From: Mesocricetibacter intestinalis
GTDB lineage: Bacteria; Pseudomonadota; Gammaproteobacteria; Enterobacterales; Pasteurellaceae
Length of the DNA stretch: 64,000 nucleotides
Reading direction: 5' to 3'
Assembly (NCBI RefSeq): GCF_004363295.1
Contig: NZ_SNYQ01000002.1
Coordinates: 311,409-375,408 of the forward strand
Both the position numbers and the translations under genes were made by a program. The notes under the pieces were generated by a model that worked only from the letters and a program-made list of their open reading frames with translations, did not search any database and had not been told where the DNA came from. The first letter of the stretch is position 1. Every line of letters starts with the position of its first letter. Shown piece after piece: positions 1-64,000 of the stretch.

Positions 1-2
1 GT

Positions 3-311
3 GTTGCGATTTCGCGCGCCTTAGTGATGAAACCTAAAATTATGCTGTTTGATGAACCGACCTCCGCCCTTGATCCGGAATTAGTCAGCGAAGTGCTGTT
101 GGTGATGGAAAATCTGGCCAAAGAGGGAATGACCATGATTATAGTTACCCATGAAATGCAGTTCGCTTTGAAGGTTTCGGATAAAATCGCCTTTATGGAT
201 GCGGGACAAATCGCTTATCTGCAAACGCCGGATGAGCTGAGAAACAATGATGATGCGCGAATCCGTCGCTTTATTAACAACCAGATTTTACTGAACGATT
301 ACAGTATTTAA
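3..311 (+). CDS. Amino acid ABC transporter ATP-binding subunit, C-terminal part
   Basis: This is the 3' end of an ABC ATPase; the open frame runs off the left edge, so Walker A and most of the signature are missing. What remains begins with the end of the signature helix ([11 protein letters not shown]) and the Walker B/D-loop [12 protein letters not shown], followed by the switch histidine in VTHEM. The wording matches the HisP/GlnQ polar amino acid family, which energises uptake of an amino acid or related compound at the inner membrane. It lies 26 bases upstream of the ATC-hydrolase-like gene on the same strand, so it probably belongs to the same operon and may import its substrate. The substrate itself cannot be read from this fragment. 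Confidence 0.9.
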
Positions 312-337
312 GCATTAACCCTTGCGGAGAAATATTT

Positions 338-838
338 ATGACTCAGGAATTTGTTGAAATCGGTATTCTGCAACAAAGAAAAATCGAAGCCGAAATAATC
401 AAACCCATTTATGAAATTATGAAACGTGAATTCGGTGTGGAAAAAGCCAAGGCAATTATCGAAGAAGCGGTTGCCGATGCGGCGATTAATGCCGGTAAAG
501 AATATGCAAAGCGAGAACCTGAAGGTACCAGTGTAGAAAGCTTTGTGGCCTTGCAATATTTATGGGAAAAGGACGACGCGCTGAAAATTGAGGTGGTTAA
601 TAATAACCATCAGCGCTACGACTATAATGTGCATCGCTGTCGTTATGCGGAAATGTATCAGGAAATGGGGCTGGCGGAAATCGGATTTTTGTTATCCTGT
701 AACAGGGACAGTAAGTTTATCGAAGGCTATGCGCCCAACATTAAGCTTACGCGCCCCCATACGGTAATGAACGGCGACGGATTCTGTGATTTCCGTTATG
801 AATTACAGGCGGAAAAAACAGAGGCAAAGGAAAAATAA
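338..838 (+). CDS. ATC (2-amino-thiazoline-4-carboxylate) hydrolase family protein
   Basis: The 166-residue protein resembles the L-2-amino-thiazoline-4-carboxylic acid hydrolase family (AtcB/TsB of Pseudomonas). The family-like signature is at the C-terminus: an FLLSC segment, the LTRPHT strand, then GDGFCDFRYE, where the Cys-Asp pair is the hallmark. AtcB opens the thiazoline ring to give N-carbamoyl-L-cysteine. The start has a GCGGAGA ribosome site. The stop is one base before the next gene, an amidohydrolase of the type that removes the carbamoyl group, so the two reactions would be consecutive. No membrane segment or signal peptide is visible, so a cytoplasmic location is likely. Many family members are uncharacterised, so the substrate is inferred from this pairing. 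Confidence 0.75.
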   Translation: MTQEFVEIGILQQRKIEAEIIKPIYEIMKREFGVEKAKAIIEEAVADAAINAGKEYAKREPEGTSVESFVALQYLWEKDDALKIEVVNNNHQRYDYNVHRCRYAEMYQEMGLAEIGFLLSCNRDSKFIEGYAPNIKLTRPHTVMNGDGFCDFRYELQAEKTEAKEK

Positions 839-839
839 T

Positions 840-2072
840 ATGCTGACGATAAATGAGCGGCGCCTTAAGGAACTGTTGAATCGATTCGCCGATTTCGGCC
901 GCACCCCGAATAACGGAGTTACCCGACTGGCGCTATCCGATGAGGATAAACAGGCGCGGGATTATTTCGTCCAACTGGCCGAACAGGCCGGTTTCGGGGT
1001 AACAATCGATGCTATAGGTAATATTTTCGTGCGCAGAGCGGGAGAAAATCCCCAAGCCGAGCCGATTTTGGTGGGTTCCCATGGCGACTCCCAACCCCTA
1101 GGCGGACGTTTCGACGGTATTTACGGCGTACTGGCCGGTTTGGAAGCCCTGCTCTCCTTCAATGATCAGCAGGTTAAAACCCAACGTCCTATCGATCTGG
1201 TGATGTGGACCAATGAAGAAGGCGCCAGATTTGCTCCGGCAATGATGGGAGCGGCGGTATTTGCGCAGAAATTGCCTTTATCTCAGGCACTGGCGGCAAG
1301 GGATTCGCAAGGTCTCAGCGTCGGCGATGAATTACGACGTATCGGCTACGCCGGTAATGCCGATCTTTCCCGCTATCAAGCTCATTGTGCCGTGGAAATT
1401 CATATTGAACAGGGGCCGATACTGGAGATGCATCAAAAAGACATAGGTATTGTCAGCGGCGCATTGGGGCAAAACTGGTATCAAATCCGTTTTGACGGCG
1501 TAGCTTCCCATGCGGGCACCACTCCTATGGATATGCGCAAAGACGCATCGCTCGGTATGGCAAGGGCTATGCTCGCGTTAAATCAGTTGGGGCGGCGAGA
1601 AATTCCCCATCAAGGACGAGTTACCGTAGGATGCGTTCAGCTGACCCCAAATTCACCGAACGTTATTCCCGGTTCCGCCTACTTTACTCTTGAAGTTCGC
1701 CATCCGGATAAACAGGCCTTGGCAAGAATTGATCAGGAAATCCGCTGCTGTTTGCAAACAATCGCTGCGGAAGAAAAGCTTAAACTGAGCATTAAATCGG
1801 TATTAGCGCTGGATCCGCTGCATTTTAATCCCGATTGCCTGAATCTGATGGAACAGGTATGCCGGCAGTTAGGGTATTCCTATGAACACATAGTTTCCGG
1901 CGCAGGACATGATTCCTGCCAGTTAAACGACAGATTCCCGACCGCCATGCTGTTTATTCCCTGCATTGACGGACTCAGCCATAATGAAGCGGAAGATATC
2001 CGGCCGGAATGGTCTGCCGCCGGAGCCGAGGTTTTAGCCAATACCCTCTTCGAACTGGCGAACCGTCCCTAG
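840..2072 (+). CDS. M20 family N-carbamoyl-amino acid hydrolase / allantoate-type amidohydrolase
   Basis: A 410-residue dimetal hydrolase of the hydantoinase/carbamoylase branch of family M20. Visible motifs are GSHGDSQPLGGRFDG (first metal-binding His and Asp), TNEEGARFAP (catalytic Glu pair), VEIHIEQGP (metal His), GVASHAGTTPM (dimerisation-domain substrate site) and GAGHDS. I start at the ATG at 840 because it is one base after the upstream stop and has AGGCAAAGGAA before it; an upstream in-frame ATG at 786 lies inside the previous gene. The family removes carbamoyl groups from N-carbamoyl-L-amino acids or ureido compounds. Next to an ATC hydrolase, N-carbamoyl-L-cysteine is the natural guess (AtcC/TsC role). 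Alternatives are beta-ureidopropionase or allantoate amidohydrolase. Confidence 0.88.
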   Translation: MLTINERRLKELLNRFADFGRTPNNGVTRLALSDEDKQARDYFVQLAEQAGFGVTIDAIGNIFVRRAGENPQAEPILVGSHGDSQPLGGRFDGIYGVLAGLEALLSFNDQQVKTQRPIDLVMWTNEEGARFAPAMMGAAVFAQKLPLSQALAARDSQGLSVGDELRRIGYAGNADLSRYQAHCAVEIHIEQGPILEMHQKDIGIVSGALGQNWYQIRFDGVASHAGTTPMDMRKDASLGMARAMLALNQLGRREIPHQGRVTVGCVQLTPNSPNVIPGSAYFTLEVRHPDKQALARIDQEIRCCLQTIAAEEKLKLSIKSVLALDPLHFNPDCLNLMEQVCRQLGYSYEHIVSGAGHDSCQLNDRFPTAMLFIPCIDGLSHNEAEDIRPEWSAAGAEVLANTLFELANRP

Positions 2073-2083
2073 TATAAAAAGAG

Positions 2084-2107
2084 CGGTCGGTTTTCGGCCG
2101 TTTTTTT
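2084..2107 (+). terminator. Terminator of the ATC-hydrolase operon
   Basis: A 6-bp GC-rich stem (one G-U pair) with a 5-base loop is followed by seven T, 12 bases after the amidohydrolase stop. The 5' arm is part of an AAGAGCGGT word. Confidence 0.75.
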
Positions 2108-2116
2108 CCGATAAAA

Positions 2117-2143
2117 AAACCCTTTCTTGTAACGAAAGGGTTT
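2117..2143 (-). terminator. Terminator of rplY
   Basis: A perfect 10-bp stem (AAACCCTTTC / GAAAGGGTTT, 7-base loop) is followed on the minus strand by a T-rich tract, 26 bases after the rplY stop. Confidence 0.8.
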
Positions 2144-2168
2144 CAATACCTAATATCAAAAATGCGAA

Positions 2169-2456
2169 TTAAGCACGTTTGAAGTCGATATGTGCAAGTT
2201 TAGGTTTGAACGGATGACGCTGCATCGCCTGTACTTTAACTGCAACTTCTTTACCTTCAATCACAAGAGTGATTACTTCGGAATAGAAAGAATCATGTAC
2301 CTGAGCGTTGTTTAATTCATCGTGATTTAATACGATTGCAACAGGCGCTTCACTACCGCCGTAAACAATAGCGGGAATCTGACCGTTATGACGCAGGCGG
2401 CGGCTCGCACCCTTACCATGCGTTGTACGAACTTCAGCGTTAAATTTAAATGCCAT
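2169..2456 (-). CDS. rplY: 50S ribosomal protein L25
   Basis: The 95-residue protein is the short, single-domain L25 typical of gammaproteobacteria, without the C-terminal CTC extension found elsewhere. It binds loop E of 5S rRNA in the central protuberance of the large subunit. Recognisable segments are GKGASRRLR near the N-terminus, the IPAIVYGG strand and the terminal [12 protein letters not shown]. It stands alone with its own promoter and terminator, divergent from the DedA gene. The leader carries a small hairpin that might be a target for L25, but that is untested. Confidence 0.97.
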
Positions 2457-2490
2457 TTTGATGTTCTCTTAAAAATCAAGGTTTGTGATA

Positions 2491-2514
2491 AAATCGCAGG
2501 CGACCCAGCGATTT
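2491..2514 (-). promoter_or_regulatory. Hairpin in the rplY leader
   Basis: AAATCGC and GCGATTT pair around a 10-base loop between the predicted promoter and the rplY start. Its function is unknown; ribosomal-protein leaders often carry autoregulatory structures. Confidence 0.35.
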
Positions 2515-2551
2515 CCCATAATTTGCTCAAAGGCTTACTTTGAGAGCGGCG

Positions 2552-2580
2552 ATTATAATAAATCAAAGGGAAAAGATCAA
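2552..2580 (-). promoter_or_regulatory. Sigma-70 promoter of rplY
   Basis: On the minus strand TTGATC (2580-2575) and a perfect TATAAT (2557-2552) are separated by 17 bases, about 95 bases upstream of the rplY start. Confidence 0.7.
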
Positions 2581-2694
2581 ACGAATCCGTCCTCTCGGCG
2601 CTAAATAAATGAAATTGCACTGGTATTTCCAACTTAAAAAGTGCAAAATAACCCCATCTTTTTTCACCGTAACAACTCAGAGAATAATATCCGA

Positions 2695-3303
2695 ATGGAA
2701 ATTTTGGTCGATTTTTTTATTAATTACGGTTATTGGGCCGTGTTACTGGTATTGATTATCTGCGGTTTCGGCGTACCTATTCCGGAGGATATAACCTTGG
2801 TATCCGGCGGTATTATTGCCGGTCTGGGCTACGCCAATCCGCATATTATGTTGGTGGTCAGCATGATCGGGGTACTGCTCGGCGACAGCACCATGTATTG
2901 GCTGGGGCGTATCTACGGGGTCAAAATTCTGCGCTTCCGCCCTATTCGCCGTGTAATGACTTTGCAACGTTTACGCATGGTGCGGGCTAAATTCGATCAA
3001 TACGGCAACCGCGTATTATTCGTCGCTCGTTTTCTGCCCGGTCTCAGAGCGCCGATTTATACGGTGGCGGGAATTACCCGCCGGGTAAGTTATACCCGCT
3101 TTGTGCTGCTCGATTTCTTTGCTGCGATTATTTCCGTACCTATCTGGGTTTATCTCGGTTTCCACGGCGGTAATAATCATGAATGGATTGAAGCCCAGAT
3201 CCGTAAAGGACAAATGGGAATTTATGCGATTCTCGCCCTATTGGTGTTATTTATCGGCTGGAAAGTTTATAAAGCTAAAAAGGCTAAAAAAGCGCAGGAT
3301 TAA
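2695..3303 (+). CDS. DedA family inner-membrane protein
   Basis: The 202-residue polytopic protein belongs to the DedA/SNARE-associated (VTT) family, represented in E. coli by YqjA, YghB and DedA. Members act as proton-linked lipid-carrier or phospholipid transporters needed for envelope stability. Visible features are an N-terminal hydrophobic stretch, the re-entrant segment GFGVPIPEDITLVSGG with an acidic pair, the central FVARFLPGLRAPIYTVAG motif with conserved arginines, and a C-terminal hairpin ending in a Lys-rich tail. I chose the ATG at 2695, preceded by AGAG, instead of the in-frame GTG at 2641, because family members begin just before the first hydrophobic stretch. Which paralogue it corresponds to is not clear. 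Confidence 0.88.
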   Translation: MEILVDFFINYGYWAVLLVLIICGFGVPIPEDITLVSGGIIAGLGYANPHIMLVVSMIGVLLGDSTMYWLGRIYGVKILRFRPIRRVMTLQRLRMVRAKFDQYGNRVLFVARFLPGLRAPIYTVAGITRRVSYTRFVLLDFFAAIISVPIWVYLGFHGGNNHEWIEAQIRKGQMGIYAILALLVLFIGWKVYKAKKAKKAQD

Positions 3304-3365
3304 TCCGAAAAATTCACTATTCAAACCGGTGTAATTGCCGGCTTCTCATTTAAGGAAACAAATAA

Positions 3366-3734
3366 ATGCAAATTAAATCTCTCTCTTATGAATTTTCCGT
3401 CTGTAAAGTGGCGGATTATACCCAGGTGAATTTGGATTCGGATTACTGCTTTATCGCCAAAACCGACCAAGAAAAATCATTGGTCTGCATTAGCGACGAG
3501 GTTCCCGCCAATGTAATAGAACGCGATGATGGCTGGCGGGCTTTCCGTATCCAGGGAATTCTGGATTTTTCATTGATCGGAATATTGTCAAAAATCTCAA
3601 CAATTCTGGCTGAACATAAAATCGGTATTTTTGCCGTTTCCAGTTTTAACACGGATTATATTCTGACGAAGCGGGAAAATTACCGAAAAGCCTTAGCAGC
3701 ATTGGAAAAGGCGGGCTACCAGATTTTGGAATAA
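3366..3734 (+). CDS. ACT domain-containing protein (CASTOR-like)
   Basis: The 122-residue protein has two halves. Residues 1-55 form a small beta domain; the second half carries the ACT-like core RIQGILDFSLIGILSKISTILAEHKIGIFAVSSFNTDYIL. ACT domains bind amino acids and usually sit in regulated enzymes; free-standing copies of this type are also found as CASTOR-like proteins of unknown role in bacteria. AAGGAAAC lies before the start. It is a single-gene unit that converges on pepN through a shared terminator. I see no catalytic motif, and its ligand cannot be read from sequence. Confidence 0.75.
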   Translation: MQIKSLSYEFSVCKVADYTQVNLDSDYCFIAKTDQEKSLVCISDEVPANVIERDDGWRAFRIQGILDFSLIGILSKISTILAEHKIGIFAVSSFNTDYILTKRENYRKALAALEKAGYQILE

Positions 3735-3767
3735 ATCGATGGCGGCAAAAAAACTTTCATTTTTTTG

Positions 3768-3776
3768 ACCGCACTT
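3768..3776 (-). repeat. DNA uptake signal sequence (Haemophilus type)
   Basis: Exact ACCGCACTT, the reverse complement of the Pasteurellaceae uptake core AAGTGCGGT. Other exact copies that I found start at 7191, 7210, 17585, 22396, 22424, 24965, 27113, 31091, 41272, 48421, 48705, 52039 and 58150. The list is by eye and may be incomplete. Confidence 0.9.
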
Positions 3777-3800
3777 TTATGGGATCTTCCCCCTTGCATA

Positions 3801-3830
3801 ATTAAGCCCGTACCGGAGTACGGGCTTAAT
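3801..3830. terminator. Bidirectional terminator between the ACT gene and pepN
   Basis: A perfect 13-bp stem with loop CGGA, with A/T-rich flanks giving T runs on both strands. It ends both convergent genes. Confidence 0.9.
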
Positions 3831-3832
3831 TT

Positions 3833-6445
3833 TTAGCTGTTTAAGGCTTTATCAATTTTCTCGAATAAATCTTTAGACAGATTTTCCACTTCGTTCAACC
3901 GTTCCAATGCACGCCGCATCAGCGTTTGGCGTTGGCTGTCATAGCGGGAGAAACGAATCAAGGGTTCGATCAAACGTGAGGCTACCTGCGGATTGCTATG
4001 GTTAAGGCGAATCAGCATATCGGTTAAAAAGCGGTAACCTGCGCCGTTAATGGCGTGGAACGCTTTAGGATTCTGCGCGGCAAAGCTACCGATTAACGCC
4101 CTTACCCGATTCGGGTTATTAAAATTAAAGCTTGGGTGTTCCATTAGCTGCTGAACCAGCAACAGCACGTTATCATCCGGACGGGTAGCCTGCAAACTAA
4201 ACCATTTGTCCATAACCAATCCGTCATGTCGCCATTTTTGTTCAAAATCTCCTAATATATTGTCTCGGCAGCTCAGTTGCGCTTTTACCGCAGCTTCCAT
4301 TGCGGCAAGGCTGTCCGTCATATTATTGGCGTGTTGATAATGCTTATGCACCATGGTATTACCTAATTCGGTAAAAGCCAGATAAGACAGACACAAATTA
4401 CGCAGGCTGCGTAATGCGATATCTTCCGCTTCGATACGATATTGTTCCAATCGAATGGCGTTATAGGTATTTAACCATAGCTCCTTCAGATTTTCGGCGA
4501 TGCTGCGCTGCATAAAATCTCTGACGGCAGCGATAGCATCGGGCAAAATCACTTTAAACTGCTCGGCAAACTCCGTTTCCTTCGGTAGGGTCAGAATTAA
4601 GCGGGTTAATGCCGCATTATCCTGATAATGGGTCAGAACATCGGCCAGAGCCTCCATAATCTCGGCGGAAAAGTTTAATTCTTCGCCCTGCTGATACAGA
4701 GATATGTTACGTCGTAACTCTGCCGAGAACAGCATTTGCATAGCGTCCCAGCGCACAAATTCATTTTTGGCGGATTTCAATAGGGTAATCAGCTGCCGGT
4801 TACTGTAATCGTAATTTAATTTTACCGGTGCGGAAAAATCACAGAGCAAGGCGGGAACGGGTTTGCTGCTGATATCATGGAATTCAAACACCTGTTCTTT
4901 GAGCTTAACGTCCAGTACGTCGGATACCACTTGTCCGTTATTCATTAATGTGAAAGGAATTCCCTTTTGATTATAGAGTGCGATTTTTAACGGAATATGT
5001 AAATTGACCTTATCCATTTGATCCGCAGTAGGCGGGGTTAGCTGTGCAACAAATAAACGATAAATATGTTTCTTTTCATCATAATCATCGCTTATTGTTA
5101 ATTCCGGCGTACCGGACTGACTGTACCAGCGACGGAATTGCCCCAGATCCACCCCCGAAGCTCTCTCCATTGCAGATACAAAGTCTTCGCAGGTCGCAGC
5201 CTTACCATCATTTTCCGCAATATACAGTTGCATCCCCTGCTGAAAACGTTTTTCTCCAAGCAAGGTATGAATCATACGTATAACTTCCGCCCCTTTCTCA
5301 TATACGGTCATGGTATAGAAATTATTCATTTCCAATACTTTTTCCGGACGAATAGGGTGCGACATCGGGCTGGCATCTTCTGCAAACTGAGCGGTGCGCA
5401 GGAATTTTACATTAGTAATACGATTCACCGCTCTGGAGCCCGTATCGGAAGAAAATTCCTGATCGCGAAATACGGTCAGCCCCTCTTTCAAACTGAGCTG
5501 GAACCAATCCCGGCAGGTAACCCTGTTACCCGTCCAGTTATGGAAATATTCATGGGCGATAACGCTTTCCACCGCCAAATAATCCTCATCTGTCGCGGTC
5601 TGCGGATTGGCCAGTACATATTTGGAATTAAAGATATTTAGCCCTTTGTTCTCCATTGCGCCCATATTGAAGAAATCCACGGCAACGATCATATAAATAT
5701 CCAGATCATATTCCAGGTTAAAGCGTTCTTCATCCCATTTCATCGCATTTTTAAGACTTTGCATCGCCCATTCGGCGCGTTCTACATTACCGCGATCCAC
5801 ATAGAGTTCCAAGGCAACGGAACGCCCGCTTTTGGTTGTAAAACTGTCTTTCAGCAAATCAAAATCACCGGCTACCAGCGCAAAAAGGTAGCTGGGTTTC
5901 GGAAAGGGATCATGCCATTCCACCCAATGGCGACCGTCTTCATATTCCCCGGCGGCGACTCGATTTCCGTTAGACAGCAAATAAGGGTACTTACTTTTAT
6001 CCGCACTGATTCGGGTCGTATAGCGTGCCAGTACATCCGGTCTGTCCAACATATAAGTGATTTGGCGGAAGCCTTCCGCCTCACATTGCGTACAGAGCGC
6101 ATCGCCCGACTGATAAAGCCCCTGTAGCGAAGTATTTTCTGCCGGCACCAGGTAAGTAACGATTTCCAGTTCGAAAGCCTCCGCATCGATTCCCTTTAAA
6201 TCCAGGGTAATGCTCTCTCCGTCCTGCCGGTAGGCGAGAAAGTTTTCACCGTTGATTTTAATTGAAGCGAACTGAAAACCTTGTCCGTCCAGGCGCAATT
6301 CCGTAGCCTGCGGGTTTAATCGTTTATAATTGCCGGTGGCGGTAACTACGGTTTTAGCCGCATCGAGTTGGAAATCAAGTAAGATATTACTGAGGGTAAA
6401 ATCGGGAGTTTTATAGTCTTTTCTGTATTTTGCTTTGGCCTGCAT
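3833..6445 (-). CDS. pepN: Aminopeptidase N (M1 family)
   Basis: The 870-residue zinc metallo-aminopeptidase is the same length as E. coli PepN. It removes N-terminal residues from peptides in the cytoplasm. Visible are the exopeptidase motif GAMENKGLNIF, which binds the substrate amino terminus, and the zinc site HEYFHNWTGNRVTCRDWFQLSLKE (HExxH-18-E). The long C-terminal helical domain follows. I start at the ATG at 6445, MQAKAKYRKDY, which aligns with the family start; the open frame continues 33 codons upstream without similarity. A GGATG ribosome site precedes it. It is monocistronic. Confidence 0.97.
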   Translation of the reverse strand: MQAKAKYRKDYKTPDFTLSNILLDFQLDAAKTVVTATGNYKRLNPQATELRLDGQGFQFASIKINGENFLAYRQDGESITLDLKGIDAEAFELEIVTYLVPAENTSLQGLYQSGDALCTQCEAEGFRQITYMLDRPDVLARYTTRISADKSKYPYLLSNGNRVAAGEYEDGRHWVEWHDPFPKPSYLFALVAGDFDLLKDSFTTKSGRSVALELYVDRGNVERAEWAMQSLKNAMKWDEERFNLEYDLDIYMIVAVDFFNMGAMENKGLNIFNSKYVLANPQTATDEDYLAVESVIAHEYFHNWTGNRVTCRDWFQLSLKEGLTVFRDQEFSSDTGSRAVNRITNVKFLRTAQFAEDASPMSHPIRPEKVLEMNNFYTMTVYEKGAEVIRMIHTLLGEKRFQQGMQLYIAENDGKAATCEDFVSAMERASGVDLGQFRRWYSQSGTPELTISDDYDEKKHIYRLFVAQLTPPTADQMDKVNLHIPLKIALYNQKGIPFTLMNNGQVVSDVLDVKLKEQVFEFHDISSKPVPALLCDFSAPVKLNYDYSNRQLITLLKSAKNEFVRWDAMQMLFSAELRRNISLYQQGEELNFSAEIMEALADVLTHYQDNAALTRLILTLPKETEFAEQFKVILPDAIAAVRDFMQRSIAENLKELWLNTYNAIRLEQYRIEAEDIALRSLRNLCLSYLAFTELGNTMVHKHYQHANNMTDSLAAMEAAVKAQLSCRDNILGDFEQKWRHDGLVMDKWFSLQATRPDDNVLLLVQQLMEHPSFNFNNPNRVRALIGSFAAQNPKAFHAINGAGYRFLTDMLIRLNHSNPQVASRLIEPLIRFSRYDSQRQTLMRRALERLNEVENLSKDLFEKIDKALNS

Positions 6446-6612
6446 AAAAAACATCCAATAATTAACACTAAAAATTGGCTTAGGATATGACGTTACGTAC
6501 AAAGTTGCAACCAAATATTTCCCTCTCTTCACTGCCGAAATCAAGCGCTTAAAGCCCTCAACCCAAGCTCAAAACAATCCCCGTAGGGGGGCGCCGAACA
6601 GAGATAAAGCTG

Positions 6613-6628
6613 TCGCAATCGTTTGCCC
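6613..6628. promoter_or_regulatory. PurR box upstream of purE
   Basis: TCGCAATCGTTTGCCC agrees at 12 of 16 positions with the PurR operator ACGCAAACGTTTGCGT and lies about 50 bases before purE. TATGCT directly downstream could be the -10 hexamer, so PurR would occlude RNA polymerase. Confidence 0.75.
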
Positions 6629-6677
6629 GTTATGCTATGCTAAGCGGCGTTGAATCTTAACCTTGTCTGAGAGAATT

Positions 6678-7175
6678 ATGTCGGATCAAAAAATACAAAT
6701 CGCCATTGTAATGGGTTCCAAAAGCGACTGGGCAACCATGCAGGAAGCCGCAAATATTTTAGATGAATTGCATCTGCCCTATCATGTGGAGATCGTTTCC
6801 GCGCACCGTACCCCGGATAAACTTTTTCAGTTTGCCGAACAGGCCGAACAAAAGGGCTATAAAGTGATTATTGCCGGAGCCGGCGGCGCTGCCCATCTGC
6901 CGGGAATGCTGGCCGCAAAAACCCTGGTTCCCGTACTTGGCGTGCCGGTTAAAAGCAGTATGCTAAGCGGTGTGGACAGTTTGTATTCCATCGTGCAAAT
7001 GCCGAAAGGTATTCCGGTCGGCACCTTAGCTATAGGGCCTGCCGGTGCGGCAAATGCCGGACTGTTCGCCGCTCAGATGCTGGCCACTACGGAACCCGAG
7101 CTACTTAAACGTTTAGGTCGCTTCAGAGCAACGCAAACCGCTCAGGTTACGGATAATCCGGATCCCCGGGGATAA
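6678..7175 (+). CDS. purE: N5-carboxyaminoimidazole ribonucleotide mutase
   Basis: The 165-residue class I PurE moves the carboxylate of N5-CAIR to C4 to give CAIR in purine synthesis. The active-site signature GSKSDWATM is at the N-terminus, SAHRTP binds the substrate, and [11 protein letters not shown] is the glycine-rich loop. I prefer the ATG at 6678 over an in-frame TTG at 6663, because GAGAG gives it a ribosome site and family proteins start just before this motif. It is followed by purK, whose product supplies N5-CAIR, and preceded by a PurR box. Confidence 0.96.
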
Positions 7176-7190
7176 ATTTTCGTTTTTTCA

Positions 7191-7218
7191 ACCGCACTTT
7201 TAACGCTAAAAGTGCGGT
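7191..7218. terminator. Uptake-sequence hairpin between purE and purK
   Basis: Two inverted copies of the uptake signal form a perfect 12-bp stem (ACCGCACTTTTA / TAAAAGTGCGGT) with loop ACGC, followed by a broken T run. It could attenuate transcription into purK, whose start is 23 bases further on. Confidence 0.75.
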
Positions 7219-7240
7219 TAGTTTTTGTAAGGTTTTTATA

Positions 7241-8329
7241 ATGCAGAAAAGTACAATCTATCCTACAGTTTATGTTCTCGGTAATGGTCAACTCGGCCGT
7301 ATGTTAGGTTATGCCGGCGCGCCGCTGGATATTGAGGTTCGCCCCCTTGCCTTTGATGCACCGGCCTTTCAACCGGATGAAAGCAGTATTATCACGGCGG
7401 AAATCGAACGCTGGGAAACTACTCCGCTCACGGAAATACTGGCTAACCATAAGAAATTCGTAAATAAAGAAGTATTCGGTAAATTAGCGGATCGACTGTC
7501 GCAAAAAAGGCTGTTGGACGAACTGGAATTACCGACTTCTCCTTGGCGCTTGTTGGAAAATGCCGCACAATGGCCGGAGCTATTTTCCCAAATTGGAGAA
7601 AAACTCGTGGTTAAACGCCGTATGGGCGGTTATGACGGGCGCGGTCAATGGATTATCAATGAACACAACAAATCCCTGATTGATAACAGCCTGTTCGGCG
7701 AAACCATTGCGGAAAAGTTTATTCCCTTTGATTATGAGGTTTCCCTGGTGGGGGCAAGATTTGCCAATGGCGATACAAGATTCTACCCTCTAACCCATAA
7801 TTTACAGCAGAACGGAATTTTACGTTACAGCGTGGTAGCAACGGATTTTCCGCAGCAAGCCGCTCAGCAACAACAAGCGGAGGCTATGCTCGGTAAAATC
7901 ATGCACAAACTGAATTATATCGGTGTGATGGCGATGGAATGCTTTGTGGTGGGCGATCGGCTGTTAATTAACGAACTGGCGCCGCGTGTACATAACAGCG
8001 GACATTGGACTCAATCCGGTTGTTCCGTCAGCCAATTCGAATTGCATTTACGCGCCCTGCTGGACTTACCGACGCCGGAGTTGCAAATTTTCGCACCGAG
8101 CGTTATGGTAAATCTGATTGGCACCGAGCATAATCCCCATTGGCTCAGTACCCCTTTCGCCCAGCTGCACTGGTACGGTAAAGAAGTACGCAGCGGTAGA
8201 AAGGTCGGCCATATTAACCTGACCCATCCGGATAAAGGCGTATTGATTACACAATTGGAAAAATTAAGGGCGGAATTACCCCCGGATTATCAATCCGGTT
8301 TAAATTGGGCGGTTGAAAAACTAAAATAA
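7241..8329 (+). CDS. purK: N5-carboxyaminoimidazole ribonucleotide synthetase
   Basis: The 362-residue ATP-grasp enzyme carboxylates aminoimidazole ribonucleotide with ATP and bicarbonate, giving the substrate of PurE. Visible are the N-terminal glycine-rich VLGNGQLGRMLGYAG, the ATP-grasp lysines in KLVVKRRMGGYDGRGQW, the metal-binding loop INELAPRVHNSGHWT and SVSQFELHLRALLDLP. Length and layout match E. coli PurK (355 residues). It is co-directional with purE, 65 bases downstream, with an uptake-sequence hairpin between them. Confidence 0.96.
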   Translation: MQKSTIYPTVYVLGNGQLGRMLGYAGAPLDIEVRPLAFDAPAFQPDESSIITAEIERWETTPLTEILANHKKFVNKEVFGKLADRLSQKRLLDELELPTSPWRLLENAAQWPELFSQIGEKLVVKRRMGGYDGRGQWIINEHNKSLIDNSLFGETIAEKFIPFDYEVSLVGARFANGDTRFYPLTHNLQQNGILRYSVVATDFPQQAAQQQQAEAMLGKIMHKLNYIGVMAMECFVVGDRLLINELAPRVHNSGHWTQSGCSVSQFELHLRALLDLPTPELQIFAPSVMVNLIGTEHNPHWLSTPFAQLHWYGKEVRSGRKVGHINLTHPDKGVLITQLEKLRAELPPDYQSGLNWAVEKLK

Positions 8330-8402
8330 TTTAAAGTTAATTTAATTTTTTTAGATAAATTTTAATAAATATCATAAATAATAAAATTTTCTTTAAACAG
8401 AC

Positions 8403-8431
8403 TTGCTAAATCTGCAAAGGCGCAGTATAAC
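8403..8431 (+). promoter_or_regulatory. Promoter of aspC
   Basis: TTGCTA (8403-8408) and TATAAC (8426-8431) are 17 bases apart, about 45 bases before the aspC start, after a very AT-rich stretch that may act as an UP element. Confidence 0.6.
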
Positions 8432-8477
8432 CTTAACCGAGCGCATAATTTTATTCACAGTAAGTAAGGATGACAGT

Positions 8478-9668
8478 ATGTTTGAACATATTCATGCCGC
8501 ACCGGCCGATCCTATTCTGGGCTTAGGCGAAGCATTTAAATCGGAAACTCGTAGCAATAAAATCAACTTGGGTATCGGTGTCTATAAAGATGCCAAGGGC
8601 AATACCCCTATTATGCAGGCGGTAAAAGAAGCGGAAGGCCGTCTGTTTAAATTCGAAACCAGTAAAAATTACCTGGCCATTGACGGTGTCGCAGAATTTA
8701 ACGCCCGTACCAAAGCGCTGTTGTTCGGCGCCGATTCTGAAGTCGTCAGTCAAGGACGAGCCTGCACCGTACAAAGTCTTGGCGGTACCGGTGCCTTACG
8801 TATTGCGGCAGAATTTATTAAACGTCAGACCAAAGCGCGTAATGTATGGATCAGCAGCCCGACCTGGCCGAATCATAATGCTATATTTAACGCCGTAGGT
8901 ATGACCATTTGCGAATACCGTTGGTATGATGCCGAACGTAAGGCCCTGGACTGGGATAACCTGATTGCCGACCTTAGCCGGGCCGATGCCGGCGATGTGG
9001 TTTTATTACACGGCTGCTGCCATAATCCGACCGGTATTGATCCTACCCCGGCGCAATGGGAAGCACTGGCGAAAATGTCTGCGCAAAAAGGCTGGCTCCC
9101 GTTATTTGACTTTGCCTACCAGGGACTGGCCAACGGTTTGGAAGAAGACGCATTGGGGCTGCGAACTTTTGCAGCCACTCATCAGGAATTATTGGTTTCC
9201 AGTTCTTTTTCCAAAAACTTCGGTTTATATAATGAACGGGTCGGAGCCTTCACATTAGTGGCGGCAACAAAAGAGATCGCGGCTACCGCATTAACTCAGG
9301 TAAAAGCCATCGTTCGCACCCTCTACTCCAACCCGGCATCTCATGGGGCTGCAACCGTAGCGACCGTGTTGGCAGATCCGGAATTGAGAAAATCCTGGGA
9401 AGACGAATTAAGCGAAATGCGCAATCGCATTAAACAAATGCGCCACCGTTTCGTCGAATTACTGAAGCAATACGGTGCCGAACAGGATTTCAGCTTTATT
9501 ATCGAACAAAATGGCATGTTCTCCTTCAGCGGGTTGAGCGCCGAACAGGTCGACCGTTTAAAAGAAGAGTTCGCCATTTACGCGGTACGCTCCGGCCGAA
9601 TTAATGTGGCCGGTATTACCGAAGACAATATTCATCATTTATGTCAGAGCATTGTCAAAGTCCTTTAA
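8478..9668 (+). CDS. aspC: Aspartate aminotransferase
   Basis: The 396-residue PLP enzyme interconverts aspartate and 2-oxoglutarate with oxaloacetate and glutamate. Length and wording match E. coli AspC throughout: GLGEAFK near the N-terminus, [20 protein letters not shown], and [17 protein letters not shown] with the Schiff-base lysine. The product could also act on aromatic amino acids as TyrB does, but similarity is closest to AspC. Start: the ATG at 8478 with TAAGGATGA before it; an in-frame ATG at 8403 falls on the promoter. It is monocistronic, ended by the hairpin at 9697-9737. Confidence 0.95.
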
Positions 9669-9696
9669 TTTTCTATTGAAACAATAGAAAGGATAC

Positions 9697-9737
9697 AAAA
9701 GAGCGGTTAAAAAAATCTAATTTTTCACCGCTCTTTT
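9697..9737. terminator. Terminator of aspC built from AAGAGCGGT words
   Basis: An 11-bp perfect stem (AAAAGAGCGGT / ACCGCTCTTTT) with a 19-base AT-rich loop and T tract. The arms carry the one-base variant of the uptake signal. Confidence 0.8.
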
Positions 9738-9792
9738 ATTTTTCTTTTCCTCTACTCTATTCATTTGGGTTAATTTTTAACCAGCAAAGTCC

Positions 9793-9823
9793 CTATTAGT
9801 TTTATTTACTAATAGCTATTTTT
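9793..9823 (+). terminator. Hairpin with T tract upstream of the lipoprotein gene
   Basis: An 8-bp stem CTATTAGT / ACTAATAG with a 7-base loop, followed by CTATTTTTT. It lies 40 bases before the lipoprotein start and could be a terminator or an attenuator. Confidence 0.5.
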
Positions 9824-9861
9824 TATTAAACTTAATTAAAAAAATAGAATGGAGAATACAA

Positions 9862-10428
9862 ATGAAGATATTACCTGTTATTGCCCTTTCTTTACTATTA
9901 TCCGCCTGTTCATCAATGCAGACTAAAAGTAACGGTCAATTAGGCAATGAATATTATACTAAGGGTGAATATGAGAAAGCGAAATTCCACTATCAGCAGG
10001 CGATTAAAGAAGATGATCAGGAAGGAACCCGCGGATTAGGGTTAATTGCCTTACAAAACAATGATATTGCAGGTGCGGAAAAATACTTTCTGCGTGCTTA
10101 TAACAATGGATTTCACCATGCGGGCAGAAATCTCGGATGGCTTTATATCAGACATGTTAAACCTAGAAATTGCCAAAAGGGATTATATTACTTAATTTCT
10201 GCAGCTCAGCAAGGGAGCGGAGAAGCCATTTGGGGATTGAAACGTTATTTTAATTTTGCTCCGCCGGGATTTATTTCCGCTGCAGAATCAGGTAGAGGAA
10301 TGATGAGCTTCCTTTCTCCTTATGGTGTTTCATTACTTGGGATTTCTCCCGCCTACGCAGAACAAGAAAATAAAATGGTTATGAAAAAATTAATGTATAA
10401 ATGTGAAAATCTCTATTTTGAAAACTAA
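9862..10428 (+). CDS. Putative lipoprotein with TPR/Sel1-like repeats
   Basis: The 188-residue protein starts with a lipoprotein signal peptide, MKILPVIALSLLLSAC, so Cys16 should be lipidated and the protein anchored in the periplasm. The mature part reads like short helical repeats: YYTKGEYEKAKFHYQQAIKED (TPR-like), AGAEKYFLRAYNNGFHHAGRNLGWLYI, and CQKGLYYLISAAQQGSGEAIWGL (Sel1-like). Such repeats bind other proteins. The ribosome site is TGGAGAA. It opens an AT-rich block of accessory genes between aspC and the moa genes. I do not recognise a named family. Confidence 0.75.
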   Translation: MKILPVIALSLLLSACSSMQTKSNGQLGNEYYTKGEYEKAKFHYQQAIKEDDQEGTRGLGLIALQNNDIAGAEKYFLRAYNNGFHHAGRNLGWLYIRHVKPRNCQKGLYYLISAAQQGSGEAIWGLKRYFNFAPPGFISAAESGRGMMSFLSPYGVSLLGISPAYAEQENKMVMKKLMYKCENLYFEN

Positions 10429-10464
10429 ACTTTATTTATTATCTTAACAGCAGGAGATATTATT

Positions 10465-10653
10465 ATGGCGTTCTATATAATCGGTAGCTTACTTGTTTCT
10501 TTCTTATTAAGCAAATATTTATTTGTCGGTGTGAGTAGCGGTTGGGTAGCTTATGGTATCACAAGTTTAATTTCACCGGATTGGGCCGGCACAGTTGGAA
10601 TTATCGTCGGTATAGTAGGTTTTATTGCAAGACCTAATTACCAACAATATTAA
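10465..10653 (+). CDS. Small membrane protein, unknown
   Basis: The 62-residue product is almost wholly hydrophobic, with two likely membrane segments (about residues 3-25 and 42-57), a glycine-rich SSGWVAYG linker and a short polar tail. CAGGAGAT lies before the start, 36 bases after the lipoprotein gene, so it is probably co-transcribed. No family recognised. Confidence 0.6.
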   Translation: MAFYIIGSLLVSFLLSKYLFVGVSSGWVAYGITSLISPDWAGTVGIIVGIVGFIARPNYQQY

Positions 10654-10807
10654 ATATTCTATGATAAAAAATGAAATATCTGTTATTTACATTTTTTATC
10701 ATAATTTTATCCTAAATAAACCAATTATAAATTTTCAATTGCAATATTAATTGATTTTATTAAAATAAATACCTTTCTGATAAAAACTCATCGGAATTTA
10801 CCATCAA

Positions 10808-11320
10808 ATGTTTAAACCATATCCTGAATATAGAAAACGAATAATGAAAAAACTGGAAAATTACCTTGATATTAAGCCCTATAGCGATACCTTGCCGAAC
10901 TTTGATAAAAGTTTCGGTGAAACAATAAAATTGTGGATTCCGATGATAATTTTTAACTGTGCCTGCCATCATGCAAAGAAAGGATTTGAAGGTAATAGCA
11001 CTACAGAAGTTATCCGCAATATTTTATTGCTTCATTGTTATGGCTTTTCCGCGATTCAACAAATGCGAGAACGGTATCGGGAAGAAAAAAGTTCACAATC
11101 TTGTTCTAAACCCCATATTAGTGCTTTTCGGGTGGTAGAGGAAAATTTTATTGGAAAAAATATTAAAGAAATAAAAATATCCTGCCATCCAAAATTAAAA
11201 CAAGATTTACAAACTTTAGCAAAGGCAAGTAATCTTTCGCTATCTACCTATATTCGAAATCTGTTAGTAAAATACTATCTTGGTTATGGATTTAACCTAT
11301 ATAAAAACAATATAATTTAA
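10808..11320 (+). CDS. Putative DNA-binding protein with two ribbon-helix-helix-like segments
   Basis: The 170-residue protein contains two similar stretches 80 residues apart. Residues 40-80 begin IKLWIP and end STTEVIRNILLLHCYGF; residues 122-162 begin IKISCHP and end SLSTYIRNLLVKYYLGYGF. Each has the pattern of a ribbon-helix-helix unit: a short strand, a helix, a Ser/Thr turn, then a second helix starting xxIRNxL. A duplicated unit could fold as a single-chain pseudo-dimer. The start at 10808 has a poor ribosome site, and the ATG at 10844 (residue 13) is an alternative. It lies 12 bases before the zinc-ribbon/RDD gene. Function is unknown; a regulator is the best guess. Confidence 0.6.
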   Translation: MFKPYPEYRKRIMKKLENYLDIKPYSDTLPNFDKSFGETIKLWIPMIIFNCACHHAKKGFEGNSTTEVIRNILLLHCYGFSAIQQMRERYREEKSSQSCSKPHISAFRVVEENFIGKNIKEIKISCHPKLKQDLQTLAKASNLSLSTYIRNLLVKYYLGYGFNLYKNNII

Positions 11321-11332
11321 TAAGGATAATTT

Positions 11333-12628
11333 ATGTTTTGTAATCAATGTGGTAAAAAAGTAGAGGTCAATCAACAATTTTGTTCGAATTGCGGCCAGGC
11401 ATTACATCAAAAGTTACATCAAAAAAAACAAGAAAAAACGAGTTATCAAGCACAGGATTCATCAATAGATTATTTTGTTATTAATAATGTATCTATTTAT
11501 CATCGGATCTTGTCTTTTATTTCAGAATCCTTATTATCCCTGTGGTTTTTGGTAATATATCTTATAGCTGTTATATTTCCTTTTCCATATGATATTGAAC
11601 TAAAAAAAACAGCAATCTTCTTATTATTACTTGGGTTTATTATTTTTTTACTTTTTAAACCTATATATTATCTTTTTAAAAAGAAGCCTATTTGGGGAAG
11701 CGTATTAGGTTTCGGATTATTTGATATCTACGGCCAGCCTATATCCATTTGTAAATATTGTTTACGTTCCTTTATTAAATGTGTCTTTCTTTTACCAATC
11801 ATAATATTTATTTATCATGTTAGCATGGGTATTATTTACTATGAAATAGAAGAACAGGGTTTATATTTTACTTACTGGTTGATTTTGAACCCGATTTCAA
11901 TCCCCTTTATTTTTGCTATGATATTAAAATTTAGTAATAATGAAGATTGGGCTCCTAGGCTGTTTTATGATAAATGGCTAGGTATTTATGTAATGCGAAC
12001 TGAAATAAATAATCAAAAGGCAAATTGGTTTACTTTAACATTTATTATTATACATATAATTTTGGCCGGAGTATATGTATTATTTGCAGAGCTAAATTTA
12101 AATAATATACACAATAAATTATCGTTTAATAATTATAAACCACAAGTATCGGTTCCGACTCACAAAAACCGACAAATAAAAGAAAATGAAGTTAATTCAT
12201 ACCAGTATCCTTCCGAAGGGAATAAGGGATATGTAGAAAACTATTATACAGAGGATAAATATTCGGATACATATTCTAACAGTCAATTCGAAAAGCTATC
12301 AAAAAGCTTCCCGGATTACAGCAGTGAAATTGAAACCATAAAAGGATTTTATTATGCCTTGTCTATTGCTGACGGAGAATTGGCAGCCAGTTATGTTATT
12401 CCTTCCAAACGAAGAACTGCTGCTTTTAATCCGATAAATATTTCCAGATTTTACTCATCTTTACGAGAACCCTTGGTGTTAGAAGATATTAGTAAACTTA
12501 GTTATGATCAATTTACAGTAAGGTATCATTATAGAGCCTCTAAAACACAATGTAACGGCGAGGCGATATTAACCTTGGTTAATTATAATGGCTATTGGTT
12601 AATACAAAAAATAAAGGCTAATTGCTAG
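11333..12628 (+). CDS. Zinc-ribbon and RDD domain membrane protein
   Basis: The 431-residue protein is a fusion of three parts. Residues 1-25 are a zinc ribbon with Cys3, Cys6, Cys17 and Cys20. About residues 55-260 form an RDD-type membrane domain with several hydrophobic segments; its diagnostic stretches are GFGLFDIYGQPISICKYCLR and RLFYDKWLGIYVM. From about 325 a soluble domain EIETIKGFYYALSIADGELAASYV looks like an NTF2-type fold. Base composition is more AT-rich than in the neighbouring housekeeping genes. It ends the accessory block and is followed by a strong terminator. Function unknown. Confidence 0.75.
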   Translation: MFCNQCGKKVEVNQQFCSNCGQALHQKLHQKKQEKTSYQAQDSSIDYFVINNVSIYHRILSFISESLLSLWFLVIYLIAVIFPFPYDIELKKTAIFLLLLGFIIFLLFKPIYYLFKKKPIWGSVLGFGLFDIYGQPISICKYCLRSFIKCVFLLPIIIFIYHVSMGIIYYEIEEQGLYFTYWLILNPISIPFIFAMILKFSNNEDWAPRLFYDKWLGIYVMRTEINNQKANWFTLTFIIIHIILAGVYVLFAELNLNNIHNKLSFNNYKPQVSVPTHKNRQIKENEVNSYQYPSEGNKGYVENYYTEDKYSDTYSNSQFEKLSKSFPDYSSEIETIKGFYYALSIADGELAASYVIPSKRRTAAFNPINISRFYSSLREPLVLEDISKLSYDQFTVRYHYRASKTQCNGEAILTLVNYNGYWLIQKIKANC

Positions 12629-12638
12629 TTATAAAAAC

Positions 12639-12676
12639 AAAAGGATTAAATTCACTTAGGGGTATTTAATCCTTTT
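12639..12676. terminator. Terminator after the zinc-ribbon/RDD gene
   Basis: A perfect 13-bp AT-rich stem (AAAAGGATTAAAT / ATTTAATCCTTTT) with a 12-base loop just after the stop codon. Confidence 0.75.
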
Positions 12677-12770
12677 ATCCTATTGCAAAGCTGTTATTGA
12701 TTTACTATGAGTGGCTTTTTAAACGCTTAATTCTCGAAAAGAGTTATTCAGATTTCTCTTAAGGGACAAG

Positions 12771-13226
12771 CTACCACTTGTCCGCCGCTTGTTGATCAGT
12801 CTGTTTGCTTTCTATCCAGCGCTCCCCTTGCGCCGTCTGTTCTTTTTTCCAGAAAGGCGCTTTGGTTTTTAAATAATCCATAATAAATTCATTGGCTTGA
12901 TAAGCATCGCTGCGGTGGGCGGAGCTGACCGCCACCAAAACGATTTCATCTCCCGTATTCAATTGACCGATACGGTGAATAACGGCGATACGCTGCAACT
13001 GCCAGCGGGATTTCGCCTCGGCGGCAATTTCCGCCAGCGCCTTTTCCGTCATGGCCGGGTAATGTTCCAAATAAAGCCCGTTTACCTGATCGCCTAAATT
13101 TAAATCTCGAACTTTACCCACAAAAACCACCGTTGCACCTACGGAATTTTTTTCCGATGCCCAGCGATATAAAGCGTTTTGATCAAAGGTTTGAGTCTGG
13201 ACGGCGATATAAATATCCTGTTCCAT
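12771..13226 (-). CDS. moaE: Molybdopterin synthase large subunit
   Basis: The 151-residue MoaE forms the (MoaD)2(MoaE)2 molybdopterin synthase, which inserts two sulfurs into cyclic pyranopterin monophosphate. Family segments are GATVVFVGKVRD, LYLEHYPAM, IHRIGQL..GDEIVLVAVSSAHR and the catalytic KTKAPFWKKE with active-site lysines. Its start overlaps the moaD stop by one base (TAATG), giving translational coupling. It is the last gene of the moaA-moaC-moaD-moaE unit. Confidence 0.97.
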   Translation of the reverse strand: MEQDIYIAVQTQTFDQNALYRWASEKNSVGATVVFVGKVRDLNLGDQVNGLYLEHYPAMTEKALAEIAAEAKSRWQLQRIAVIHRIGQLNTGDEIVLVAVSSAHRSDAYQANEFIMDYLKTKAPFWKKEQTAQGERWIESKQTDQQAADKW

Positions 13227-13471
13227 TAGCCCCCCGTTACCGGCGGGAAGAATGCGATTTCATCTCCGGATTGTACGGCACTGTCCAAGGGAACCAGAGT
13301 TTGATTTACCGCGGCCAGTAATTTGCCTTTTTCCAATGCCAGCGCCCAGCGTTCTCCCTTGGCGGCTAAATGGCTGCGTAGCTCTTCGACATTATTGAAG
13401 GTGGCCGCCAGAGAAAGTTGATCAACCCCGATAATTTCGCGGGTCTGAGCAAAAAATAATACCTTTAACAT
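13226..13471 (-). CDS. moaD: Molybdopterin synthase sulfur carrier subunit
   Basis: The 81-residue ubiquitin-like carrier ends in FFPPVTGG; the terminal Gly-Gly is adenylated and thiocarboxylated by MoeB before sulfur transfer in the synthase. I start at the ATG at 13471 (MLKVLFFAQTRE), the family start; the open frame extends 36 codons upstream into moaC without similarity. It overlaps moaE by one base. Confidence 0.96.
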   Translation of the reverse strand: MLKVLFFAQTREIIGVDQLSLAATFNNVEELRSHLAAKGERWALALEKGKLLAAVNQTLVPLDSAVQSGDEIAFFPPVTGG

Positions 13472-13485
13472 ATTCGCGCCTGCTT

Positions 13486-13965
13486 TTATTTTTCCGCAAT
13501 AAAATGTCCCGATTTTCCACCGCTCTTTTCCAGCAGACGGATATCGGAAATTATCATATCTTTCTGTACAGCTTTGCACATATCGTAAATGGTCAGCGCC
13601 GCTACGCTTGCAGCGGTTAGCGCTTCCATTTCCACCCCGGTTTTTCCGCTTAATTTACAGAGGCTTTCAATTCGAACTCTGTTACTTTCCGGCAGAGCGG
13701 TTAAACTGACTTCGACCTTGGCCAGTAATAATGGGTGGCAAAGAGGAATCAACTCCCAGGTGCGTTTTGCCGCCTGAATTCCGGCAATACGCGCCGTGGC
13801 AAAAACATCTCCTTTGTGATGGCGCCCGCTGATGATCATATTCAAGGTGTCCGGAGACATGGTTACGAAAGCTTCGGCACGGGCTTCCCTTACGCTTTCC
13901 TGCTTATGGGAAACGTCCACCATATTGGCTTCGCCGTTACTATTGATATGGGTAAATTCTGTCAT
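13486..13965 (-). CDS. moaC: Cyclic pyranopterin monophosphate synthase
   Basis: The 159-residue MoaC acts with MoaA in the first step of molybdenum cofactor synthesis, turning the MoaA product into cPMP. Conserved parts are NMVDVS near the N-terminus, [18 protein letters not shown], and [23 protein letters not shown] with active-site residues. It lies 22 bases after moaA and 14 before moaD. There is no moaB between moaA and moaC, unlike in E. coli. Confidence 0.97.
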
Positions 13966-13987
13966 ATTAATTAATCACTTATAAAAA

Positions 13988-15001
13988 TTAGCCGCCGATA
14001 GTGGCTAAATTACGGCGGATACCGCTGTCGCCTTCATGTAAGAAATGATGTTCCCGTTTGCCCTGCAGTGCGGAAAACAGTCTTGCCTGCAAAGCGAGCT
14101 GCTGTTGTTCCGATTGCAGCATATCTCTTAATTCAATCCCTTCCTCACCGAACAGACAAAGATGCAATTTACCTTTGGCAGAAACCCGCAGCCGATTGCA
14201 ACTGGCGCAGAAATTCTTCTCATAAGGCATAATCAAACCGATTTCACCAAGATAATCAGGATGGCGAAAGACCTTGGCCGGCCCATCCGTATGCCCTTTT
14301 TCCTGTAATTGCCAGCCGTCTTCCAGTAATTGGCGGGCAAGTACCTGTCCGGAGATATGTTGATTGCGGAAAAACTCGTCCATTTCGCCGGTTTGCATCA
14401 GTTCGATAAAGCGCATCTGGATCGGTTTATCCTTAATCCAGGCTAAAAAGCGGCTAAATTCCTGAGCATTTAAATGTTTCATCAACACGGAATTAACTTT
14501 AATTTTCTGATAGCCGCAGGCAAAAGCTTTATCTATACCCCGCATTACCTCATGAAACTTGTTTTCGCCGGTAATACTATGAAACATACCCGGATCCAGA
14601 CTGTCGACGCTAACATTGATGGAGCTGATCCCCGCTTGTTTCCAGGCGGCCACATCCTTTTCCATTCGATAACCGTTGGTAGTCAGCGCCAATTGTTTAA
14701 TCCCTTCGATTTGTGCAATATTTTCCGCAATTGCGAGAAAATCTTTGCGCAGCGTCGGTTCTCCGCCGGTCAGACGTATCTTTTGTGTTCCCATGGCGGC
14801 AAAAGCCTTAGCAAGAAGGCGGATTTCATTTAGATTGAGAAATTTTTCCCGGCCGGAATCGGGACGATATCCCTGCGGCAAGCAATAGGTACAACGAAAG
14901 TTACAAACATCCGTGATTGACAGGCGCAAATAATAATATTCCCGCCGAAAAGGATCGATTAAACGCGCGCCGGCGACGTTTTTGATTGGAATTTGGTGCA
15001 T
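13988..15001 (-). CDS. moaA: GTP 3',8-cyclase (radical SAM)
   Basis: The 337-residue enzyme carries the radical-SAM cluster motif CNFRCTYC (Cys33, Cys37, Cys40) and a second C-terminal cluster site in CASCNRLRVSAKGKLHLCLF. It ends in Gly-Gly, as functional MoaA does. It rearranges GTP to the 3',8-cyclo intermediate used by MoaC. TGGEPTLRKD and the STNVSVD-like segment SINVSVDSLD are typical. It is first in the moaACDE unit, with a roughly 170-base structured leader that may regulate it. The ybhK-like gene is divergent, the same neighbourhood as in E. coli. Confidence 0.97.
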   Translation of the reverse strand: MHQIPIKNVAGARLIDPFRREYYYLRLSITDVCNFRCTYCLPQGYRPDSGREKFLNLNEIRLLAKAFAAMGTQKIRLTGGEPTLRKDFLAIAENIAQIEGIKQLALTTNGYRMEKDVAAWKQAGISSINVSVDSLDPGMFHSITGENKFHEVMRGIDKAFACGYQKIKVNSVLMKHLNAQEFSRFLAWIKDKPIQMRFIELMQTGEMDEFFRNQHISGQVLARQLLEDGWQLQEKGHTDGPAKVFRHPDYLGEIGLIMPYEKNFCASCNRLRVSAKGKLHLCLFGEEGIELRDMLQSEQQQLALQARLFSALQGKREHHFLHEGDSGIRRNLATIGG

Positions 15002-15180
15002 TTTGATACCTTTCTAAATACGAGAGGATAAGTCGTTTCCCACATTATCCCTGAGCAATAGATATTATTGCTGGCATTGCCGCCGTATTTTTTCACATCG
15101 GATAAAAACTTAGGCTGACAAGCTCGGTACACAGTTGAAATTGGGTTTATTGTAAAAGACTCGTTGGCCATACACAACCT
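15002..15180 (-). promoter_or_regulatory. Structured moaA leader, candidate molybdenum-cofactor riboswitch
   Basis: The 345-base gap 15002-15346 holds no gene; its moaA-proximal half can form competing structures. On the minus strand GGATAA (15050-15045) can pair with TTATCC at 15031-15026 close to the ribosome site AGAAAGG, or with TTATCC at 15105-15100 further upstream. A 7-bp hairpin AGCAATA / TATTGCT and a CCGAGC / GCTCAGG pairing are also mutually exclusive. Moco RNA elements are known before moaA in gammaproteobacteria. I matched position and switching logic, not the consensus. Confidence 0.4.
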
Positions 15181-15346
15181 TAAAATCACAATTACTTTGA
15201 TCCAGCTATAAAAATCTTAAATTTATTTAAAAGCAAGCCTATATAATCATATATAGCAATATGATAAAAAAGACTTTTCCCCCTTAATCGGATATAATCA
15301 GGCACATCGAATCCCGATTCTCATCGTCCGCTAAGGAAACCAGACT

Positions 15347-16270
15347 ATGAAGAGAAAAGCGCAATATTTAACCGGAATTGAGCATATTGTAGCAATCGGC
15401 GGCGGCCACGGTTTAGGACGAGTGATGTCCGCACTGAGTTTTATGCAGGAGAGGCTGACCGGTATTGTTACAACCACCGACAACGGCGGCTCAAGCGGGC
15501 GCATTCGCAATGATCTAGGCGGTATCGCATGGGGGGATTTGCGTAATTGCATTAACCAGATTATTACCAAGCCCACAACGGCTTCGGCGGTATTTGAATA
15601 TCGCTTTAGCGGCCATAGCGAATTAGCGGGACATAGTTTGGGCAATCTTATTTTTACCGCACTGGAAAATATGCATATTCGCCCCACCGAAGCGGTTAAT
15701 CTGATTCGCAATTTTTTACGGATCAAGTCCTTTATTATTCCTATGTCCGATATTCCCGTCGATTTAGCCGCCATTTTACCCGACGGACGGCATATTATCG
15801 GTGAGGTAAATATAGATGCGCTTTCTACTCCGCCGGCCGGACTTTACCCGGCACCGGTGGTACCCGCAACTCCGGAAGCGGTAATAGCCTTGCAGCAGGC
15901 GCAAGTGATTCTGCTCGGCCCGGGCAGTTTTTTTACCAGTATTATGCCGCCGCTTCTTTTGGCGGAAATTATTGAGGCGCTGCGGCAAAGTCGGGCGAAA
16001 AAGATTTTTATCGATAATTTGGGAACGGAACACAGCGCGGCGGCGGCCTTATCCCTGCCTGAGCGAATTAAATGGATTGAAAACAGCATTGGTAAACCTA
16101 TTATCGACGGTATTATTACCTCCTCTGCTTTTATCCCCCATGCCGAACTGAAAGATATTCGGGTTATCGCCCGCGATTTACATGCGGACGACGTCAGCTA
16201 CCGTCATGATCGGGAACTGCTGTGCCGTGCCATTGATGATTTGATTAATGATTTGGAAGAAGTTGATTAA
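15347..16270 (+). CDS. ybhK: YvcK/YbhK family (CofD-like) putative gluconeogenesis factor
   Basis: The 307-residue protein belongs to the YvcK/CofD-like family. The N-terminal nucleotide loop VAIGGGHGLGRVMSAL is followed by TTDNGGSSGRIR, WGDLRNC, SGHSLGNL and LLGPGSFFTSIMP, all diagnostic. In Bacillus and mycobacteria relatives bind UDP-sugars and influence central carbon and cell-wall metabolism; the E. coli YbhK role is not settled. AAGGAAACC precedes the ATG. It is divergent from moaA, exactly as ybhK is in E. coli, which supports the symbol. Confidence 0.92.
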   Translation: MKRKAQYLTGIEHIVAIGGGHGLGRVMSALSFMQERLTGIVTTTDNGGSSGRIRNDLGGIAWGDLRNCINQIITKPTTASAVFEYRFSGHSELAGHSLGNLIFTALENMHIRPTEAVNLIRNFLRIKSFIIPMSDIPVDLAAILPDGRHIIGEVNIDALSTPPAGLYPAPVVPATPEAVIALQQAQVILLGPGSFFTSIMPPLLLAEIIEALRQSRAKKIFIDNLGTEHSAAAALSLPERIKWIENSIGKPIIDGIITSSAFIPHAELKDIRVIARDLHADDVSYRHDRELLCRAIDDLINDLEEVD

Positions 16271-16285
16271 ATAGCTGTTTAAATA

Positions 16286-16306
16286 AAGCAGGGAGCGCCC
16301 CTGCTT
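16286..16306. terminator. Shared terminator of ybhK and thiI
   Basis: An 8-bp stem AAGCAGGG / CCCTGCTT with a 5-base loop. The minus side is followed by TTTATTT, so it best serves thiI, but it lies after both stops. Confidence 0.75.
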
Positions 16307-16317
16307 GTATTATGTGC

Positions 16318-17772
16318 CTATTTATTTTTGGCAAACACCTTCACATTATTAAAGCCGCTCTCTTTCAGATACAATGCCTGCAGTTTGCTCATCACGCCGC
16401 GTTCGCAGTACAGCAGATAATTTTTTCCCTGATCCAAGCTAGCAAATTGCGTAGAAAGCTTATAAAACGGCATATGTATGATCGCCTGTTCCTGCATTTC
16501 CAAGGGAGCCTCTTCCTGTTCTTCCGGACTGCGAATATCCAGAATTACGTCATTTGCGGACAATACGGAAACGCTGTCCACTTCAACCACCTCTTTCTCC
16601 GTTTGTTCGGCAATCTGACGAATATCCAAATATTGCGCATTCTGTACCGCAGTTTCCAAAATATCGAAATCAAATTTCTCTTCTTCTTGCAGAATTTTTT
16701 CACGTACGGCTTTTACCGTCGGATTTTTAGAAATTACCCCGCAAAATTCCGGCATGGATTTAGCTATATCATCAGTACCTATATGCTTGGCCATGGCGAT
16801 AATCTGCTCTTTATCATGGGTAATCAGCGGACGCAGTACCAAAGCCCCGGCGGCTTCATCAATCAGGCGCAGATTGGTTAAGGTCTGACTGGAAACCTGA
16901 CCCAGCGCCTCACCGGTTACAATGGCTTGAATACCGAAGCGTTCCGCAATTCGGCTGGCAGCTCGTACCATCATACGCTTTAAAATCACGCCCATTTGGC
17001 CGTTATCCACTTTCTCTAAAATTTCACCCACCACGCCTTCAAAATTTATGGCGACAAAGCGTACTTTATGCGAGCCGCTGTATCTGTTCCAGATATGATA
17101 AGCCATCTGTTTCACACCGATTTCATGTGCGGCACCGCCCAGATTAAAGAAACAATAATGTACCCTTGAACCGCGCCGAATCAGCATATAGCTAGATACG
17201 CCGGAATCGAATCCGCCGGAAATCAGAGACAACACGTCTTCCTGAGTACCTATAGGATAGCCGCCGCTTCCTTCATGGCGCGCTTTAACCAGCATCATAT
17301 GCTCATTTTCAATATCAATGCGCACCGTTACTTCGGGATTGGTCAGTTTCACTCTGGCACTGGCAATATGCTGATTCAATCCGCCGCCCACATAGCGCTC
17401 GATATCCAAAGAACTGAAGGGATGTTTGCCTTTACGTTTTACTCGCACGCAGAAGGTTTTATTTTCCAAACTATTCCCCACCAGCGCTAAGGTTTGGGTG
17501 AAAATATCATGTAAATCGGCGAAGGGATGCTCTTCCACTTCAAGAAAATGATGAATGCCGGGAATACGTTCCAGCAGTTCAATTAAGTGCGGTCGATTTT
17601 CTTCATTTTTCGAACGCACTTCAATATAATCCCAATGACGCACCACGGCGACGCTATCATCGTATTTATTCAGTATGTTACGGATATTTCCGGTAAGAAT
17701 TTTAATAAAGCGTTTCCGTACGGATTCGCTTTTAATCATGATTTCGGGAAAAAGCTTAATAACGAATTTCAT
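16318..17772 (-). CDS. thiI: tRNA 4-thiouridine synthase / thiamine sulfurtransferase with rhodanese domain
   Basis: The 484-residue enzyme makes 4-thiouridine at tRNA position 8 and passes sulfur to ThiS for the thiazole of thiamine. Domains in order are NFLD/THUMP (1-165), PP-loop ATPase with [10 protein letters not shown], and a C-terminal rhodanese domain. The persulfide-carrying Cys456 in YCERGVMS and its partner cysteine in [12 protein letters not shown] are present, so it is the long, sulfur-relaying form. I start at the ATG at 17772 ([10 protein letters not shown]), matching E. coli; eight extra upstream codons are open. Confidence 0.97.
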
Positions 17773-17810
17773 AAATTTATTTATTTTGTTAACCAAGTAA
17801 AAATTTTTGC

Positions 17811-17861
17811 GCTATTGTACACGAATTTTTAACCATAAACCGAAAAATAAAGTACAATAGC
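17811..17861. promoter_or_regulatory. Divergent -10 elements between thiI and xseB
   Basis: A perfect 10-bp inverted repeat, GCTATTGTAC (17811-17820) and GTACAATAGC (17852-17861), presents the same TACAAT -10 hexamer to each strand, facing thiI and xseB. The -35 regions are not clear. Confidence 0.45.
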
Positions 17862-17899
17862 CCAACTAATCATTTTCTCCCCGATGCTAGGAAACAACT

Positions 17900-18151
17900 A
17901 TGGCGCGTAAGCCGGCAAAAACAACAGAACTTGATTTTGAAACAACCCTTGAGCAATTGGAAACCATCGTTTCCCGTCTGGAAAACGGAGATTTACCCCT
18001 GGAACAGGCGTTAAAGGATTTTGAAGAGGGCATTCAGCTGGCAAAACTGGGACAGGAGCGCTTGCAGCAAGCGGAACAGCGCATTCAGATTTTACTCCAG
18101 AAAAGCGATAATGCCGAATTAAGCGATTATCCTTCCGATATTGATAACTAA
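17900..18151 (+). CDS. xseB: Exodeoxyribonuclease VII small subunit
   Basis: The 83-residue acidic helical protein is the small subunit of exonuclease VII, which degrades single-stranded DNA from both ends. The family core is [33 protein letters not shown], followed by a coiled-coil [12 protein letters not shown]. It starts the xseB-ispA-dxs operon, the same order as in E. coli, with ispA 11 bases downstream. Confidence 0.97.
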
Positions 18152-18162
18152 CGAGTGTGTCA

Positions 18163-19053
18163 ATGTATCAATTTTCTCAAGACTTACAGCAAGTTCAGCA
18201 ACGTATCAACCTGTTTTTACATCATCAACTCGCAAAGATTAATACCGCCCCCTCCCCGCTTGTCGAGGCTATGAAATACGGTTTGCTGCTGGGCGGTAAG
18301 CGGATTCGTCCTTTTTTAGTATATGCCACCGGCAGAATGCTGGGTGCCGAAGACAGTCAACTAGATTATGCGGCGGCGGCAATTGAAGCGATTCATGCCT
18401 ATTCGCTGATTCACGACGATTTACCGGCAATGGATAACGATACCCTGCGCCGCGGTCAACCTACTTGTCATATTGCCTTTGATCATGCCACCGCCATTCT
18501 GGCCGGCGATGCGTTACAAGCCTTTGCCTTTGAAATTTTAACGCACAACAGCACAGTTTCGCCCTTGCAGCAACTGCTGCAGGTGCGTACCCTAAGCCAT
18601 CATGCCGGGGTTTCCGGTATGTGTCTGGGACAAAGTCTGGATTTGATTTCCGAACATAAGCACATCGGCCTGGCCGAGCTTGAAAGAGTGCATCGCAATA
18701 AAACCGGCGCCTTATTATCCGCCGCCTTAACCATGGGATTTCTATGTTCTCCCCATTACCGGGATCAGGATTTACAGCGGCAACTGGAAAATTATGCGGC
18801 AGCCATAGGTTTAGCCTTTCAGGTTCAGGACGACATTCTGGATATCGAGGGCGAAAGCGAAATTATCGGCAAGAATATCGGTGCCGATATTGCGGCGGAT
18901 AAAAATACCTATCCGAAGCTGTTAGGACTGGACGGGGCAAAACAAAAAGCTCAGGAACTTTATCAGAGCGCATTACAACATTTGCAACCTCTGCCTTTTG
19001 ACACCCGTGCCTTACAGGCACTGGCGGAATTTATTATTCATCGAAAAAATTAA
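18163..19053 (+). CDS. ispA: Farnesyl diphosphate synthase
   Basis: The 296-residue all-helical prenyltransferase condenses IPP with DMAPP and geranyl diphosphate to farnesyl diphosphate, the precursor of undecaprenyl carrier and quinone tails. Both aspartate-rich motifs are present: HDDLPAMDND (first) and QVQDDILDIEG (second), plus GGKRIRPFL and KNTYPKLLG. I take the ATG at 18163, although the in-frame GTG at 18157 is closer to xseB. It sits between xseB and dxs, so polyprenyl supply and the pathway's entry enzyme are co-expressed. Confidence 0.96.
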   Translation: MYQFSQDLQQVQQRINLFLHHQLAKINTAPSPLVEAMKYGLLLGGKRIRPFLVYATGRMLGAEDSQLDYAAAAIEAIHAYSLIHDDLPAMDNDTLRRGQPTCHIAFDHATAILAGDALQAFAFEILTHNSTVSPLQQLLQVRTLSHHAGVSGMCLGQSLDLISEHKHIGLAELERVHRNKTGALLSAALTMGFLCSPHYRDQDLQRQLENYAAAIGLAFQVQDDILDIEGESEIIGKNIGADIAADKNTYPKLLGLDGAKQKAQELYQSALQHLQPLPFDTRALQALAEFIIHRKN

Positions 19054-19078
19054 TAATCTGTGGGACTAAGCTATAACT

Positions 19079-20932
19079 ATGCAAAACTATCCGCTTTTAT
19101 CCTTAATAAACTCGCCGGACGATCTGCGCCTGCTGAGTAAGGAACAATTACCTCAGGTTTGCCATGAGTTACGCGAATATTTACTGGAAAGCGTCAGCCA
19201 AACCAGCGGCCACCTTGCTTCCGGATTAGGTACGGTAGAATTAACCGTAGCGCTGCACTATGTATTCAAAACGCCCTTTGATCAACTGATTTGGGATGTG
19301 GGGCATCAAGCCTATCCCCATAAAATTCTGACCGGTCGCCGCGATCAGATGTCGACAATCCGTCAGAAGAACGGCTTACATCCTTTTCCATGGCGGGAAG
19401 AAAGCGAATTTGACGTACTAAGCGTCGGCCACTCCTCCACTTCCATCAGCGCAGGTTTAGGTATCGCCGTTGCGGCGCAAAAAGAAAATGCCGGGCGCAA
19501 AACCATCTGCGTTATCGGAGACGGCGCCATTACCGCCGGTATGGCCTTTGAAGCGATGAACCATGCCGGCGCTCTGCACACGGATATGCTGGTTATTTTA
19601 AACGACAACGAAATGTCCATTTCGGAAAATGTCGGAGCCCTGAATAATCATTTGGCTCGTATTTTCTCCGGTTCCTTGTATTCCTCGTTCCGCGACAGCA
19701 GTAAAAAAATTCTGTCCAATGTGCCTCCGATCAAAAATTTCATGAAAAAAACCGAAGAGCATATGAAAGGAGTGATTTCTCCAATCAGCACTTTGTTCGA
19801 GGAATTGGGCTTTAACTATATCGGCCCGATTGACGGTCATAATATCGAGGATTTAATTGCGACCTTAAATAATATGAGTTCCCTAAAAGGCCCGCAGTTT
19901 TTACATATCCGCACCAAAAAAGGCAAAGGTTACGCCCCAGCGGAAAAAGACCCTATAGGTTTTCACGGCGTACCTAAATTCGATCCCCATATCGGTCAAT
20001 TACCGAAAACGAATGCCAAGCCGACCTATTCGAAAATCTTCGGCGATTGGCTGTGTGAAATGGCGGAACAGGATCCGAAGCTCATAGGCATTACCCCGGC
20101 AATGCGAGAGGGTTCCGGTATGGTGGAATTCTCCAACCGCTTCCCCGATCGCTACTTTGATGTGGCTATTGCCGAACAGCATGCGGTAACCTTTGCCGCC
20201 GGCCTGGCCATCGGCGGATATAAGCCGGTCGTGGCGATTTATTCCACCTTTCTGCAGCGCGCTTATGATCAGTTGATTCATGACGTCGCCATTCAAAATC
20301 TTCCGGTGTTATTCGCCATTGATCGCGCAGGGGTTGTCGGCGCGGACGGACAAACCCATCAGGGCGCCTTCGATATCAGCTTTATGCGCTGTATTCCGAA
20401 TCTGATTATTATGACCCCGAGCGATGAAAACGAATGCCGAAATATGCTTTATACCGGCTATAAATGCGGAAAACCGGCAGCGGTGCGCTATCCGCGCGGT
20501 AATGCCCGGGGCAGCCGAATCGAACCTTTAACCAAGCTGGAAATCGGTAAATCCCGCTTGATTCGTCAAGGGGAAAAAATTGCCATCCTTAATTTCGGCA
20601 CCTTGCTGGAAGAAGCGCTATGCGTTGCGGAAAATTTAAATGCGACCCTGGTTGATATGCGTTTTGTCAAACCCTTGGATACGGAGATGGTGGCTCGTCT
20701 GGCGCAAAGCCACGAATTACTGGTTAGCTTGGAAGAAAATGCCATACAGGGCGGTGCCGGTAGTGCCGTAGCCGAAACCCTGAACAAGCGGCAACAAAAT
20801 GTGAAACTGTTGCAACTGGGTTTACCGGATTGCTTTATTCCGCAGGGTACGCAACAAGAAATACTGGCGGAACTGCAGTTAGATAAGCAAGGCATTGAAA
20901 TGCAGATAAGTAAATTTTTAAATAATTCTTAA
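19079..20932 (+). CDS. dxs: 1-deoxy-D-xylulose-5-phosphate synthase
   Basis: The 617-residue thiamine diphosphate enzyme joins pyruvate and glyceraldehyde 3-phosphate, the first step of the MEP isoprenoid pathway. The ThDP/Mg2+ motif [18 protein letters not shown]...[14 protein letters not shown] is clear, as are [14 protein letters not shown], the conserved acid in [16 protein letters not shown], and RYPRGNA. Length matches E. coli Dxs (620). It is the last gene of the xseB-ispA-dxs unit; two T-tract hairpins follow. Confidence 0.97.
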
Positions 20933-20990
20933 TTTTTTATTAAATATTTGAACTTTTCGCTAAGTTATCAGTCTGATTAATTGCTAGTGC

Positions 20991-21015
20991 ACTGCAATCT
21001 GCAGTTGTCTTTTTT
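20991..21015 (+). terminator. First terminator-like hairpin after dxs
   Basis: ACTGCA / TGCAGT with a 3-base loop, followed by TGTCTTTTTTT, about 60 bases after the dxs stop. Confidence 0.55.
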
Positions 21016-21046
21016 TAAAGATCTTTCTTAATTATTAAGACCTCCC

Positions 21047-21075
21047 CGCTATCCGTTTTCGGATAGCGTTTTTTT
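21047..21075 (+). terminator. Second terminator after dxs
   Basis: A perfect 9-bp GC-rich stem CGCTATCCG / CGGATAGCG with loop TTTT and seven T. It is strong and lies only 40 bases past the first hairpin. Confidence 0.85.
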
Positions 21076-21113
21076 ATTCTCGCAGTTTAATTCATCATTC
21101 AAGGAAGATAAGG

Positions 21114-21674
21114 ATGAAAAAATTCAGCGCCATTATACAGTCATTTCTTGCTCTCCCATTTGCCGCCTTGTCCGTTTATTTGCTTTATCATCAAAACCAG
21201 TTAATCATTGAGGGAAAACGCCCCTATATTTTCTTTACCCCGAAGGTTGTGGCTTCAAAAACCGTTCCGCAGGGGCTGGAATTTCAACTGGTGGTAGGAA
21301 ACTACGGCGAAGGTACGGCCATTATCGACAAGTTTTCGATAATAAGCGCAGGAAAGACTTATACTTCCGATCTCGGCTCCCAATGGAAAAATATTTTGCA
21401 CCAACATGGCATTGCGGAACAATGTCCCATGAGCGAGGGTTGGTTAATTAAAGGATCGGTGTTAAGCAGCGGGCAGGAAGAAGACAAATTTCTTAGTTTA
21501 ATTTATTCGACGAATAATTCTCAGATAAAACAACAATGTATTGTTCCTTTCGTTAATATGCTTAAAGAAGGGAAAATAAAAATAAAACTAAAATATCGCT
21601 CCATTTATAAAGACTATGATGATGAATTGACTATTCAATACGACTTTTCTCCGGTATTACCGCTATTAATCTAA
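21114..21674 (+). CDS. Membrane-anchored protein of unknown function
   Basis: The 186-residue protein has one N-terminal hydrophobic segment (about residues 5-25) with MKK before it, then an extracytoplasmic beta-rich domain: FTPKVVASKTVPQGLEFQLVVGNYGEGTAIIDKFSII, a pattern seen in proteins with an immunoglobulin-like or transport-accessory fold. Three cysteines lie in the soluble part. AGGAAGATAAGG gives a good ribosome site. It is flanked by the dxs terminators and the convergent rplT terminator, so it is a single-gene unit. I do not recognise the family. Confidence 0.65.
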   Translation: MKKFSAIIQSFLALPFAALSVYLLYHQNQLIIEGKRPYIFFTPKVVASKTVPQGLEFQLVVGNYGEGTAIIDKFSIISAGKTYTSDLGSQWKNILHQHGIAEQCPMSEGWLIKGSVLSSGQEEDKFLSLIYSTNNSQIKQQCIVPFVNMLKEGKIKIKLKYRSIYKDYDDELTIQYDFSPVLPLLI

Positions 21675-21693
21675 TACAGTAAAACATAAAAAA

Positions 21694-21713
21694 AGGACGC
21701 TTTTCAGCGTCCT
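21694..21713 (-). terminator. Terminator of the infC-rpmI-rplT operon
   Basis: An 8-bp stem AGGACGCT / AGCGTCCT with loop TTTC; on the minus strand it is followed by seven T. It may also stop the convergent gene. Confidence 0.85.
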
Positions 21714-21734
21714 CATTTTGCAGACTTTAAAAAC

Positions 21735-22091
<357 letters not shown>

Positions 22092-22144
22092 TTAATCTCC
22101 TATTGTATAAATTAACTAAAAATAAACTAATCGTACGCTCGTGC

Positions 22145-22342
22145 TTATGCGTATGGCAGGCACGCTACGACTAAAACCTGATCGGCTTTCGCCACCATTG
22201 ATTTATGACGTAAATGACGTTTACGTTTAGTGGTTTTTTTAGTCAAAATATGACGTAAGTGAGATTGTTTACGTTTGAAACCGCCTGACGCTGTTTTTTT
22301 GAAACGTTTGGCAGCACCACGTACTGTTTTAATTTTAGGCAT
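22145..22342 (-). CDS. rpmI: 50S ribosomal protein L35
   Basis: The 65-residue very basic protein has the L35 signature [36 protein letters not shown]. It lies 56 bases before rplT and 113 bases after infC. The gap to infC holds a hairpin of two inverted uptake sequences, which may form part of the L20-responsive leader or a partial terminator. Confidence 0.98.
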
Positions 22343-22394
22343 TGTTAAAAAAACTCCGCATTGTTTGGGTTAATACATAATAATCGGGCGAATT

Positions 22395-22433
22395 AAAGTG
22401 CGGTAAAAACTTTTCAGATTTTGACCGCACTTT
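22395..22433. repeat. Inverted uptake-sequence pair between infC and rpmI
   Basis: AAAGTGCGGT (22395-22404) and ACCGCACTTT (22424-22433) form a 10-bp stem with a 19-base loop. A run of five T lies on the minus-strand side in the loop and AAT-rich sequence follows, so termination is possible but incomplete, since rpmI lies downstream. Confidence 0.6.
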
Positions 22434-22455
22434 TTAATTACTTGCTAAGCACCGA

Positions 22456-22998
22456 CTATTTCTTTTTAGGGGCAAGCACCATCACCATCTGTCGGCCTTC
22501 GAGTTTACCCGGTGCGGATTCCACCACCGCTAACTCTGCCAGATCGTTTTTAATTCGTTCCAGCATTTCAGTGCCGATTTGCTGATGAGCCATTTCACGA
22601 CCGCGAAAACGTAATGTAATCTTAGTCTTATCCCCATCTTCTAAGAAGCGAATCAGGCTGCGTAGTTTTACCTGATAGTCGCCTTCATCAGTACCGGGAC
22701 GGAATTTGATTTCCTTCACCTGTACAACTTTCTGCTTTTTCTTCTGCTCTTTTGCCGTCTTACTCTTTTCGTAAAGGAATTTCCCGTAATTCATAATACG
22801 GCACACCGGCGGTTCTGCGTTAGGGCTAATCTCAACCAGATCCAGTGAAGCCTGTTCGGCCATATCCAACGCTTGTTGAATTGATACGATACCCGCCTGT
22901 TCACCCTCTTGGTCAATCAGACGAACCTCTTTCACTCTAATCTCTTCATTAATACGATTAGGACGATTAGCCACCGGGGCTTTTTTTAGGGTTTTAAT
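22456..22998 (-). CDS. infC: Translation initiation factor IF-3 (AUU start)
   Basis: IF-3 binds the 30S subunit and rejects non-standard start codons. The recognised protein runs from [20 protein letters not shown] to VMVLAPKKK, with the N domain, the Lys-rich linker [13 protein letters not shown] and the C domain [10 protein letters not shown]. The first usual start in frame is a GTG at 22974, but similarity extends upstream. Starting at the ATT at 22998 (ATT AAA ACC, after AGAGGAAC) gives 180 residues, the E. coli length. E. coli infC also starts with AUU for IF-3 autoregulation, so I choose ATT. An adjacent ATT at 23001 is possible. Confidence 0.93.
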
Positions 22999-23227
22999 AA
23001 TATTGTTCCTCTAGTAAGTTTATCCGCTATCCTGCTGCGGCGCAGAAGATAAAAGCTTGCTCCAAGCGAGCAAAAACGCGGAAAATTTTAATGGATTTTT
23101 GCTGATTATGCAATTGAATTTAATGCTTGCAGCCAATAAAAAGCACAGGGAAGGTATTTTTTTAGTTGAGGCGAAACAATATCGCACTATCGGCAAAGAA
23201 TAAGCTTAGGACGGAGTAAACATAAAA

Positions 23228-23250
23228 TTGCCGTTCACAAGGAACGGCAA
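23228..23250 (-). terminator. Terminator of the PEBP gene
   Basis: A 9-bp stem TTGCCGTTC / GAACGGCAA with loop ACAAG; TTTTA follows on the minus strand, 25 bases after the stop. Confidence 0.75.
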
Positions 23251-23274
23251 AAGAAAGCAAGCATAAGCGAGAAA

Positions 23275-23916
23275 TTATTTAGAATCGTAGGTTCCCACTA
23301 AATAAGCCTGATCAAGGATATGTCCCTGCATGGCGAAATGCAGATCATTATAGCGGAATCCCGGTTTTAAATTGAGCTTGGTATCCAACGCATACACATA
23401 AAGCTCGTAACGATGGGGTTTATTCGGTGGTGCCATGCCGCCGTAGCCGGAAGCTTCTTTAATCGAAAGGTTATTGATTTTACTGGCCCAGCTGTTTGCC
23501 CCCTGAACGAAATCCTTAGCGGAAATACTTTCGTTTTCCTTCACGGAAGTACGTTCCAAATCGGCGATTAGCCAATGGGTCCAGACAAATCCCGCCACTT
23601 CCGCCGCATCTTTATCTTCAAAAACCACAGCGAAAGATTTGGTGTTTTCAGGGGCGTTTTTTATTTCGAAAGGAATGGAATAAGAAGGCATACCGTTCGG
23701 GCTGAATTGGGTACCGCGTTTACCGAATTTATCCGCAAATTTGCCGTCCACAATGGCGGAGCTGGTTACTTCCATGGCTTTATCCTGAATATGGATCATA
23801 ATGTCCTTATCCTCCGGCAGATTATTCTGCACCGCCGCCGAACCGAGTTGGGGGAACAGCAGTGCGGATAATGCCAAAGCCCCTACGCCGCGAAGCGTTT
23901 TTTTGATACTTTTCAT
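23275..23916 (-). CDS. YbhB/YbcL family (PEBP-like) exported protein
   Basis: The 213-residue protein has a cleavable signal peptide (about residues 1-28, ending GSAA), then a phosphatidylethanolamine-binding-protein fold. Typical bacterial PEBP segments are FSPNGMPSYSIPFEIKNAPENTKSFAVVFEDKDA, FVWTHWLIADLE, GYGGMAPPNKPHRYELYVYALD and DLHFAMQGHILDQAYLVGTY. AAGGAGAT precedes the start. The E. coli relatives YbhB and YbcL are periplasmic or cytoplasmic with poorly defined roles; a uropathogenic YbcL suppresses neutrophil migration. It sits between infC and the ADP-ribosylglycohydrolase gene, in what is a thrS-infC junction in enterobacteria. Confidence 0.88.
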   Translation of the reverse strand: MKSIKKTLRGVGALALSALLFPQLGSAAVQNNLPEDKDIMIHIQDKAMEVTSSAIVDGKFADKFGKRGTQFSPNGMPSYSIPFEIKNAPENTKSFAVVFEDKDAAEVAGFVWTHWLIADLERTSVKENESISAKDFVQGANSWASKINNLSIKEASGYGGMAPPNKPHRYELYVYALDTKLNLKPGFRYNDLHFAMQGHILDQAYLVGTYDSK

Positions 23917-23996
23917 AGATCTCCTTATCTTTTTAGCTAAAAAAATCCTATCCTTAAGTCAAGGACATTTATTTAGACGAAAAACGAACAAAAATC

Positions 23997-24893
23997 TTAC
24001 AATCGATTCTGAATAAGACCAAGGGCAAGCTGCTCTATATCCGCTTTCCGGTATAGCACCTCAAGCCAAGGGGAGGGAATATTCTCCACCCCGTAATAAG
24101 CGCCGGCAATCTGACCGCAAATGGCGGCATTGGTATCCGCATCATCACCCAAGTTAGCCGCAGCCAAAATCGCCGCACGGAAATTATCCGTATGCCAAAA
24201 GGCCCAGAGTGCCGCTTCCAAACTGTCAATAACATAACCGGCACTGCCCACTTGATCAGCGCACTTGGTTTTAAACAGTCCTTGGCAAATGTGCGTTAAT
24301 GGCTCAAAACGTAGGGCGTCATTGTCTTCAAACAGATTTTGTTTTTTTCTGCCGGCAAAAATACGTGAAATCAGCAAAGCGAAATATTCACAGGATTGAA
24401 CCGCTTCCTGCGAAGCATGGGTGGTTTTAGAGCTTAATCCGGCGTATTTCACCATTAATTCCGGCGCTCGATGATAAAAAAGCAATACCGGAATCAAACG
24501 CATTAGCGAACCGTTGCCGGAGTAGCGGGACGCGGTATTTAAACTATAGGGCCTAGGTTTTTTTCTAAATTCTCCCAGTGCCATTGCCACCTGTTTTCCC
24601 ATACCGAAAGCTCTGTCCAAGCTGGAGTTTATCCCCGTACTTGCCCACTGATAATAGCGCTGTAACTGATCGTAGGGGTCAAATCCGTTTTTAGCGATTA
24701 AACTTTCGGCCAGGCAAATGGCCATGGAAGTATCGTCCGTCCATTTTCCTTTTGCCAGACGGAACTTCCCCCCGCCCTGCATATCGGTTAAGGGCTTAAA
24801 ACGCGTTCTGGGCAAAAATTCCACCCGCGCCCCTACCGCATCACCGCAAGCCAAACCCAAAAAAGCGCCGACGGCTCGGGCTTGTATATCCAT
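23997..24893 (-). CDS. ADP-ribosylglycohydrolase family protein
   Basis: The 298-residue protein belongs to the DraG/ARH family, which removes ADP-ribose from proteins or small molecules with a di-magnesium centre. The metal-binding motifs are present: AFLGLACGDAVGARVEF, KWTDDTSMAICLAESL and NLGDDADTNAAICGQIAGAYYG. Catalytic competence therefore looks intact. No ADP-ribosyltransferase partner is visible nearby, so the substrate is unknown; a housekeeping role in removing ADP-ribose marks or in nucleoside metabolism is possible. It lies between thrS and the PEBP gene, all on the minus strand but separated by terminators. Confidence 0.9.
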   Translation of the reverse strand: MDIQARAVGAFLGLACGDAVGARVEFLPRTRFKPLTDMQGGGKFRLAKGKWTDDTSMAICLAESLIAKNGFDPYDQLQRYYQWASTGINSSLDRAFGMGKQVAMALGEFRKKPRPYSLNTASRYSGNGSLMRLIPVLLFYHRAPELMVKYAGLSSKTTHASQEAVQSCEYFALLISRIFAGRKKQNLFEDNDALRFEPLTHICQGLFKTKCADQVGSAGYVIDSLEAALWAFWHTDNFRAAILAAANLGDDADTNAAICGQIAGAYYGVENIPSPWLEVLYRKADIEQLALGLIQNRL

Positions 24894-24950
24894 CTCTTTT
24901 TCTCTCTTCCGGTAAATTAAATATATTTACCTATTTACCTATATAGAAAA

Positions 24951-24974
24951 AACCGCACTACATAAAGTGCGGTT
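24951..24974 (-). terminator. Terminator of thrS made of uptake sequences
   Basis: AACCGCACT / AGTGCGGTT form a 9-bp stem with loop ACATAA, and a T run follows on the minus strand after the thrS stop. Confidence 0.8.
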
Positions 24975-24991
24975 GTTTTTCGGCGAGTTTT

Positions 24992-26923
24992 TTAGGCTTC
25001 GTTCAGTAGCTTCAGCGCGCGGTTTCTAACCTGATTTTTCAGAATTTCAATAAATTCGTCCACATTGTAGGAACCGAGATCTTGGCCTTTACGGGTACGA
25101 ACCGCCACTTTACCCGCTTCGATTTCCTTATCGCCGCATACCAGCATATAAGGAACGCGACGTAGGGTATGTTCGCGAATTTTGAAACCGATTTTTTCAT
25201 TACGTAAATCCGATTTCACCCGCAGTCCCGCATCGGATAGTTTTTTTACGACCTGACTGACATAATCGGACTGAGAATCGGTGATATTCATCACCACCGC
25301 CTGCACCGGCGCCAACCAAGGCGGGAAGAAACCGGCATATTCTTCGGTGATGATACCGATAAAGCGCTCGATGGAACCTAAAATCGCACGGTGGATCATA
25401 ACCGGGGTTCTGCGTTCGTTATCTTCCGCCACATAGGAAGCGTTTAAACGGCCCGGTAAGGCAAAGTCAAGCTGTACCGTACCGCACTGCCATTCGCGAT
25501 TCAGGCTGTCGCGCAGGGCAAATTCCAGTTTAGGCCCGTAGAAAGCGCCCTCGCCTTTCTGTACTTCATAAGCCAGATTGTTATGGGCCAGAGCTTTGGC
25601 TAAGTCCGCCTCGGCGCGATCCCACATTTCATCGGAGCCGATACGTTTTTCCGGACGGGTGGACAATTTAACGTAAATATCGGTAAAGCCGAAGGTGCTG
25701 TAAATATCGTACACCATACGGATACAGGAGGTTACTTCGCTTTCAATTTGATCTTCGGTACAGAAAATATGAGCGTCGTCCTGCGTAAAACCTCGTACCC
25801 GCATTAATCCGTGCAATGAACCGGAAGGTTCGTTACGGTGGCAGGAACCGAATTCCGCCATACGCAGCGGCAGATCGCGATAAGATTTCAAGCCCTGATT
25901 AAAAATTTGTACATGGCCCGGGCAGTTCATCGGTTTAATCGCATATTCGCGGTTTTCCGATGAGGTGGTAAACATCAAATCGCCGTAATTCTGCCAATGT
26001 CCGGTACGTTCCCATAATACGCGGTCCATCATAAAAGGACCTTTTACTTCCTGATAGTCGTATTCTTTCAGTTTGGTGCGTACGAAGGTTTCCAGTTCGC
26101 GGAAAATTGTCCAGCCGTCGTTATGCCAGAAAACCATGCCCGGCGCTTCTTCCTGCATATGATAGAGATCGAGCGCTTTACCGATCTTACGATGATCCCG
26201 TTTCGCCGCTTCTTCCAGACGTTGTAAATATTCGGCCAGCTGTTTTTTATCCGCCCATGCGGTGCCGTAGATACGCTGTAACATTTTATTTTTGCTGTCG
26301 CCGCGCCAATAAGCCCCTGCGACTTTCTGCAATTTAAAATGCTGACAGAAACGCATATTCGGCACATGCGGGCCGCGGCACATATCGATATATTCCTGAT
26401 GATGATATAAGGCCGGACGGGCGTCTTTTGCAATATTTTCATCCAGAATCGCCATTTTATAAGGCTCGCCGCGTTTTTCGAAAGTATCGCGCGCTTCTTG
26501 CCAGCTAACCGGTTGTTTTATTACCTCATAATTGGTCTTCGCCAGTTCGTGCATACGTTTTTCCAGTGCATCCAAATCTTCCTGGCTTAAAGAGCGGTCC
26601 AAATCCACATCATAATAGAAACCGTTTTCAATGGTCGGCCCGATGGCCATTTTTACATCGGGGAAAAGTTGCTTAATCGCATGGCCCAGCAAATGTGCGC
26701 AGGAATGACGGATAATTTCCAGACCGTCTTCATCTTTGGCGGTAATGATTTCTAAACTGCTGTCCTGTTCGATTAAGTCGCAAGCGTCGCGACGAACGCC
26801 GTTTACACGGCCGGCAATGGTGGCTTTGGCAAGGCCCGCTCCGATATTCTGCGCCACTTCCAGTACGGTAACGGGTTTATCAAACTGACGCTGAGAGCCG
26901 TCAGGTAAAGTTATAATTGGCAT
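24992..26923 (-). CDS. thrS: Threonyl-tRNA synthetase
   Basis: The 643-residue class II synthetase charges tRNA-Thr. Domains are TGS (1-62), the editing domain with the [10 protein letters not shown] metal-like motif, the catalytic core with [10 protein letters not shown] and [25 protein letters not shown] (motif 2), and the C-terminal anticodon-binding domain ending LPGWLAPVQ-like [11 protein letters not shown]. Length matches E. coli (642). The leader carries two hairpins that look like anticodon arms, so autogenous translational control is likely. Unlike in E. coli, infC does not follow directly: two unrelated genes and separate terminators lie between. Confidence 0.98.
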
Positions 26924-26942
26924 GTTAAATCCTTATACAGTG

Positions 26943-26963
26943 GTAACCCATACGCAAGGTTAC
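26943..26963 (-). promoter_or_regulatory. thrS translational operator, anticodon-arm mimic next to the start
   Basis: On the minus strand GTAACC and GGTTAC pair around the loop TTGCGTATG. A T-G pair would leave a 7-base loop with CGT, a threonine anticodon, in the anticodon place, about 29-31 bases before the ATG. The AAGGA ribosome site follows directly. This matches domain 2 of the E. coli thrS operator, where ThrRS binding blocks the ribosome. Confidence 0.7.
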
Positions 26964-27024
26964 TTGTTTTGATGAAAAAGTTTTGCTTTATCCGCAAGGG
27001 GGTTATCCGTTGCGCCGAAATAAA

Positions 27025-27047
27025 ACAAGGGATACGCAATCCCTTGT
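27025..27047 (-). promoter_or_regulatory. thrS operator, upstream anticodon-like hairpin
   Basis: ACAAGGG and CCCTTGT pair around the loop ATTGCGTAT, which shares TTGCGTAT with the start-proximal hairpin. It lies about 110 bases before the ATG and would correspond to domain 4 of the E. coli operator, letting a ThrRS dimer bind both arms. Confidence 0.65.
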
Positions 27048-27147
27048 GATAAAGCCTGAGTCGAAGTGCCGAAGGCACCTTACTTGTGATTACACCCACA
27101 ATTGTGTAATAAAAGTGCGGTTATTTTAACATATTTTTTCTCAGATG

Positions 27148-27795
27148 TTATAAGGCCTTTTCGCTATAAAGGTCGATAGCGCTGAGTTTCGCCATGGCGG
27201 CGGTATAACGGGCGATTTTTGGCGGAAATACCAGCCCTTTTACGCAGGTTAGATTACGCAACATCGGGAACAATTGAATATCTTCCAAGGATAATTTTCC
27301 CTGTGCCGCCGTATCGCTTAAAATCAAGGGTTCAAGTTCGGCTAAATCCTGCTCCAGTCTGTGGAGGTATTGTTGCGTATCCGCCATATTGCGAGCGAAG
27401 TCGCCGATATATTCCTGTTTTTTGGCGACAAAATAATCCACTGCGCTCTGGGTTTCAAACTCGGCTAAACCGAGGTGAATAAAGCGGGGAAGCAATAAAT
27501 GATTATAATATTCGCCGACCTTTTGCATCCAATCCGATAATGCCGGGCGAACCTCTTCAGAAAGGATTTTGCGACCGAACTGCCGATCAATATAATCGAC
27601 GATATCCAAACTTTCCGCCATTGCCGTACCATCCTCTTTCTGCAGAATAGGTACCATTTTTCGTCCCACCAGTTCGACGGGCGTTTTCTCATCGTCATTG
27701 GCCAACTGAATAAGTTCCAGCGCAATATTTTTTAGGCCGAAAATCATTCTGGCGCGTACGCAAAACGGGCAATGATCATAAACATATAATTTCAT
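27148..27795 (-). CDS. grxB: Glutaredoxin 2
   Basis: The 215-residue protein is a GST-fold glutaredoxin of the GrxB type: an N-terminal thioredoxin-like domain with the dithiol active site CPFC (Cys9, Cys12) and GRKMVPILQKEDGTAMAESLDIVDYID, then an all-helical domain. It reduces glutathione-mixed disulfides in the cytoplasm. Length equals E. coli Grx2 (215). It lies upstream of thrS on the same strand; the gap contains the thrS leader and an uptake sequence. Confidence 0.95.
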   Translation of the reverse strand: MKLYVYDHCPFCVRARMIFGLKNIALELIQLANDDEKTPVELVGRKMVPILQKEDGTAMAESLDIVDYIDRQFGRKILSEEVRPALSDWMQKVGEYYNHLLLPRFIHLGLAEFETQSAVDYFVAKKQEYIGDFARNMADTQQYLHRLEQDLAELEPLILSDTAAQGKLSLEDIQLFPMLRNLTCVKGLVFPPKIARYTAAMAKLSAIDLYSEKAL

Positions 27796-27951
27796 TTTTA
27801 GCTTCCTTATGTTCGCAATAAGGCCTCCATTTAAGCGGTTTTTCCGTTTTATTTCAAGATTATTCGCGTTTTTTGATTTATCTCACAGATTATTCGAGCG
27901 ATACCTTTTATCATGCAAATACAGCTAACTATCCTTTGGACGGAGGCGGAT

Positions 27952-28809
27952 ATGTGGAAATCAGTTTCTCAGGTTCTGGCGGACCAGTTCGGTGCTTACT
28001 ACAATATCAAAGAGAAAGCGAAGGTTCATCACGGCGAAATGCACGAATCCTGGCTTATCAACGATCATATCCAGCCGGTTTTCGTTAAGAGTAATGAAAA
28101 ATCCTATCGTTCCATGTTCCGTGCCGAAGCCGATCAATTGGCCTTACTGGCCGCCACTAATACGATTCATGTGCCGCAAGTGTACGGGGTCGGCTGTTCG
28201 CAAAACCATAGTTTTCTCTTGCTGGAGGCGCTGCCTATTGAGGCCGTTGAAGAAGATGCCATGGCAGAATTCGGGCGCCAACTGGCACGCCTGCATCAAT
28301 CGGGAGCCACCCAGAAATACGGTCTGGAATTTGATACCTGGCTCGGCCCGGTTTATCAGCCTAACGAATGGAAAACCAACTGGGCGACCTTTTTTGCCGA
28401 ACAGCGTATCGGCTGGCAGTTGCAGATTTGCAAAGAAAAATCCATCCAATTCGGCGATATTGATGAAATTATCCGAACGGTAGCGGCGCGTCTGGCTAAA
28501 CATAAGCCTCAACCGGCTTTGTTACATGGTAACTTATGGATTGAAAACTGCGCTAAGGTCGGCAATAAAATATTTACTTACGATCCCGCCTGTTATTGGG
28601 GGGACAGAGAATGTGATTTGGCGTTCAGCGAATTATTCGAACCTTTTCCGGCCTCTTTTTACCGCAGCTATCAGCAAAGCTATCCGCTGCCTGAAGGTTA
28701 TCAGGCCCGTAAACCTATTTATCAGCTCTATTATCTGTTAAACTTCAGCCACCGTTTTAACGGAAACTATATAAACCTGACCCGTAAAATTATTAATTCA
28801 TTATCCTAA
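27952..28809 (+). CDS. Fructosamine kinase family protein (YniA-like) with altered HGD motif
   Basis: The 285-residue protein aligns well with E. coli YniA (ketosamine-3-kinase family, APH fold): FFAEQRIGWQLQI, PACYWGDRECDLAFSELF and YQLYYLLNF are near identical in pattern. The family phosphorylates sugar adducts on proteins to reverse glycation. The expected catalytic loop is HGDLWxxN; here it reads HGNLWIEN, so the catalytic Asp is Asn (codon AAC). The metal-binding DPACYWGD is intact. Start: ATG at 27952 after GGAGGCG; upstream in-frame ATGs at 27913 lack a ribosome site. The HAD phosphatase gene follows at nine bases, as yniA and yniC are neighbours in E. coli. Confidence 0.9.
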   Translation: MWKSVSQVLADQFGAYYNIKEKAKVHHGEMHESWLINDHIQPVFVKSNEKSYRSMFRAEADQLALLAATNTIHVPQVYGVGCSQNHSFLLLEALPIEAVEEDAMAEFGRQLARLHQSGATQKYGLEFDTWLGPVYQPNEWKTNWATFFAEQRIGWQLQICKEKSIQFGDIDEIIRTVAARLAKHKPQPALLHGNLWIENCAKVGNKIFTYDPACYWGDRECDLAFSELFEPFPASFYRSYQQSYPLPEGYQARKPIYQLYYLLNFSHRFNGNYINLTRKIINSLS

Positions 28810-28818
28810 GGGAAAACA

Positions 28819-29484
28819 ATGTCAATAAAAGCTGTAATCTTTGATATGGACGGCGTGCTGATCGATTCCGAACCTGTGTGGAAGCAATCCGGCGTCGATG
28901 TATTCAATTCCTTCGGTATTCCCGCCACCTGGGACGATTTAATGGCCCTGACCGGAACCCCGGCGCTAGGTATCGTCAAAGCCATTTACGCCAAATATAA
29001 TGCGGAGCCGATGCCCGTTGAGGAAATGGCGGCGCACCTGAACGAATATGCGATTGCATCGATTCTGGCTAAAAAGCCCTTAATCGAGGGGGTGAAAGAA
29101 ACGCTGCAAAAATTGGCCGACCTCGGTTACAAAATGGCGGTGGCTTCCGCCTCTCCGCGTAAACTCTTGGAGGAAATTACCAAAAGCTGCAATATCGAAG
29201 CTTATTTTTCCTACCTCTCTTCCGCCACTGAACTCAGCTATAACAAACCCCATCCGGAAGTTTATCTGCATGCGGCTAAAATGCTGAATGTTGCGCCGGC
29301 GGAATGCGTCGGAATTGAAGATTCCATCGTAGGTATGACTGCGGTAAAAGCCGCATCGATGAAATGTATCGTCATTCCCGGCATTTTAGATAATAAGGAT
29401 CCGCGCTGGTCCTTAGCCGATGTAAAATTAAACGCCTTATTGGAAATCGATCAGGCCTTGTTGCAGCGGCTTGCTCAAAAATAA
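28819..29484 (+). CDS. hxpB: HAD-type hexitol / 2-deoxyglucose-6-phosphate phosphatase
   Basis: The 221-residue haloacid dehalogenase-family phosphatase has the nucleophile motif FDMDGVLIDSEP (Asp9, Asp11), motif II in VASASPRK, the lysine in NKPHPEVYL and motif IV GIEDSIVG. It matches E. coli YniC (HxpB, 222 residues), which dephosphorylates 2-deoxyglucose 6-phosphate and hexitol phosphates. GGGAAAAC lies before the ATG. It is nine bases after the fructosamine-kinase-like gene, so the two are co-transcribed and may both clear stray sugar phosphates. Confidence 0.88.
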   Translation: MSIKAVIFDMDGVLIDSEPVWKQSGVDVFNSFGIPATWDDLMALTGTPALGIVKAIYAKYNAEPMPVEEMAAHLNEYAIASILAKKPLIEGVKETLQKLADLGYKMAVASASPRKLLEEITKSCNIEAYFSYLSSATELSYNKPHPEVYLHAAKMLNVAPAECVGIEDSIVGMTAVKAASMKCIVIPGILDNKDPRWSLADVKLNALLEIDQALLQRLAQK

Positions 29485-29517
29485 TTTCTTCCGCACTTAA
29501 TAAATGCGATAAAACTA

Positions 29518-29542
29518 AAAAAGCGGGATATTCCCGCTTTTT
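29518..29542. terminator. Bidirectional terminator between hxpB and sohB
   Basis: An 11-bp stem AAAAAGCGGGA / TCCCGCTTTTT with loop TAT between two convergent genes. Confidence 0.9.
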
Positions 29543-29572
29543 AATAAGGATTGTTAAGTTTGTTTAGAGCGC

Positions 29573-30631
29573 TTATAAACGACTCTTATTCGGACGTTGT
29601 AACCAGTTTAACAACAGATTATCCGCGCTTTCTTCCGCTTGCTTACCGAATTTCTGCAACAGTGATTTTTTCTGCGCATATTTCACCCCGATAACGGATT
29701 TTTCTTTAATTGCCGCTAAGATAATATCGTCGCTGGTAGCAATTTCGTCCACCAAATTCAGCGCCACGGCCTGTTGACCGAACCAATGCTCACCGGTAGC
29801 GATTTTATCGATTTCTACCTGCGGGCGGTTTTGAGCAACAAAGGTTTTGAACAAATCATGGGTTTCTTCCAGCTCCTGCTGAAATTTCTGCTTGCCTTTT
29901 TCGCTATTTTCGCCAAGCAGGGTCAGGGTGCGTTTATATTCTCCCGCCGTCATTACCTCTACATCCACATCATGTTTCTTTAATAAACGATGAATATTCG
30001 GCACCTGCGCCACCACGCCGACGGAACCGACGATTGCAAAAGGTGCGGCGACAATTTTATCCGCCACACAGGCCATCATATAACCGCCGCTGGCCGCCAC
30101 CTTATCTACCGCAACAGTTAATTTGATGCCCTTTTGCTTTAAGCGACTAAGTTGCGAAGCCGCCAATCCGTAGCCGTGCACCACGCCGCCCGGACTTTCC
30201 AAGCATAATAACACTTCATCTTTTTCCGGGTCGGCGACGCTCAGCACCGCACTGATTTCTTCCCGCAATGCTTCCGTTTGCGAAGCCTGAATATCGCCTT
30301 TAAAATTCAGCACATAAACACAAGGCTTATGAGCGGGACTTTCCTCTCCGCGTTTCAGTCTGGCTTTTTCCTCTTTTGCCTTAGCCTTTTCCGTCTTTTT
30401 CTGCGCCTTTTCCGCCCGTTTAAATTCTTCTTCGCTCAGGTGAAAATCCTGCATTATTTTGCAGTTATCCCGATATTCCTGTGCCAGATCCCTCAACTGT
30501 AATTCGCCCTGCACGCCCTGTTTTTTGTGCTTCAAACTAATAACCAGGGCAAAAACGGCGGCGATAACCAATATCAGGGTTAAAATTTCTAAAATAAAAA
30601 TACCGTATCCGACCAGAATTTCAGACCACAT
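29573..30631 (-). CDS. sohB: Inner-membrane serine protease SohB (family S49)
   Basis: The 352-residue protein has an N-terminal membrane anchor (about residues 5-32), a charged coiled-coil stretch rich in KAEKAQKKTEKAKAKEEKARLK, then the S49 protease domain. The Ser nucleophile lies in KVAASGGYMMACVADKIVAAP and the catalytic lysine would lie in the following GEYKRTLTLLGENS. The family includes SppA; SohB acts as a multicopy suppressor of degP loss in E. coli and is a periplasm-facing peptidase. Length is close to E. coli SohB (349). Confidence 0.95.
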   Translation of the reverse strand: MWSEILVGYGIFILEILTLILVIAAVFALVISLKHKKQGVQGELQLRDLAQEYRDNCKIMQDFHLSEEEFKRAEKAQKKTEKAKAKEEKARLKRGEESPAHKPCVYVLNFKGDIQASQTEALREEISAVLSVADPEKDEVLLCLESPGGVVHGYGLAASQLSRLKQKGIKLTVAVDKVAASGGYMMACVADKIVAAPFAIVGSVGVVAQVPNIHRLLKKHDVDVEVMTAGEYKRTLTLLGENSEKGKQKFQQELEETHDLFKTFVAQNRPQVEIDKIATGEHWFGQQAVALNLVDEIATSDDIILAAIKEKSVIGVKYAQKKSLLQKFGKQAEESADNLLLNWLQRPNKSRL

Positions 30632-30726
30632 ACCTTCTCCTTTAAATAACGAAAATAAGCGCTTATAATAACCGATTCGAAACCAATAGCAAATTAGCGC
30701 GCCCTTTCCTATAGGACAAAAATAAC

Positions 30727-30747
30727 GGGCGCCCGCAAAGGACGCCC
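30727..30747 (-). terminator. Possible terminator of the pst-pho unit
   Basis: GGGCG / CGCCC with an 11-base loop, followed on the minus strand by GTTATTTTT, about 30 bases after the phoR stop. The stem is short, so this is tentative. Confidence 0.45.
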
Positions 30748-30777
30748 ATTTGTAACGCTAGCCGTTCCGGCGCTTAA

Positions 30778-32046
30778 TTAATGTTTGGTTTTTAATACAA
30801 AGGAAAATTCACTGCCCTGCCCCGGTTCGCTTTCGATATTCAAGCAAGTCCCATGCTGTTCCAAAGCATGTTTAACAATAGCCAGCCCCAAACCGCTGCC
30901 GCCCGTGGCGTTACTGCGCGATTCGTCCACGCGGTAGAAACGCTCGGTCAAATGGGGTAAATGGGCTTCATCAATACCGACGCCGTTATCCTTCACGCTG
31001 AATTTCGCCCCTTTCTCACAAGCTTTCCAGCTGATTTGAATCTCCGAACCCGCTCCGGAATGCTTAATGGCATTAAAGATTAGGTTGGAAACCGCACTTT
31101 GCAACTGGTTTTCATCTCCCCAGACCTTTATCTCCGGTTCGATATCAAAGTGAATATGGTGATCGTTCTCATTTAATAATGCGGTACTTTTTTGTAGAGA
31201 ATTAATTAGCTCTGACATATTCACTTCCTGATGCTCCAGATTATTCGAACCTTCAATTTTGGCCAGAATATTCAGCTGTTGCAGCAGATTCGCCATACGT
31301 AGGGTTTGCTCGCGCATGGCTTCGATGGCTTTTTTATGTAATTCTCCGCTCTGACTGTCGAATTCCAGAATCTCCAAATAGCCTTGTAATACTGTTAGCG
31401 GCGTACGCAATTCGTGATTCATATTGGCCAGAAAGGTTTGTCGCGAGGAAATCAGGCTGATCATCTGGGTTACATCGCGGCAGATAATCATTAAGCTGTC
31501 GCTGTCATAGAGGCTGATATTGATTTCCACATAGCGCTTTTCATGGGTAATAATCACCAGCGGACGCTGATGTTTCGATTGGTGGAAATAATTTTTAAAT
31601 TCCGGATAAAAAATCACGCTGAAAATATTTTTACTGACCTTTTTCGACCAGTAAAAGGAAAATAACTCCTGCGCCGCATTATTGCACCAGCTAATTTCTC
31701 CTTCTCTGCTGCAGATTATCACACCGTCCGGCAAATATTGAATATTGCGGTTTAACTTAGATAATAGACGCAAGGCTTTAATTTTATCTTTTTTCGTTTT
31801 CTTTTTACTGAAAGCCACGGTTTGCGAAAAATTATCCCAGGGGGTTAATATTTTTTTACCCTCCGCTTTAGGATTAAGGAGCTGTAACAGGCTGTATTCG
31901 TTGTTATGATGCCAGATCAGCAATAAAATCAATATCACAATGAACCAGAATTCAAAACTCTTGGCAAAATAACCGAACAGCAAGGCAACGGCCACCGCTG
32001 CGATAATTTCCAGCAGAAAATGCTTATAGGAAAATTTGAATTTCAT
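30778..32046 (-). CDS. phoR: Phosphate regulon sensor histidine kinase
   Basis: The 422-residue kinase senses phosphate through the Pst transporter and phosphorylates PhoB. Order: membrane region (residues about 10-46), a charged linker, a PAS domain (about 95-195) and the HisKA motif NMNHELRTPLTVLQGYLE with His211. The ATPase domain follows, with the N box NLIFNAIKHS, DNGVGID and GGSGLGLAIVKH. It is the last gene of the pstSCAB-phoBR unit, 57 bases after phoB. An exact uptake sequence lies within the gene at 31091. Confidence 0.96.
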   Translation of the reverse strand: MKFKFSYKHFLLEIIAAVAVALLFGYFAKSFEFWFIVILILLLIWHHNNEYSLLQLLNPKAEGKKILTPWDNFSQTVAFSKKKTKKDKIKALRLLSKLNRNIQYLPDGVIICSREGEISWCNNAAQELFSFYWSKKVSKNIFSVIFYPEFKNYFHQSKHQRPLVIITHEKRYVEINISLYDSDSLMIICRDVTQMISLISSRQTFLANMNHELRTPLTVLQGYLEILEFDSQSGELHKKAIEAMREQTLRMANLLQQLNILAKIEGSNNLEHQEVNMSELINSLQKSTALLNENDHHIHFDIEPEIKVWGDENQLQSAVSNLIFNAIKHSGAGSEIQISWKACEKGAKFSVKDNGVGIDEAHLPHLTERFYRVDESRSNATGGSGLGLAIVKHALEQHGTCLNIESEPGQGSEFSFVLKTKH

Positions 32047-32103
32047 GCCAGTCCGCTCTCCCTTACTTAAACCATACTGCGCTAAACAGTATCCGCACTT
32101 ATC

Positions 32104-32784
32104 CTAATGATTGGAAAACCGATACCCGCTGCCGCGTACGGTCTGGATATATTGTTCGAACCCATAGGGTTCCAGGCTTTTACGTAAACGGCGAATATAA
32201 ACGTCTACGGTTCGGTCTTCCACATAGATATCGTCCCCCCAGATGGAATCGAGCAGTTTTTCACGGCTGTAAACTTTTTCCGGGTGAGTCATAAAAAATT
32301 GTAATAATTTATACTCGGTGGCGCTCAGCTCAATTTGACATTGTTGATAACTGACCCGCTGCGCCTGACGATCCAGCACCAAACCGTCAATATCAATAAG
32401 ATCATTGGGCAGTGCATAGCTGCGGCGTAGTACCGCTTCAATCCGAGCCAATAGAACCTTAGGCGAAAAAGGCTTACTGATATAATCGTCCGCCCCCGCA
32501 TTTAAGCAGGTGATACAGTCGTCTTCGGCACTGCGCGCGGTTAGCATAATCACCGGAATCGACTGGGTTTCCTCCTGTTTTTTCAAGTACTGAATCAGAT
32601 GAATCCCGGAACGGCCGGGCAACATCCAATCCAGTAGAATCAACTGAGGTTTTTCCGCCAACTTATGCAATGCACTCTGATAATCTTCCGATTCGATAAC
32701 CTGATACCGGTGTTGTTGTAAAAACAGAACGATCATTTCACGAATCGCCCGTTCGTCTTCCACCACTAATATTTTTTCATTCAT
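32104..32784 (-). CDS. phoB: Phosphate regulon response regulator
   Basis: The 226-residue OmpR-family regulator has a receiver domain with the phosphorylated Asp52 in [13 protein letters not shown] and the switch lysine in ISKPFSP, then a winged-helix domain ending in [34 protein letters not shown]. Phosphorylated PhoB binds Pho boxes such as the one before pstS. The ribosome site lies inside a hairpin. It follows pstB by 126 bases without a strong terminator, so it is transcribed from the pst promoter and perhaps its own. Confidence 0.97.
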
Positions 32785-32791
32785 AGTAAAT

Positions 32792-32816
32792 CCTTATCCG
32801 GAACCATCCGGCAAGG
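32792..32816 (-). promoter_or_regulatory. Hairpin covering the phoB ribosome site
   Basis: CCTTGCCGGA and TCCGGATAAGG pair with one bulge around loop TGGT on the minus strand; the right arm contains the AAGGA ribosome site of phoB, eight bases before the ATG. It could lower phoB translation. Confidence 0.4.
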
Positions 32817-32839
32817 AAATTAATCCTTACCCGACATGA

Positions 32840-32848
32840 AAGAGCGGT
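32840..32848 (+). repeat. AAGAGCGGT, one-base variant of the uptake signal
   Basis: An exact AAGAGCGGT followed by an A-rich tract as in true uptake sites. Other exact copies that I found start at 2079, 9699, 9727, 13519, 40272, 47508 and 63136 (either strand). Confidence 0.7.
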
Positions 32849-32910
32849 CAAAAAAACCGAAGTTTTTATTCGAACCGGCGACGAACGGAGATTTACCCTT
32901 GCTTTCCGCA

Positions 32911-33690
32911 TTAACCCATACGGCCGGAAATATAATCTTCGGTACGTTGCTCTTTCGGTTGATTAAATACCTGTTTGGTTTCGCCGAACTCAATCAGCTC
33001 GCCCAGATACATATAGGCGGTATAGTCGGAACAACGCGCCGCCTGCTGCATATTATGGGTAACGATAGCCACGGTATAATCATGTTTTAATTCGGAAATT
33101 AATTCCTCAATTTTAACGGTGGAAATAGGATCCAGAGCGGAACAGGGTTCGTCCAGTAGCAGCACTTCGGGTTTAATCGCAATGCCGCGCGCAATGCACA
33201 GACGTTGTTGCTGTCCGCCGGACAGGCTGTCGCCGCTCTGATTCAGTTTATCCTTAACTTCGTTCCATAGGGCCGCTTTGGTTAGGGCCCATTCCACCCG
33301 TTCGTTCATTTCCGCCTTGCTCAGTTTTTCAAATAAACGGATACCGAACGCCACATTGTCATAAATCGACATCGGGAAAGGGGTAGGTTTCTGAAAAACC
33401 ATGCCTACTTTAGCACGAATAATAGAAATATCCGTGTTGGTGGTTAATAAATTTTCACCGTCCAGATTGATTTCTCCCGTCGCCCGCTGAGTCGGATAGA
33501 GTTCGAACATACGGTTGAAAGTGCGTAACAGGGTGGATTTCCCGCAACCGGAAGGACCGATAAAAGCGGTTACTTTATTTCTAGCGATACGCATATTAAT
33601 CTCTTTCAGCGCATGAAAATCGCCGTAGTAAAAATTTAAATTATTGACCGCAATTTTAGTTTCTGAAAGATCCGGGATTAAGTTATGCAT
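32911..33690 (-). CDS. pstB: Phosphate ABC transporter ATP-binding protein
   Basis: The 259-residue ATPase energises the high-affinity phosphate transporter PstSCAB. Motifs are Walker [10 protein letters not shown] (Lys51), signature [14 protein letters not shown], Walker [16 protein letters not shown] and the switch His in VTHNMQQA. It binds two PstA/PstC membrane subunits on the cytoplasmic side. It lies nine bases after pstA. In E. coli the next gene is phoU; here phoB follows. Confidence 0.97.
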
Positions 33691-33699
33691 AAAAATTCC

Positions 33700-34551
33700 T
33701 TACTTCTGTTTATTCTGGAAGAAAATACGGGTAATGATATTGAGGAACAATACGAAAAATGTAATTAGCGTCGCCCCCGCCCATGCCAGATCGTTCCAAT
33801 CTTTAAAGGGACTGGCCGCATACTGATAAATCACTACCGGTAAGTTCGACATCGGCCCGTTCATATTGAAAGACACGAACTGATTGGACAATGCGGTAAA
33901 TAACAAAGGAGCGGTTTCGCCGGCGATACGGGCTACCGATAATAATACGCCGGTAATAATGCCCGAACGCGCCGCCCGATAACAAATCATGGTAATCACG
34001 CGCCATTGCGGGCAGCCTAATGCGGCCGCCGCTTCACGCAAGCTGTTCGGCACCAGATTCAGCATACTGTCGGTGGTTCTCACCACCACCGGAATGACCA
34101 GCATTGCCAAAGCTAAGGAACCCGCCCAGCCGGAATAATGTTTTACCTGAGCCACATACAGGGAATAAATAAATAAACCTATAACAATGGAAGGCGCGGA
34201 TAATAATATATCGTTCAGAAAACGGGTTACCCAACTGATTTTACTGTAGCGGCCGTATTCCGCTAAATAAGTGCCGGCCAGAATCCCCACCGGGGTACCT
34301 ATTAGCGTACCTACGCCCACCATCAATACGGAGCCGATAATGGCATTGATCAACCCGCCCTGCTCGCCGGGGCCCGGGGTTTTATCCAGAAAAATATCGA
34401 AAGAAAGCGCGGGAATGCCCTTCATCACCAGGGTAAAAATAATCCACAGCAGCCAGAATAAACCGAAGGTTACCGCCAGCATTGATAAGCCCAGCATAAT
34501 CTTATTTTTTAATTTACGGCAGTGAAACCTTGTATTCGCATGATTCATCAT
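33700..34551 (-). CDS. pstA: Phosphate ABC transporter permease PstA
   Basis: The 283-residue permease has six hydrophobic segments and the ABC-coupling EAA-like loop SLREAAAALGCPQWRVITMI. It pairs with PstC to form the phosphate channel. The first ATG overlaps the pstC stop (TAATG), and a second ATG follows directly, so either codon could be used. pstB follows at nine bases. Confidence 0.96.
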   Translation of the reverse strand: MMNHANTRFHCRKLKNKIMLGLSMLAVTFGLFWLLWIIFTLVMKGIPALSFDIFLDKTPGPGEQGGLINAIIGSVLMVGVGTLIGTPVGILAGTYLAEYGRYSKISWVTRFLNDILLSAPSIVIGLFIYSLYVAQVKHYSGWAGSLALAMLVIPVVVRTTDSMLNLVPNSLREAAAALGCPQWRVITMICYRAARSGIITGVLLSVARIAGETAPLLFTALSNQFVSFNMNGPMSNLPVVIYQYAASPFKDWNDLAWAGATLITFFVLFLNIITRIFFQNKQK

Positions 34552-35507
34552 TATTTTCGTCCCTCTTTTTTGGCCATACGCATAATCAACAATCGAGAAC
34601 AGGCCAATACAACAGTGGTAATTAAGAACAGAATCAATCCCAATTCCATTAGAGCGGACTTCTGCAATCCGGCCGCTTCGTTAAATTCGTTGGCAATCGC
34701 CGAAGCAATGGAAGTGGAAGGTGCAAAAATCGATCCCGGCAGGTTGAAGGCATTACCAATCACGAATGTAACCGCCATGGTTTCGCCTAGTGCGCGCCCC
34801 AGACCTAACATAAAGCTACCGATAATCCCGGATTTGGTATAAGGCACCACGATTTTCCACACCACTTCCCAAGTGGTGGAACCTAATCCATAGGCGGATT
34901 CTTTTAATAAAGGCGGTACTACGGAAAAAACATCGCGCATAATCGAGGCGATAAAAGGAATAATCATGATGGAAAGCACTAAACCTGCGGTAAACAGACC
35001 TATGCCGAAAGGCGCTCCGGAAAATAACATACCGATAAAAGGCAAATCCCCCAGGGCTTCAATCAAATGGGGCTGAATATGTTCCTGAAAGAGCGGAACA
35101 AAGATAAATAATCCCCACATACCGTAGATAATGGAGGGAATTGCCGCCAGCATTTCCACCGCAATACTGAGCGGGCGTTTTATCCACTCCGGCGCCAGTT
35201 CGGTTAAAAATACGGCGATGCCGAAAGAAACGGGAACGGCAATTAATAAAGCGATAAAAGAAGAAATCAGCGTACCTATAATAGGCACCAGCGCTCCGTA
35301 ATTTTCCTGAACCGGATCCCAATCATTGGTCCAGAGAAAAGAAATTCCGAATTTACTTAAAGAGTCCCAACTCCCTAAAATCAAAGACAGCAAAATTGCC
35401 GCCAATACGATAAATACAAATACTGCGAAAAACTTCGTGGTATTTCTGAACACGCCTTCCACCCATTTATGGTTCAGGCATTTCGGTTCGGTTATGGAAT
35501 GTTGCAT
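34551..35507 (-). CDS. pstC: Phosphate ABC transporter permease PstC
   Basis: The 318-residue permease is the larger channel subunit of the phosphate transporter. Hydrophobic segments span the protein and the coupling loop [21 protein letters not shown] is clear. The extra periplasmic stretch [25 protein letters not shown] near the N-terminus is typical of PstC. Its stop overlaps the pstA start by one base, and pstS lies 80 bases upstream, a gap that often carries a processing or attenuating structure so that PstS is made in excess. Confidence 0.96.
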
Positions 35508-35587
35508 ACTTTTCTATCCGTTCGGTTTAAGATAACTGCGGCATTTCGCCACAGTTATCAAAAACTCGGTTAAAATCCGCCGCACTT

Positions 35588-36631
35588 TTAGAGTACGCTT
35601 TTACCCTGAGCGTCTTTAACGTCGCTTTTCCATTGCGCCTGAATTTTTTCAACCACGGACTGAGGTAAAGGTACATAGTCCAGCTCCGTCGCCGCCTCTT
35701 TACCCTTCACAAAGGCCCAGTCGAAGAAATCGAATACCGCTTTGGTTTTAGTCGCATCCGGTGCATTTTTATGGATTAAAATAAAGCTTGCGGCGGTAAT
35801 CGGCCAGGAACCCTCGCCGCTTTCATTCGTCAGCATTACGCCCATGCCCGGTGCGCTGTCCCATTTAGCATTTGCTGCGGCGGACATAAAGCTGTCTTTT
35901 GACGGCTGTACGAATTTACCCGCCTGGTTACGTAAGGACGCCCAGCTCAGGTTATTTTGTTTCGCATAGGCATATTCCACATAACCGATGGAATATTTAA
36001 TCTGTGCCACATAGGCGGCGACCCCTTCGTTGCCCTTACCGCCCTGCCCGGTCGGCCATTTGACCGATTTACCCTGACCGACTTTTTCTTTCCATTCGGC
36101 GGATACTTTAGATAAATAGTTGGTCCAGCCGAAAGTGGTACCAGAACCGTCGGAACGATGCACCACGATAATATCTTTATTCGGTAAATTAATATCGCCG
36201 TTCAATGCGGCAATAGCGGGATCATTCCATTTTTTGATCTTACCGAGGAAAATATCCGCAACAACTTCACCGGACAGTTTCAACTTACCGGCGCCTATAT
36301 CAGGAATATTCACCACAGGGACGGTACCGCCGATAATCGCCGGGAACTGTAAAAGTTGGTGCTGTTCCAGTAAATCCTGTTTCATCGGATCGTCCGATGC
36401 GCCGAAATCAATGGTTTTGGCGATAATCTGCTGCTGGCCGCCGCCTGAACCAATGGATTGATAATTCACTTTATTGCCGGTTTCTTTTTCATATAAAGAC
36501 GCCCATTTGGCATAAATCGGGTAAGGGAAAGATGCTCCCGCACCGGTAATGGTTTCCGCCATGGCATGAGGTGCCAATACAGCTAAACATACGCCTAAGG
36601 CCGCAAATTTCTTCACTACGCGATCTAACAT
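35588..36631 (-). CDS. pstS: Periplasmic phosphate-binding protein
   Basis: The 347-residue protein has a signal peptide ending HAMA|E, then the PstS fold: ITGAGASFPYPIYAKWASLY, IGSGGGQQQIIAKTIDFGASDDPM, VHRSDGSGTTFGWTNYL and GKGNEGVAAYV, which supply the phosphate ligands. It delivers phosphate to PstCA. AGGAGA lies before the start. It is the first gene of the unit and lies behind a Pho box, so it is induced by PhoB in phosphate shortage. Confidence 0.97.
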   Translation of the reverse strand: MLDRVVKKFAALGVCLAVLAPHAMAETITGAGASFPYPIYAKWASLYEKETGNKVNYQSIGSGGGQQQIIAKTIDFGASDDPMKQDLLEQHQLLQFPAIIGGTVPVVNIPDIGAGKLKLSGEVVADIFLGKIKKWNDPAIAALNGDINLPNKDIIVVHRSDGSGTTFGWTNYLSKVSAEWKEKVGQGKSVKWPTGQGGKGNEGVAAYVAQIKYSIGYVEYAYAKQNNLSWASLRNQAGKFVQPSKDSFMSAAANAKWDSAPGMGVMLTNESGEGSWPITAASFILIHKNAPDATKTKAVFDFFDWAFVKGKEAATELDYVPLPQSVVEKIQAQWKSDVKDAQGKSVL

Positions 36632-36688
36632 AAGATTCTCCTGTTAATGACTGTTGTCGGATGACGCTACAAAGTGTAGTGAAGAAAT

Positions 36689-36706
36689 ATTACAGTTTGA
36701 TGACAA
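36689..36706 (-). promoter_or_regulatory. Pho box upstream of pstS
   Basis: On the minus strand TTGTCATCAAACTGTAAT contains two 7-mers close to CTGTCAT and CTGTCA at the correct 11-base period, 58 bases before the pstS start. PhoB-P bound here would replace the -35 contacts. Confidence 0.75.
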
Positions 36707-36806
36707 AAAGAAATATTTGCCTTAGGCAACTGTTTTCATGGTAAAAAACTTAAATTATGCAAATCGAAAATTTATGCGCCTGAAGCGAGGATTCTGAATA
36801 AAAATC

Positions 36807-36840
36807 TTGACAACACAATATCGCACTAGTTTAATAGTAC
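36807..36840 (+). promoter_or_regulatory. trpE promoter with TrpR operator
   Basis: A perfect -35 TTGACA (36807-36812) and -10 TTTAAT (36830-36835) have a 17-base spacer. The palindrome GCACTAGTTTAATAGTAC (36823-36840) overlaps the -10 and closely matches the E. coli trp operator GAACTAGTTAACTAGTAC. The transcript leader would be only about 25 bases, leaving no room for a leader peptide and attenuator. Confidence 0.85.
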
Positions 36841-36865
36841 ACAACTAATTAACAAGGAATTCTAT

Positions 36866-38416
36866 ATGTCCCCAGCTTATATTCAAACCTCTTGTCGGGA
36901 AGTGGATTATCATGAAGATCCCAGCGCATTATTTGCCACCCTGTGCCAAAACCAGCCCAATACGCTATTGTTGGAAAGTGCGGAAATAAGCAGTAAAAAC
37001 AGTCTGAAAAGTTTATTGCTGATCAATAGCGCCATGAAAATTCATTGTCGGGGCGATCTGGTCTGCTTTATCGCCCTCAGTGAAAATGCGACGCCGCTGC
37101 TAAAATTAATAGCAGCGGAATTACAGGAAAAGGCGCAAACGAATTTTTGCTCGCCGCAACGGTTGGAAGCACGCTTTTTCCCTTTGGACGCCAATCTGGA
37201 TGAAGACAGCAAGCTGATGTCAAGTACGGTATTCGACGGATTGAGAATTATCAATAATCTCTATCGGCATAGTGAAGTGCCTGTATTTTTAGGCGGTTTA
37301 TTCGCCTATGACCTAGTTGCAAATTTTATTCCGCTGCAAGAGATTTCTCTGCGTAACGACGGCCTCAGTTGTCCCGATTATGTTTTTTATTTAGCGGAAC
37401 ATCTGTTGCAGTTGGATCATCCCAATCGGCGGGCAAAGTTGCAAAGTTTCTGTTTTAATCCTCAACAGTTACAACCGTTGACGTTAAGCGCCGATCAAAT
37501 CGCCGCTCGACTGCAACATATCCAAGCATTGCCGAAGCTTCGCCCGGCACCGGAAGGAGTTAAGGTTTATCCTGAGGACGAGGAATTTAAACAAATCATC
37601 ACCAAACTGAAATCTCATATTTATAAAGGCGATGTTTTTCAGATCGTTCCTTCACGTCGTTTTTCTCTGTCCTGTCCCAATCCCTTGGCCAGCTATCATC
37701 AGTTAAAGCACAATAATCCCAGCCCTTATATGTTCTTTATGCAGGACGAAGAATTTATCCTGTTCGGCGCCTCACCGGAAAGCGCATTAAAATATGAGGA
37801 AGAGAAACGCCAACTGGAAATTTACCCCATCGCCGGTTCCCGCCCCCGAGGTTTCGATCGACAAGGCAATATAGATCCCGAACTGGACGCCCGTCTGGAA
37901 CTGGAATTACGTCTGGATCACAAAGAGCAGGCGGAACATCTGATGCTGGTAGATCTGGCTCGCAACGATGTGGCCCGCGTATGTGAAAGCGGCAGCCGCC
38001 GGGTGGAAGAACTGATGCAGGTGGATCGCTACTCCATGATTATGCATCTGGTTTCCCGCGTGGTGGGCAAGCTGCGTCCCGAATTGGACGCCCTGCACGC
38101 TTACCAGGCCTGTATGAATATGGGTACCCTGACCGGCGCGCCGAAAATTAAAGCCATGCAGCTGATTTATCGTTTCGAGGGACAAAAGCGGCATAGTTAC
38201 GGCGGTGCAGTGGGTTATTTAACTTCCGACGGAAATTTAGATACCTGTATCGTCATCCGCTCCGCTTTCGTACAACAAGGTATCGCCTATATACAGGCGG
38301 GGTGCGGCGAAGTATTGGATTCCGATCCTCAGGCGGAGGCGGACGAAACCCGCCATAAAGCCGCTGCCGTAATCAAAGCGATTCAGCAAACCAACCAACG
38401 GGCCGGAAACGAATAG
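36866..38416 (+). CDS. trpE: Anthranilate synthase component I
   Basis: The 516-residue enzyme turns chorismate and ammonia into anthranilate with TrpG. The tryptophan feedback site LLLESAEISSKN is present near residue 35, so end-product inhibition should operate. The catalytic domain has GDVFQIVPSRRFS, FGASPESALKYE, YPIAGSRPRG and MVDLARNDVARVCESGSRRVEEL, then TLTGAPKIKAMQLI and GGAVGYLTSDGNLDTCIVIRS. AAGGAATT precedes the ATG. It heads trpEGDC behind a TrpR operator; trpG begins eight bases after its stop. Confidence 0.97.
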   Translation: MSPAYIQTSCREVDYHEDPSALFATLCQNQPNTLLLESAEISSKNSLKSLLLINSAMKIHCRGDLVCFIALSENATPLLKLIAAELQEKAQTNFCSPQRLEARFFPLDANLDEDSKLMSSTVFDGLRIINNLYRHSEVPVFLGGLFAYDLVANFIPLQEISLRNDGLSCPDYVFYLAEHLLQLDHPNRRAKLQSFCFNPQQLQPLTLSADQIAARLQHIQALPKLRPAPEGVKVYPEDEEFKQIITKLKSHIYKGDVFQIVPSRRFSLSCPNPLASYHQLKHNNPSPYMFFMQDEEFILFGASPESALKYEEEKRQLEIYPIAGSRPRGFDRQGNIDPELDARLELELRLDHKEQAEHLMLVDLARNDVARVCESGSRRVEELMQVDRYSMIMHLVSRVVGKLRPELDALHAYQACMNMGTLTGAPKIKAMQLIYRFEGQKRHSYGGAVGYLTSDGNLDTCIVIRSAFVQQGIAYIQAGCGEVLDSDPQAEADETRHKAAAVIKAIQQTNQRAGNE

Positions 38417-38424
38417 GAGATATT

Positions 38425-39006
38425 ATGGCGAATATTGTATTTTTAGATAATTTCGATTCCTTTACCTATAATCTGACCGATCAATTCCGCAGCCTCGGTC
38501 ATCGGGTACGGGTGTACCGCAACGATTGCCCCTTGGAATCGCTGGAAGCCGCGGTGCTGGCGCAGCCCGGTACCATACTGGCTCTCTCTCCCGGGCCGAG
38601 CTCCCCTTCTGAAGCCGGTAATATGCCGACGCTGATCCAAAGTCTAAAAGATAAGGTGCCGATGATCGGTATCTGCCTGGGTCATCAAGCGTTAATTGAA
38701 GCTTTCGGCGGCAAAGTGGTACATGCGGGTGAAGTACTGCACGGCAAAGTATCTCGGATTGAGCACGACGGGCAGGCAATGTTCTCCGGTATTACCAATC
38801 CGATGCCGGTAGCTCGCTACCATTCCTTAATCGGACGGGACTTACCCCCGGAACTGGAGGTTAACGCCCGATTTAATCAGCTGGTGATGGCGTTTCGCCA
38901 TCGCAGTCTGCCTATTTGCGGCTTCCAATTTCACCCGGAAAGCATTCTGACGGTTCAAGGGGCGCAATTATTGGCACAATCCGTCGATTGGCTGCTGAAA
39001 AGATAA
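38425..39006 (+). CDS. trpG: Anthranilate synthase glutamine amidotransferase component
   Basis: The 193-residue class I glutaminase supplies ammonia to TrpE. The catalytic triad motifs are GICLGHQAL (Cys nucleophile) and GFQFHPESIL (His and Glu), with LDNFDSFTYNL at the N-terminus. It is a free-standing subunit, not fused to TrpD as in E. coli. TAGGAGAT is a good ribosome site. It could also serve aminodeoxychorismate synthase, but the operon position favours tryptophan synthesis. Confidence 0.96.
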   Translation: MANIVFLDNFDSFTYNLTDQFRSLGHRVRVYRNDCPLESLEAAVLAQPGTILALSPGPSSPSEAGNMPTLIQSLKDKVPMIGICLGHQALIEAFGGKVVHAGEVLHGKVSRIEHDGQAMFSGITNPMPVARYHSLIGRDLPPELEVNARFNQLVMAFRHRSLPICGFQFHPESILTVQGAQLLAQSVDWLLKR

Positions 39007-39086
39007 TATTTCCCCTTTCCTGCGCCGATCGGCGTATGATAAAACCATAACTACATAGCATAATAAAAATATCTAAGGATGATAAA

Positions 39087-40088
39087 ATGCAAACCGAACA
39101 TATACTCAGCAAGCTGTTTGAACAAAGCAGCCTTAACCGCAGCGAAAGCAATCTGCTCTTCAGCGCCATCGTTAACGGCGAACTTAGCTCCGAACAACTG
39201 GCCGGCGCCTTAATCGCCCTGAAACTGCGCGGAGAAAGCGCAGAAGAAATCAGCGGTGCGGTCAGCGCACTACTGGATAACAGTCAACCTTTTGATATCC
39301 CCAATTATCCTTTTGCCGATATTGTCGGTACCGGCGGCGACTGCGCCAATACCATTAATATTTCCACCGCTTCCGCTATTGTGGCGGCAAGTATGGATAT
39401 TAAAATCGCCAAGCACGGGAACCGCAGCGTATCCAGCAAAACCGGTGCCAGCGATGTGCTAAGCCGTTTAGGCGTAAATATTTCCATGTCGGCACAACAG
39501 GCCCGCAAAGCGCTGGATGAAATTAATCTGTGTTTCCTGTTCGCTCAGCAATATCATCTCGGCTTTAAATATGCGGCGCCCGCCCGCCAGGCATTAAAAA
39601 CCCGCACGATTTTTAATATTCTCGGCCCCTTAATTAATCCCGCCCGTCCGAAGCGCCAGTTACTCGGCGTTTATTCGCCCGACTTACTGCGACCTTATGC
39701 GGAAACCGCAGTACGCTTGGGTCATAAGCATACGATAGTGGTACATGGCTGCGGTCTGGACGAAGTGGCTATTCATGGCAAAACCGAAGTTGCGGAAGTA
39801 TATAACGGCAAAATAGAATATTACCGTCTTTCGCCGAGTGATTTCGGTTTTAATCCGCAGCCTTTGGAAAGTTTGCGCGGCGGTGATCCGGAGCAAAATG
39901 CGGCGATTATTACCGCCCTACTACAGGGCAAGGGGCAATCCGCTCATGCCCAAGCGGTGGCCATGAATACCGCACTGGTTTTCAAACTGTTCGGTAAAGA
40001 TAATTTGAAACAAAACGCCGCGGAGGTGCTTGCCTGCCTTGCCGATGGTAAAGCCTATCAAACTTTGGAAAAACTGACGCATTATTAA
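39087..40088 (+). CDS. trpD: Anthranilate phosphoribosyltransferase
   Basis: The 333-residue enzyme transfers phosphoribose from PRPP to anthranilate. PRPP and metal motifs are [20 protein letters not shown] and [45 protein letters not shown] is the anthranilate side. Length matches stand-alone TrpD proteins, consistent with the separate trpG. AAGGATGAT precedes it. The 80-base gap from trpG contains no clear terminator. Confidence 0.97.
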
Positions 40089-40147
40089 TCATTCGTAGCG
40101 ACCCTTAAAGGCTCCGGCTTGTCGCAATTAACCTTAACGGGCAATTT

Positions 40148-41560
40148 ATGCAAAACTTACATGATAAACCCAGCATTCTGCAAAAAATTATTGCAGATAA
40201 AATCCAATGGGTAGAAAGCGCATCGGCAACACTGCCCTTAGCGCAATTTGAAAAAAATATCACAAAATCCGACCGCTCTTTTTATCAGGCCTTGGAACGC
40301 GGTACGCATGCAAATCCGGCATTTATTCTGGAATGTAAAAAGGCTTCTCCTTCCAAGGGGTTAATCCGCAGCGACTTTAATCCGGCTCGGATTGCCGAAG
40401 TGTACCGAGATTATGCTGCGGCGGTTTCGGTTCTGACCGATGAAAAATATTTTCAGGGGGATTTCCGCTATCTCCGTCAGGTACGAGAACAAATTTCACA
40501 ACCAGTATTATGTAAGGATTTTATGATTTCCGACTATCAGGTCTATCTGGCCCGTTATCATCAGGCGGATGCGATTTTATTGATGTTGTCGGTATTGGAC
40601 GATGAAAGCTATCTGCATCTGGCGGCGCTGGCTCACGAACTGGGAATGGGAGTGCTGACCGAAACCTCTAATCAGGCGGAGCTGGAGCGAGCCCTTAATT
40701 TGGGCGCTAAGGTCATAGGTATCAATAACCGCGATTTACATGATCTCAGCGTAGATCTGAACAGAACGCCACCTTTAGCCGCACAAATTCCGCCGGATCG
40801 AATTATTATCAGCGAATCCGGTATCTATCGCCATGAGCAGATAGTTCAGCTGAAACCCTATGTAAATGGATTTCTAATCGGTAGCAGCCTAATGGGCAGC
40901 GAAGATTTAAATAATGCGATCAGAGCGCTTATTTACGGTGAAAATAAGGTTTGCGGTCTCACTCGTGCGCAGGACGTAGAAGCGGCTTATGCCGCAGGCG
41001 CCTTATATGCCGGGTTGATTTTTGCCGAACATTCCCCCCGCAGCCTTAGTTTGCGTCAGGCTCAGGAGCTGGTTACCCGGGCGCCTTTGCGCTTCGTCGG
41101 GGTGTTTCAGAATCAGGCGGCGGAATTTATCGTAAAAATCGCCCTTCAGTTAAATCTGTATGCAGTGCAGCTGCACGGAACGGAATCCCCCGAATTTATC
41201 CGCACATTACGCACGAAATTAGCGCCGGAGATTCAAATCTGGAAAGCGATTAGCATAGATATTGACGCTCAAAGTGCGGTGGAAAATATCGAAGATTTCT
41301 GCGCCGATCGCTATATTTTTGACAGCAAGGTGGGAAACCGTCGCGGCGGTAGCGGACAAAGTTTCGACTGGTCGAAAATTCCGTCCGAATTGAAACCCCA
41401 TATTATGCTTGCCGGCGGCATTAATGCCGATAATATTGAATCCGCCTTGGCGCAAGGTTGTCTCGGTTTGGATCTGAATTCCGGTGCGGAGTCCTGCCCC
41501 GGGGTTAAAGACAAGGATAAATTGAGTTTTTTATTTAACAAAATTCTAGCATTTTATTGA
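40148..41560 (+). CDS. trpC: Indole-3-glycerol phosphate synthase / phosphoribosylanthranilate isomerase
   Basis: The 470-residue bifunctional enzyme carries two TIM barrels, as in E. coli TrpCF. The N-terminal IGPS half (1-255) has [36 protein letters not shown] and ISESGI. The C-terminal PRAI half (256-470) has [55 protein letters not shown] and [10 protein letters not shown]. It carries out two consecutive steps after TrpD. It is the last gene of this trp unit; trpBA lie 11 kb away. Confidence 0.97.
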
Positions 41561-41567
41561 TAAATAA

Positions 41568-41592
41568 GGGGCGCCTTCAATTATCGCGCCCC
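41568..41592 (+). terminator. Hairpin after trpC
   Basis: A 7-bp all-GC stem GGGGCGC / GCGCCCC with an 11-base loop, eight bases after the trpC stop, but without a T run. A possible terminator of trpEGDC. Confidence 0.45.
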
Positions 41593-41720
41593 CACTCCCT
41601 TTCAACGCCCGTCTTAATTTATTATTAATATCAATAAAATAATAATTAATCTTATTTAGTGAAATATTCGTGAAATAAAATACCTAATAAAGGTTATTTT
41701 GTAAACAGATTGTTATCTTA

Positions 41721-41761
41721 TTGATAGTGATCAATCTTTTTTTTTTTCATCAGCGTATCAT
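41721..41761 (+). promoter_or_regulatory. FNR-dependent promoter of the hyb operon
   Basis: TTGATAGTGATCAA (41721-41734) is a perfect match to the FNR consensus TTGATnnnnATCAA. TATCAT at 41756-41761 would be the -10, placing the FNR centre near -41 from the predicted start, the class II activator geometry. Expression should therefore rise without oxygen. Confidence 0.85.
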
Positions 41762-41803
41762 GCCGATAACCATATTAAAAATGTGTGCTTTGGAGTGAAA
41801 GAT

Positions 41804-42958
41804 ATGCAACGAAACGATGGGGTGTTTTCTGCGCTGGCGGATGTTTCCCGCCGCGATTTTATGAAATTATGTACTGCTCTGGCGGCGACCATGGGGCTGA
41901 GTTCCCGTGCCGGTGCTGAAATGAGTGAGGCCTTAACGGCGCCTGCGCGTCCGCCGGTAATTTGGATCGGTGCGCAGGAATGTACCGGCTGTACCGAATC
42001 TCTGCTGCGCGCCACTCACCCTACCGTAGAAAATCTGGTGCTGGATCTCATTTCTCTGGAATACCATGAAGTGCTGTCCGCCGCTTTCGGTCAACAGGCG
42101 GAAGACAATAAACATAATGCACTGCACAAATATAAAGGAAAATACGTTTTAGTGGTCGACGGCTCCATTCCGCTGAAAGACGGCGGTGTTTATTGTATGG
42201 TGGCGGGCAGACCTATTATCGAACATATCAAAGAAGCGGCACAGGATGCGGCCGCCGTTATCGCTATCGGCTCCTGCGCCGCCTGGGGCGGTGTGCCTTC
42301 CAGCGGCGGCAATCCTACCGGTGCGGTGGGACTGGAGGCGATTTTACCGAATATCCCGATAATCAATATTCCGGGCTGTCCGCCTAATCCGCACAACTTC
42401 CTTGCCACCGTGGCTTATATTATTACCTATAAGAAACTGCCAGGCATGGATAAACTGAATCGTCCGCTATTTGCTTACGATCGCTTAATCCATGAAAACT
42501 GTTACCGTCGTCCGCATTTCGATGCGGGACGTTTTGCCCGTGAATACGGTGATTACGGTCATCGCCAAGGTTGGTGTTTATATCATTTGGGCTGTAAAGG
42601 ACCGGAAACTTACGGTAACTGTTCAACCTTGGAATTCTGTGATGTAGGCGGTAATAACTGGCCGGTGGGAATAGGCCACCCTTGCTACGGTTGTAATGAA
42701 CAGGGAATTGGTTTCACCAAGGGTATTTTCCAGCTGGCATCGGTAGAAAATCCGACTCCGCGCGTCAATAAACCTGATGTCGCCAATGTTGAAGGTCAGG
42801 GTGCGTCCATGACCGCCATAGCTTTGCTAGGCGGTGCGGCGGCAATTTTAGCCGGCGTCAGCGTGATGACCTTAAGAGAGCTTAGTATTCAGCATAAAGC
42901 CCGTTCCGATGCAGCTAAAGCCGAAGAACAGCAGCAACCGCGCAATACAGGAAAATAA
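41804..42958 (+). CDS. hybO: Hydrogenase-2 small subunit
   Basis: The 384-residue [NiFe]-hydrogenase small subunit has a Tat signal ([19 protein letters not shown]), which exports the folded enzyme with its large subunit. It carries three iron-sulfur clusters; the proximal cluster motif is [14 protein letters not shown], with [11 protein letters not shown] and [10 protein letters not shown], and the distal ones use [16 protein letters not shown] and [13 protein letters not shown]-terminal membrane helix (about 335-355) anchors it. I choose the ATG at 41804, with TTTGGAGTG upstream; an ATG at 41783 has no ribosome site. hybA follows after one base. Confidence 0.96.
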
Positions 42959-42959
42959 G

Positions 42960-44000
42960 ATGGACAGACGTAAGTTTCTCAAAGCCAGCCTGCTCGGCGG
43001 AATCGCCTCCGCCGTGCCTGCGGTGGAGGTTCGTGCCGCAGAAAATTTGCCGCCGATTCCCGGCGCTTTAGGAATGCTGTACGATTCCACCCTATGTGTG
43101 GGTTGCCAAGCCTGCGTTGCCGAATGTCAACATCTTAACGGCACTCCGGTTAACCCTCAGGGCGAACAAACCTGGTCGAATAACGATAAGCTGACCCCTT
43201 TCACCCGGAATGTAATTCAGGTCTGGTCTGAAGGCGAAGGAAAAAATAAGGATCAGGTTAAAGACGGCTACGCCTATGTAAAAAAACAATGTATGCACTG
43301 CGTTGATCCAAACTGTGTGGCCGTTTGCCCCGTACAGGCACTGACGAAAGACAGCAAAACCGGCATCGTTAAATATGATCCCGATATCTGCACAGGTTGC
43401 CGCTATTGTATGGTGGGCTGCCCATTTGACGTACCTAAATACGATTATGACAATCCTTTCGGCGAAATCAGTAAATGCGAGCTTTGCAACCAAAAAGGCT
43501 TGGAACGTATCGATAAGGGCGAACTGCCGGGTTGTTGCCATGTTTGTCCGACCGGTGCGATTATTTTCGGTACCCGCGAAGAATTAATGGCGGAAGCCAA
43601 ACGGCGCCTAAGCCTGCTACGCGGCACCCAATATGATTATCCCCGTCAGCACGTGAACAGCAGCGATAAATATCGCGCCACTGTTCCCGTTTATCAGCAC
43701 CATCTTTACGGTGAATATGAAGGCGGCGGTACCCAGGTACTGGTACTAAGCGGTGTGCCTTATGAAAATTTAGGCTTCCCGCAGTTGGACGAAATCGCTA
43801 CCGGCGCCCGCGCCGCGCATTTGCAACATTTCCTGTACCGGGGAATGGCGTTGCCGTTAGTGGCATTAGCCGGTCTAACCTTTATGACCTATAAAAATAT
43901 GCACGGCGATAAAATTGCCGAACAGATTAAAGCCCGGAAAGAAGCTATGCTTCAGGCGCGTAAAGAAATGGAAGAAGCGGAGGATGAGCATCATGAGTAA
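42960..44000 (+). CDS. hybA: Hydrogenase-2 iron-sulfur electron transfer protein
   Basis: The 346-residue ferredoxin-type subunit passes electrons from HybO to HybB and quinone. It has a Tat signal ([14 protein letters not shown]) and four [4Fe-4S] sites read from [37 protein letters not shown] and [15 protein letters not shown]-terminal hydrophobic stretch ([15 protein letters not shown]) anchors it. Start at 42960 directly after the hybO stop. Its 3' end overlaps hybB by eight bases. Confidence 0.95.
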
Positions 44001-45222
44001 TCCACGTCCGGTGGGCGGCAGACTGATCTCCGCCGCCATTCTGTTTTTCGGCCCGCTGGCGGTAATATGTATACTGCTAATCTTAAAACGTTTGGTATTC
44101 GGTATAGGCTCCGTTACCGCTTTAAACGGCGGCTATCCTTGGGGTTTATGGATCGCTTTCGATCTGCTGGTGGGTACCGGTTTTGCCTGCGGCGGCTGGG
44201 CTTTAGCCTGGACCGTATATATTTTCAATAAAGGCAAATATCATCCTTTGGTACGCCCTGCTCTGCTGGCCAGTTTATTCGGCTATTCCCTGGGCGGTTT
44301 ATCCATTACCATCGATATGGGACGCTACTGGCATTTGCCGTATTTCTATATTCCGGGCCAATTTAATACCAATTCCGTATTATTTGAAACCGCAGTCTGT
44401 ATGACCATCTATATATGTGTGGTTACCCTGGAATTCGCCCCTGTTCTGCTCGGTTATTTCGGCTTGAAAAAATGGTTCAATAAACTGAACAAAGTGATGT
44501 TCTTTATTATCGCCTTAGGCGCCCTGCTGCCGATGATGCACCAGTCCTCTATGGGTTCCCTGATGATTGCGGCCGGTCATAAGGTTCATCCGGTATGGCA
44601 AAGCTATGAAATCCTGCCGGTACTTTCCCTGCTTACCGCCTTTATTATGGGTTTTTCCATCGTTATCTTCGAAGGATCCCTGGTTCGGGCGGGGCTGGCG
44701 GGAAAAACGCCGGACGAACGCCACCTGTTTACCCAACTGGCGAAAGTTACCGCGGTATTGATCGGTTTATTCCTGTTGGTTCGTTTCGGCGAGTTGTTCT
44801 ATCACGATAAACTGCATTATGTGGTTGGTTTCGACAAACTCAATAAATTTGAAGCCTGGATGTTCTGGATGGAAATCTGGCTGATGGTATTGCCGTTACT
44901 CACCCTATTCCTGGGCGAGAAAAAATCCGACTCCCGCTGGTTATTCGTATCCGCCCTCAGTATGCTGCTCGGCGCAGCCCTATGGCGAATGAACTATTCC
45001 CTGATAATGTATAATCCGGGCAACGGCTATAAATACTTCCCGTCGGCGGAAGAACTGCTGATTTCAATCGGTTTCGTTTCCATTGAAATCTGCGCCTATA
45101 TTTTAATTATCCGTTTATTCCCTGTATTGCCGGTATTAAAAGAAGCGCGTACGGAAAAATCGGAAAAAATGATTGCGGAAAAAGCGGCACATAGTGCAAA
45201 AATGAGTGGAGATAAAGCATGA
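43993..45222 (+). CDS. hybB: Hydrogenase-2 integral membrane quinone reductase subunit
   Basis: The 409-residue NrfD/PsrC-type protein has about ten membrane helices and links hydrogen oxidation to menaquinone without heme. It matches E. coli HybB over its length, for example [55 protein letters not shown] start at the ATG at 43993, nine bases after GGAGG, matching the family start MSNPRPVGG; the ATG at 43984 touches the ribosome site. The C-terminal tail is Lys- and Glu-rich. It overlaps hybA and hybC. Confidence 0.95.
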
Positions 45223-46928
45223 CAGACAAGAAACGCATTAGCATCGATCCTATTACCCGAATTGAAGGACATTTACGCATCGATTGTGAAATTGAAAACG
45301 GTAAAGTCACCAACGCATGGTCATCGGGTACGATGTGGCGCGGCATGGAAAATATCGTCAAAGGCGCCGATCCTCGTGATGCCTGGATGATTATGCAAAG
45401 AATCTGCGGCGTTTGCACTACGGTTCATGCCATTATCAGCGTTCGTGCGGTAGAAGACGCCATCGGCGCCAAAGTACCTGTTAATGCGCAATATATCCGT
45501 AATATGATTCTGGCGGCCCACTCCATTCATGACCATATCGTCCATTTCTACCAGCTATCCGCCATGGACTGGGTGGATATTACCTCCGCCCTGCAGGCGG
45601 ATCCGGATAAAGCGGCCGAAATGCTGAAAGGGGTTTCAACCTGGTCTTTAAACAGTGCCAATGAATTCCGCAATGTACAGAATAAAATTAAAGCCTTGGT
45701 GGAAAGCGGTCAGCTCGGTATTTTCGCTAACGGCTATTTCGGTCATCCGGCGATGAAATTACCGCCGGAGGTTAATCTGATTGCCGTGGCGCACTATTTA
45801 CAGGCCTTAGAATGCCAACGCGACGCCAATCGTGTGGTCGCTCTGCTCGGCAGTAAAACCCCGCATATTCAGAACCTGGCTATCGGCGGCGTTGCCAACC
45901 CGATTAATCTGGATTCCCAGGCGGTTCTCAACTTGGAACGCCTAATGTTTGTAAAATCCTGTATCGATCGTTTAACCGACTTTATTAATCAAGTGTATAA
46001 AATCGATACGGCAATTATCGCCGCCTATTATCCGGAATGGCTAAGCCTGGGTAAAACTTCTGGCAACTATCTGTCCGTGCCGGAATACCCGCTGAATGCC
46101 GATAATACCGAATTTGTCTTAAGCGGAGGCTATATTGAAAACGGAGATTTAGTCAGCTTTAAACGCATCAGACATCACAAAGAAGAATTTGTGGTGCAGG
46201 GAATTAAAGAAAGCGGTAAACACGCCTGGTATGAAGACGACGAGCCGCTCGAACCTTGGGTCGGACTAACCCGTCCGAAATATACCGGCTGGCAGGACGA
46301 CGGTAAATATTCCTGGGTTAAAGCGCCGACTTTCTACGGTAAAGTGGTGGAAGTGGGACCGCTAGCCTATTTAATGTGCGGTATCGCCGCTAAAGATAAA
46401 TTAACCCTTGATCATTTTAATCAGGTGAAGGCAATCTATGACCGCCTGACCGGTAATAACCTGTCCGTTGAACATCTGCATTCCACCCTGGGCAGAATTA
46501 TCGGGCGAACCGTGCATTGCTGCACACTGAACGAAATTTTAGCCCAACAATGGCAACTGCTCATTGATAATATCGGGCGCGGCGATACCGTCGCTTATAT
46601 TAAAACCGATATTCCGCAAAGCGGTGAGTTTAAAGGGGTTGGCTTCGGCGAAGTACCGCGCGGTATGCTCTCCCACTGGGTAGTGATTAAAGACGGTAGA
46701 ATCGAAAACTATCAGGCGGTGGTACCTTCAACCTGGAACTCCGGTCCGCGTAATGAAAAAGATCAAATGGGCCCTTACGAACTTTCCATTATAGGCACGC
46801 CGGTGGCCGATCCGAGCAAACCGCTGGAAGTGGTACGCACCATTCACTCTTTCGACCCTTGTATGTCTTGTGCGGTACATGTGGTCAACACTGAAAACGG
46901 CGACGTTACTTCAGTGAAGGTGCTGTAA
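45219..46928 (+). CDS. hybC: Hydrogenase-2 large (catalytic) subunit
   Basis: The 569-residue subunit carries the NiFe(CN)2CO site. The nickel ligands are the two CxxC pairs: RICGVCTTVHA near the N-terminus and DPCMSCAVHV near the end. The 15 residues after the last His are the peptide removed by HybD once nickel is loaded. It oxidises hydrogen at the periplasmic side and feeds the quinone pool for fumarate respiration. It overlaps hybB by four bases (ATGA) and hybD by one. Confidence 0.97.
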   Translation: MTDKKRISIDPITRIEGHLRIDCEIENGKVTNAWSSGTMWRGMENIVKGADPRDAWMIMQRICGVCTTVHAIISVRAVEDAIGAKVPVNAQYIRNMILAAHSIHDHIVHFYQLSAMDWVDITSALQADPDKAAEMLKGVSTWSLNSANEFRNVQNKIKALVESGQLGIFANGYFGHPAMKLPPEVNLIAVAHYLQALECQRDANRVVALLGSKTPHIQNLAIGGVANPINLDSQAVLNLERLMFVKSCIDRLTDFINQVYKIDTAIIAAYYPEWLSLGKTSGNYLSVPEYPLNADNTEFVLSGGYIENGDLVSFKRIRHHKEEFVVQGIKESGKHAWYEDDEPLEPWVGLTRPKYTGWQDDGKYSWVKAPTFYGKVVEVGPLAYLMCGIAAKDKLTLDHFNQVKAIYDRLTGNNLSVEHLHSTLGRIIGRTVHCCTLNEILAQQWQLLIDNIGRGDTVAYIKTDIPQSGEFKGVGFGEVPRGMLSHWVVIKDGRIENYQAVVPSTWNSGPRNEKDQMGPYELSIIGTPVADPSKPLEVVRTIHSFDPCMSCAVHVVNTENGDVTSVKVL

Positions 46929-47410
46929 TGAAACCGCTGATTTTAGGCGTAGGTAATATCTTGCTCGGCGATGAAGGTATCGGCGTACGCATCGTGCAGG
47001 AATTGGAAGGACGCGCGGATTTACTCGCACACTTCGATATTATCGACGGCGGTACCTGCGGCATGGAATTATTGGATGAAATGGCGAAGCGGGAACATTT
47101 GATTATTATTGATGCGGTGTTGGCGAATAAAGCGCCCGGTGAAATTATTATTTTGCACGACGAACAGGTGCCGACTTTTTTCTCGCGCAAAATTTCCCCG
47201 CATCAATTAGGTATTTGCGATGTGCTTTCCGCCCTGAAATTAACCGAAGAATCGCCAAAACATCTTTGTCTCATCGGTATTCAACCCGAATCTCTCACAT
47301 CGGGAATCGGCTTAAGCGCCACCTTGCAAGCCGCTTTTCCGGCAATTTTTACCGCCTTGGAAAAACAGCTTGCGGACTACGGCTTTCATTTTCATCTTAT
47401 GCAAGAATAG
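46928..47410 (+). CDS. hybD: Hydrogenase-2 maturation endopeptidase
   Basis: The 160-residue protease cuts the C-terminal extension of HybC after nickel insertion. Nickel-sensing ligands match those of E. coli HybD: Glu16 in LLGDEGIG, Asp62 in IIIDAVL and His92 in ISPHQLG. Its start overlaps the hybC stop (TAATG). A 64-base gap follows before hybE. Confidence 0.95.
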   Translation: MKPLILGVGNILLGDEGIGVRIVQELEGRADLLAHFDIIDGGTCGMELLDEMAKREHLIIIDAVLANKAPGEIIILHDEQVPTFFSRKISPHQLGICDVLSALKLTEESPKHLCLIGIQPESLTSGIGLSATLQAAFPAIFTALEKQLADYGFHFHLMQE

Positions 47411-47474
47411 CAGTGCTGGGATGCCGTTTTATTTTTAATCAGCGGCGTCCTCAGGCGGTAACGGATTATATCTT

Positions 47475-47984
47475 ATGTACAGACATCAGAAAAACGAACA
47501 GGATCCCACCGCTCTTGCGGCCTTAACCAAGGGCTTTGCGAACAATCCTGCCGAAAAAGTACGGCAGGAAATGCAAATTATCGCACAATCCATGCAGGAG
47601 TTACCTTTTTACCGACAAGATATTAGCTGCTATTGTCCAAACTTTATTTTGTTTGAGCAGCAATGGCTAGGTACCTTGCTCACCCCCTGGACAATGAGCG
47701 TTCTGGTCTTACCGGGGCCCGAACAGGTTTGGCCGGCACGGGAAATCGGAGATAAAATCACCCTGCAATTGCCTTATAAAGCGCTTACCTTCACTGTTAG
47801 CGGAATTGAGGCTATCCCCCATTATCTCAGCTGTTCTTTGCAATCTCCGCTGCATACGGCGCTGACGCAGCAGCAGGGCGAACAATTATGCAACGACTGC
47901 CTGCGTATGTTGTTATCTTTACCGAGCAAACAGGATACGCCGGATCAAAATCGTCGTAACATCTTCCGTTCGATGTTAAAATAG
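47475..47984 (+). CDS. hybE: Hydrogenase-2 assembly chaperone
   Basis: The 169-residue HybE-family protein binds the Tat-signal-bearing small subunit HybO and holds it until the large subunit is mature. The family stretch is LPFYRQDISCYCPNFILFEQQWLGTLLTPWTMSVLVLPGP, with LPYKALTFTVSGI and a C-terminal QNRRNIFRSMLK. There is no strong ribosome site visible directly before the ATG, so translational linkage to the upstream message is uncertain. Confidence 0.9.
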   Translation: MYRHQKNEQDPTALAALTKGFANNPAEKVRQEMQIIAQSMQELPFYRQDISCYCPNFILFEQQWLGTLLTPWTMSVLVLPGPEQVWPAREIGDKITLQLPYKALTFTVSGIEAIPHYLSCSLQSPLHTALTQQQGEQLCNDCLRMLLSLPSKQDTPDQNRRNIFRSMLK

Positions 47985-48011
47985 AGCGAATTTATTATTG
48001 GAGTGAGAATT

Positions 48012-48287
48012 ATGTGTTTAGGTGTTCCGGGACAAATTGTAAAAATCGGCGATAATGCCTTACAGCTGGCCTCTGTCGATGTATGCGGGGTTCAGCGCGA
48101 AGTTAATATTTCCCTGATTTGCGATGATGATCCCCAGGCTTTACTCGGTAAATGGGTTCTGGTTCACGTTGGTTTTGCCATGAGTATTATTGACGAAGAT
48201 GAAGCGAAACAAACTCAGGAAGCCTTGCTCGCCATGAGCCAGCTGGAGCATGAAGTGGGCGATTTTCTCGGTTTGAATCAAAAATAA
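48012..48287 (+). CDS. hybG: HypC/HybG family hydrogenase maturation chaperone
   Basis: The 91-residue protein has the HypC signature [13 protein letters not shown]; Cys2 holds the iron during cyanide and CO ligand assembly with HypD and links to the large subunit precursor. GTDDDPQ-like [13 protein letters not shown] and [20 protein letters not shown] are also typical. The start is the ATG at 48012, after TTGGAGTG; an in-frame GTG at 48003 overlaps that site. Position in the hyb operon favours hybG. HypA/HybF, HypB, HypD, HypE and HypF are not in this window. Confidence 0.93.
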
Positions 48288-48457
48288 GCCCGCCCCAATA
48301 CTAAAAACTGCGAATCCGTCAAAGGGCTTGTGAAGTTACCCTGTCATGAAATTTCCTTTCCCTTTGGACGGATAATTTTGATTTTTCAACGATTTTCCAT
48401 AAAAAAACACCTGAATTTCCACCGCACTTTGCTGCTACGCGTTCTCTATCCGCTCGA

Positions 48458-48502
48458 ATTGTGAACTTAATCACGGTTTTAATTCGCCAAATCCGCTAGA
48501 AT
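48458..48502 (+). promoter_or_regulatory. CRP-dependent promoter of oadGAB
   Basis: TTGTGAACTTAATCACGG (around 48459-48476) matches the CRP consensus TGTGAnnnnnnTCACA at nine of ten positions. TAGAAT at 48497-48502 fits a -10, and the CRP centre would be about 41 bases before the start of transcription (class II). Confidence 0.75.
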
Positions 48503-48536
48503 AAATCCCCCTTTTCAGAAATATAAGGAAATACAG

Positions 48537-48809
48537 ATGACTTCGGCAGAACTTTTCGGTGAAGGCGTTAATCTGATGCTAGCGGGGATGGGATTTGTAT
48601 TGGTCTTTTTGCTTATTTTAATTGGCGCAATCAGGCTGATGTCAAAGCTGGTCAACACATATTTTCCCGAGCCTCAGCTCTCGCCAAAAACACTCTCAAA
48701 TTCCACCGCACTTTCCGTAAGCGCCGCACCCGGCGAAGATTTTGAGCGTTTACGCCCGGTGATTGCTGCGGCGATCGCCCATCATCGCCGTACCCAGCAG
48801 TTCAAGTAA
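48537..48809 (+). CDS. oadG: Oxaloacetate decarboxylase gamma subunit
   Basis: The 90-residue protein has one N-terminal membrane helix (about residues 12-38), a linker and a C-terminal soluble part. OadG assembles the alpha and beta subunits and holds zinc at its C-terminus; here the C-terminal AHHRRTQQF supplies the histidines. ATAAGGAAA is the ribosome site. An exact uptake sequence lies in the coding linker at 48705, where it encodes SNSTALS-like residues. It starts oadGAB. Confidence 0.92.
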
Positions 48810-48843
48810 ATATAAAGTTCAAGTAGATAATAAGGATGTTACT

Positions 48844-50634
48844 ATGACGAAAAAAATTAAAATTACCGAATTGGTTCTTCGCGACGCTCACCAATCTCTT
48901 TTTGCCACTCGTTTACGCCTTGATGATATGTTGCCCATTGCCAGTCAACTGGATGAAATCGGTTATTGGTCGTTGGAAGCTTGGGGCGGTGCAACCTTCG
49001 ACAGCTGTATCCGTTTTCTGGGAGAAGACCCCTGGGTACGTTTGCGCGAATTAAAAAAAGCCTGTCCGAAAACCCCCTTGCAAATGTTGCTGCGCGGGCA
49101 AAATCTACTCGGCTACCGCCATTATGCCGATGATGTGGTAGAACGCTTCATTGAACGCTGTGTTGCAAACGGAATGAATATATTTCGCGTGTTTGATGCC
49201 CTTAACGATCCCCGTAATATGAAAACGGCATTGCAGGCGGTTCGTAAGCTCGGCGCACATGCGCAAGGTACCCTGAGCTATACCACCAGCCCCGTCCACA
49301 GTATGCAAACCTGGTTGGAGATAACGGAACAATTACTTGAAATCGGCATCGACAGCCTGGTAATTAAGGATATGTCGGGAATTTTAAATCCTATGGCGGC
49401 GGCAGAACTGGTAGCTGCCATTAAACAACGCTTCGACATAGAATTGCATTTACATTGCCATTCGACCACGGGTATGGCGGAAATGTCGCTGTTGAAAGCC
49501 GTTGAAGCAGGTGCCGAGGGCATAGATACGGCGATTTCCTCCATGTCCGGCACCTACGGCCACCCGGCGACGGAATCCATGGTGGCCACCCTACAGAATA
49601 CGCAATACGACAGCAGTATTGCAATTCCCCCTTTGGAAAAAATCGCCGCTTATTTTCGTCAGATCCGCAAAAAATATGCGAAATTTGAAGGACAGCTGCG
49701 CGGTGTAGACAGCCGTATTCTGGTGGCGCAGGTACCGGGCGGTATGCTGACCAACTTGGAAAATCAGTTAAAGCAACAAAATGCCGCCGATAAGTTAGAT
49801 CTTGTGCTGGAAGAAATCCCGCGCGTGCGCAAAGATTTAGGCTATATTCCGCTGGTTACCCCGACCTCGCAAATCGTCGGTACCCAATCCTTGATTAACG
49901 TATTAACCGGCGAACGTTACCAAAGCATCGCCAAAGAAACCGCCGCCATTTTAAAGGGCGAATATGGCAAAACACCGGCTCCGGTAGATAGCGCATTACA
50001 AGCCCGCGTATTGGAGGGCGGTACGCCGATAAAGGCGCGTCCTGCCGATTATATTGCGCCGGAAATGGCAAAAATTGAAGCGGAAGTAGCGGAACAAGCA
50101 AAAGCCCAAGAGATAGCCTTAGCGCAGAATCCGGTGGACGACGTATTAATCGTTGCGCTTTTCCCGCAAATAGCTTGGAAATTCTTGGCAAACCGTAACA
50201 ACCCTAGCGCCTTTGAACCTGTGCCTCAGGAAAATGAAACCGCCTCGGAACATAAAGCGCTTTCCCACGGCCTTCCGCCGCCTGCGCCGGCGGCGGTTTA
50301 TACGCTGGAAGTGGAAGGCAAAACCTTTGTTGTAAAGGTCAGCGAGGGCGGTGATATCAGCCGCTTAGAGGCTCCGGCGGCAACAGAGGGAACGCCGCCC
50401 TCCGTTCCGCCGACAACCGACGTCGTACCGGTACTAGCCCCCATGACGGGGAATATCTGGAAGCTGATGGTTACGGAAGGCCAACAGGTGAGCGCCGGCG
50501 AAGTACTGTTTATTCTGGAAGCCATGAAAATGGAAACCGAAGTGAAAGCCCCGCAAGCAGGTAAAGTATGCAATATTGCGGTAAAAGCCGGGGACAGTGT
50601 AGCGATGGGCGATAGGCTCATGAGCTTAGGCTGA
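48844..50634 (+). CDS. oadA: Oxaloacetate decarboxylase alpha subunit (biotin carboxyltransferase)
   Basis: The 596-residue soluble subunit transfers carboxylate from oxaloacetate to biotin. The carboxyltransferase TIM barrel has [47 protein letters not shown] (metal) and VPGGM. A conserved helical domain and a Pro/Ala-rich linker follow, then the biotin domain with EAMKMETEV, Lys at about 562. I start at the ATG at 48844, after ATAAGGATG; the frame is open further up inside oadG. Together with OadB it pumps sodium outwards. Confidence 0.96.
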
Positions 50635-50644
50635 GGAGGCACCT

Positions 50645-51949
50645 ATGGAAAGTATTATTGCATTAATTCAGGGTATGGGACTGTTCCACCTACAATGGGG
50701 GCAAGCGGTGATGCTGCTGATCTGCCTGCTGTTGCTATGGCTTGCCATTGCACGTAAATTCGAGCCTTTGCTGCTGTTACCTATCGGATTCGGCGGCCTG
50801 CTGTCAAATATTCCCGAAGCCGGGTTGGCGATGACCGCTCTGGAAAACCTGTTGCATCTCGGCTCCTCCGAACAAATCGCCGCTATTGCCGCACAACTGG
50901 GCGTAACGCCAGATATGCAAACAATCAAAACCGCTCTGGCCTCAGCCGCGCCATCAATACTGAGTCAGTTGGAATCAACGGCGCATGATCTGGGATATAA
51001 TGCGGGTATTCTGGCGCTATTTTATCAAGTGGCCATTGGTTACGGTATTGCGCCTCTGGTGATTTTTATGGGAGTCGGGGCAATGACGGACTTCGGCCCC
51101 CTATTGGCCAATCCGAAAACCCTATTACTCGGTGCTGCGGCACAATTCGGTATCTTCGCAACGGTACTGGGCGCTCTCAGCCTAAATTATTTCGGTATCA
51201 TTCAATTCAGTCTGCCGCAGGCGGCATCCATAGGTATTATCGGCGGTGCGGACGGCCCTACGGCAATTTATCTTACCGGCAAACTGGCACCGGAACTACT
51301 CGGAGCCATTGCCGTGGCGGCCTATTCCTATATGGCGCTGGTTCCGCTGATTCAGCCGCCGATTATGAAAGCTCTTACTACGGCGGAAGAACGCAGAATC
51401 CGCATGACTCAAATGCGCCATGTAACTAAACGCGAAAAAATATTGTTCCCGCTGGTTTTACTGCTTCTGGTAGGGCTGTTACTGCCGGATGCGGCTCCCC
51501 TGCTCGGTATGTTCTGCTTCGGTAATCTGATGCGTGTCAGCGGCGTTGTGGAACGATTGAGCGATACGACTCAAAATGCTCTGATTAATATTGTAACCCT
51601 TGTGCTCGGTTTATCCGTAGGCTCCAAGCTGATTGCCGATAAATTCCTGCAGCCGCAAACCCTGGGGATTTTAATTTTGGGGGTTATTGCTTTTGCAATA
51701 GGCACTGCCACCGGACTATTAATGGCGAAATTAATGAATAGGTTCAGCAAAAATAAAATTAACCCCCTTATCGGTTCCGCCGGTGTTTCCGCCGTTCCGA
51801 TGGCGGCTCGGGTTTCCAATAAGATCGGGCTGGAGGCCGATAATCAGAACTTTCTGCTGATGCACGCTATGGGGCCGAATGTGGCGGGGGTCATCGGTTC
51901 CGCAATCGCCGCCGGGGTAATGTTGAAATATGTAAGTGCGATGTTATAG
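50645..51949 (+). CDS. oadB: Oxaloacetate decarboxylase beta subunit (Na+ pump)
   Basis: The 434-residue integral membrane subunit decarboxylates carboxybiotin and exports Na+. Key stretches are [34 protein letters not shown] with the acidic pump residue, [40 protein letters not shown] and [19 protein letters not shown]. Several residues around [12 protein letters not shown] and SAGVSAVP are those assigned to ion binding in Klebsiella OadB. It is the last gene of oadGAB, ten bases after oadA. Confidence 0.96.
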
Positions 51950-52080
51950 CGGAATAAACCTAAAATTAGCTTCCGCCGCTTTTATTTATCTCTAGGCTAA
52001 GTTTAAGGGGGTAGCTAAAAAAACTTTGGTTTTTTTCTACCGCACTTTTCTCCGCCTGAGTTGCAATCAAGGGACAAAAC

Positions 52081-52116
52081 TTAACGGCACAGGCTTTCTC
52101 TTGTCTGTGCCGTTAA
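52081..52116. repeat. 12-bp perfect inverted repeat downstream of oadB
   Basis: TTAACGGCACAG and CTGTGCCGTTAA pair around a 12-base loop, 130 bases after oadB, in the 439-base gap 51950-52388. No T run follows. The rest of the gap holds an exact uptake sequence at 52039 and a smaller A/T-rich palindrome near 52270; no gene is visible. Confidence 0.7.
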
Positions 52117-52337
52117 AGCCTAATCCGTAACAAACATGATCTTTCCGAATCATTCTCCCCTGTTATTGCCGAACAGATAAGATTTTGGCTTAAAATACCT
52201 GAATTTCAACGGACTTCCGATTTATTAGCCGACTTTTAATTTGCGTATTTCTCTGCGCCTCTCCGCATGAGTTTTTTCTTCCGAAGAAAAACTTTTGAAT
52301 AAATAATTTTAATCGGTAAAAAATTCTATATTTTTCT

Positions 52338-52356
52338 GTACTAGTATGATAGTGTA
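52338..52356 (+). promoter_or_regulatory. TrpR operator before trpB
   Basis: GTACTAGTATGATAGTGTA resembles TrpR operators, in particular the aroH type; the left half GTACTAG is perfect and the right half is partial. TATGAT inside it could be the -10, so a bound repressor would block transcription of trpBA. It lies 33 bases before the trpB ATG. Confidence 0.65.
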
Positions 52357-52388
52357 TTCAACATTATAAAAACCGATGAGGAAATCAT

Positions 52389-53585
52389 ATGTCAGACACG
52401 CTTTTAAACCCCTATTTCGGCGAATTCGGCGGTATGTACGTTCCGGAAATTCTCGTTCCCGTACTAAAACAGCTGGAACAGGCTTTTGTCGATGCCCAAT
52501 CCGATCCCGAATTTCAAGCCGAATTTCAAGATCTGCTAAAAAATTATGCCGGTCGCCCTACCGCACTCACCCTGTGCCGTAATCTGACCAAAGGCAGCAA
52601 AACCAAATTATATTTAAAACGGGAAGATCTGCTACACGGCGGCGCCCATAAAACCAATCAGGTGCTGGGACAGATTCTATTGGCCAAACGTATGGGAAAA
52701 ACCCGTATTATCGCCGAAACCGGCGCCGGTCAGCACGGCGTTGCAACCGCCCTCGCCAGTGCAATGTTGGGGATGAAGTGCCGGATTTATATGGGCGCCA
52801 AAGACGTGGAACGTCAATCGCCGAACGTATTTAGAATGCGCTTGATGGGCGCCGAAGTTATTCCCGTACAAAAAGGCTCCTGTTCGCTGAAAGACGCTTG
52901 CTGCGAAGCTATGCGCGACTGGGCGGCAAATTATGAAAATACCCATTATCTGATCGGTACCGCCGCAGGCCCTCACCCCTTCCCAACCATGGTAAGGGAA
53001 TTTCAGAAAATGATCGGAGAAGAAACCAAAACTCAGCTGCGCGAAAAAGAAGGACGCCTGCCCGATGCGGTTATCGCCTGCGTCGGCGGCGGTTCCAATG
53101 CGATAGGTATGTTCGCCGATTTTATCGCTGAACCCGAAGTTCGCCTAATCGGCATTGAACCGGCTGGCAAAGGTATTGAAAGCGGTGAACACGGCGCTCC
53201 GCTAGGCCACGGCAAACCGGGAATTTATTTCGGAATGAAATCTCCGATAATGCAAAGCGAAGACGGACAAATCGAAGAATCCTACAGTATTTCGGCGGGC
53301 TTGGATTTTCCTTCCGTCGGCCCTCAGCATGCTTATCTAAATGCCATAGGTCGCGCCGAATATCCGAGTATTACCGATGATGAGGCACTGGACGCCTTTC
53401 AGGCCTTGGCGCAGCACGAGGGCATTATCCCCGCGCTGGAAAGCTCTCATGCCCTGGCTTACGCACTAAAAATGATTAAACAAAACCCGGATAAAGAACA
53501 ATTATTGGTTGTTAATCTTTCCGGCCGCGGTGATAAAGATATTTTTACCGTTGATAAAATTTTAACCGAAAGAGGGAAAATCTGA
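52389..53585 (+). CDS. trpB: Tryptophan synthase beta chain
   Basis: The 398-residue PLP enzyme condenses indole and serine to tryptophan. The Schiff-base lysine is Lys88 in [25 protein letters not shown] binds serine, and [12 protein letters not shown] binds the phosphate of PLP. Length matches E. coli TrpB (397). Ribosome site GAGGAAAT. The stop overlaps the trpA start (TGATG), giving tight coupling of the two subunits of the tunnel complex. Confidence 0.98.
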
Positions 53586-54397
53586 TGGCACGTTTTGCGA
53601 ATCTATTCGAGCAATTAAACCGAAAAAAACAAGGCGCCTTCGTTCCTTTCGTAACCCTTGGCGATCCCGGTTTTGAACAGTCCCTGGATATTATCCGAAC
53701 CCTAGTGGAAAACGGCGCCGACGCTCTGGAATTGGGCTTTCCCTTTTCCGATCCTCTGTTGGACGGCCCGGTAATTCAAGCCGCCAATAACAGAGCCTTA
53801 GCGGCGGGTAACAGTACGGAACAGAGCTTCCGTTTAATTGCCGCTATTCGGGAGGAATATCCTGAAATTCCGATCAGCCTGTTGCTTTGCGCCAATTTGA
53901 TCTATGCGCAAACCCTAGAGGGTTTTTATCGCCGTTGCGCCGAAACCGGTGTTGATGCAGTACTGGTTGCGGATATTCCCTTACTGGCTGCGGAGCCTTA
54001 TATTCAGGCCGCACATCGACACGGAATCCAGCCGGTATTTATTTGTCCGCCCAATGCGGATCGCACAACAATAAAAAATGTAGCGGCACATAGCGAGGGT
54101 TATACCTATTTGGTTTCTCGCGCTGGTGTAACCAGTGCGGAAAATCAAACCCATGCGGCTAACTTGGACAGCCTGGCCGCACAGTTAAAAGCGGAAGGCA
54201 GCGCACCTATTCTGCAAGGTTTCGGTATCGCCGAACCGCAACAGGTTACAGCAGCGTTGCAACTTGGCGTAGACGGTGCCATTTCCGGTTCCGCCACGGT
54301 ACAAATTATCGAACGTAACCTGCATGATCATGCCCAATGTCTGAAAGAACTGGCCGACTTCGTACAAACAATGAAAGCGGCCACCTTTGCACAATAG
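53585..54397 (+). CDS. trpA: Tryptophan synthase alpha chain
   Basis: The 270-residue TIM barrel cleaves indole-3-glycerol phosphate to indole, which passes by tunnel to TrpB. The catalytic Glu and Asp lie in [19 protein letters not shown], followed by [30 protein letters not shown] and [10 protein letters not shown]. The substrate comes from TrpC, encoded 12 kb upstream. It overlaps trpB by one base and ends at a strong terminator. Confidence 0.98.
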
Positions 54398-54412
54398 CCC
54401 TATCCAGCATTA

Positions 54413-54441
54413 AACCGCCCTTTTACGGGCGGTTATTTTTT
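54413..54441 (+). terminator. Terminator of trpBA
   Basis: An 8-bp stem AACCGCCC / GGGCGGTT with a 6-base loop, then ATTTTTT, 15 bases after the trpA stop. Confidence 0.88.
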
Positions 54442-54560
54442 CTATCTTCGACATACTTCCAATATTCGGCTCAAAAGTGCGGCCAAGTTAAATCAAATTT
54501 TTCAAATGTCGCACAAATCAGTATAATGAGGCCTAAACAACGATCGGACAGAAGAAAATT

Positions 54561-55367
54561 ATGAAAGTTATTTCTTTTAATATCAACGGGCTAAGAGCCA
54601 GACCTCATCAGCTCCATCAGCTTATCGAGCAATACCAACCGGATATTCTGGGCCTGCAGGAAATTAAAGTGGCGGACGAAATGTTTCCCTACGAACTGGT
54701 CGAAAATTTGGGTTACCATGTTTATCATCACGGGCAGAAGGGGCATTACGGCGTTGCGCTAATGAGCAAACAGGCGCCGAAAGCCGTGCGCAAAGGTTTT
54801 CCCGAAGATGACGAAAATGCCCAGAAACGGATTATTATGGCTGATTTCGACACTGAATTCGGCCAGTTAACCGTTATCAACGGATACTTCCCTCAGGGAG
54901 AAAGTCGTCAGCATGAAACCAAATTTCCGGCAAAAGAGAAATTTTATGCGGATCTTAGCCGCTATCTGAACGAACGGCATAATCCGGACAATCCGGTCAT
55001 TATTATGGGCGATATGAATATCAGCCCTACCGATGCGGATATAGGTATCGGCGAGGAAAGCCGAAAACGCTGGTTAAGAACGGGGAAATGCTCCTTTTTA
55101 CCGGAAGAGCGCCTATGGATGCAACAGCTGTACGACTACGGACTGGAAGATACCTTCCGCAAGCTTAATCCTGATGTCAAAGATAAGTTTTCCTGGTTTG
55201 ATTATCGTTCTAAAGGCTTTGATGATAACCGGGGACTGCGCATCGATCATATTCTTGCCGATCATCGTTTGGCCGCCCGTTGTGTGGAAACCGGTATCGC
55301 ACTGGATATCCGCGCCATGGATAAGCCGTCCGATCACGCCCCGGTTTGGGCGATGTTTAAAGCCTAA
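54561..55367 (+). CDS. xthA: Exonuclease III
   Basis: The 268-residue AP endonuclease and 3'-5' exonuclease repairs abasic sites and blocked 3' ends. Catalytic motifs are [23 protein letters not shown] (metal Glu), [31 protein letters not shown] and DHILAD...[10 protein letters not shown]. Length equals E. coli XthA (268). It is followed after 15 bases by the DUF695/RraB-type gene. Confidence 0.97.
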
Positions 55368-55382
55368 GCATAGGGAACCGCT

Positions 55383-56159
55383 ATGGAGCAAAAGCAAAAC
55401 TGGCATACTTATCGTTCGTCTATAAACGGGAAAAACGCCGTCGTATCCGTTAATATGGCGTTATTCGAGCAATTTCCGACCGAATCCCATTCTTTTGTGA
55501 TGCAGTTCTCGGTTCCCTATGCCGCCGATAAGGAGGGGTTGCCTCTGCCCGAAGCTTATCCCGCTTTGCAAAATGCAATCTTCAAAGCCTTAACTCAGTT
55601 ATGCGCCTTGCCGGAAACCCTATATGCCGGCCATATTATTTGTGATAAAAGAGCCATTCTATATTTTTATACGGAAGAAATTATGACCTTCGGGCAAATA
55701 TTGTTGCAATCCGGTTATCACAGTGATCTGGACGTTCAGGAAGATCCCAACTGGGATCTCTACTTTGATTTTTTGCTCCCCTCCTCGCTGGAAACTAAGA
55801 TCAATGCCACGGAAGACGTATTAAAACTACTGGAGCAGGACGGCCGGGATTTAAGCGATATTTATACGCTGGAGCATAGTTTTTACTTTCCCACCAAAGA
55901 ATCCCTGTTTGATTTTATCGAGCATACGGATTTGGAACGTTTGGCATTCAATACCCTGAGATATACCGATGAACGGGTACAAATAGATGAGGAACGGGAA
56001 GTCTATATTGCCAAGCTGGAACATGAAACCTCGTTGGATAAACAGGATCTGTTCGGTTTAATAGAGAATCTGGAACAACTTGCCGCTCGCTATTCCGGAC
56101 AATACGCCGGTTGGACTTGTGAAGATTTCATCCCGGCCAAAAATTCACTGATGAATTAA
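55383..56159 (+). CDS. DUF695 / RraB-like protein (TIGR01619 type)
   Basis: The 258-residue cytoplasmic protein has two parts: an N-terminal DUF695-like domain (about 1-135, with QNWHTYRSSINGKNAVVSVNMALFEQFPTESHSFVMQFSVPY) and a C-terminal segment starting LPSSLETKINATEDVLKLLEQDGRDLSDIYTLEHSFYFPTKESLFDF that reads like an RraB-type ribonuclease-E-inhibitor fold. Proteins of this form are known from Pasteurellaceae without an assigned role. Ribosome site AGGGAACC. It is 15 bases after xthA and probably co-transcribed. A role in RNA turnover is a guess from the second domain. Confidence 0.75.
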   Translation: MEQKQNWHTYRSSINGKNAVVSVNMALFEQFPTESHSFVMQFSVPYAADKEGLPLPEAYPALQNAIFKALTQLCALPETLYAGHIICDKRAILYFYTEEIMTFGQILLQSGYHSDLDVQEDPNWDLYFDFLLPSSLETKINATEDVLKLLEQDGRDLSDIYTLEHSFYFPTKESLFDFIEHTDLERLAFNTLRYTDERVQIDEEREVYIAKLEHETSLDKQDLFGLIENLEQLAARYSGQYAGWTCEDFIPAKNSLMN

Positions 56160-56169
56160 ATCCGGCATT

Positions 56170-57180
56170 TTAATTCATTGTAAGATAAAGGATAAAATTA
56201 ATAGCGAAGCCGCCGACAACCAGCCATAGCGCAACCAGCCCCCCCAATAAGAAAGGTTTAGTGCCGGCCTGTTTCACCGCATCAAAGCTCGTGCTTAATC
56301 CCAAACCGGACATCGCCACCGATAGCAACAGGTTATCCGCTTCCACCAACCAACGAACTATTTCCGCAGGCAATAGCCCCGAGGAATTGAAAATAGCCGT
56401 TGCAATAAAGGCCAATGCAAAGTAGGGAGGCGCTATTTTCTCTCGTCCCCTGTCATTTTTGTTCCAATACCAAGCGAGTATAAACAGGAAAGGCGCCAGC
56501 ATCATTACCCTCAGCATTTTTGCAATGACCGCAGTATCCGCCACCTCAGGGCCGATATTACCACCCGCAGCATACACCTGGGCCACCTCATGTATCGTAG
56601 AACCTATATAAATACCGAATTGATGCGGGGAAAGATAAGACACCAAATAAGGATAAAGCAACGGATAAAGAAACATAGCCATAGTACCGAAAATCACAAT
56701 CAGGGCTACGGCGACGGAAATTTTATGAGAAGGCGCTTTCAGCACGGGGGCGGCGGCCATAATCGCCGCAGCTCCGCATATACTACAACCGACGGCGGTC
56801 AGATAAACGACTTGTTTGTCGATTTTAAGAAATTTAATCCCGAGACGGAGGGTAATCAGAAAGGTGAAGAGCAAAACAAGAAAATCCGCAAACAATGCGC
56901 TTATTCCCACTTGCCCGATATCTTGTAGACTGATACGAAAACCGTATAAAATAATACCGAGGCGTAGCAATGTCCCTTTAGCAAACAAAATCCCGGGCTG
57001 CAAATAACCGGAGACTCTGTTATAAAAAAGATTACCGCACAAAATGCCCAGTATAATGGCTAGACTCAGCGCACTGATATGAATCTGAACGAACCAGGAC
57101 GTTTGTGCGAGAAACCCGGCACTTCCTGTGATCGCTAAAGCTAACGCTAGCCCCGGTATTAATCCTTTTATATACTCCAT
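56170..57180 (-). CDS. yeiH: YeiH/UPF0324 family membrane protein (putative sulfate/sulfite exporter)
   Basis: The 336-residue polytopic protein belongs to the YeiH family (Cons_hypoth698). About ten hydrophobic segments are visible, with the family stretches GTLLRLGIILYGFRISLQDI, YLTAVGCSICGAAAIMAAAPVL, IGSTIHEVAQVYAAGG and MSGLGLSTSF. Some relatives are annotated as sulfate or sulfite exporters, but the E. coli substrate is not established. It is divergent from a LysR regulator, as yeiH is from yeiE in E. coli, so that regulator probably controls it. Confidence 0.9.
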   Translation of the reverse strand: MEYIKGLIPGLALALAITGSAGFLAQTSWFVQIHISALSLAIILGILCGNLFYNRVSGYLQPGILFAKGTLLRLGIILYGFRISLQDIGQVGISALFADFLVLLFTFLITLRLGIKFLKIDKQVVYLTAVGCSICGAAAIMAAAPVLKAPSHKISVAVALIVIFGTMAMFLYPLLYPYLVSYLSPHQFGIYIGSTIHEVAQVYAAGGNIGPEVADTAVIAKMLRVMMLAPFLFILAWYWNKNDRGREKIAPPYFALAFIATAIFNSSGLLPAEIVRWLVEADNLLLSVAMSGLGLSTSFDAVKQAGTKPFLLGGLVALWLVVGGFAINFILYLTMN

Positions 57181-57284
57181 AAGGGTATTGAATATTGACT
57201 GACGGCCTCAAAAATACATCAATTTGCTTTATAAGTAAAATTGATTATATTGATATTACTCATCTACTTTTTAGATAAGAAAAT

Positions 57285-58175
57285 ATGAAAATAACCCTGA
57301 AACAACTCTCAGTTTTTACTACGGTTTACCGCACCGGTTCGGCAACATTAGCGGCGGAACAACTGGCGCTATCCCAATCGGCCGTCAGTAGCGCATTGCA
57401 GGAATTGGAGCGTCTGCTGGATACCCAGCTATTCGAACGTAACGGTAAGAAACTTATTGCTACCGAGGCGGCTCATAAGCTGTACCCTCAGGCAATTTCC
57501 GTGCTTTCTCAAGTCGCCGATATCGAAAATGAATTCAGGGAAAATAAAACCTGTTTGTATATTGGCGCCAGCAGTACCATAGGTAACTATCTGCTACCGC
57601 CGTTAATTTCCGATTTTATGCGAGCATATCCGAATATTGAAATTATATTGCATGTCTATAATACGAAGGAAATCTGCTTAGGGTTAAAAAATTTCGACTA
57701 TGATCTCGGTTTTATCGAAGGAATGAATAAATTTGATGAGTTGATTGCCCACCACTGGCGCCAAGACGAATTAACCCTATTCTCCGCAGCTCAAAGCCGT
57801 TTTTTACCAAACTGCAGCGATGAAATAGAGTTATCCGACCTGGCGCGAATCCCGCTGGTTTTACGTGAAAAAGGCTCCGGGACTCGGGAAACCATTGAAC
57901 AGCTGATTCTAAGCCGCCTGAATGATTATCGGGTACTGCAGCTCAGTCATTCGGAAGCTATTAAACAGGCGGTCAGCTATGATTTCGGTATCGGCTGCCT
58001 GTCCACTTCCGTTTTAGAAGATCCGGTTAAACTGGGCAAAATCCGCTGTTTTGGAATCAAAGGGCTGAAATTGCAGCGCAGCCTATGGTTGATCAGACAC
58101 CGTAATAAACATATATCGCCGGCACTACAGAAATTTATTGATTTTTGCTACCGCACTTCCGCCCCCGAACAATAA
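57285..58175 (+). CDS. yeiE: LysR family regulator (YeiE-like)
   Basis: The 296-residue protein has an N-terminal winged helix-turn-helix, QLSVFTTVYRTGSATLAAEQLALSQSAVSSALQELERLLDTQLFER, and a C-terminal effector domain with KEKGSGTRETIEQLI, the usual CysB/YeiE ligand-loop wording. E. coli YeiE senses sulfite and is divergent to yeiH, the same arrangement as here. The 104-base shared spacer is AT-rich and contains ATTGAT repeats that could hold the LysR site. An exact uptake sequence lies at the 3' end of the gene (58150). Confidence 0.88.
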   Translation: MKITLKQLSVFTTVYRTGSATLAAEQLALSQSAVSSALQELERLLDTQLFERNGKKLIATEAAHKLYPQAISVLSQVADIENEFRENKTCLYIGASSTIGNYLLPPLISDFMRAYPNIEIILHVYNTKEICLGLKNFDYDLGFIEGMNKFDELIAHHWRQDELTLFSAAQSRFLPNCSDEIELSDLARIPLVLREKGSGTRETIEQLILSRLNDYRVLQLSHSEAIKQAVSYDFGIGCLSTSVLEDPVKLGKIRCFGIKGLKLQRSLWLIRHRNKHISPALQKFIDFCYRTSAPEQ

Positions 58176-58193
58176 TACAAAAGCAATGAGTAG

Positions 58194-58216
58194 GGCTAAA
58201 ATATTTCCCTTTAGCC
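58194..58216. terminator. Weak shared hairpin between yeiE and arsC
   Basis: GGCTAAA / TTTAGCC with a 9-base loop lies between the convergent stops. No long T run. Confidence 0.4.
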
Positions 58217-58220
58217 TTGC

Positions 58221-58583
58221 TTATTCCACCGGCGCAAGAATTTCTTCGACTTTTTCCGGCGGACGGCATAAACGCGTACCTAAAGGCGTAACCACAATGG
58301 GGCGATTGATTAAAATAGGATATTGCAGCATAAAGTCTATCAGCTGCTCATCGCTGAAGCTATTCTGTGCCAATCCCAGTTTTTCATAGGGTTCGACATT
58401 ATTGCGCATCAATTCCCGTACGCTAATTCCCATATCCCGAATCATGTCGCTGAGCTGTTCCCTGCTCGGCGGCGTTTCCAGATAATACACCACCTTGGGT
58501 TCTAATCCGCGACTACGCAGGATTTCCAGGGTTTTGCGCGAACTTCCGCAAGCTGGATTATGATAAATAGTAATTTCAGTCAT
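58221..58583 (-). CDS. arsC: Arsenate reductase (glutaredoxin type)
   Basis: The 120-residue protein is of the glutaredoxin-dependent ArsC family. Cys12 in YHNPACGSSRKTLEIL is the catalytic cysteine, with conserved arginines in NRPIVVTPLGTRLCRPPEKV that bind arsenate. It reduces arsenate to arsenite. No arsR or arsB is nearby, so export must be elsewhere or the protein may serve another substrate, as for YffB-like relatives; the R-rich C-terminal motif supports true ArsC. Ribosome site AGGAG. Confidence 0.9.
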   Translation of the reverse strand: MTEITIYHNPACGSSRKTLEILRSRGLEPKVVYYLETPPSREQLSDMIRDMGISVRELMRNNVEPYEKLGLAQNSFSDEQLIDFMLQYPILINRPIVVTPLGTRLCRPPEKVEEILAPVE

Positions 58584-58722
58584 GATAAAACTCCTTTAGC
58601 CTATGGGATGAAAACATCACGGTTATATGTAGAATAGCGCCTCGGAAAGTATAGAGGAAGAACATCGTTCCGCCAACAGGAAAGGGGGGACTTTTAACCG
58701 GGTTTTCCGTTCCAATAAAAAA

Positions 58723-58746
58723 CTCCCCCGGCAAAAACAGGGGGAG
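58723..58746 (-). terminator. Terminator of asnA
   Basis: A 7-bp stem CTCCCCC / GGGGGAG with a 10-base loop; TTTTTTATT follows on the minus strand, 35 bases after the asnA stop. Confidence 0.85.
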
Positions 58747-58780
58747 AATGCTAATTTTACTTCTCGGAATAACCCTTGCT

Positions 58781-59773
58781 TTACAGGATATTCTCGAAGC
58801 TTTCCATAACGGATTTCGGCCATACGCTGGATTGCACTTCGCCGATATGTTTTTTCTGTAGCAGTAACATAACCAGACGGGACTGCCCGATACCGCCGCC
58901 GATAGAAAGCGGCAGGCGACCATTGATTAAGTCCTGATGCCAATCGAATTTCAGTCGATCTTCGTCATGAGTAATGGCAAGTTGTTTGCGCAACGCCGCT
59001 TCATCTACGCGGATCCCCATAGAAGAAAGTTCGAAGGCGCGTTCCAGCACAGGGTTCCAGACTAGAATATCTCCGTTCAGCCCTTTATAATCCCCTTCCG
59101 AAACCGTGGTCCAGTCATCATAATCCGGCGCACGGATATCATGCGGTTTACCGTCCGGTAATACGCCGCCGATACCAATTAAAAATACCGCACCGTATTT
59201 TTTACAAATGGCGTTTTCACGCTCCTTATCATTCATACCAGGATATTCGGCAGCTAAATCTTCACTATGAATAAATGTGATTTGTTCCGGCAGGAAAGGA
59301 GTTAAACCGAATTTTTTGCTGACCGCTTGTTCGGTTTCCAGCATCGCCGCATAAATTGCGCGTACCGTCTGTTTTAAATAAGCGAGGTTACGCTGACCCT
59401 GCGGAATAACCTTTTCCCAGTCCCATTGATCCACATAAACGGAATGGGTCTGATCCAAACTGTCTTCATCGGGACGCAGCGCTTTCATATGGACGAACAG
59501 CCCTTCTCCCTCACCGAATCCGAAACGGGCAAGAGTGTGCCGTTTCCATTTAGCCAGCGAATGTACTACTTCGAATACCGCTTCGGGAATCTGTTTTACA
59601 TTTACCTGTACCGCTTTTTCTTTACCTGAAAGATTATCCTGAATACCGTTACCCACCTGACTTAAAATCGGTCCCTGAACCTCAACCAAACCTAAATGTT
59701 CGGCTAATTTCTGGGTGAATGTGTTTTTAGCAAAACTAATTTCTTGTTGTTGTAAAATAAATGACTTTTTCAT
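58781..59773 (-). CDS. asnA: Aspartate-ammonia ligase
   Basis: The 330-residue ammonia-dependent asparagine synthetase has the class II synthetase-like fold and the same length as E. coli AsnA. Recognised stretches are [65 protein letters not shown] and [29 protein letters not shown] start at the ATG at 59773 ([10 protein letters not shown]), preceded by AAGGTAAGG; the frame is open 11 codons further. No asnC lies next to it here. Confidence 0.97.
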
Positions 59774-59824
59774 TCCCTTACCTTTTGCATGATTTGTAGT
59801 TAGCAATAAATAAATTCGTTAAGG

Positions 59825-59853
59825 ATTATTTAACACAACGCTCAATAAATCAA
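59825..59853 (-). promoter_or_regulatory. Possible asnA promoter
   Basis: On the minus strand TTGATT (59853-59848) and AATAAT (59830-59825) are 17 bases apart, about 50 bases before the asnA start. The rest of the 296-base gap 59774-60069 is very AT-rich with no gene seen. Confidence 0.4.
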
Positions 59854-60069
59854 TATATTTTTAACAATAAAGCCAATCAATAATAAAATATTTAATAAAA
59901 TATTATATTTTTTAAATTATTTTCATTTTTAATTAAACTATGGGCATTATTTCTGCGTAAACCCCAGTAAATCATTCCGAATAAGGGGGGAATAAAAAGA
60001 AGGAAAAGAAGGAAAATAAAGAATTAAAGGTTGAAGCGCACTGCACTGCTGTTTTTTACTGCCTCTGTT

Positions 60070-61899
60070 TTAGCCGTTTTTCACCGCATCATATATTTTT
60101 TGCGCTAATGCGGCGGAAATACCCGGTACGGAAGCGATTTCATCCGCCGTAGCATTTTTCACCCCTTGCATACCGCCGAGATATTTAAGCAATGCCTGAC
60201 GGCGTTTAGCTCCGACCCCGGCAATACTCTCCAATCCGCTGCGGGTAAATACTTTCTGGCGCTTATTACGATGGCCGGTAATCGCATGGCGGTGGCTTTC
60301 ATCACGAATATGCTGAATCAGATGCAGCGCCAGGCTATCCGGCGGTAGGTTAATTTCTTGTTGTGAGGCGGACAAAATCAGGGTTTCCAGACCGGCTTTA
60401 CGATCTACTCCCTTAGCAACCCCGATAAGTTGCGGACGCTGTTTATCCCAGCTGACCTCCATTTCCCGAAAAACCTGCAAAGCTCTGTTTAACTGCCCTT
60501 TACCGCCGTCAATAAAAATAATATCGGGAATTTTTTCCGCTTCCAGTTCCCGTTCATAACGTTTGCGTAATGCCTGTTCCATGGCCGCATAGTCATCACC
60601 GCCGGTAATGCCTTCGATATTAAAGCGGCGATAATCGGATTTCAGCGGTCCCTCGGCATTGAATACCACGCAGGAAGCAATGGTCTGCTGTCCCATAGTA
60701 TGGCTGATATCAAAGCATTCCATCCGAGCAATCTTTTCCAGCCCTAGCAGTTCGCACAGCGCTTTGTAACGTTCATGAATAAGAGAGGACTGCTTTAATC
60801 TGACCGTAAGTGCCGCCTCCGCATTCATTCGGGCCAGCTTCAAATATTTGCTTTTCTCTCCCCTCACCTTTTCCTGCACACTGACCTTTCTTCCCGCCTG
60901 TGCCGATAACAATGTTTCCAGCGCCGCTTTTTCTTCCAACGGGCGATCCGAGATAATCTGTTCCGGGATACTTCTGCCCTGATAGCCCTGTAAATAAAAC
61001 TGTCCTACAAAGGTTTGCGTCAGTTCGGATAAATCCGTATTGGCAGGTACCTTAGGGAAATAACTGCGATTACCCAGAACCTTCCCCTGACGGATAAATA
61101 ATACCTGTACGCAAGCGATGCCGTGCCGATAAACAATAGAAAGAATATCCATATCTTCTTGGCGTTCGCTGGAAACAAATTGTTTTTCTACGACTGCACG
61201 CACGGATTGAATCTGATCGCGAATACGCGCCGCTTCCTCAAAATTCAGCTGTGCGCTGGCTCTTTCCATTTTTTCAATCAGGTGATCCAATACCTGCTGA
61301 TCTTTACCCTGTAGGAATAAGCGGGCAAAACTCACTTGCTGTGCGTATTCCTCATCGCTAACATAGCCCGGCACGCAAGGCGCGCAACAACGCTTAATCT
61401 GATATTGTAAACAGGGTCTGGAACGATTGGCATATACGGAATTTTCACATTGCCGCACGGGAAACAGTTTTTGCAGTAAGGACAGGGTTTCACGCACCGC
61501 ACCGGCATGGGGATAAGGCCCAAAGTATTCACCCGCCGCCTTTTTGCTGCCGCGATAGGCGCTAATACGCGGATGGCGTTCTTTGCTCAGTAAAATATAG
61601 GGATAGGATTTATCGTCGCGTAATAATACGTTATAGCGCGGCTGATAGGTTTTAATATAATTATGTTCCAGCAGTAACGCTTCCGTTTCCGAACTGGTGA
61701 TGGTGGTTTCTATCCGCCGAATCGAGGCCACCAGCACTTCGGTTTTTTTGCTGTTTAATTTGGTACGGAAATAGCTGGACAGACGCTTTTTCAGATCCTT
61801 GGCTTTACCCACGTAAATCACCTGATCCTTATCGTCATACATACGATAGACCCCGGGTTCATGGCTCACGTCCGCTAAAAAGCGTTTAGAATCAAACAT
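60070..61899 (-). CDS. uvrC: UvrABC system protein C
   Basis: The 609-residue nuclease makes both incisions in nucleotide excision repair. It has an N-terminal GIY-YIG domain ([29 protein letters not shown]) for the 3' cut, a Cys-rich patch ([16 protein letters not shown]), a UVR segment ([24 protein letters not shown]) that binds UvrB, a RNase H-like domain ([23 protein letters not shown]) for the 5' cut, and helix-hairpin-helices at the end ([21 protein letters not shown]). It lies 35 bases after kdsB on the same strand. Confidence 0.97.
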
Positions 61900-61934
61900 A
61901 ATTTCCGTCGAATCGCCCGTCCGCTAAAGTTATT

Positions 61935-62708
61935 TTAAGCCAGAATAGCTCTGACTTTTTCCAAATCTTCCGGCGTATCAACACCTACCGCCGGCACTTC
62001 CTGCGCCAGTTCCACATGGATCTTCTCGCCGTACCAAAGTACGCGCAGCTGCTCCAGACTTTCAATCTGTTCCAATGCGGTCGGCGCCCATTGGACATAT
62101 TGCTTAATAAACCCGGCACGATAGGCATAAATACCGATATGGCGGCGATAATGGCGGCTTAATTCGGTAGCGGATAAAGGCGATTCTGCCTGTCCTAAGG
62201 CAGTAAAACGATCCCGATTCCAAGGAATAACGGCGCGGGAAAAATATAACACATAGCCGTTCTTATCGGTTACCACCTTAACTACATTAGGATTAAACAG
62301 TTCTTCCGCCTCCTGAATTTCCACCGCCAAGCTGGCCATATTCACCTTGAAGCGGCTTAGATTACGGGCCACTTGAGCAACGATACAAGGCGGAATCAGA
62401 GGTTCATCCCCTTGAATATTAACAATCACTTCCTCATCTCCCAGCGCCAGCTTTTCCACCACTTCCGCCAAGCGTTCGGTACCCGAACGATGTGCTTCCG
62501 AAGTCATGCACACTTCGGCGCCGAAAGCCTGTGCCGCCGCTTGTACCTGGGAATGATCCGTGGCGATAATGACACGCTCCGCCCCGGATAATAGGGCTTG
62601 TTCCCATACATGCCGGATCATAGGTTTACCGCAAATATCCGCTAAGGGTTTACCCGGTAAGCGGGTAGAAGCATAGCGGGCGGGAATAATTACTGTAAAT
62701 TTTGTCAT
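61935..62708 (-). CDS. kdsB: 3-deoxy-manno-octulosonate cytidylyltransferase
   Basis: The 257-residue enzyme makes CMP-Kdo, the activated inner-core sugar of lipopolysaccharide. Motifs are [18 protein letters not shown] (CTP loop), [47 protein letters not shown] and [18 protein letters not shown]. It starts two bases after the ycaR-like stop. The lpxK-ycaR-kdsB order is the same as in E. coli, where msbA precedes. Confidence 0.97.
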
Positions 62709-62709
62709 T

Positions 62710-62952
62710 TTATTCTTTTTCTCGGGAATAATTATTTATAGGTTGATTACAATCTTCATCTTCACATAAAGAAAAGGCATATTCGGGAAGCAATACGGGA
62801 ATACCCTTTTCTATGGGAAATCCGATTCGCTCGAATTTGCACAGCAGTCGTCCCTTGTCCCGATCATAAGCAAGCCGTCCCTGGCAGCAGGGACAGGCGA
62901 TAATTTCCAGTAAGCGTCCGTCGATTTTTCGGTTAGCGCCGTCCTTCCCCAT
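62710..62952 (-). CDS. ycaR: Trm112/YcaR family protein
   Basis: The 80-residue protein is a UPF0434/Trm112-like zinc-ribbon-type protein: [45 protein letters not shown]. Cysteines are at the CPCC pair and a third at LLCK. It is longer than E. coli YcaR (60) by an N-terminal eight residues and a C-terminal acidic tail with extra cysteines ([10 protein letters not shown]). GAGAGC lies before the ATG. It lies between lpxK and kdsB as in E. coli; function is not established. Confidence 0.88.
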
Positions 62953-62984
62953 TATATGCTCTCTCCAGAACGATAGTTGCCCGC

Positions 62985-63971
62985 TTATGCCTTCGGCTCG
63001 GATTTAGTACAGAGCGCGGAAATCTTCTCCAGTAGCGCCCTTGTCCGCTCACCGTCGATTTCCGCCTCCACCGGAACATACCACCAGTTTTCCCGGGCGA
63101 AAGCACGACATTTCACCGCATCTTTTTCTGTCATAAAGAGCGGTAAATTCTGCTCAACTTTTTTTAGTAACTCGGGACTGAATTGTTGGTGATCCTGAAA
63201 TGAATGGCTATCGCGCAGGCGGATATTCAATCCCTTCAGCATATTGAAAAAACGCTGCGGATTTCCGATTCCGGCAATGGCGACCACCTCGTCAAATTCA
63301 CTCAGTAAACGTTTTTCCCGCCGACACAGATTAACTGCATAATGTGCCGCCAAACGCATTAAACAATCCGTATAGGCATTAGTACCGCCGTTACCAATCA
63401 CTAAATCCACTTCCGCCAGCCGCTGCGGCAACTCGCGCAAAGGCCCCGCCGGCAACAACAAGCCGTTACCCAATCCGCGTTCGGCATCCATCACCACGAT
63501 TTCTATATCACGTTGTAAGCGGTAATGTTGGAGTCCGTCATCGCTGATAATTAGATCCGGCTTTCCTCGTTCCAGCAGTAATTCGATCGCCTCTTGCCGA
63601 TTCGCGGAAATTACGACGGGAACGCCGGTTCTCGTTGCGATAAGCACGGGTTCGTCCCCTCCCCGGCGCGGATCCGTATCCGCCGTAACCCATAGCGGGT
63701 AATGTTCGGCTTTGCTGCCGTAGCCGCGTGAAATCACGGCGACCGATAAACCTTTCCGGCTTAATTGCTGCGCCAACCAGATCACTACCGGGGTTTTACC
63801 GTTTCCGCCTACGGACAGATTACCCACCACAATAACAGGTACGGGAGCGCGGTAAGAAGCAAAGATACCCGCTTTAAAACAAAGGCGCCGCACGGCGCTG
63901 ATGGCACGAAACAAACAGGAAAAAGGGAGCAGCAAATAAGCGATTTTCGAATTTTGATACCAAAAGTGCAT
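62985..63971 (-). CDS. lpxK: Tetraacyldisaccharide 4'-kinase
   Basis: The 328-residue enzyme phosphorylates the lipid A disaccharide at the 4' position on the cytoplasmic side of the inner membrane. An N-terminal membrane-associated stretch ([20 protein letters not shown]) precedes the P-loop [37 protein letters not shown] and GIGNPQRFF follow. GGGGGAG is a strong ribosome site. In E. coli msbA lies directly upstream; the last 29 bases here are too few to confirm that. Confidence 0.96.
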
Positions 63972-64000
63972 ATAACTCCCCCGATTGATAAAGGGCGCTG

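Follow-up and report, generated by a model that had tools for sequence, protein, structure and literature searches.

The leader of thrS in the window (the whole stretch of 64,000 nucleotides analyzed here) appears to carry the thrS operator known from E. coli in its Pasteurellaceae form, with two arms, D2 and D4, that would mimic the anticodon arm of tRNA-Thr (a probability of roughly 0.85, based on sequence comparison). The gene encodes a threonyl-tRNA synthetase (ThrRS) with 80% identity to that of E. coli, and its ATG lies at position 26923 of the minus strand. A sequence-only reading of this DNA had proposed that the leader keeps a ThrRS operator of the E. coli type in the form of two hairpins 5′ of that ATG, one proximal to the start (26943-26963) and one upstream (27025-27047), with a shared loop. 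Both hairpins exist and the retention of the operator is well supported by the conservation of D2, its invariant loop bases, compensatory change in its stem, and the conserved residues of ThrRS, but only the proximal hairpin belongs to the operator. The upstream hairpin is an intrinsic-terminator-like element and not an operator arm. As judged from its relatives, the second arm of the window leader is instead the hairpin with a UGU loop at 27089-27110, about 40 bases upstream of the terminator-like hairpin and outside the region covered by the sequence-only reading (Table 1).

Table 1. Features of the thrS locus and its leader in the window
Feature	Position	Strand	Basis
infC, PEBP-like gene, ADP-ribosylglycohydrolase	22456-24893	-	downstream of thrS
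thrS, threonyl-tRNA synthetase, 643 aa	24992-26923	-	ORF and full-length match to E. coli ThrRS 1qf6
Shine-Dalgarno AAGGA, domain 1 equivalent	26930-26934	-	sequence reading
D2-like anticodon-arm mimic GUAACCU-UGCGUAU-GGGUUAC	26943-26963	-	R1 match and covariation
Long-range stem GCUUUAUC/GAUAAAGC	26985-27055	-	predicted pair probability 0.99
U-run TTTATTT after terminator-like hairpin	27018-27024	-	sequence and terminator scan
Terminator-like hairpin, stem ACAAGGGAU/AUCCCUUGU, loop UGCGU, then UUUAUUU	27025-27047	-	terminator scan
Small hairpin GUGCC-UUC-GGCAC, between D4 and terminator-like hairpin	27066-27078	-	this leader only
D4-like anticodon-arm mimic, stem AUUACAC/GUGUAAU, loop AAUUGUGG with UGU	27089-27110	-	R2 and covariation
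Predicted extended -10 promoter element TATGTTAAAAT of thrS	27123-27133	-	motif conserved in relatives

The thrS leaders compared here come from 140 genomes of the Pasteurellaceae, from further genomes of the order, and from E. coli, and it should be noted that leaders within one genus are not independent in the family counts given here. On this comparative evidence, the proximal hairpin is homologous to domain 2 of the thrS operator in E. coli. A 7-bp stem closes a 7-nt loop in which CGU occupies positions 34-36, and 19 nt separate the hairpin from the thrS ATG. It was recovered, ungapped, in all 95 aligned Pasteurellaceae leaders and also aligned ungapped in E. coli and most other families. 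Across 68 distinct ungapped sequences, 99.0% of cells were paired, compared to 27-43% in slid controls, and compensation was extensive, with 106 cells altered on both sides and 7 of the 10 pairs involved (0/500 shuffles). The sole invariant loop bases are G35-U36 (68/68), while base 34 is C in 91 of the 95 Pasteurellaceae leaders and G, A, or U elsewhere; a fixed G35-U36 and a free base 34 are what tRNA-Thr identity, which resides in positions 35-36, would predict. The ThrRS of the window is identical to that of E. coli at N575, R583, E600, and R609, which we take to be the anticodon contacts of the E. coli enzyme, and at the neighboring residues.

A covariance model of D2 (R1), built from sequences that included the window's own leader, matched the window at 26934-26969, a span that takes in the lower stem (53 bits, E 1.7e-14 within the window), and across the whole genome this thrS site was the only match. 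Searched against 80 named thrS loci, R1 matched 34 just before the start codon, ranging from Aggregatibacter to Shewanella with a few members of other gammaproteobacterial orders, and matched none of the loci named as betaproteobacterial. A class-wide sample yielded matches in 58 of 229 genomes, and in every genome matched outside the window's order (56/56) the match lay 3-20 nt upstream of thrS, on the strand of the gene. The thrS operator is a textbook example of an mRNA that mimics a tRNA, and the covariation observed here extends its range through the Pasteurellaceae into other gammaproteobacterial orders. An Rfam scan of the window leader, with T-box and Thr leader included, returned no match and the E. 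coli thrS leader is likewise without one, such that R1 could serve as a model for this operator.

The second arm was located with a model (R2) derived from relatives with 7-nt loops, the window not among them, whose best match in the window leader is 27087-27112 (18.3 bits). Counterparts occur at the same place in most of the Pasteurellaceae with the loop A-U-N-G-U-R-G, where the constancy of GU is no evidence because GU was part of the search pattern, and where N (anticodon base 34) is U, G, or A, and never C. Covariation was pronounced both for arms with 7-nt loops (94.0% paired, 49 double changes, 0/500 shuffles) and for those with 8-nt loops (93.9% paired, 28 double changes, 0/500 shuffles). 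The upstream arm of E. coli also presents UGU in its loop (TAGC-ATTTGTTG-GCTA, the loop being taken from the sequence itself), and R2 alone did not find this arm. Most of the 12-17 bit matches of R2 in other families land on D2, which is in keeping with both arms mimicking one thing. In one leader (L008, genome G115) D2 and D4 have the identical apex CCCATTGTTGGGG, though the arms differ in relatives; it looks as if one arm had been converted to the other or had converged on it, and the shared apex is an independent sign of one protein reading both.

The position of D4 is further defined by a predicted promoter. Among 35 leaders for which D4 had been found without use of the promoter, the motif TGnTAnWAT occurs 19-25 nt before the D4 loop in 27 and at 34 nt in 2 more, compared to 1 of 422 control windows. 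With the predicted -10 element just before it, D4 would be close to where the transcript begins, which is also its place in E. coli. When the whole leader was folded with 41 coding bases, the probability of D4 was only 0.15 due to displacement by long-range pairing; in shorter, co-transcriptional leader fragments D4 folds. The fold of the 181-nt leader is more stable than dinucleotide shuffles (z -2.96), with only a moderate signal for the 130-nt core (z -1.94).

The predicted long-range stem of the window leader encloses the terminator-like hairpin together with another hairpin (26993-27014), and has no counterpart in the leaders of relatives. When compared by eye, the window has more sequence between the U-run and D2 than the nearest leaders (L081, L082, and L092). 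U-rich stretches are seen in the linker, a candidate counterpart of the single-stranded domain 3, to which the window adds predicted hairpins between D4 and D2. Large inverted repeats, each in a single species, were observed between D4 and D2 in three leaders (L118, L110, and L106), suggesting that the inter-arm stretch tolerates insertions. The small hairpin of the window (GGTGCCTTCGGCACTT) was considered as a repeat and rejected, as the genome has only one other copy, which is imperfect. A neighboring family (f27; L038-L040, L043, L046, and L143-L147) has kept D2 in a short leader, apparently without D4. One further genome (G067) has a partial duplication, with two thrS-like starts separated by about 6 kb. 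Each start has a leader operator of its own (L069 and L071), and the second (C15:28339-28827) lies in an open frame of only 207 aa.

Compared to the E. coli thrS operator with its domains 1-4 (PMC9976931, PMC3858243), D2 lies directly upstream of the Shine-Dalgarno sequence in both, the stem, internal loop, and CACTG flank of D2 are alike, a second anticodon-like UGU arm is located nearer the 5′ end in both, the ThrRS contact residues are the same, and the predicted promoter is just upstream of D4. Unlike E. coli, most Pasteurellaceae have a terminator-like element in the interval from D4 to D2, mostly with uptake sequences around D4, and the window has a long extra inter-arm stretch. In E. 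coli, ThrRS represses its mRNA by binding the arms and blocking ribosome loading (PMC3858243, PMC9976931). By analogy, a free ThrRS dimer would bind D2, through CGU beside the Shine-Dalgarno sequence, and D4, through UGU near the 5′ end, and would block 30S loading on the thrS mRNA. Uncharged tRNA-Thr would compete for ThrRS and the repression would be lifted. Binding and repression by the ThrRS of the window would follow the E. coli precedent. What the comparison shows directly is the conservation of the arms, the limits on their sequence, where they stand with respect to the predicted promoter and the start codon, and the conserved ThrRS residues.

The element between the promoter and D2 appears to be specific to the family and would make this operator a variant of the E. 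coli form. Terminator-like structures were sought in this interval with an energy scan for hairpins abutting a U-run; an earlier compact scan, limited to loops of ≤8 nt, found them in 28 of 77 leaders against 1.7 expected and missed the cases with D4 at the apex. Among distinct Pasteurellaceae leaders, 61 of 73 have a hairpin of ≤ -9 kcal/mol before a U-run, where shuffling predicts 5.0, and 50 of 73 reach ≤ -12 kcal/mol, where 0.8 would be expected. D4 is itself the apex of the terminator-like hairpin in 46 leaders, in which the lower stem usually consists of inverted DNA uptake sequences; elsewhere, window included, the two are separate. These inverted pairs of AAGTGCGGT or ACAAGCGGT followed by a U-run resemble the known uptake-signal terminators of the Pasteurellaceae (PMC1852404), but unlike typical examples they lie in a 5′ leader, downstream of the predicted promoter of thrS itself, with a tRNA-Thr anticodon mimic at the apex. 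The stem of the window differs again in that it is not an uptake sequence.

There is about an even chance that these structures have no regulatory role, and that they either end the upstream gene or represent long D4 stems followed by the U-rich linker used for ribosome loading. Terminators made of uptake sequence pairs are common in the Pasteurellaceae (PMC1852404), and the ribosome-binding site of E. coli thrS is U-rich upstream of the hairpin (PMC3858243). Additionally, the gene upstream of thrS in the window is grxB (Glutaredoxin 2), which is co-directional, so that the terminator-like hairpin could simply serve grxB and the window alone leaves the question undecided. As such terminators are common, leaders with divergent upstream genes were compared, and 12 of 17 have a structure of ≤ -12 kcal/mol, compared to none (0/14) at the starts of other divergent genes in the window. 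The structures are also downstream of the conserved -10 element, which argues against service to the upstream gene. When the letters of the linker were shuffled against a fixed outer stem, a U-run abutted the stem in 8.0 of 32 leaders by expectation and in 23 as observed, a placement beyond what linker composition explains. The structures are also rarer in other families, where 3 of 36 leaders reach ≤ -12 kcal/mol.

Attenuation on top of translational repression is a plausible model for these leaders. It is proposed tentatively, at somewhat less than even odds, that transcription ends prematurely in the leader as part of the control, perhaps with the help of ThrRS bound to nascent D4. The broader form of this proposal is slightly more doubtful: that D4 in the Pasteurellaceae is built into or beside a terminator, that ThrRS would control its gene twice, through termination at D4 while the leader is nascent and through a block of ribosome loading at D2, and that uptake sequences supply the stem in many species. 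Should the terminator prove regulatory, a tRNA mimic that binds a synthetase would also act as an attenuator of transcription in Gram-negative bacteria. A search of the leaders for an antiterminator identified no clear candidate and no conserved alternative pairing. One pairing, between the 3′ arm of the terminator plus the U-run and AAAACAAG 5′ of D2, is perfect in the window and was rejected, being absent in three relatives (L007, L092, and L024). A literature search for transcriptome data covering the thrS leader of any Pasteurellaceae species found none.

The upstream hairpin of the window has a dG of -12.1 kcal/mol as a simple hairpin, and its resemblance to D2 is the 8-mer TTGCGTAT, which occurs at 26950-26957 and 27032-27039. 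Five copies are present in the 64-kb window against 3.2 expected (about 2.5e-5 per position), and the chance of a second copy within about 100 nt is around 0.003, a value calculated post hoc. Homologues of this hairpin bring the set to eight distinct leaders (the window, L081, L082, L092, L007, L019, L015, and L103, with L095 identical to L092 here), in all of which the stem and U-run are kept and the loop varies. The second copy of the 8-mer is not kept by relatives, and CGU is present in the window alone.

It is improbable that the terminator hairpin of this species has gained a third, lineage-specific ThrRS loop through which the terminator is stabilized or blocked directly. The CGU loop equals D2 over 8 bases and the loop of L092/L095 has UGU, but a threonine anticodon in 2 of 8 homologous loops is, by estimate, close to chance for short loops, and the register is unlike that of D2, with CGU one base off-centre here and at positions 34-36 there. 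More improbable still is that the proximal and upstream hairpins are the two ThrRS arms with TTGCGTAT kept by selection. A shared 8-mer in both loops is unlikely so close by chance and the L092/L095 hairpin does carry UGU, but the homologous hairpins retain the stem and not CGU, the upstream CGU is off-centre, and the D4 model is silent at 27025-27047 while it scores 18.3 bits at the better-conserved arm at 27087-27112. The sequence-only reading had argued that different stems with the same loop imply selection on the loop, and the upstream hairpin, with its terminator-like U-run, has the reverse pattern. Of the compensatory stems around a fixed CGU that it anticipated, D2 has the compensation and a fixed GU, while base 34 varies and the upstream loop is not kept. 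Relatives that lack the shared loop, which it named as contrary evidence, are thus found for the upstream hairpin and not for the proximal one.

A T-box or leader-peptide attenuation is extremely unlikely. In Firmicutes thrS is a classic target of T-box control, and the window leader does contain a terminator-like element, but the Rfam scan found neither class in the leader and no run of threonine codons occurs between the promoter and the terminator. In both systems a leader terminator could conceivably respond to a signal of threonine supply; a T-box binds tRNA, whereas the window leader would, on the E. coli model, mimic tRNA to bind the synthetase.

The gene order in the window is thrS, ADP-ribosylglycohydrolase, PEBP-like gene, infC, rpmI, and rplT, all on the same strand. 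The sequence-only reading held that thrS is no longer next to infC, and, unlike in E. coli, two genes do lie between them and a terminator follows thrS, but infC shares the strand of thrS and follows it at a distance of about 2 kb. The probable start of infC is an ATT near 22997, and the PEBP-like protein has a signal-peptide-like start. Among 131 Pasteurellaceae genomes, infC is directly after thrS, within 700 nt, in at least 14 and within 6 kb in at least 34 more, both lower bounds as only near-looking matches were entered. An uptake-sequence terminator (AACCGCACTTTATGTAGTGCGGTT and a U-run) is located directly after thrS at 24945-24980 on the minus strand, and given this terminator thrS is probably monocistronic in the window. 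Elsewhere in the window, a molybdenum/tungsten cofactor riboswitch (RF01055, 80.1 bits) occurs at 14991-15141 on the minus strand, adjoining the start of the ORF at 13988-15001.
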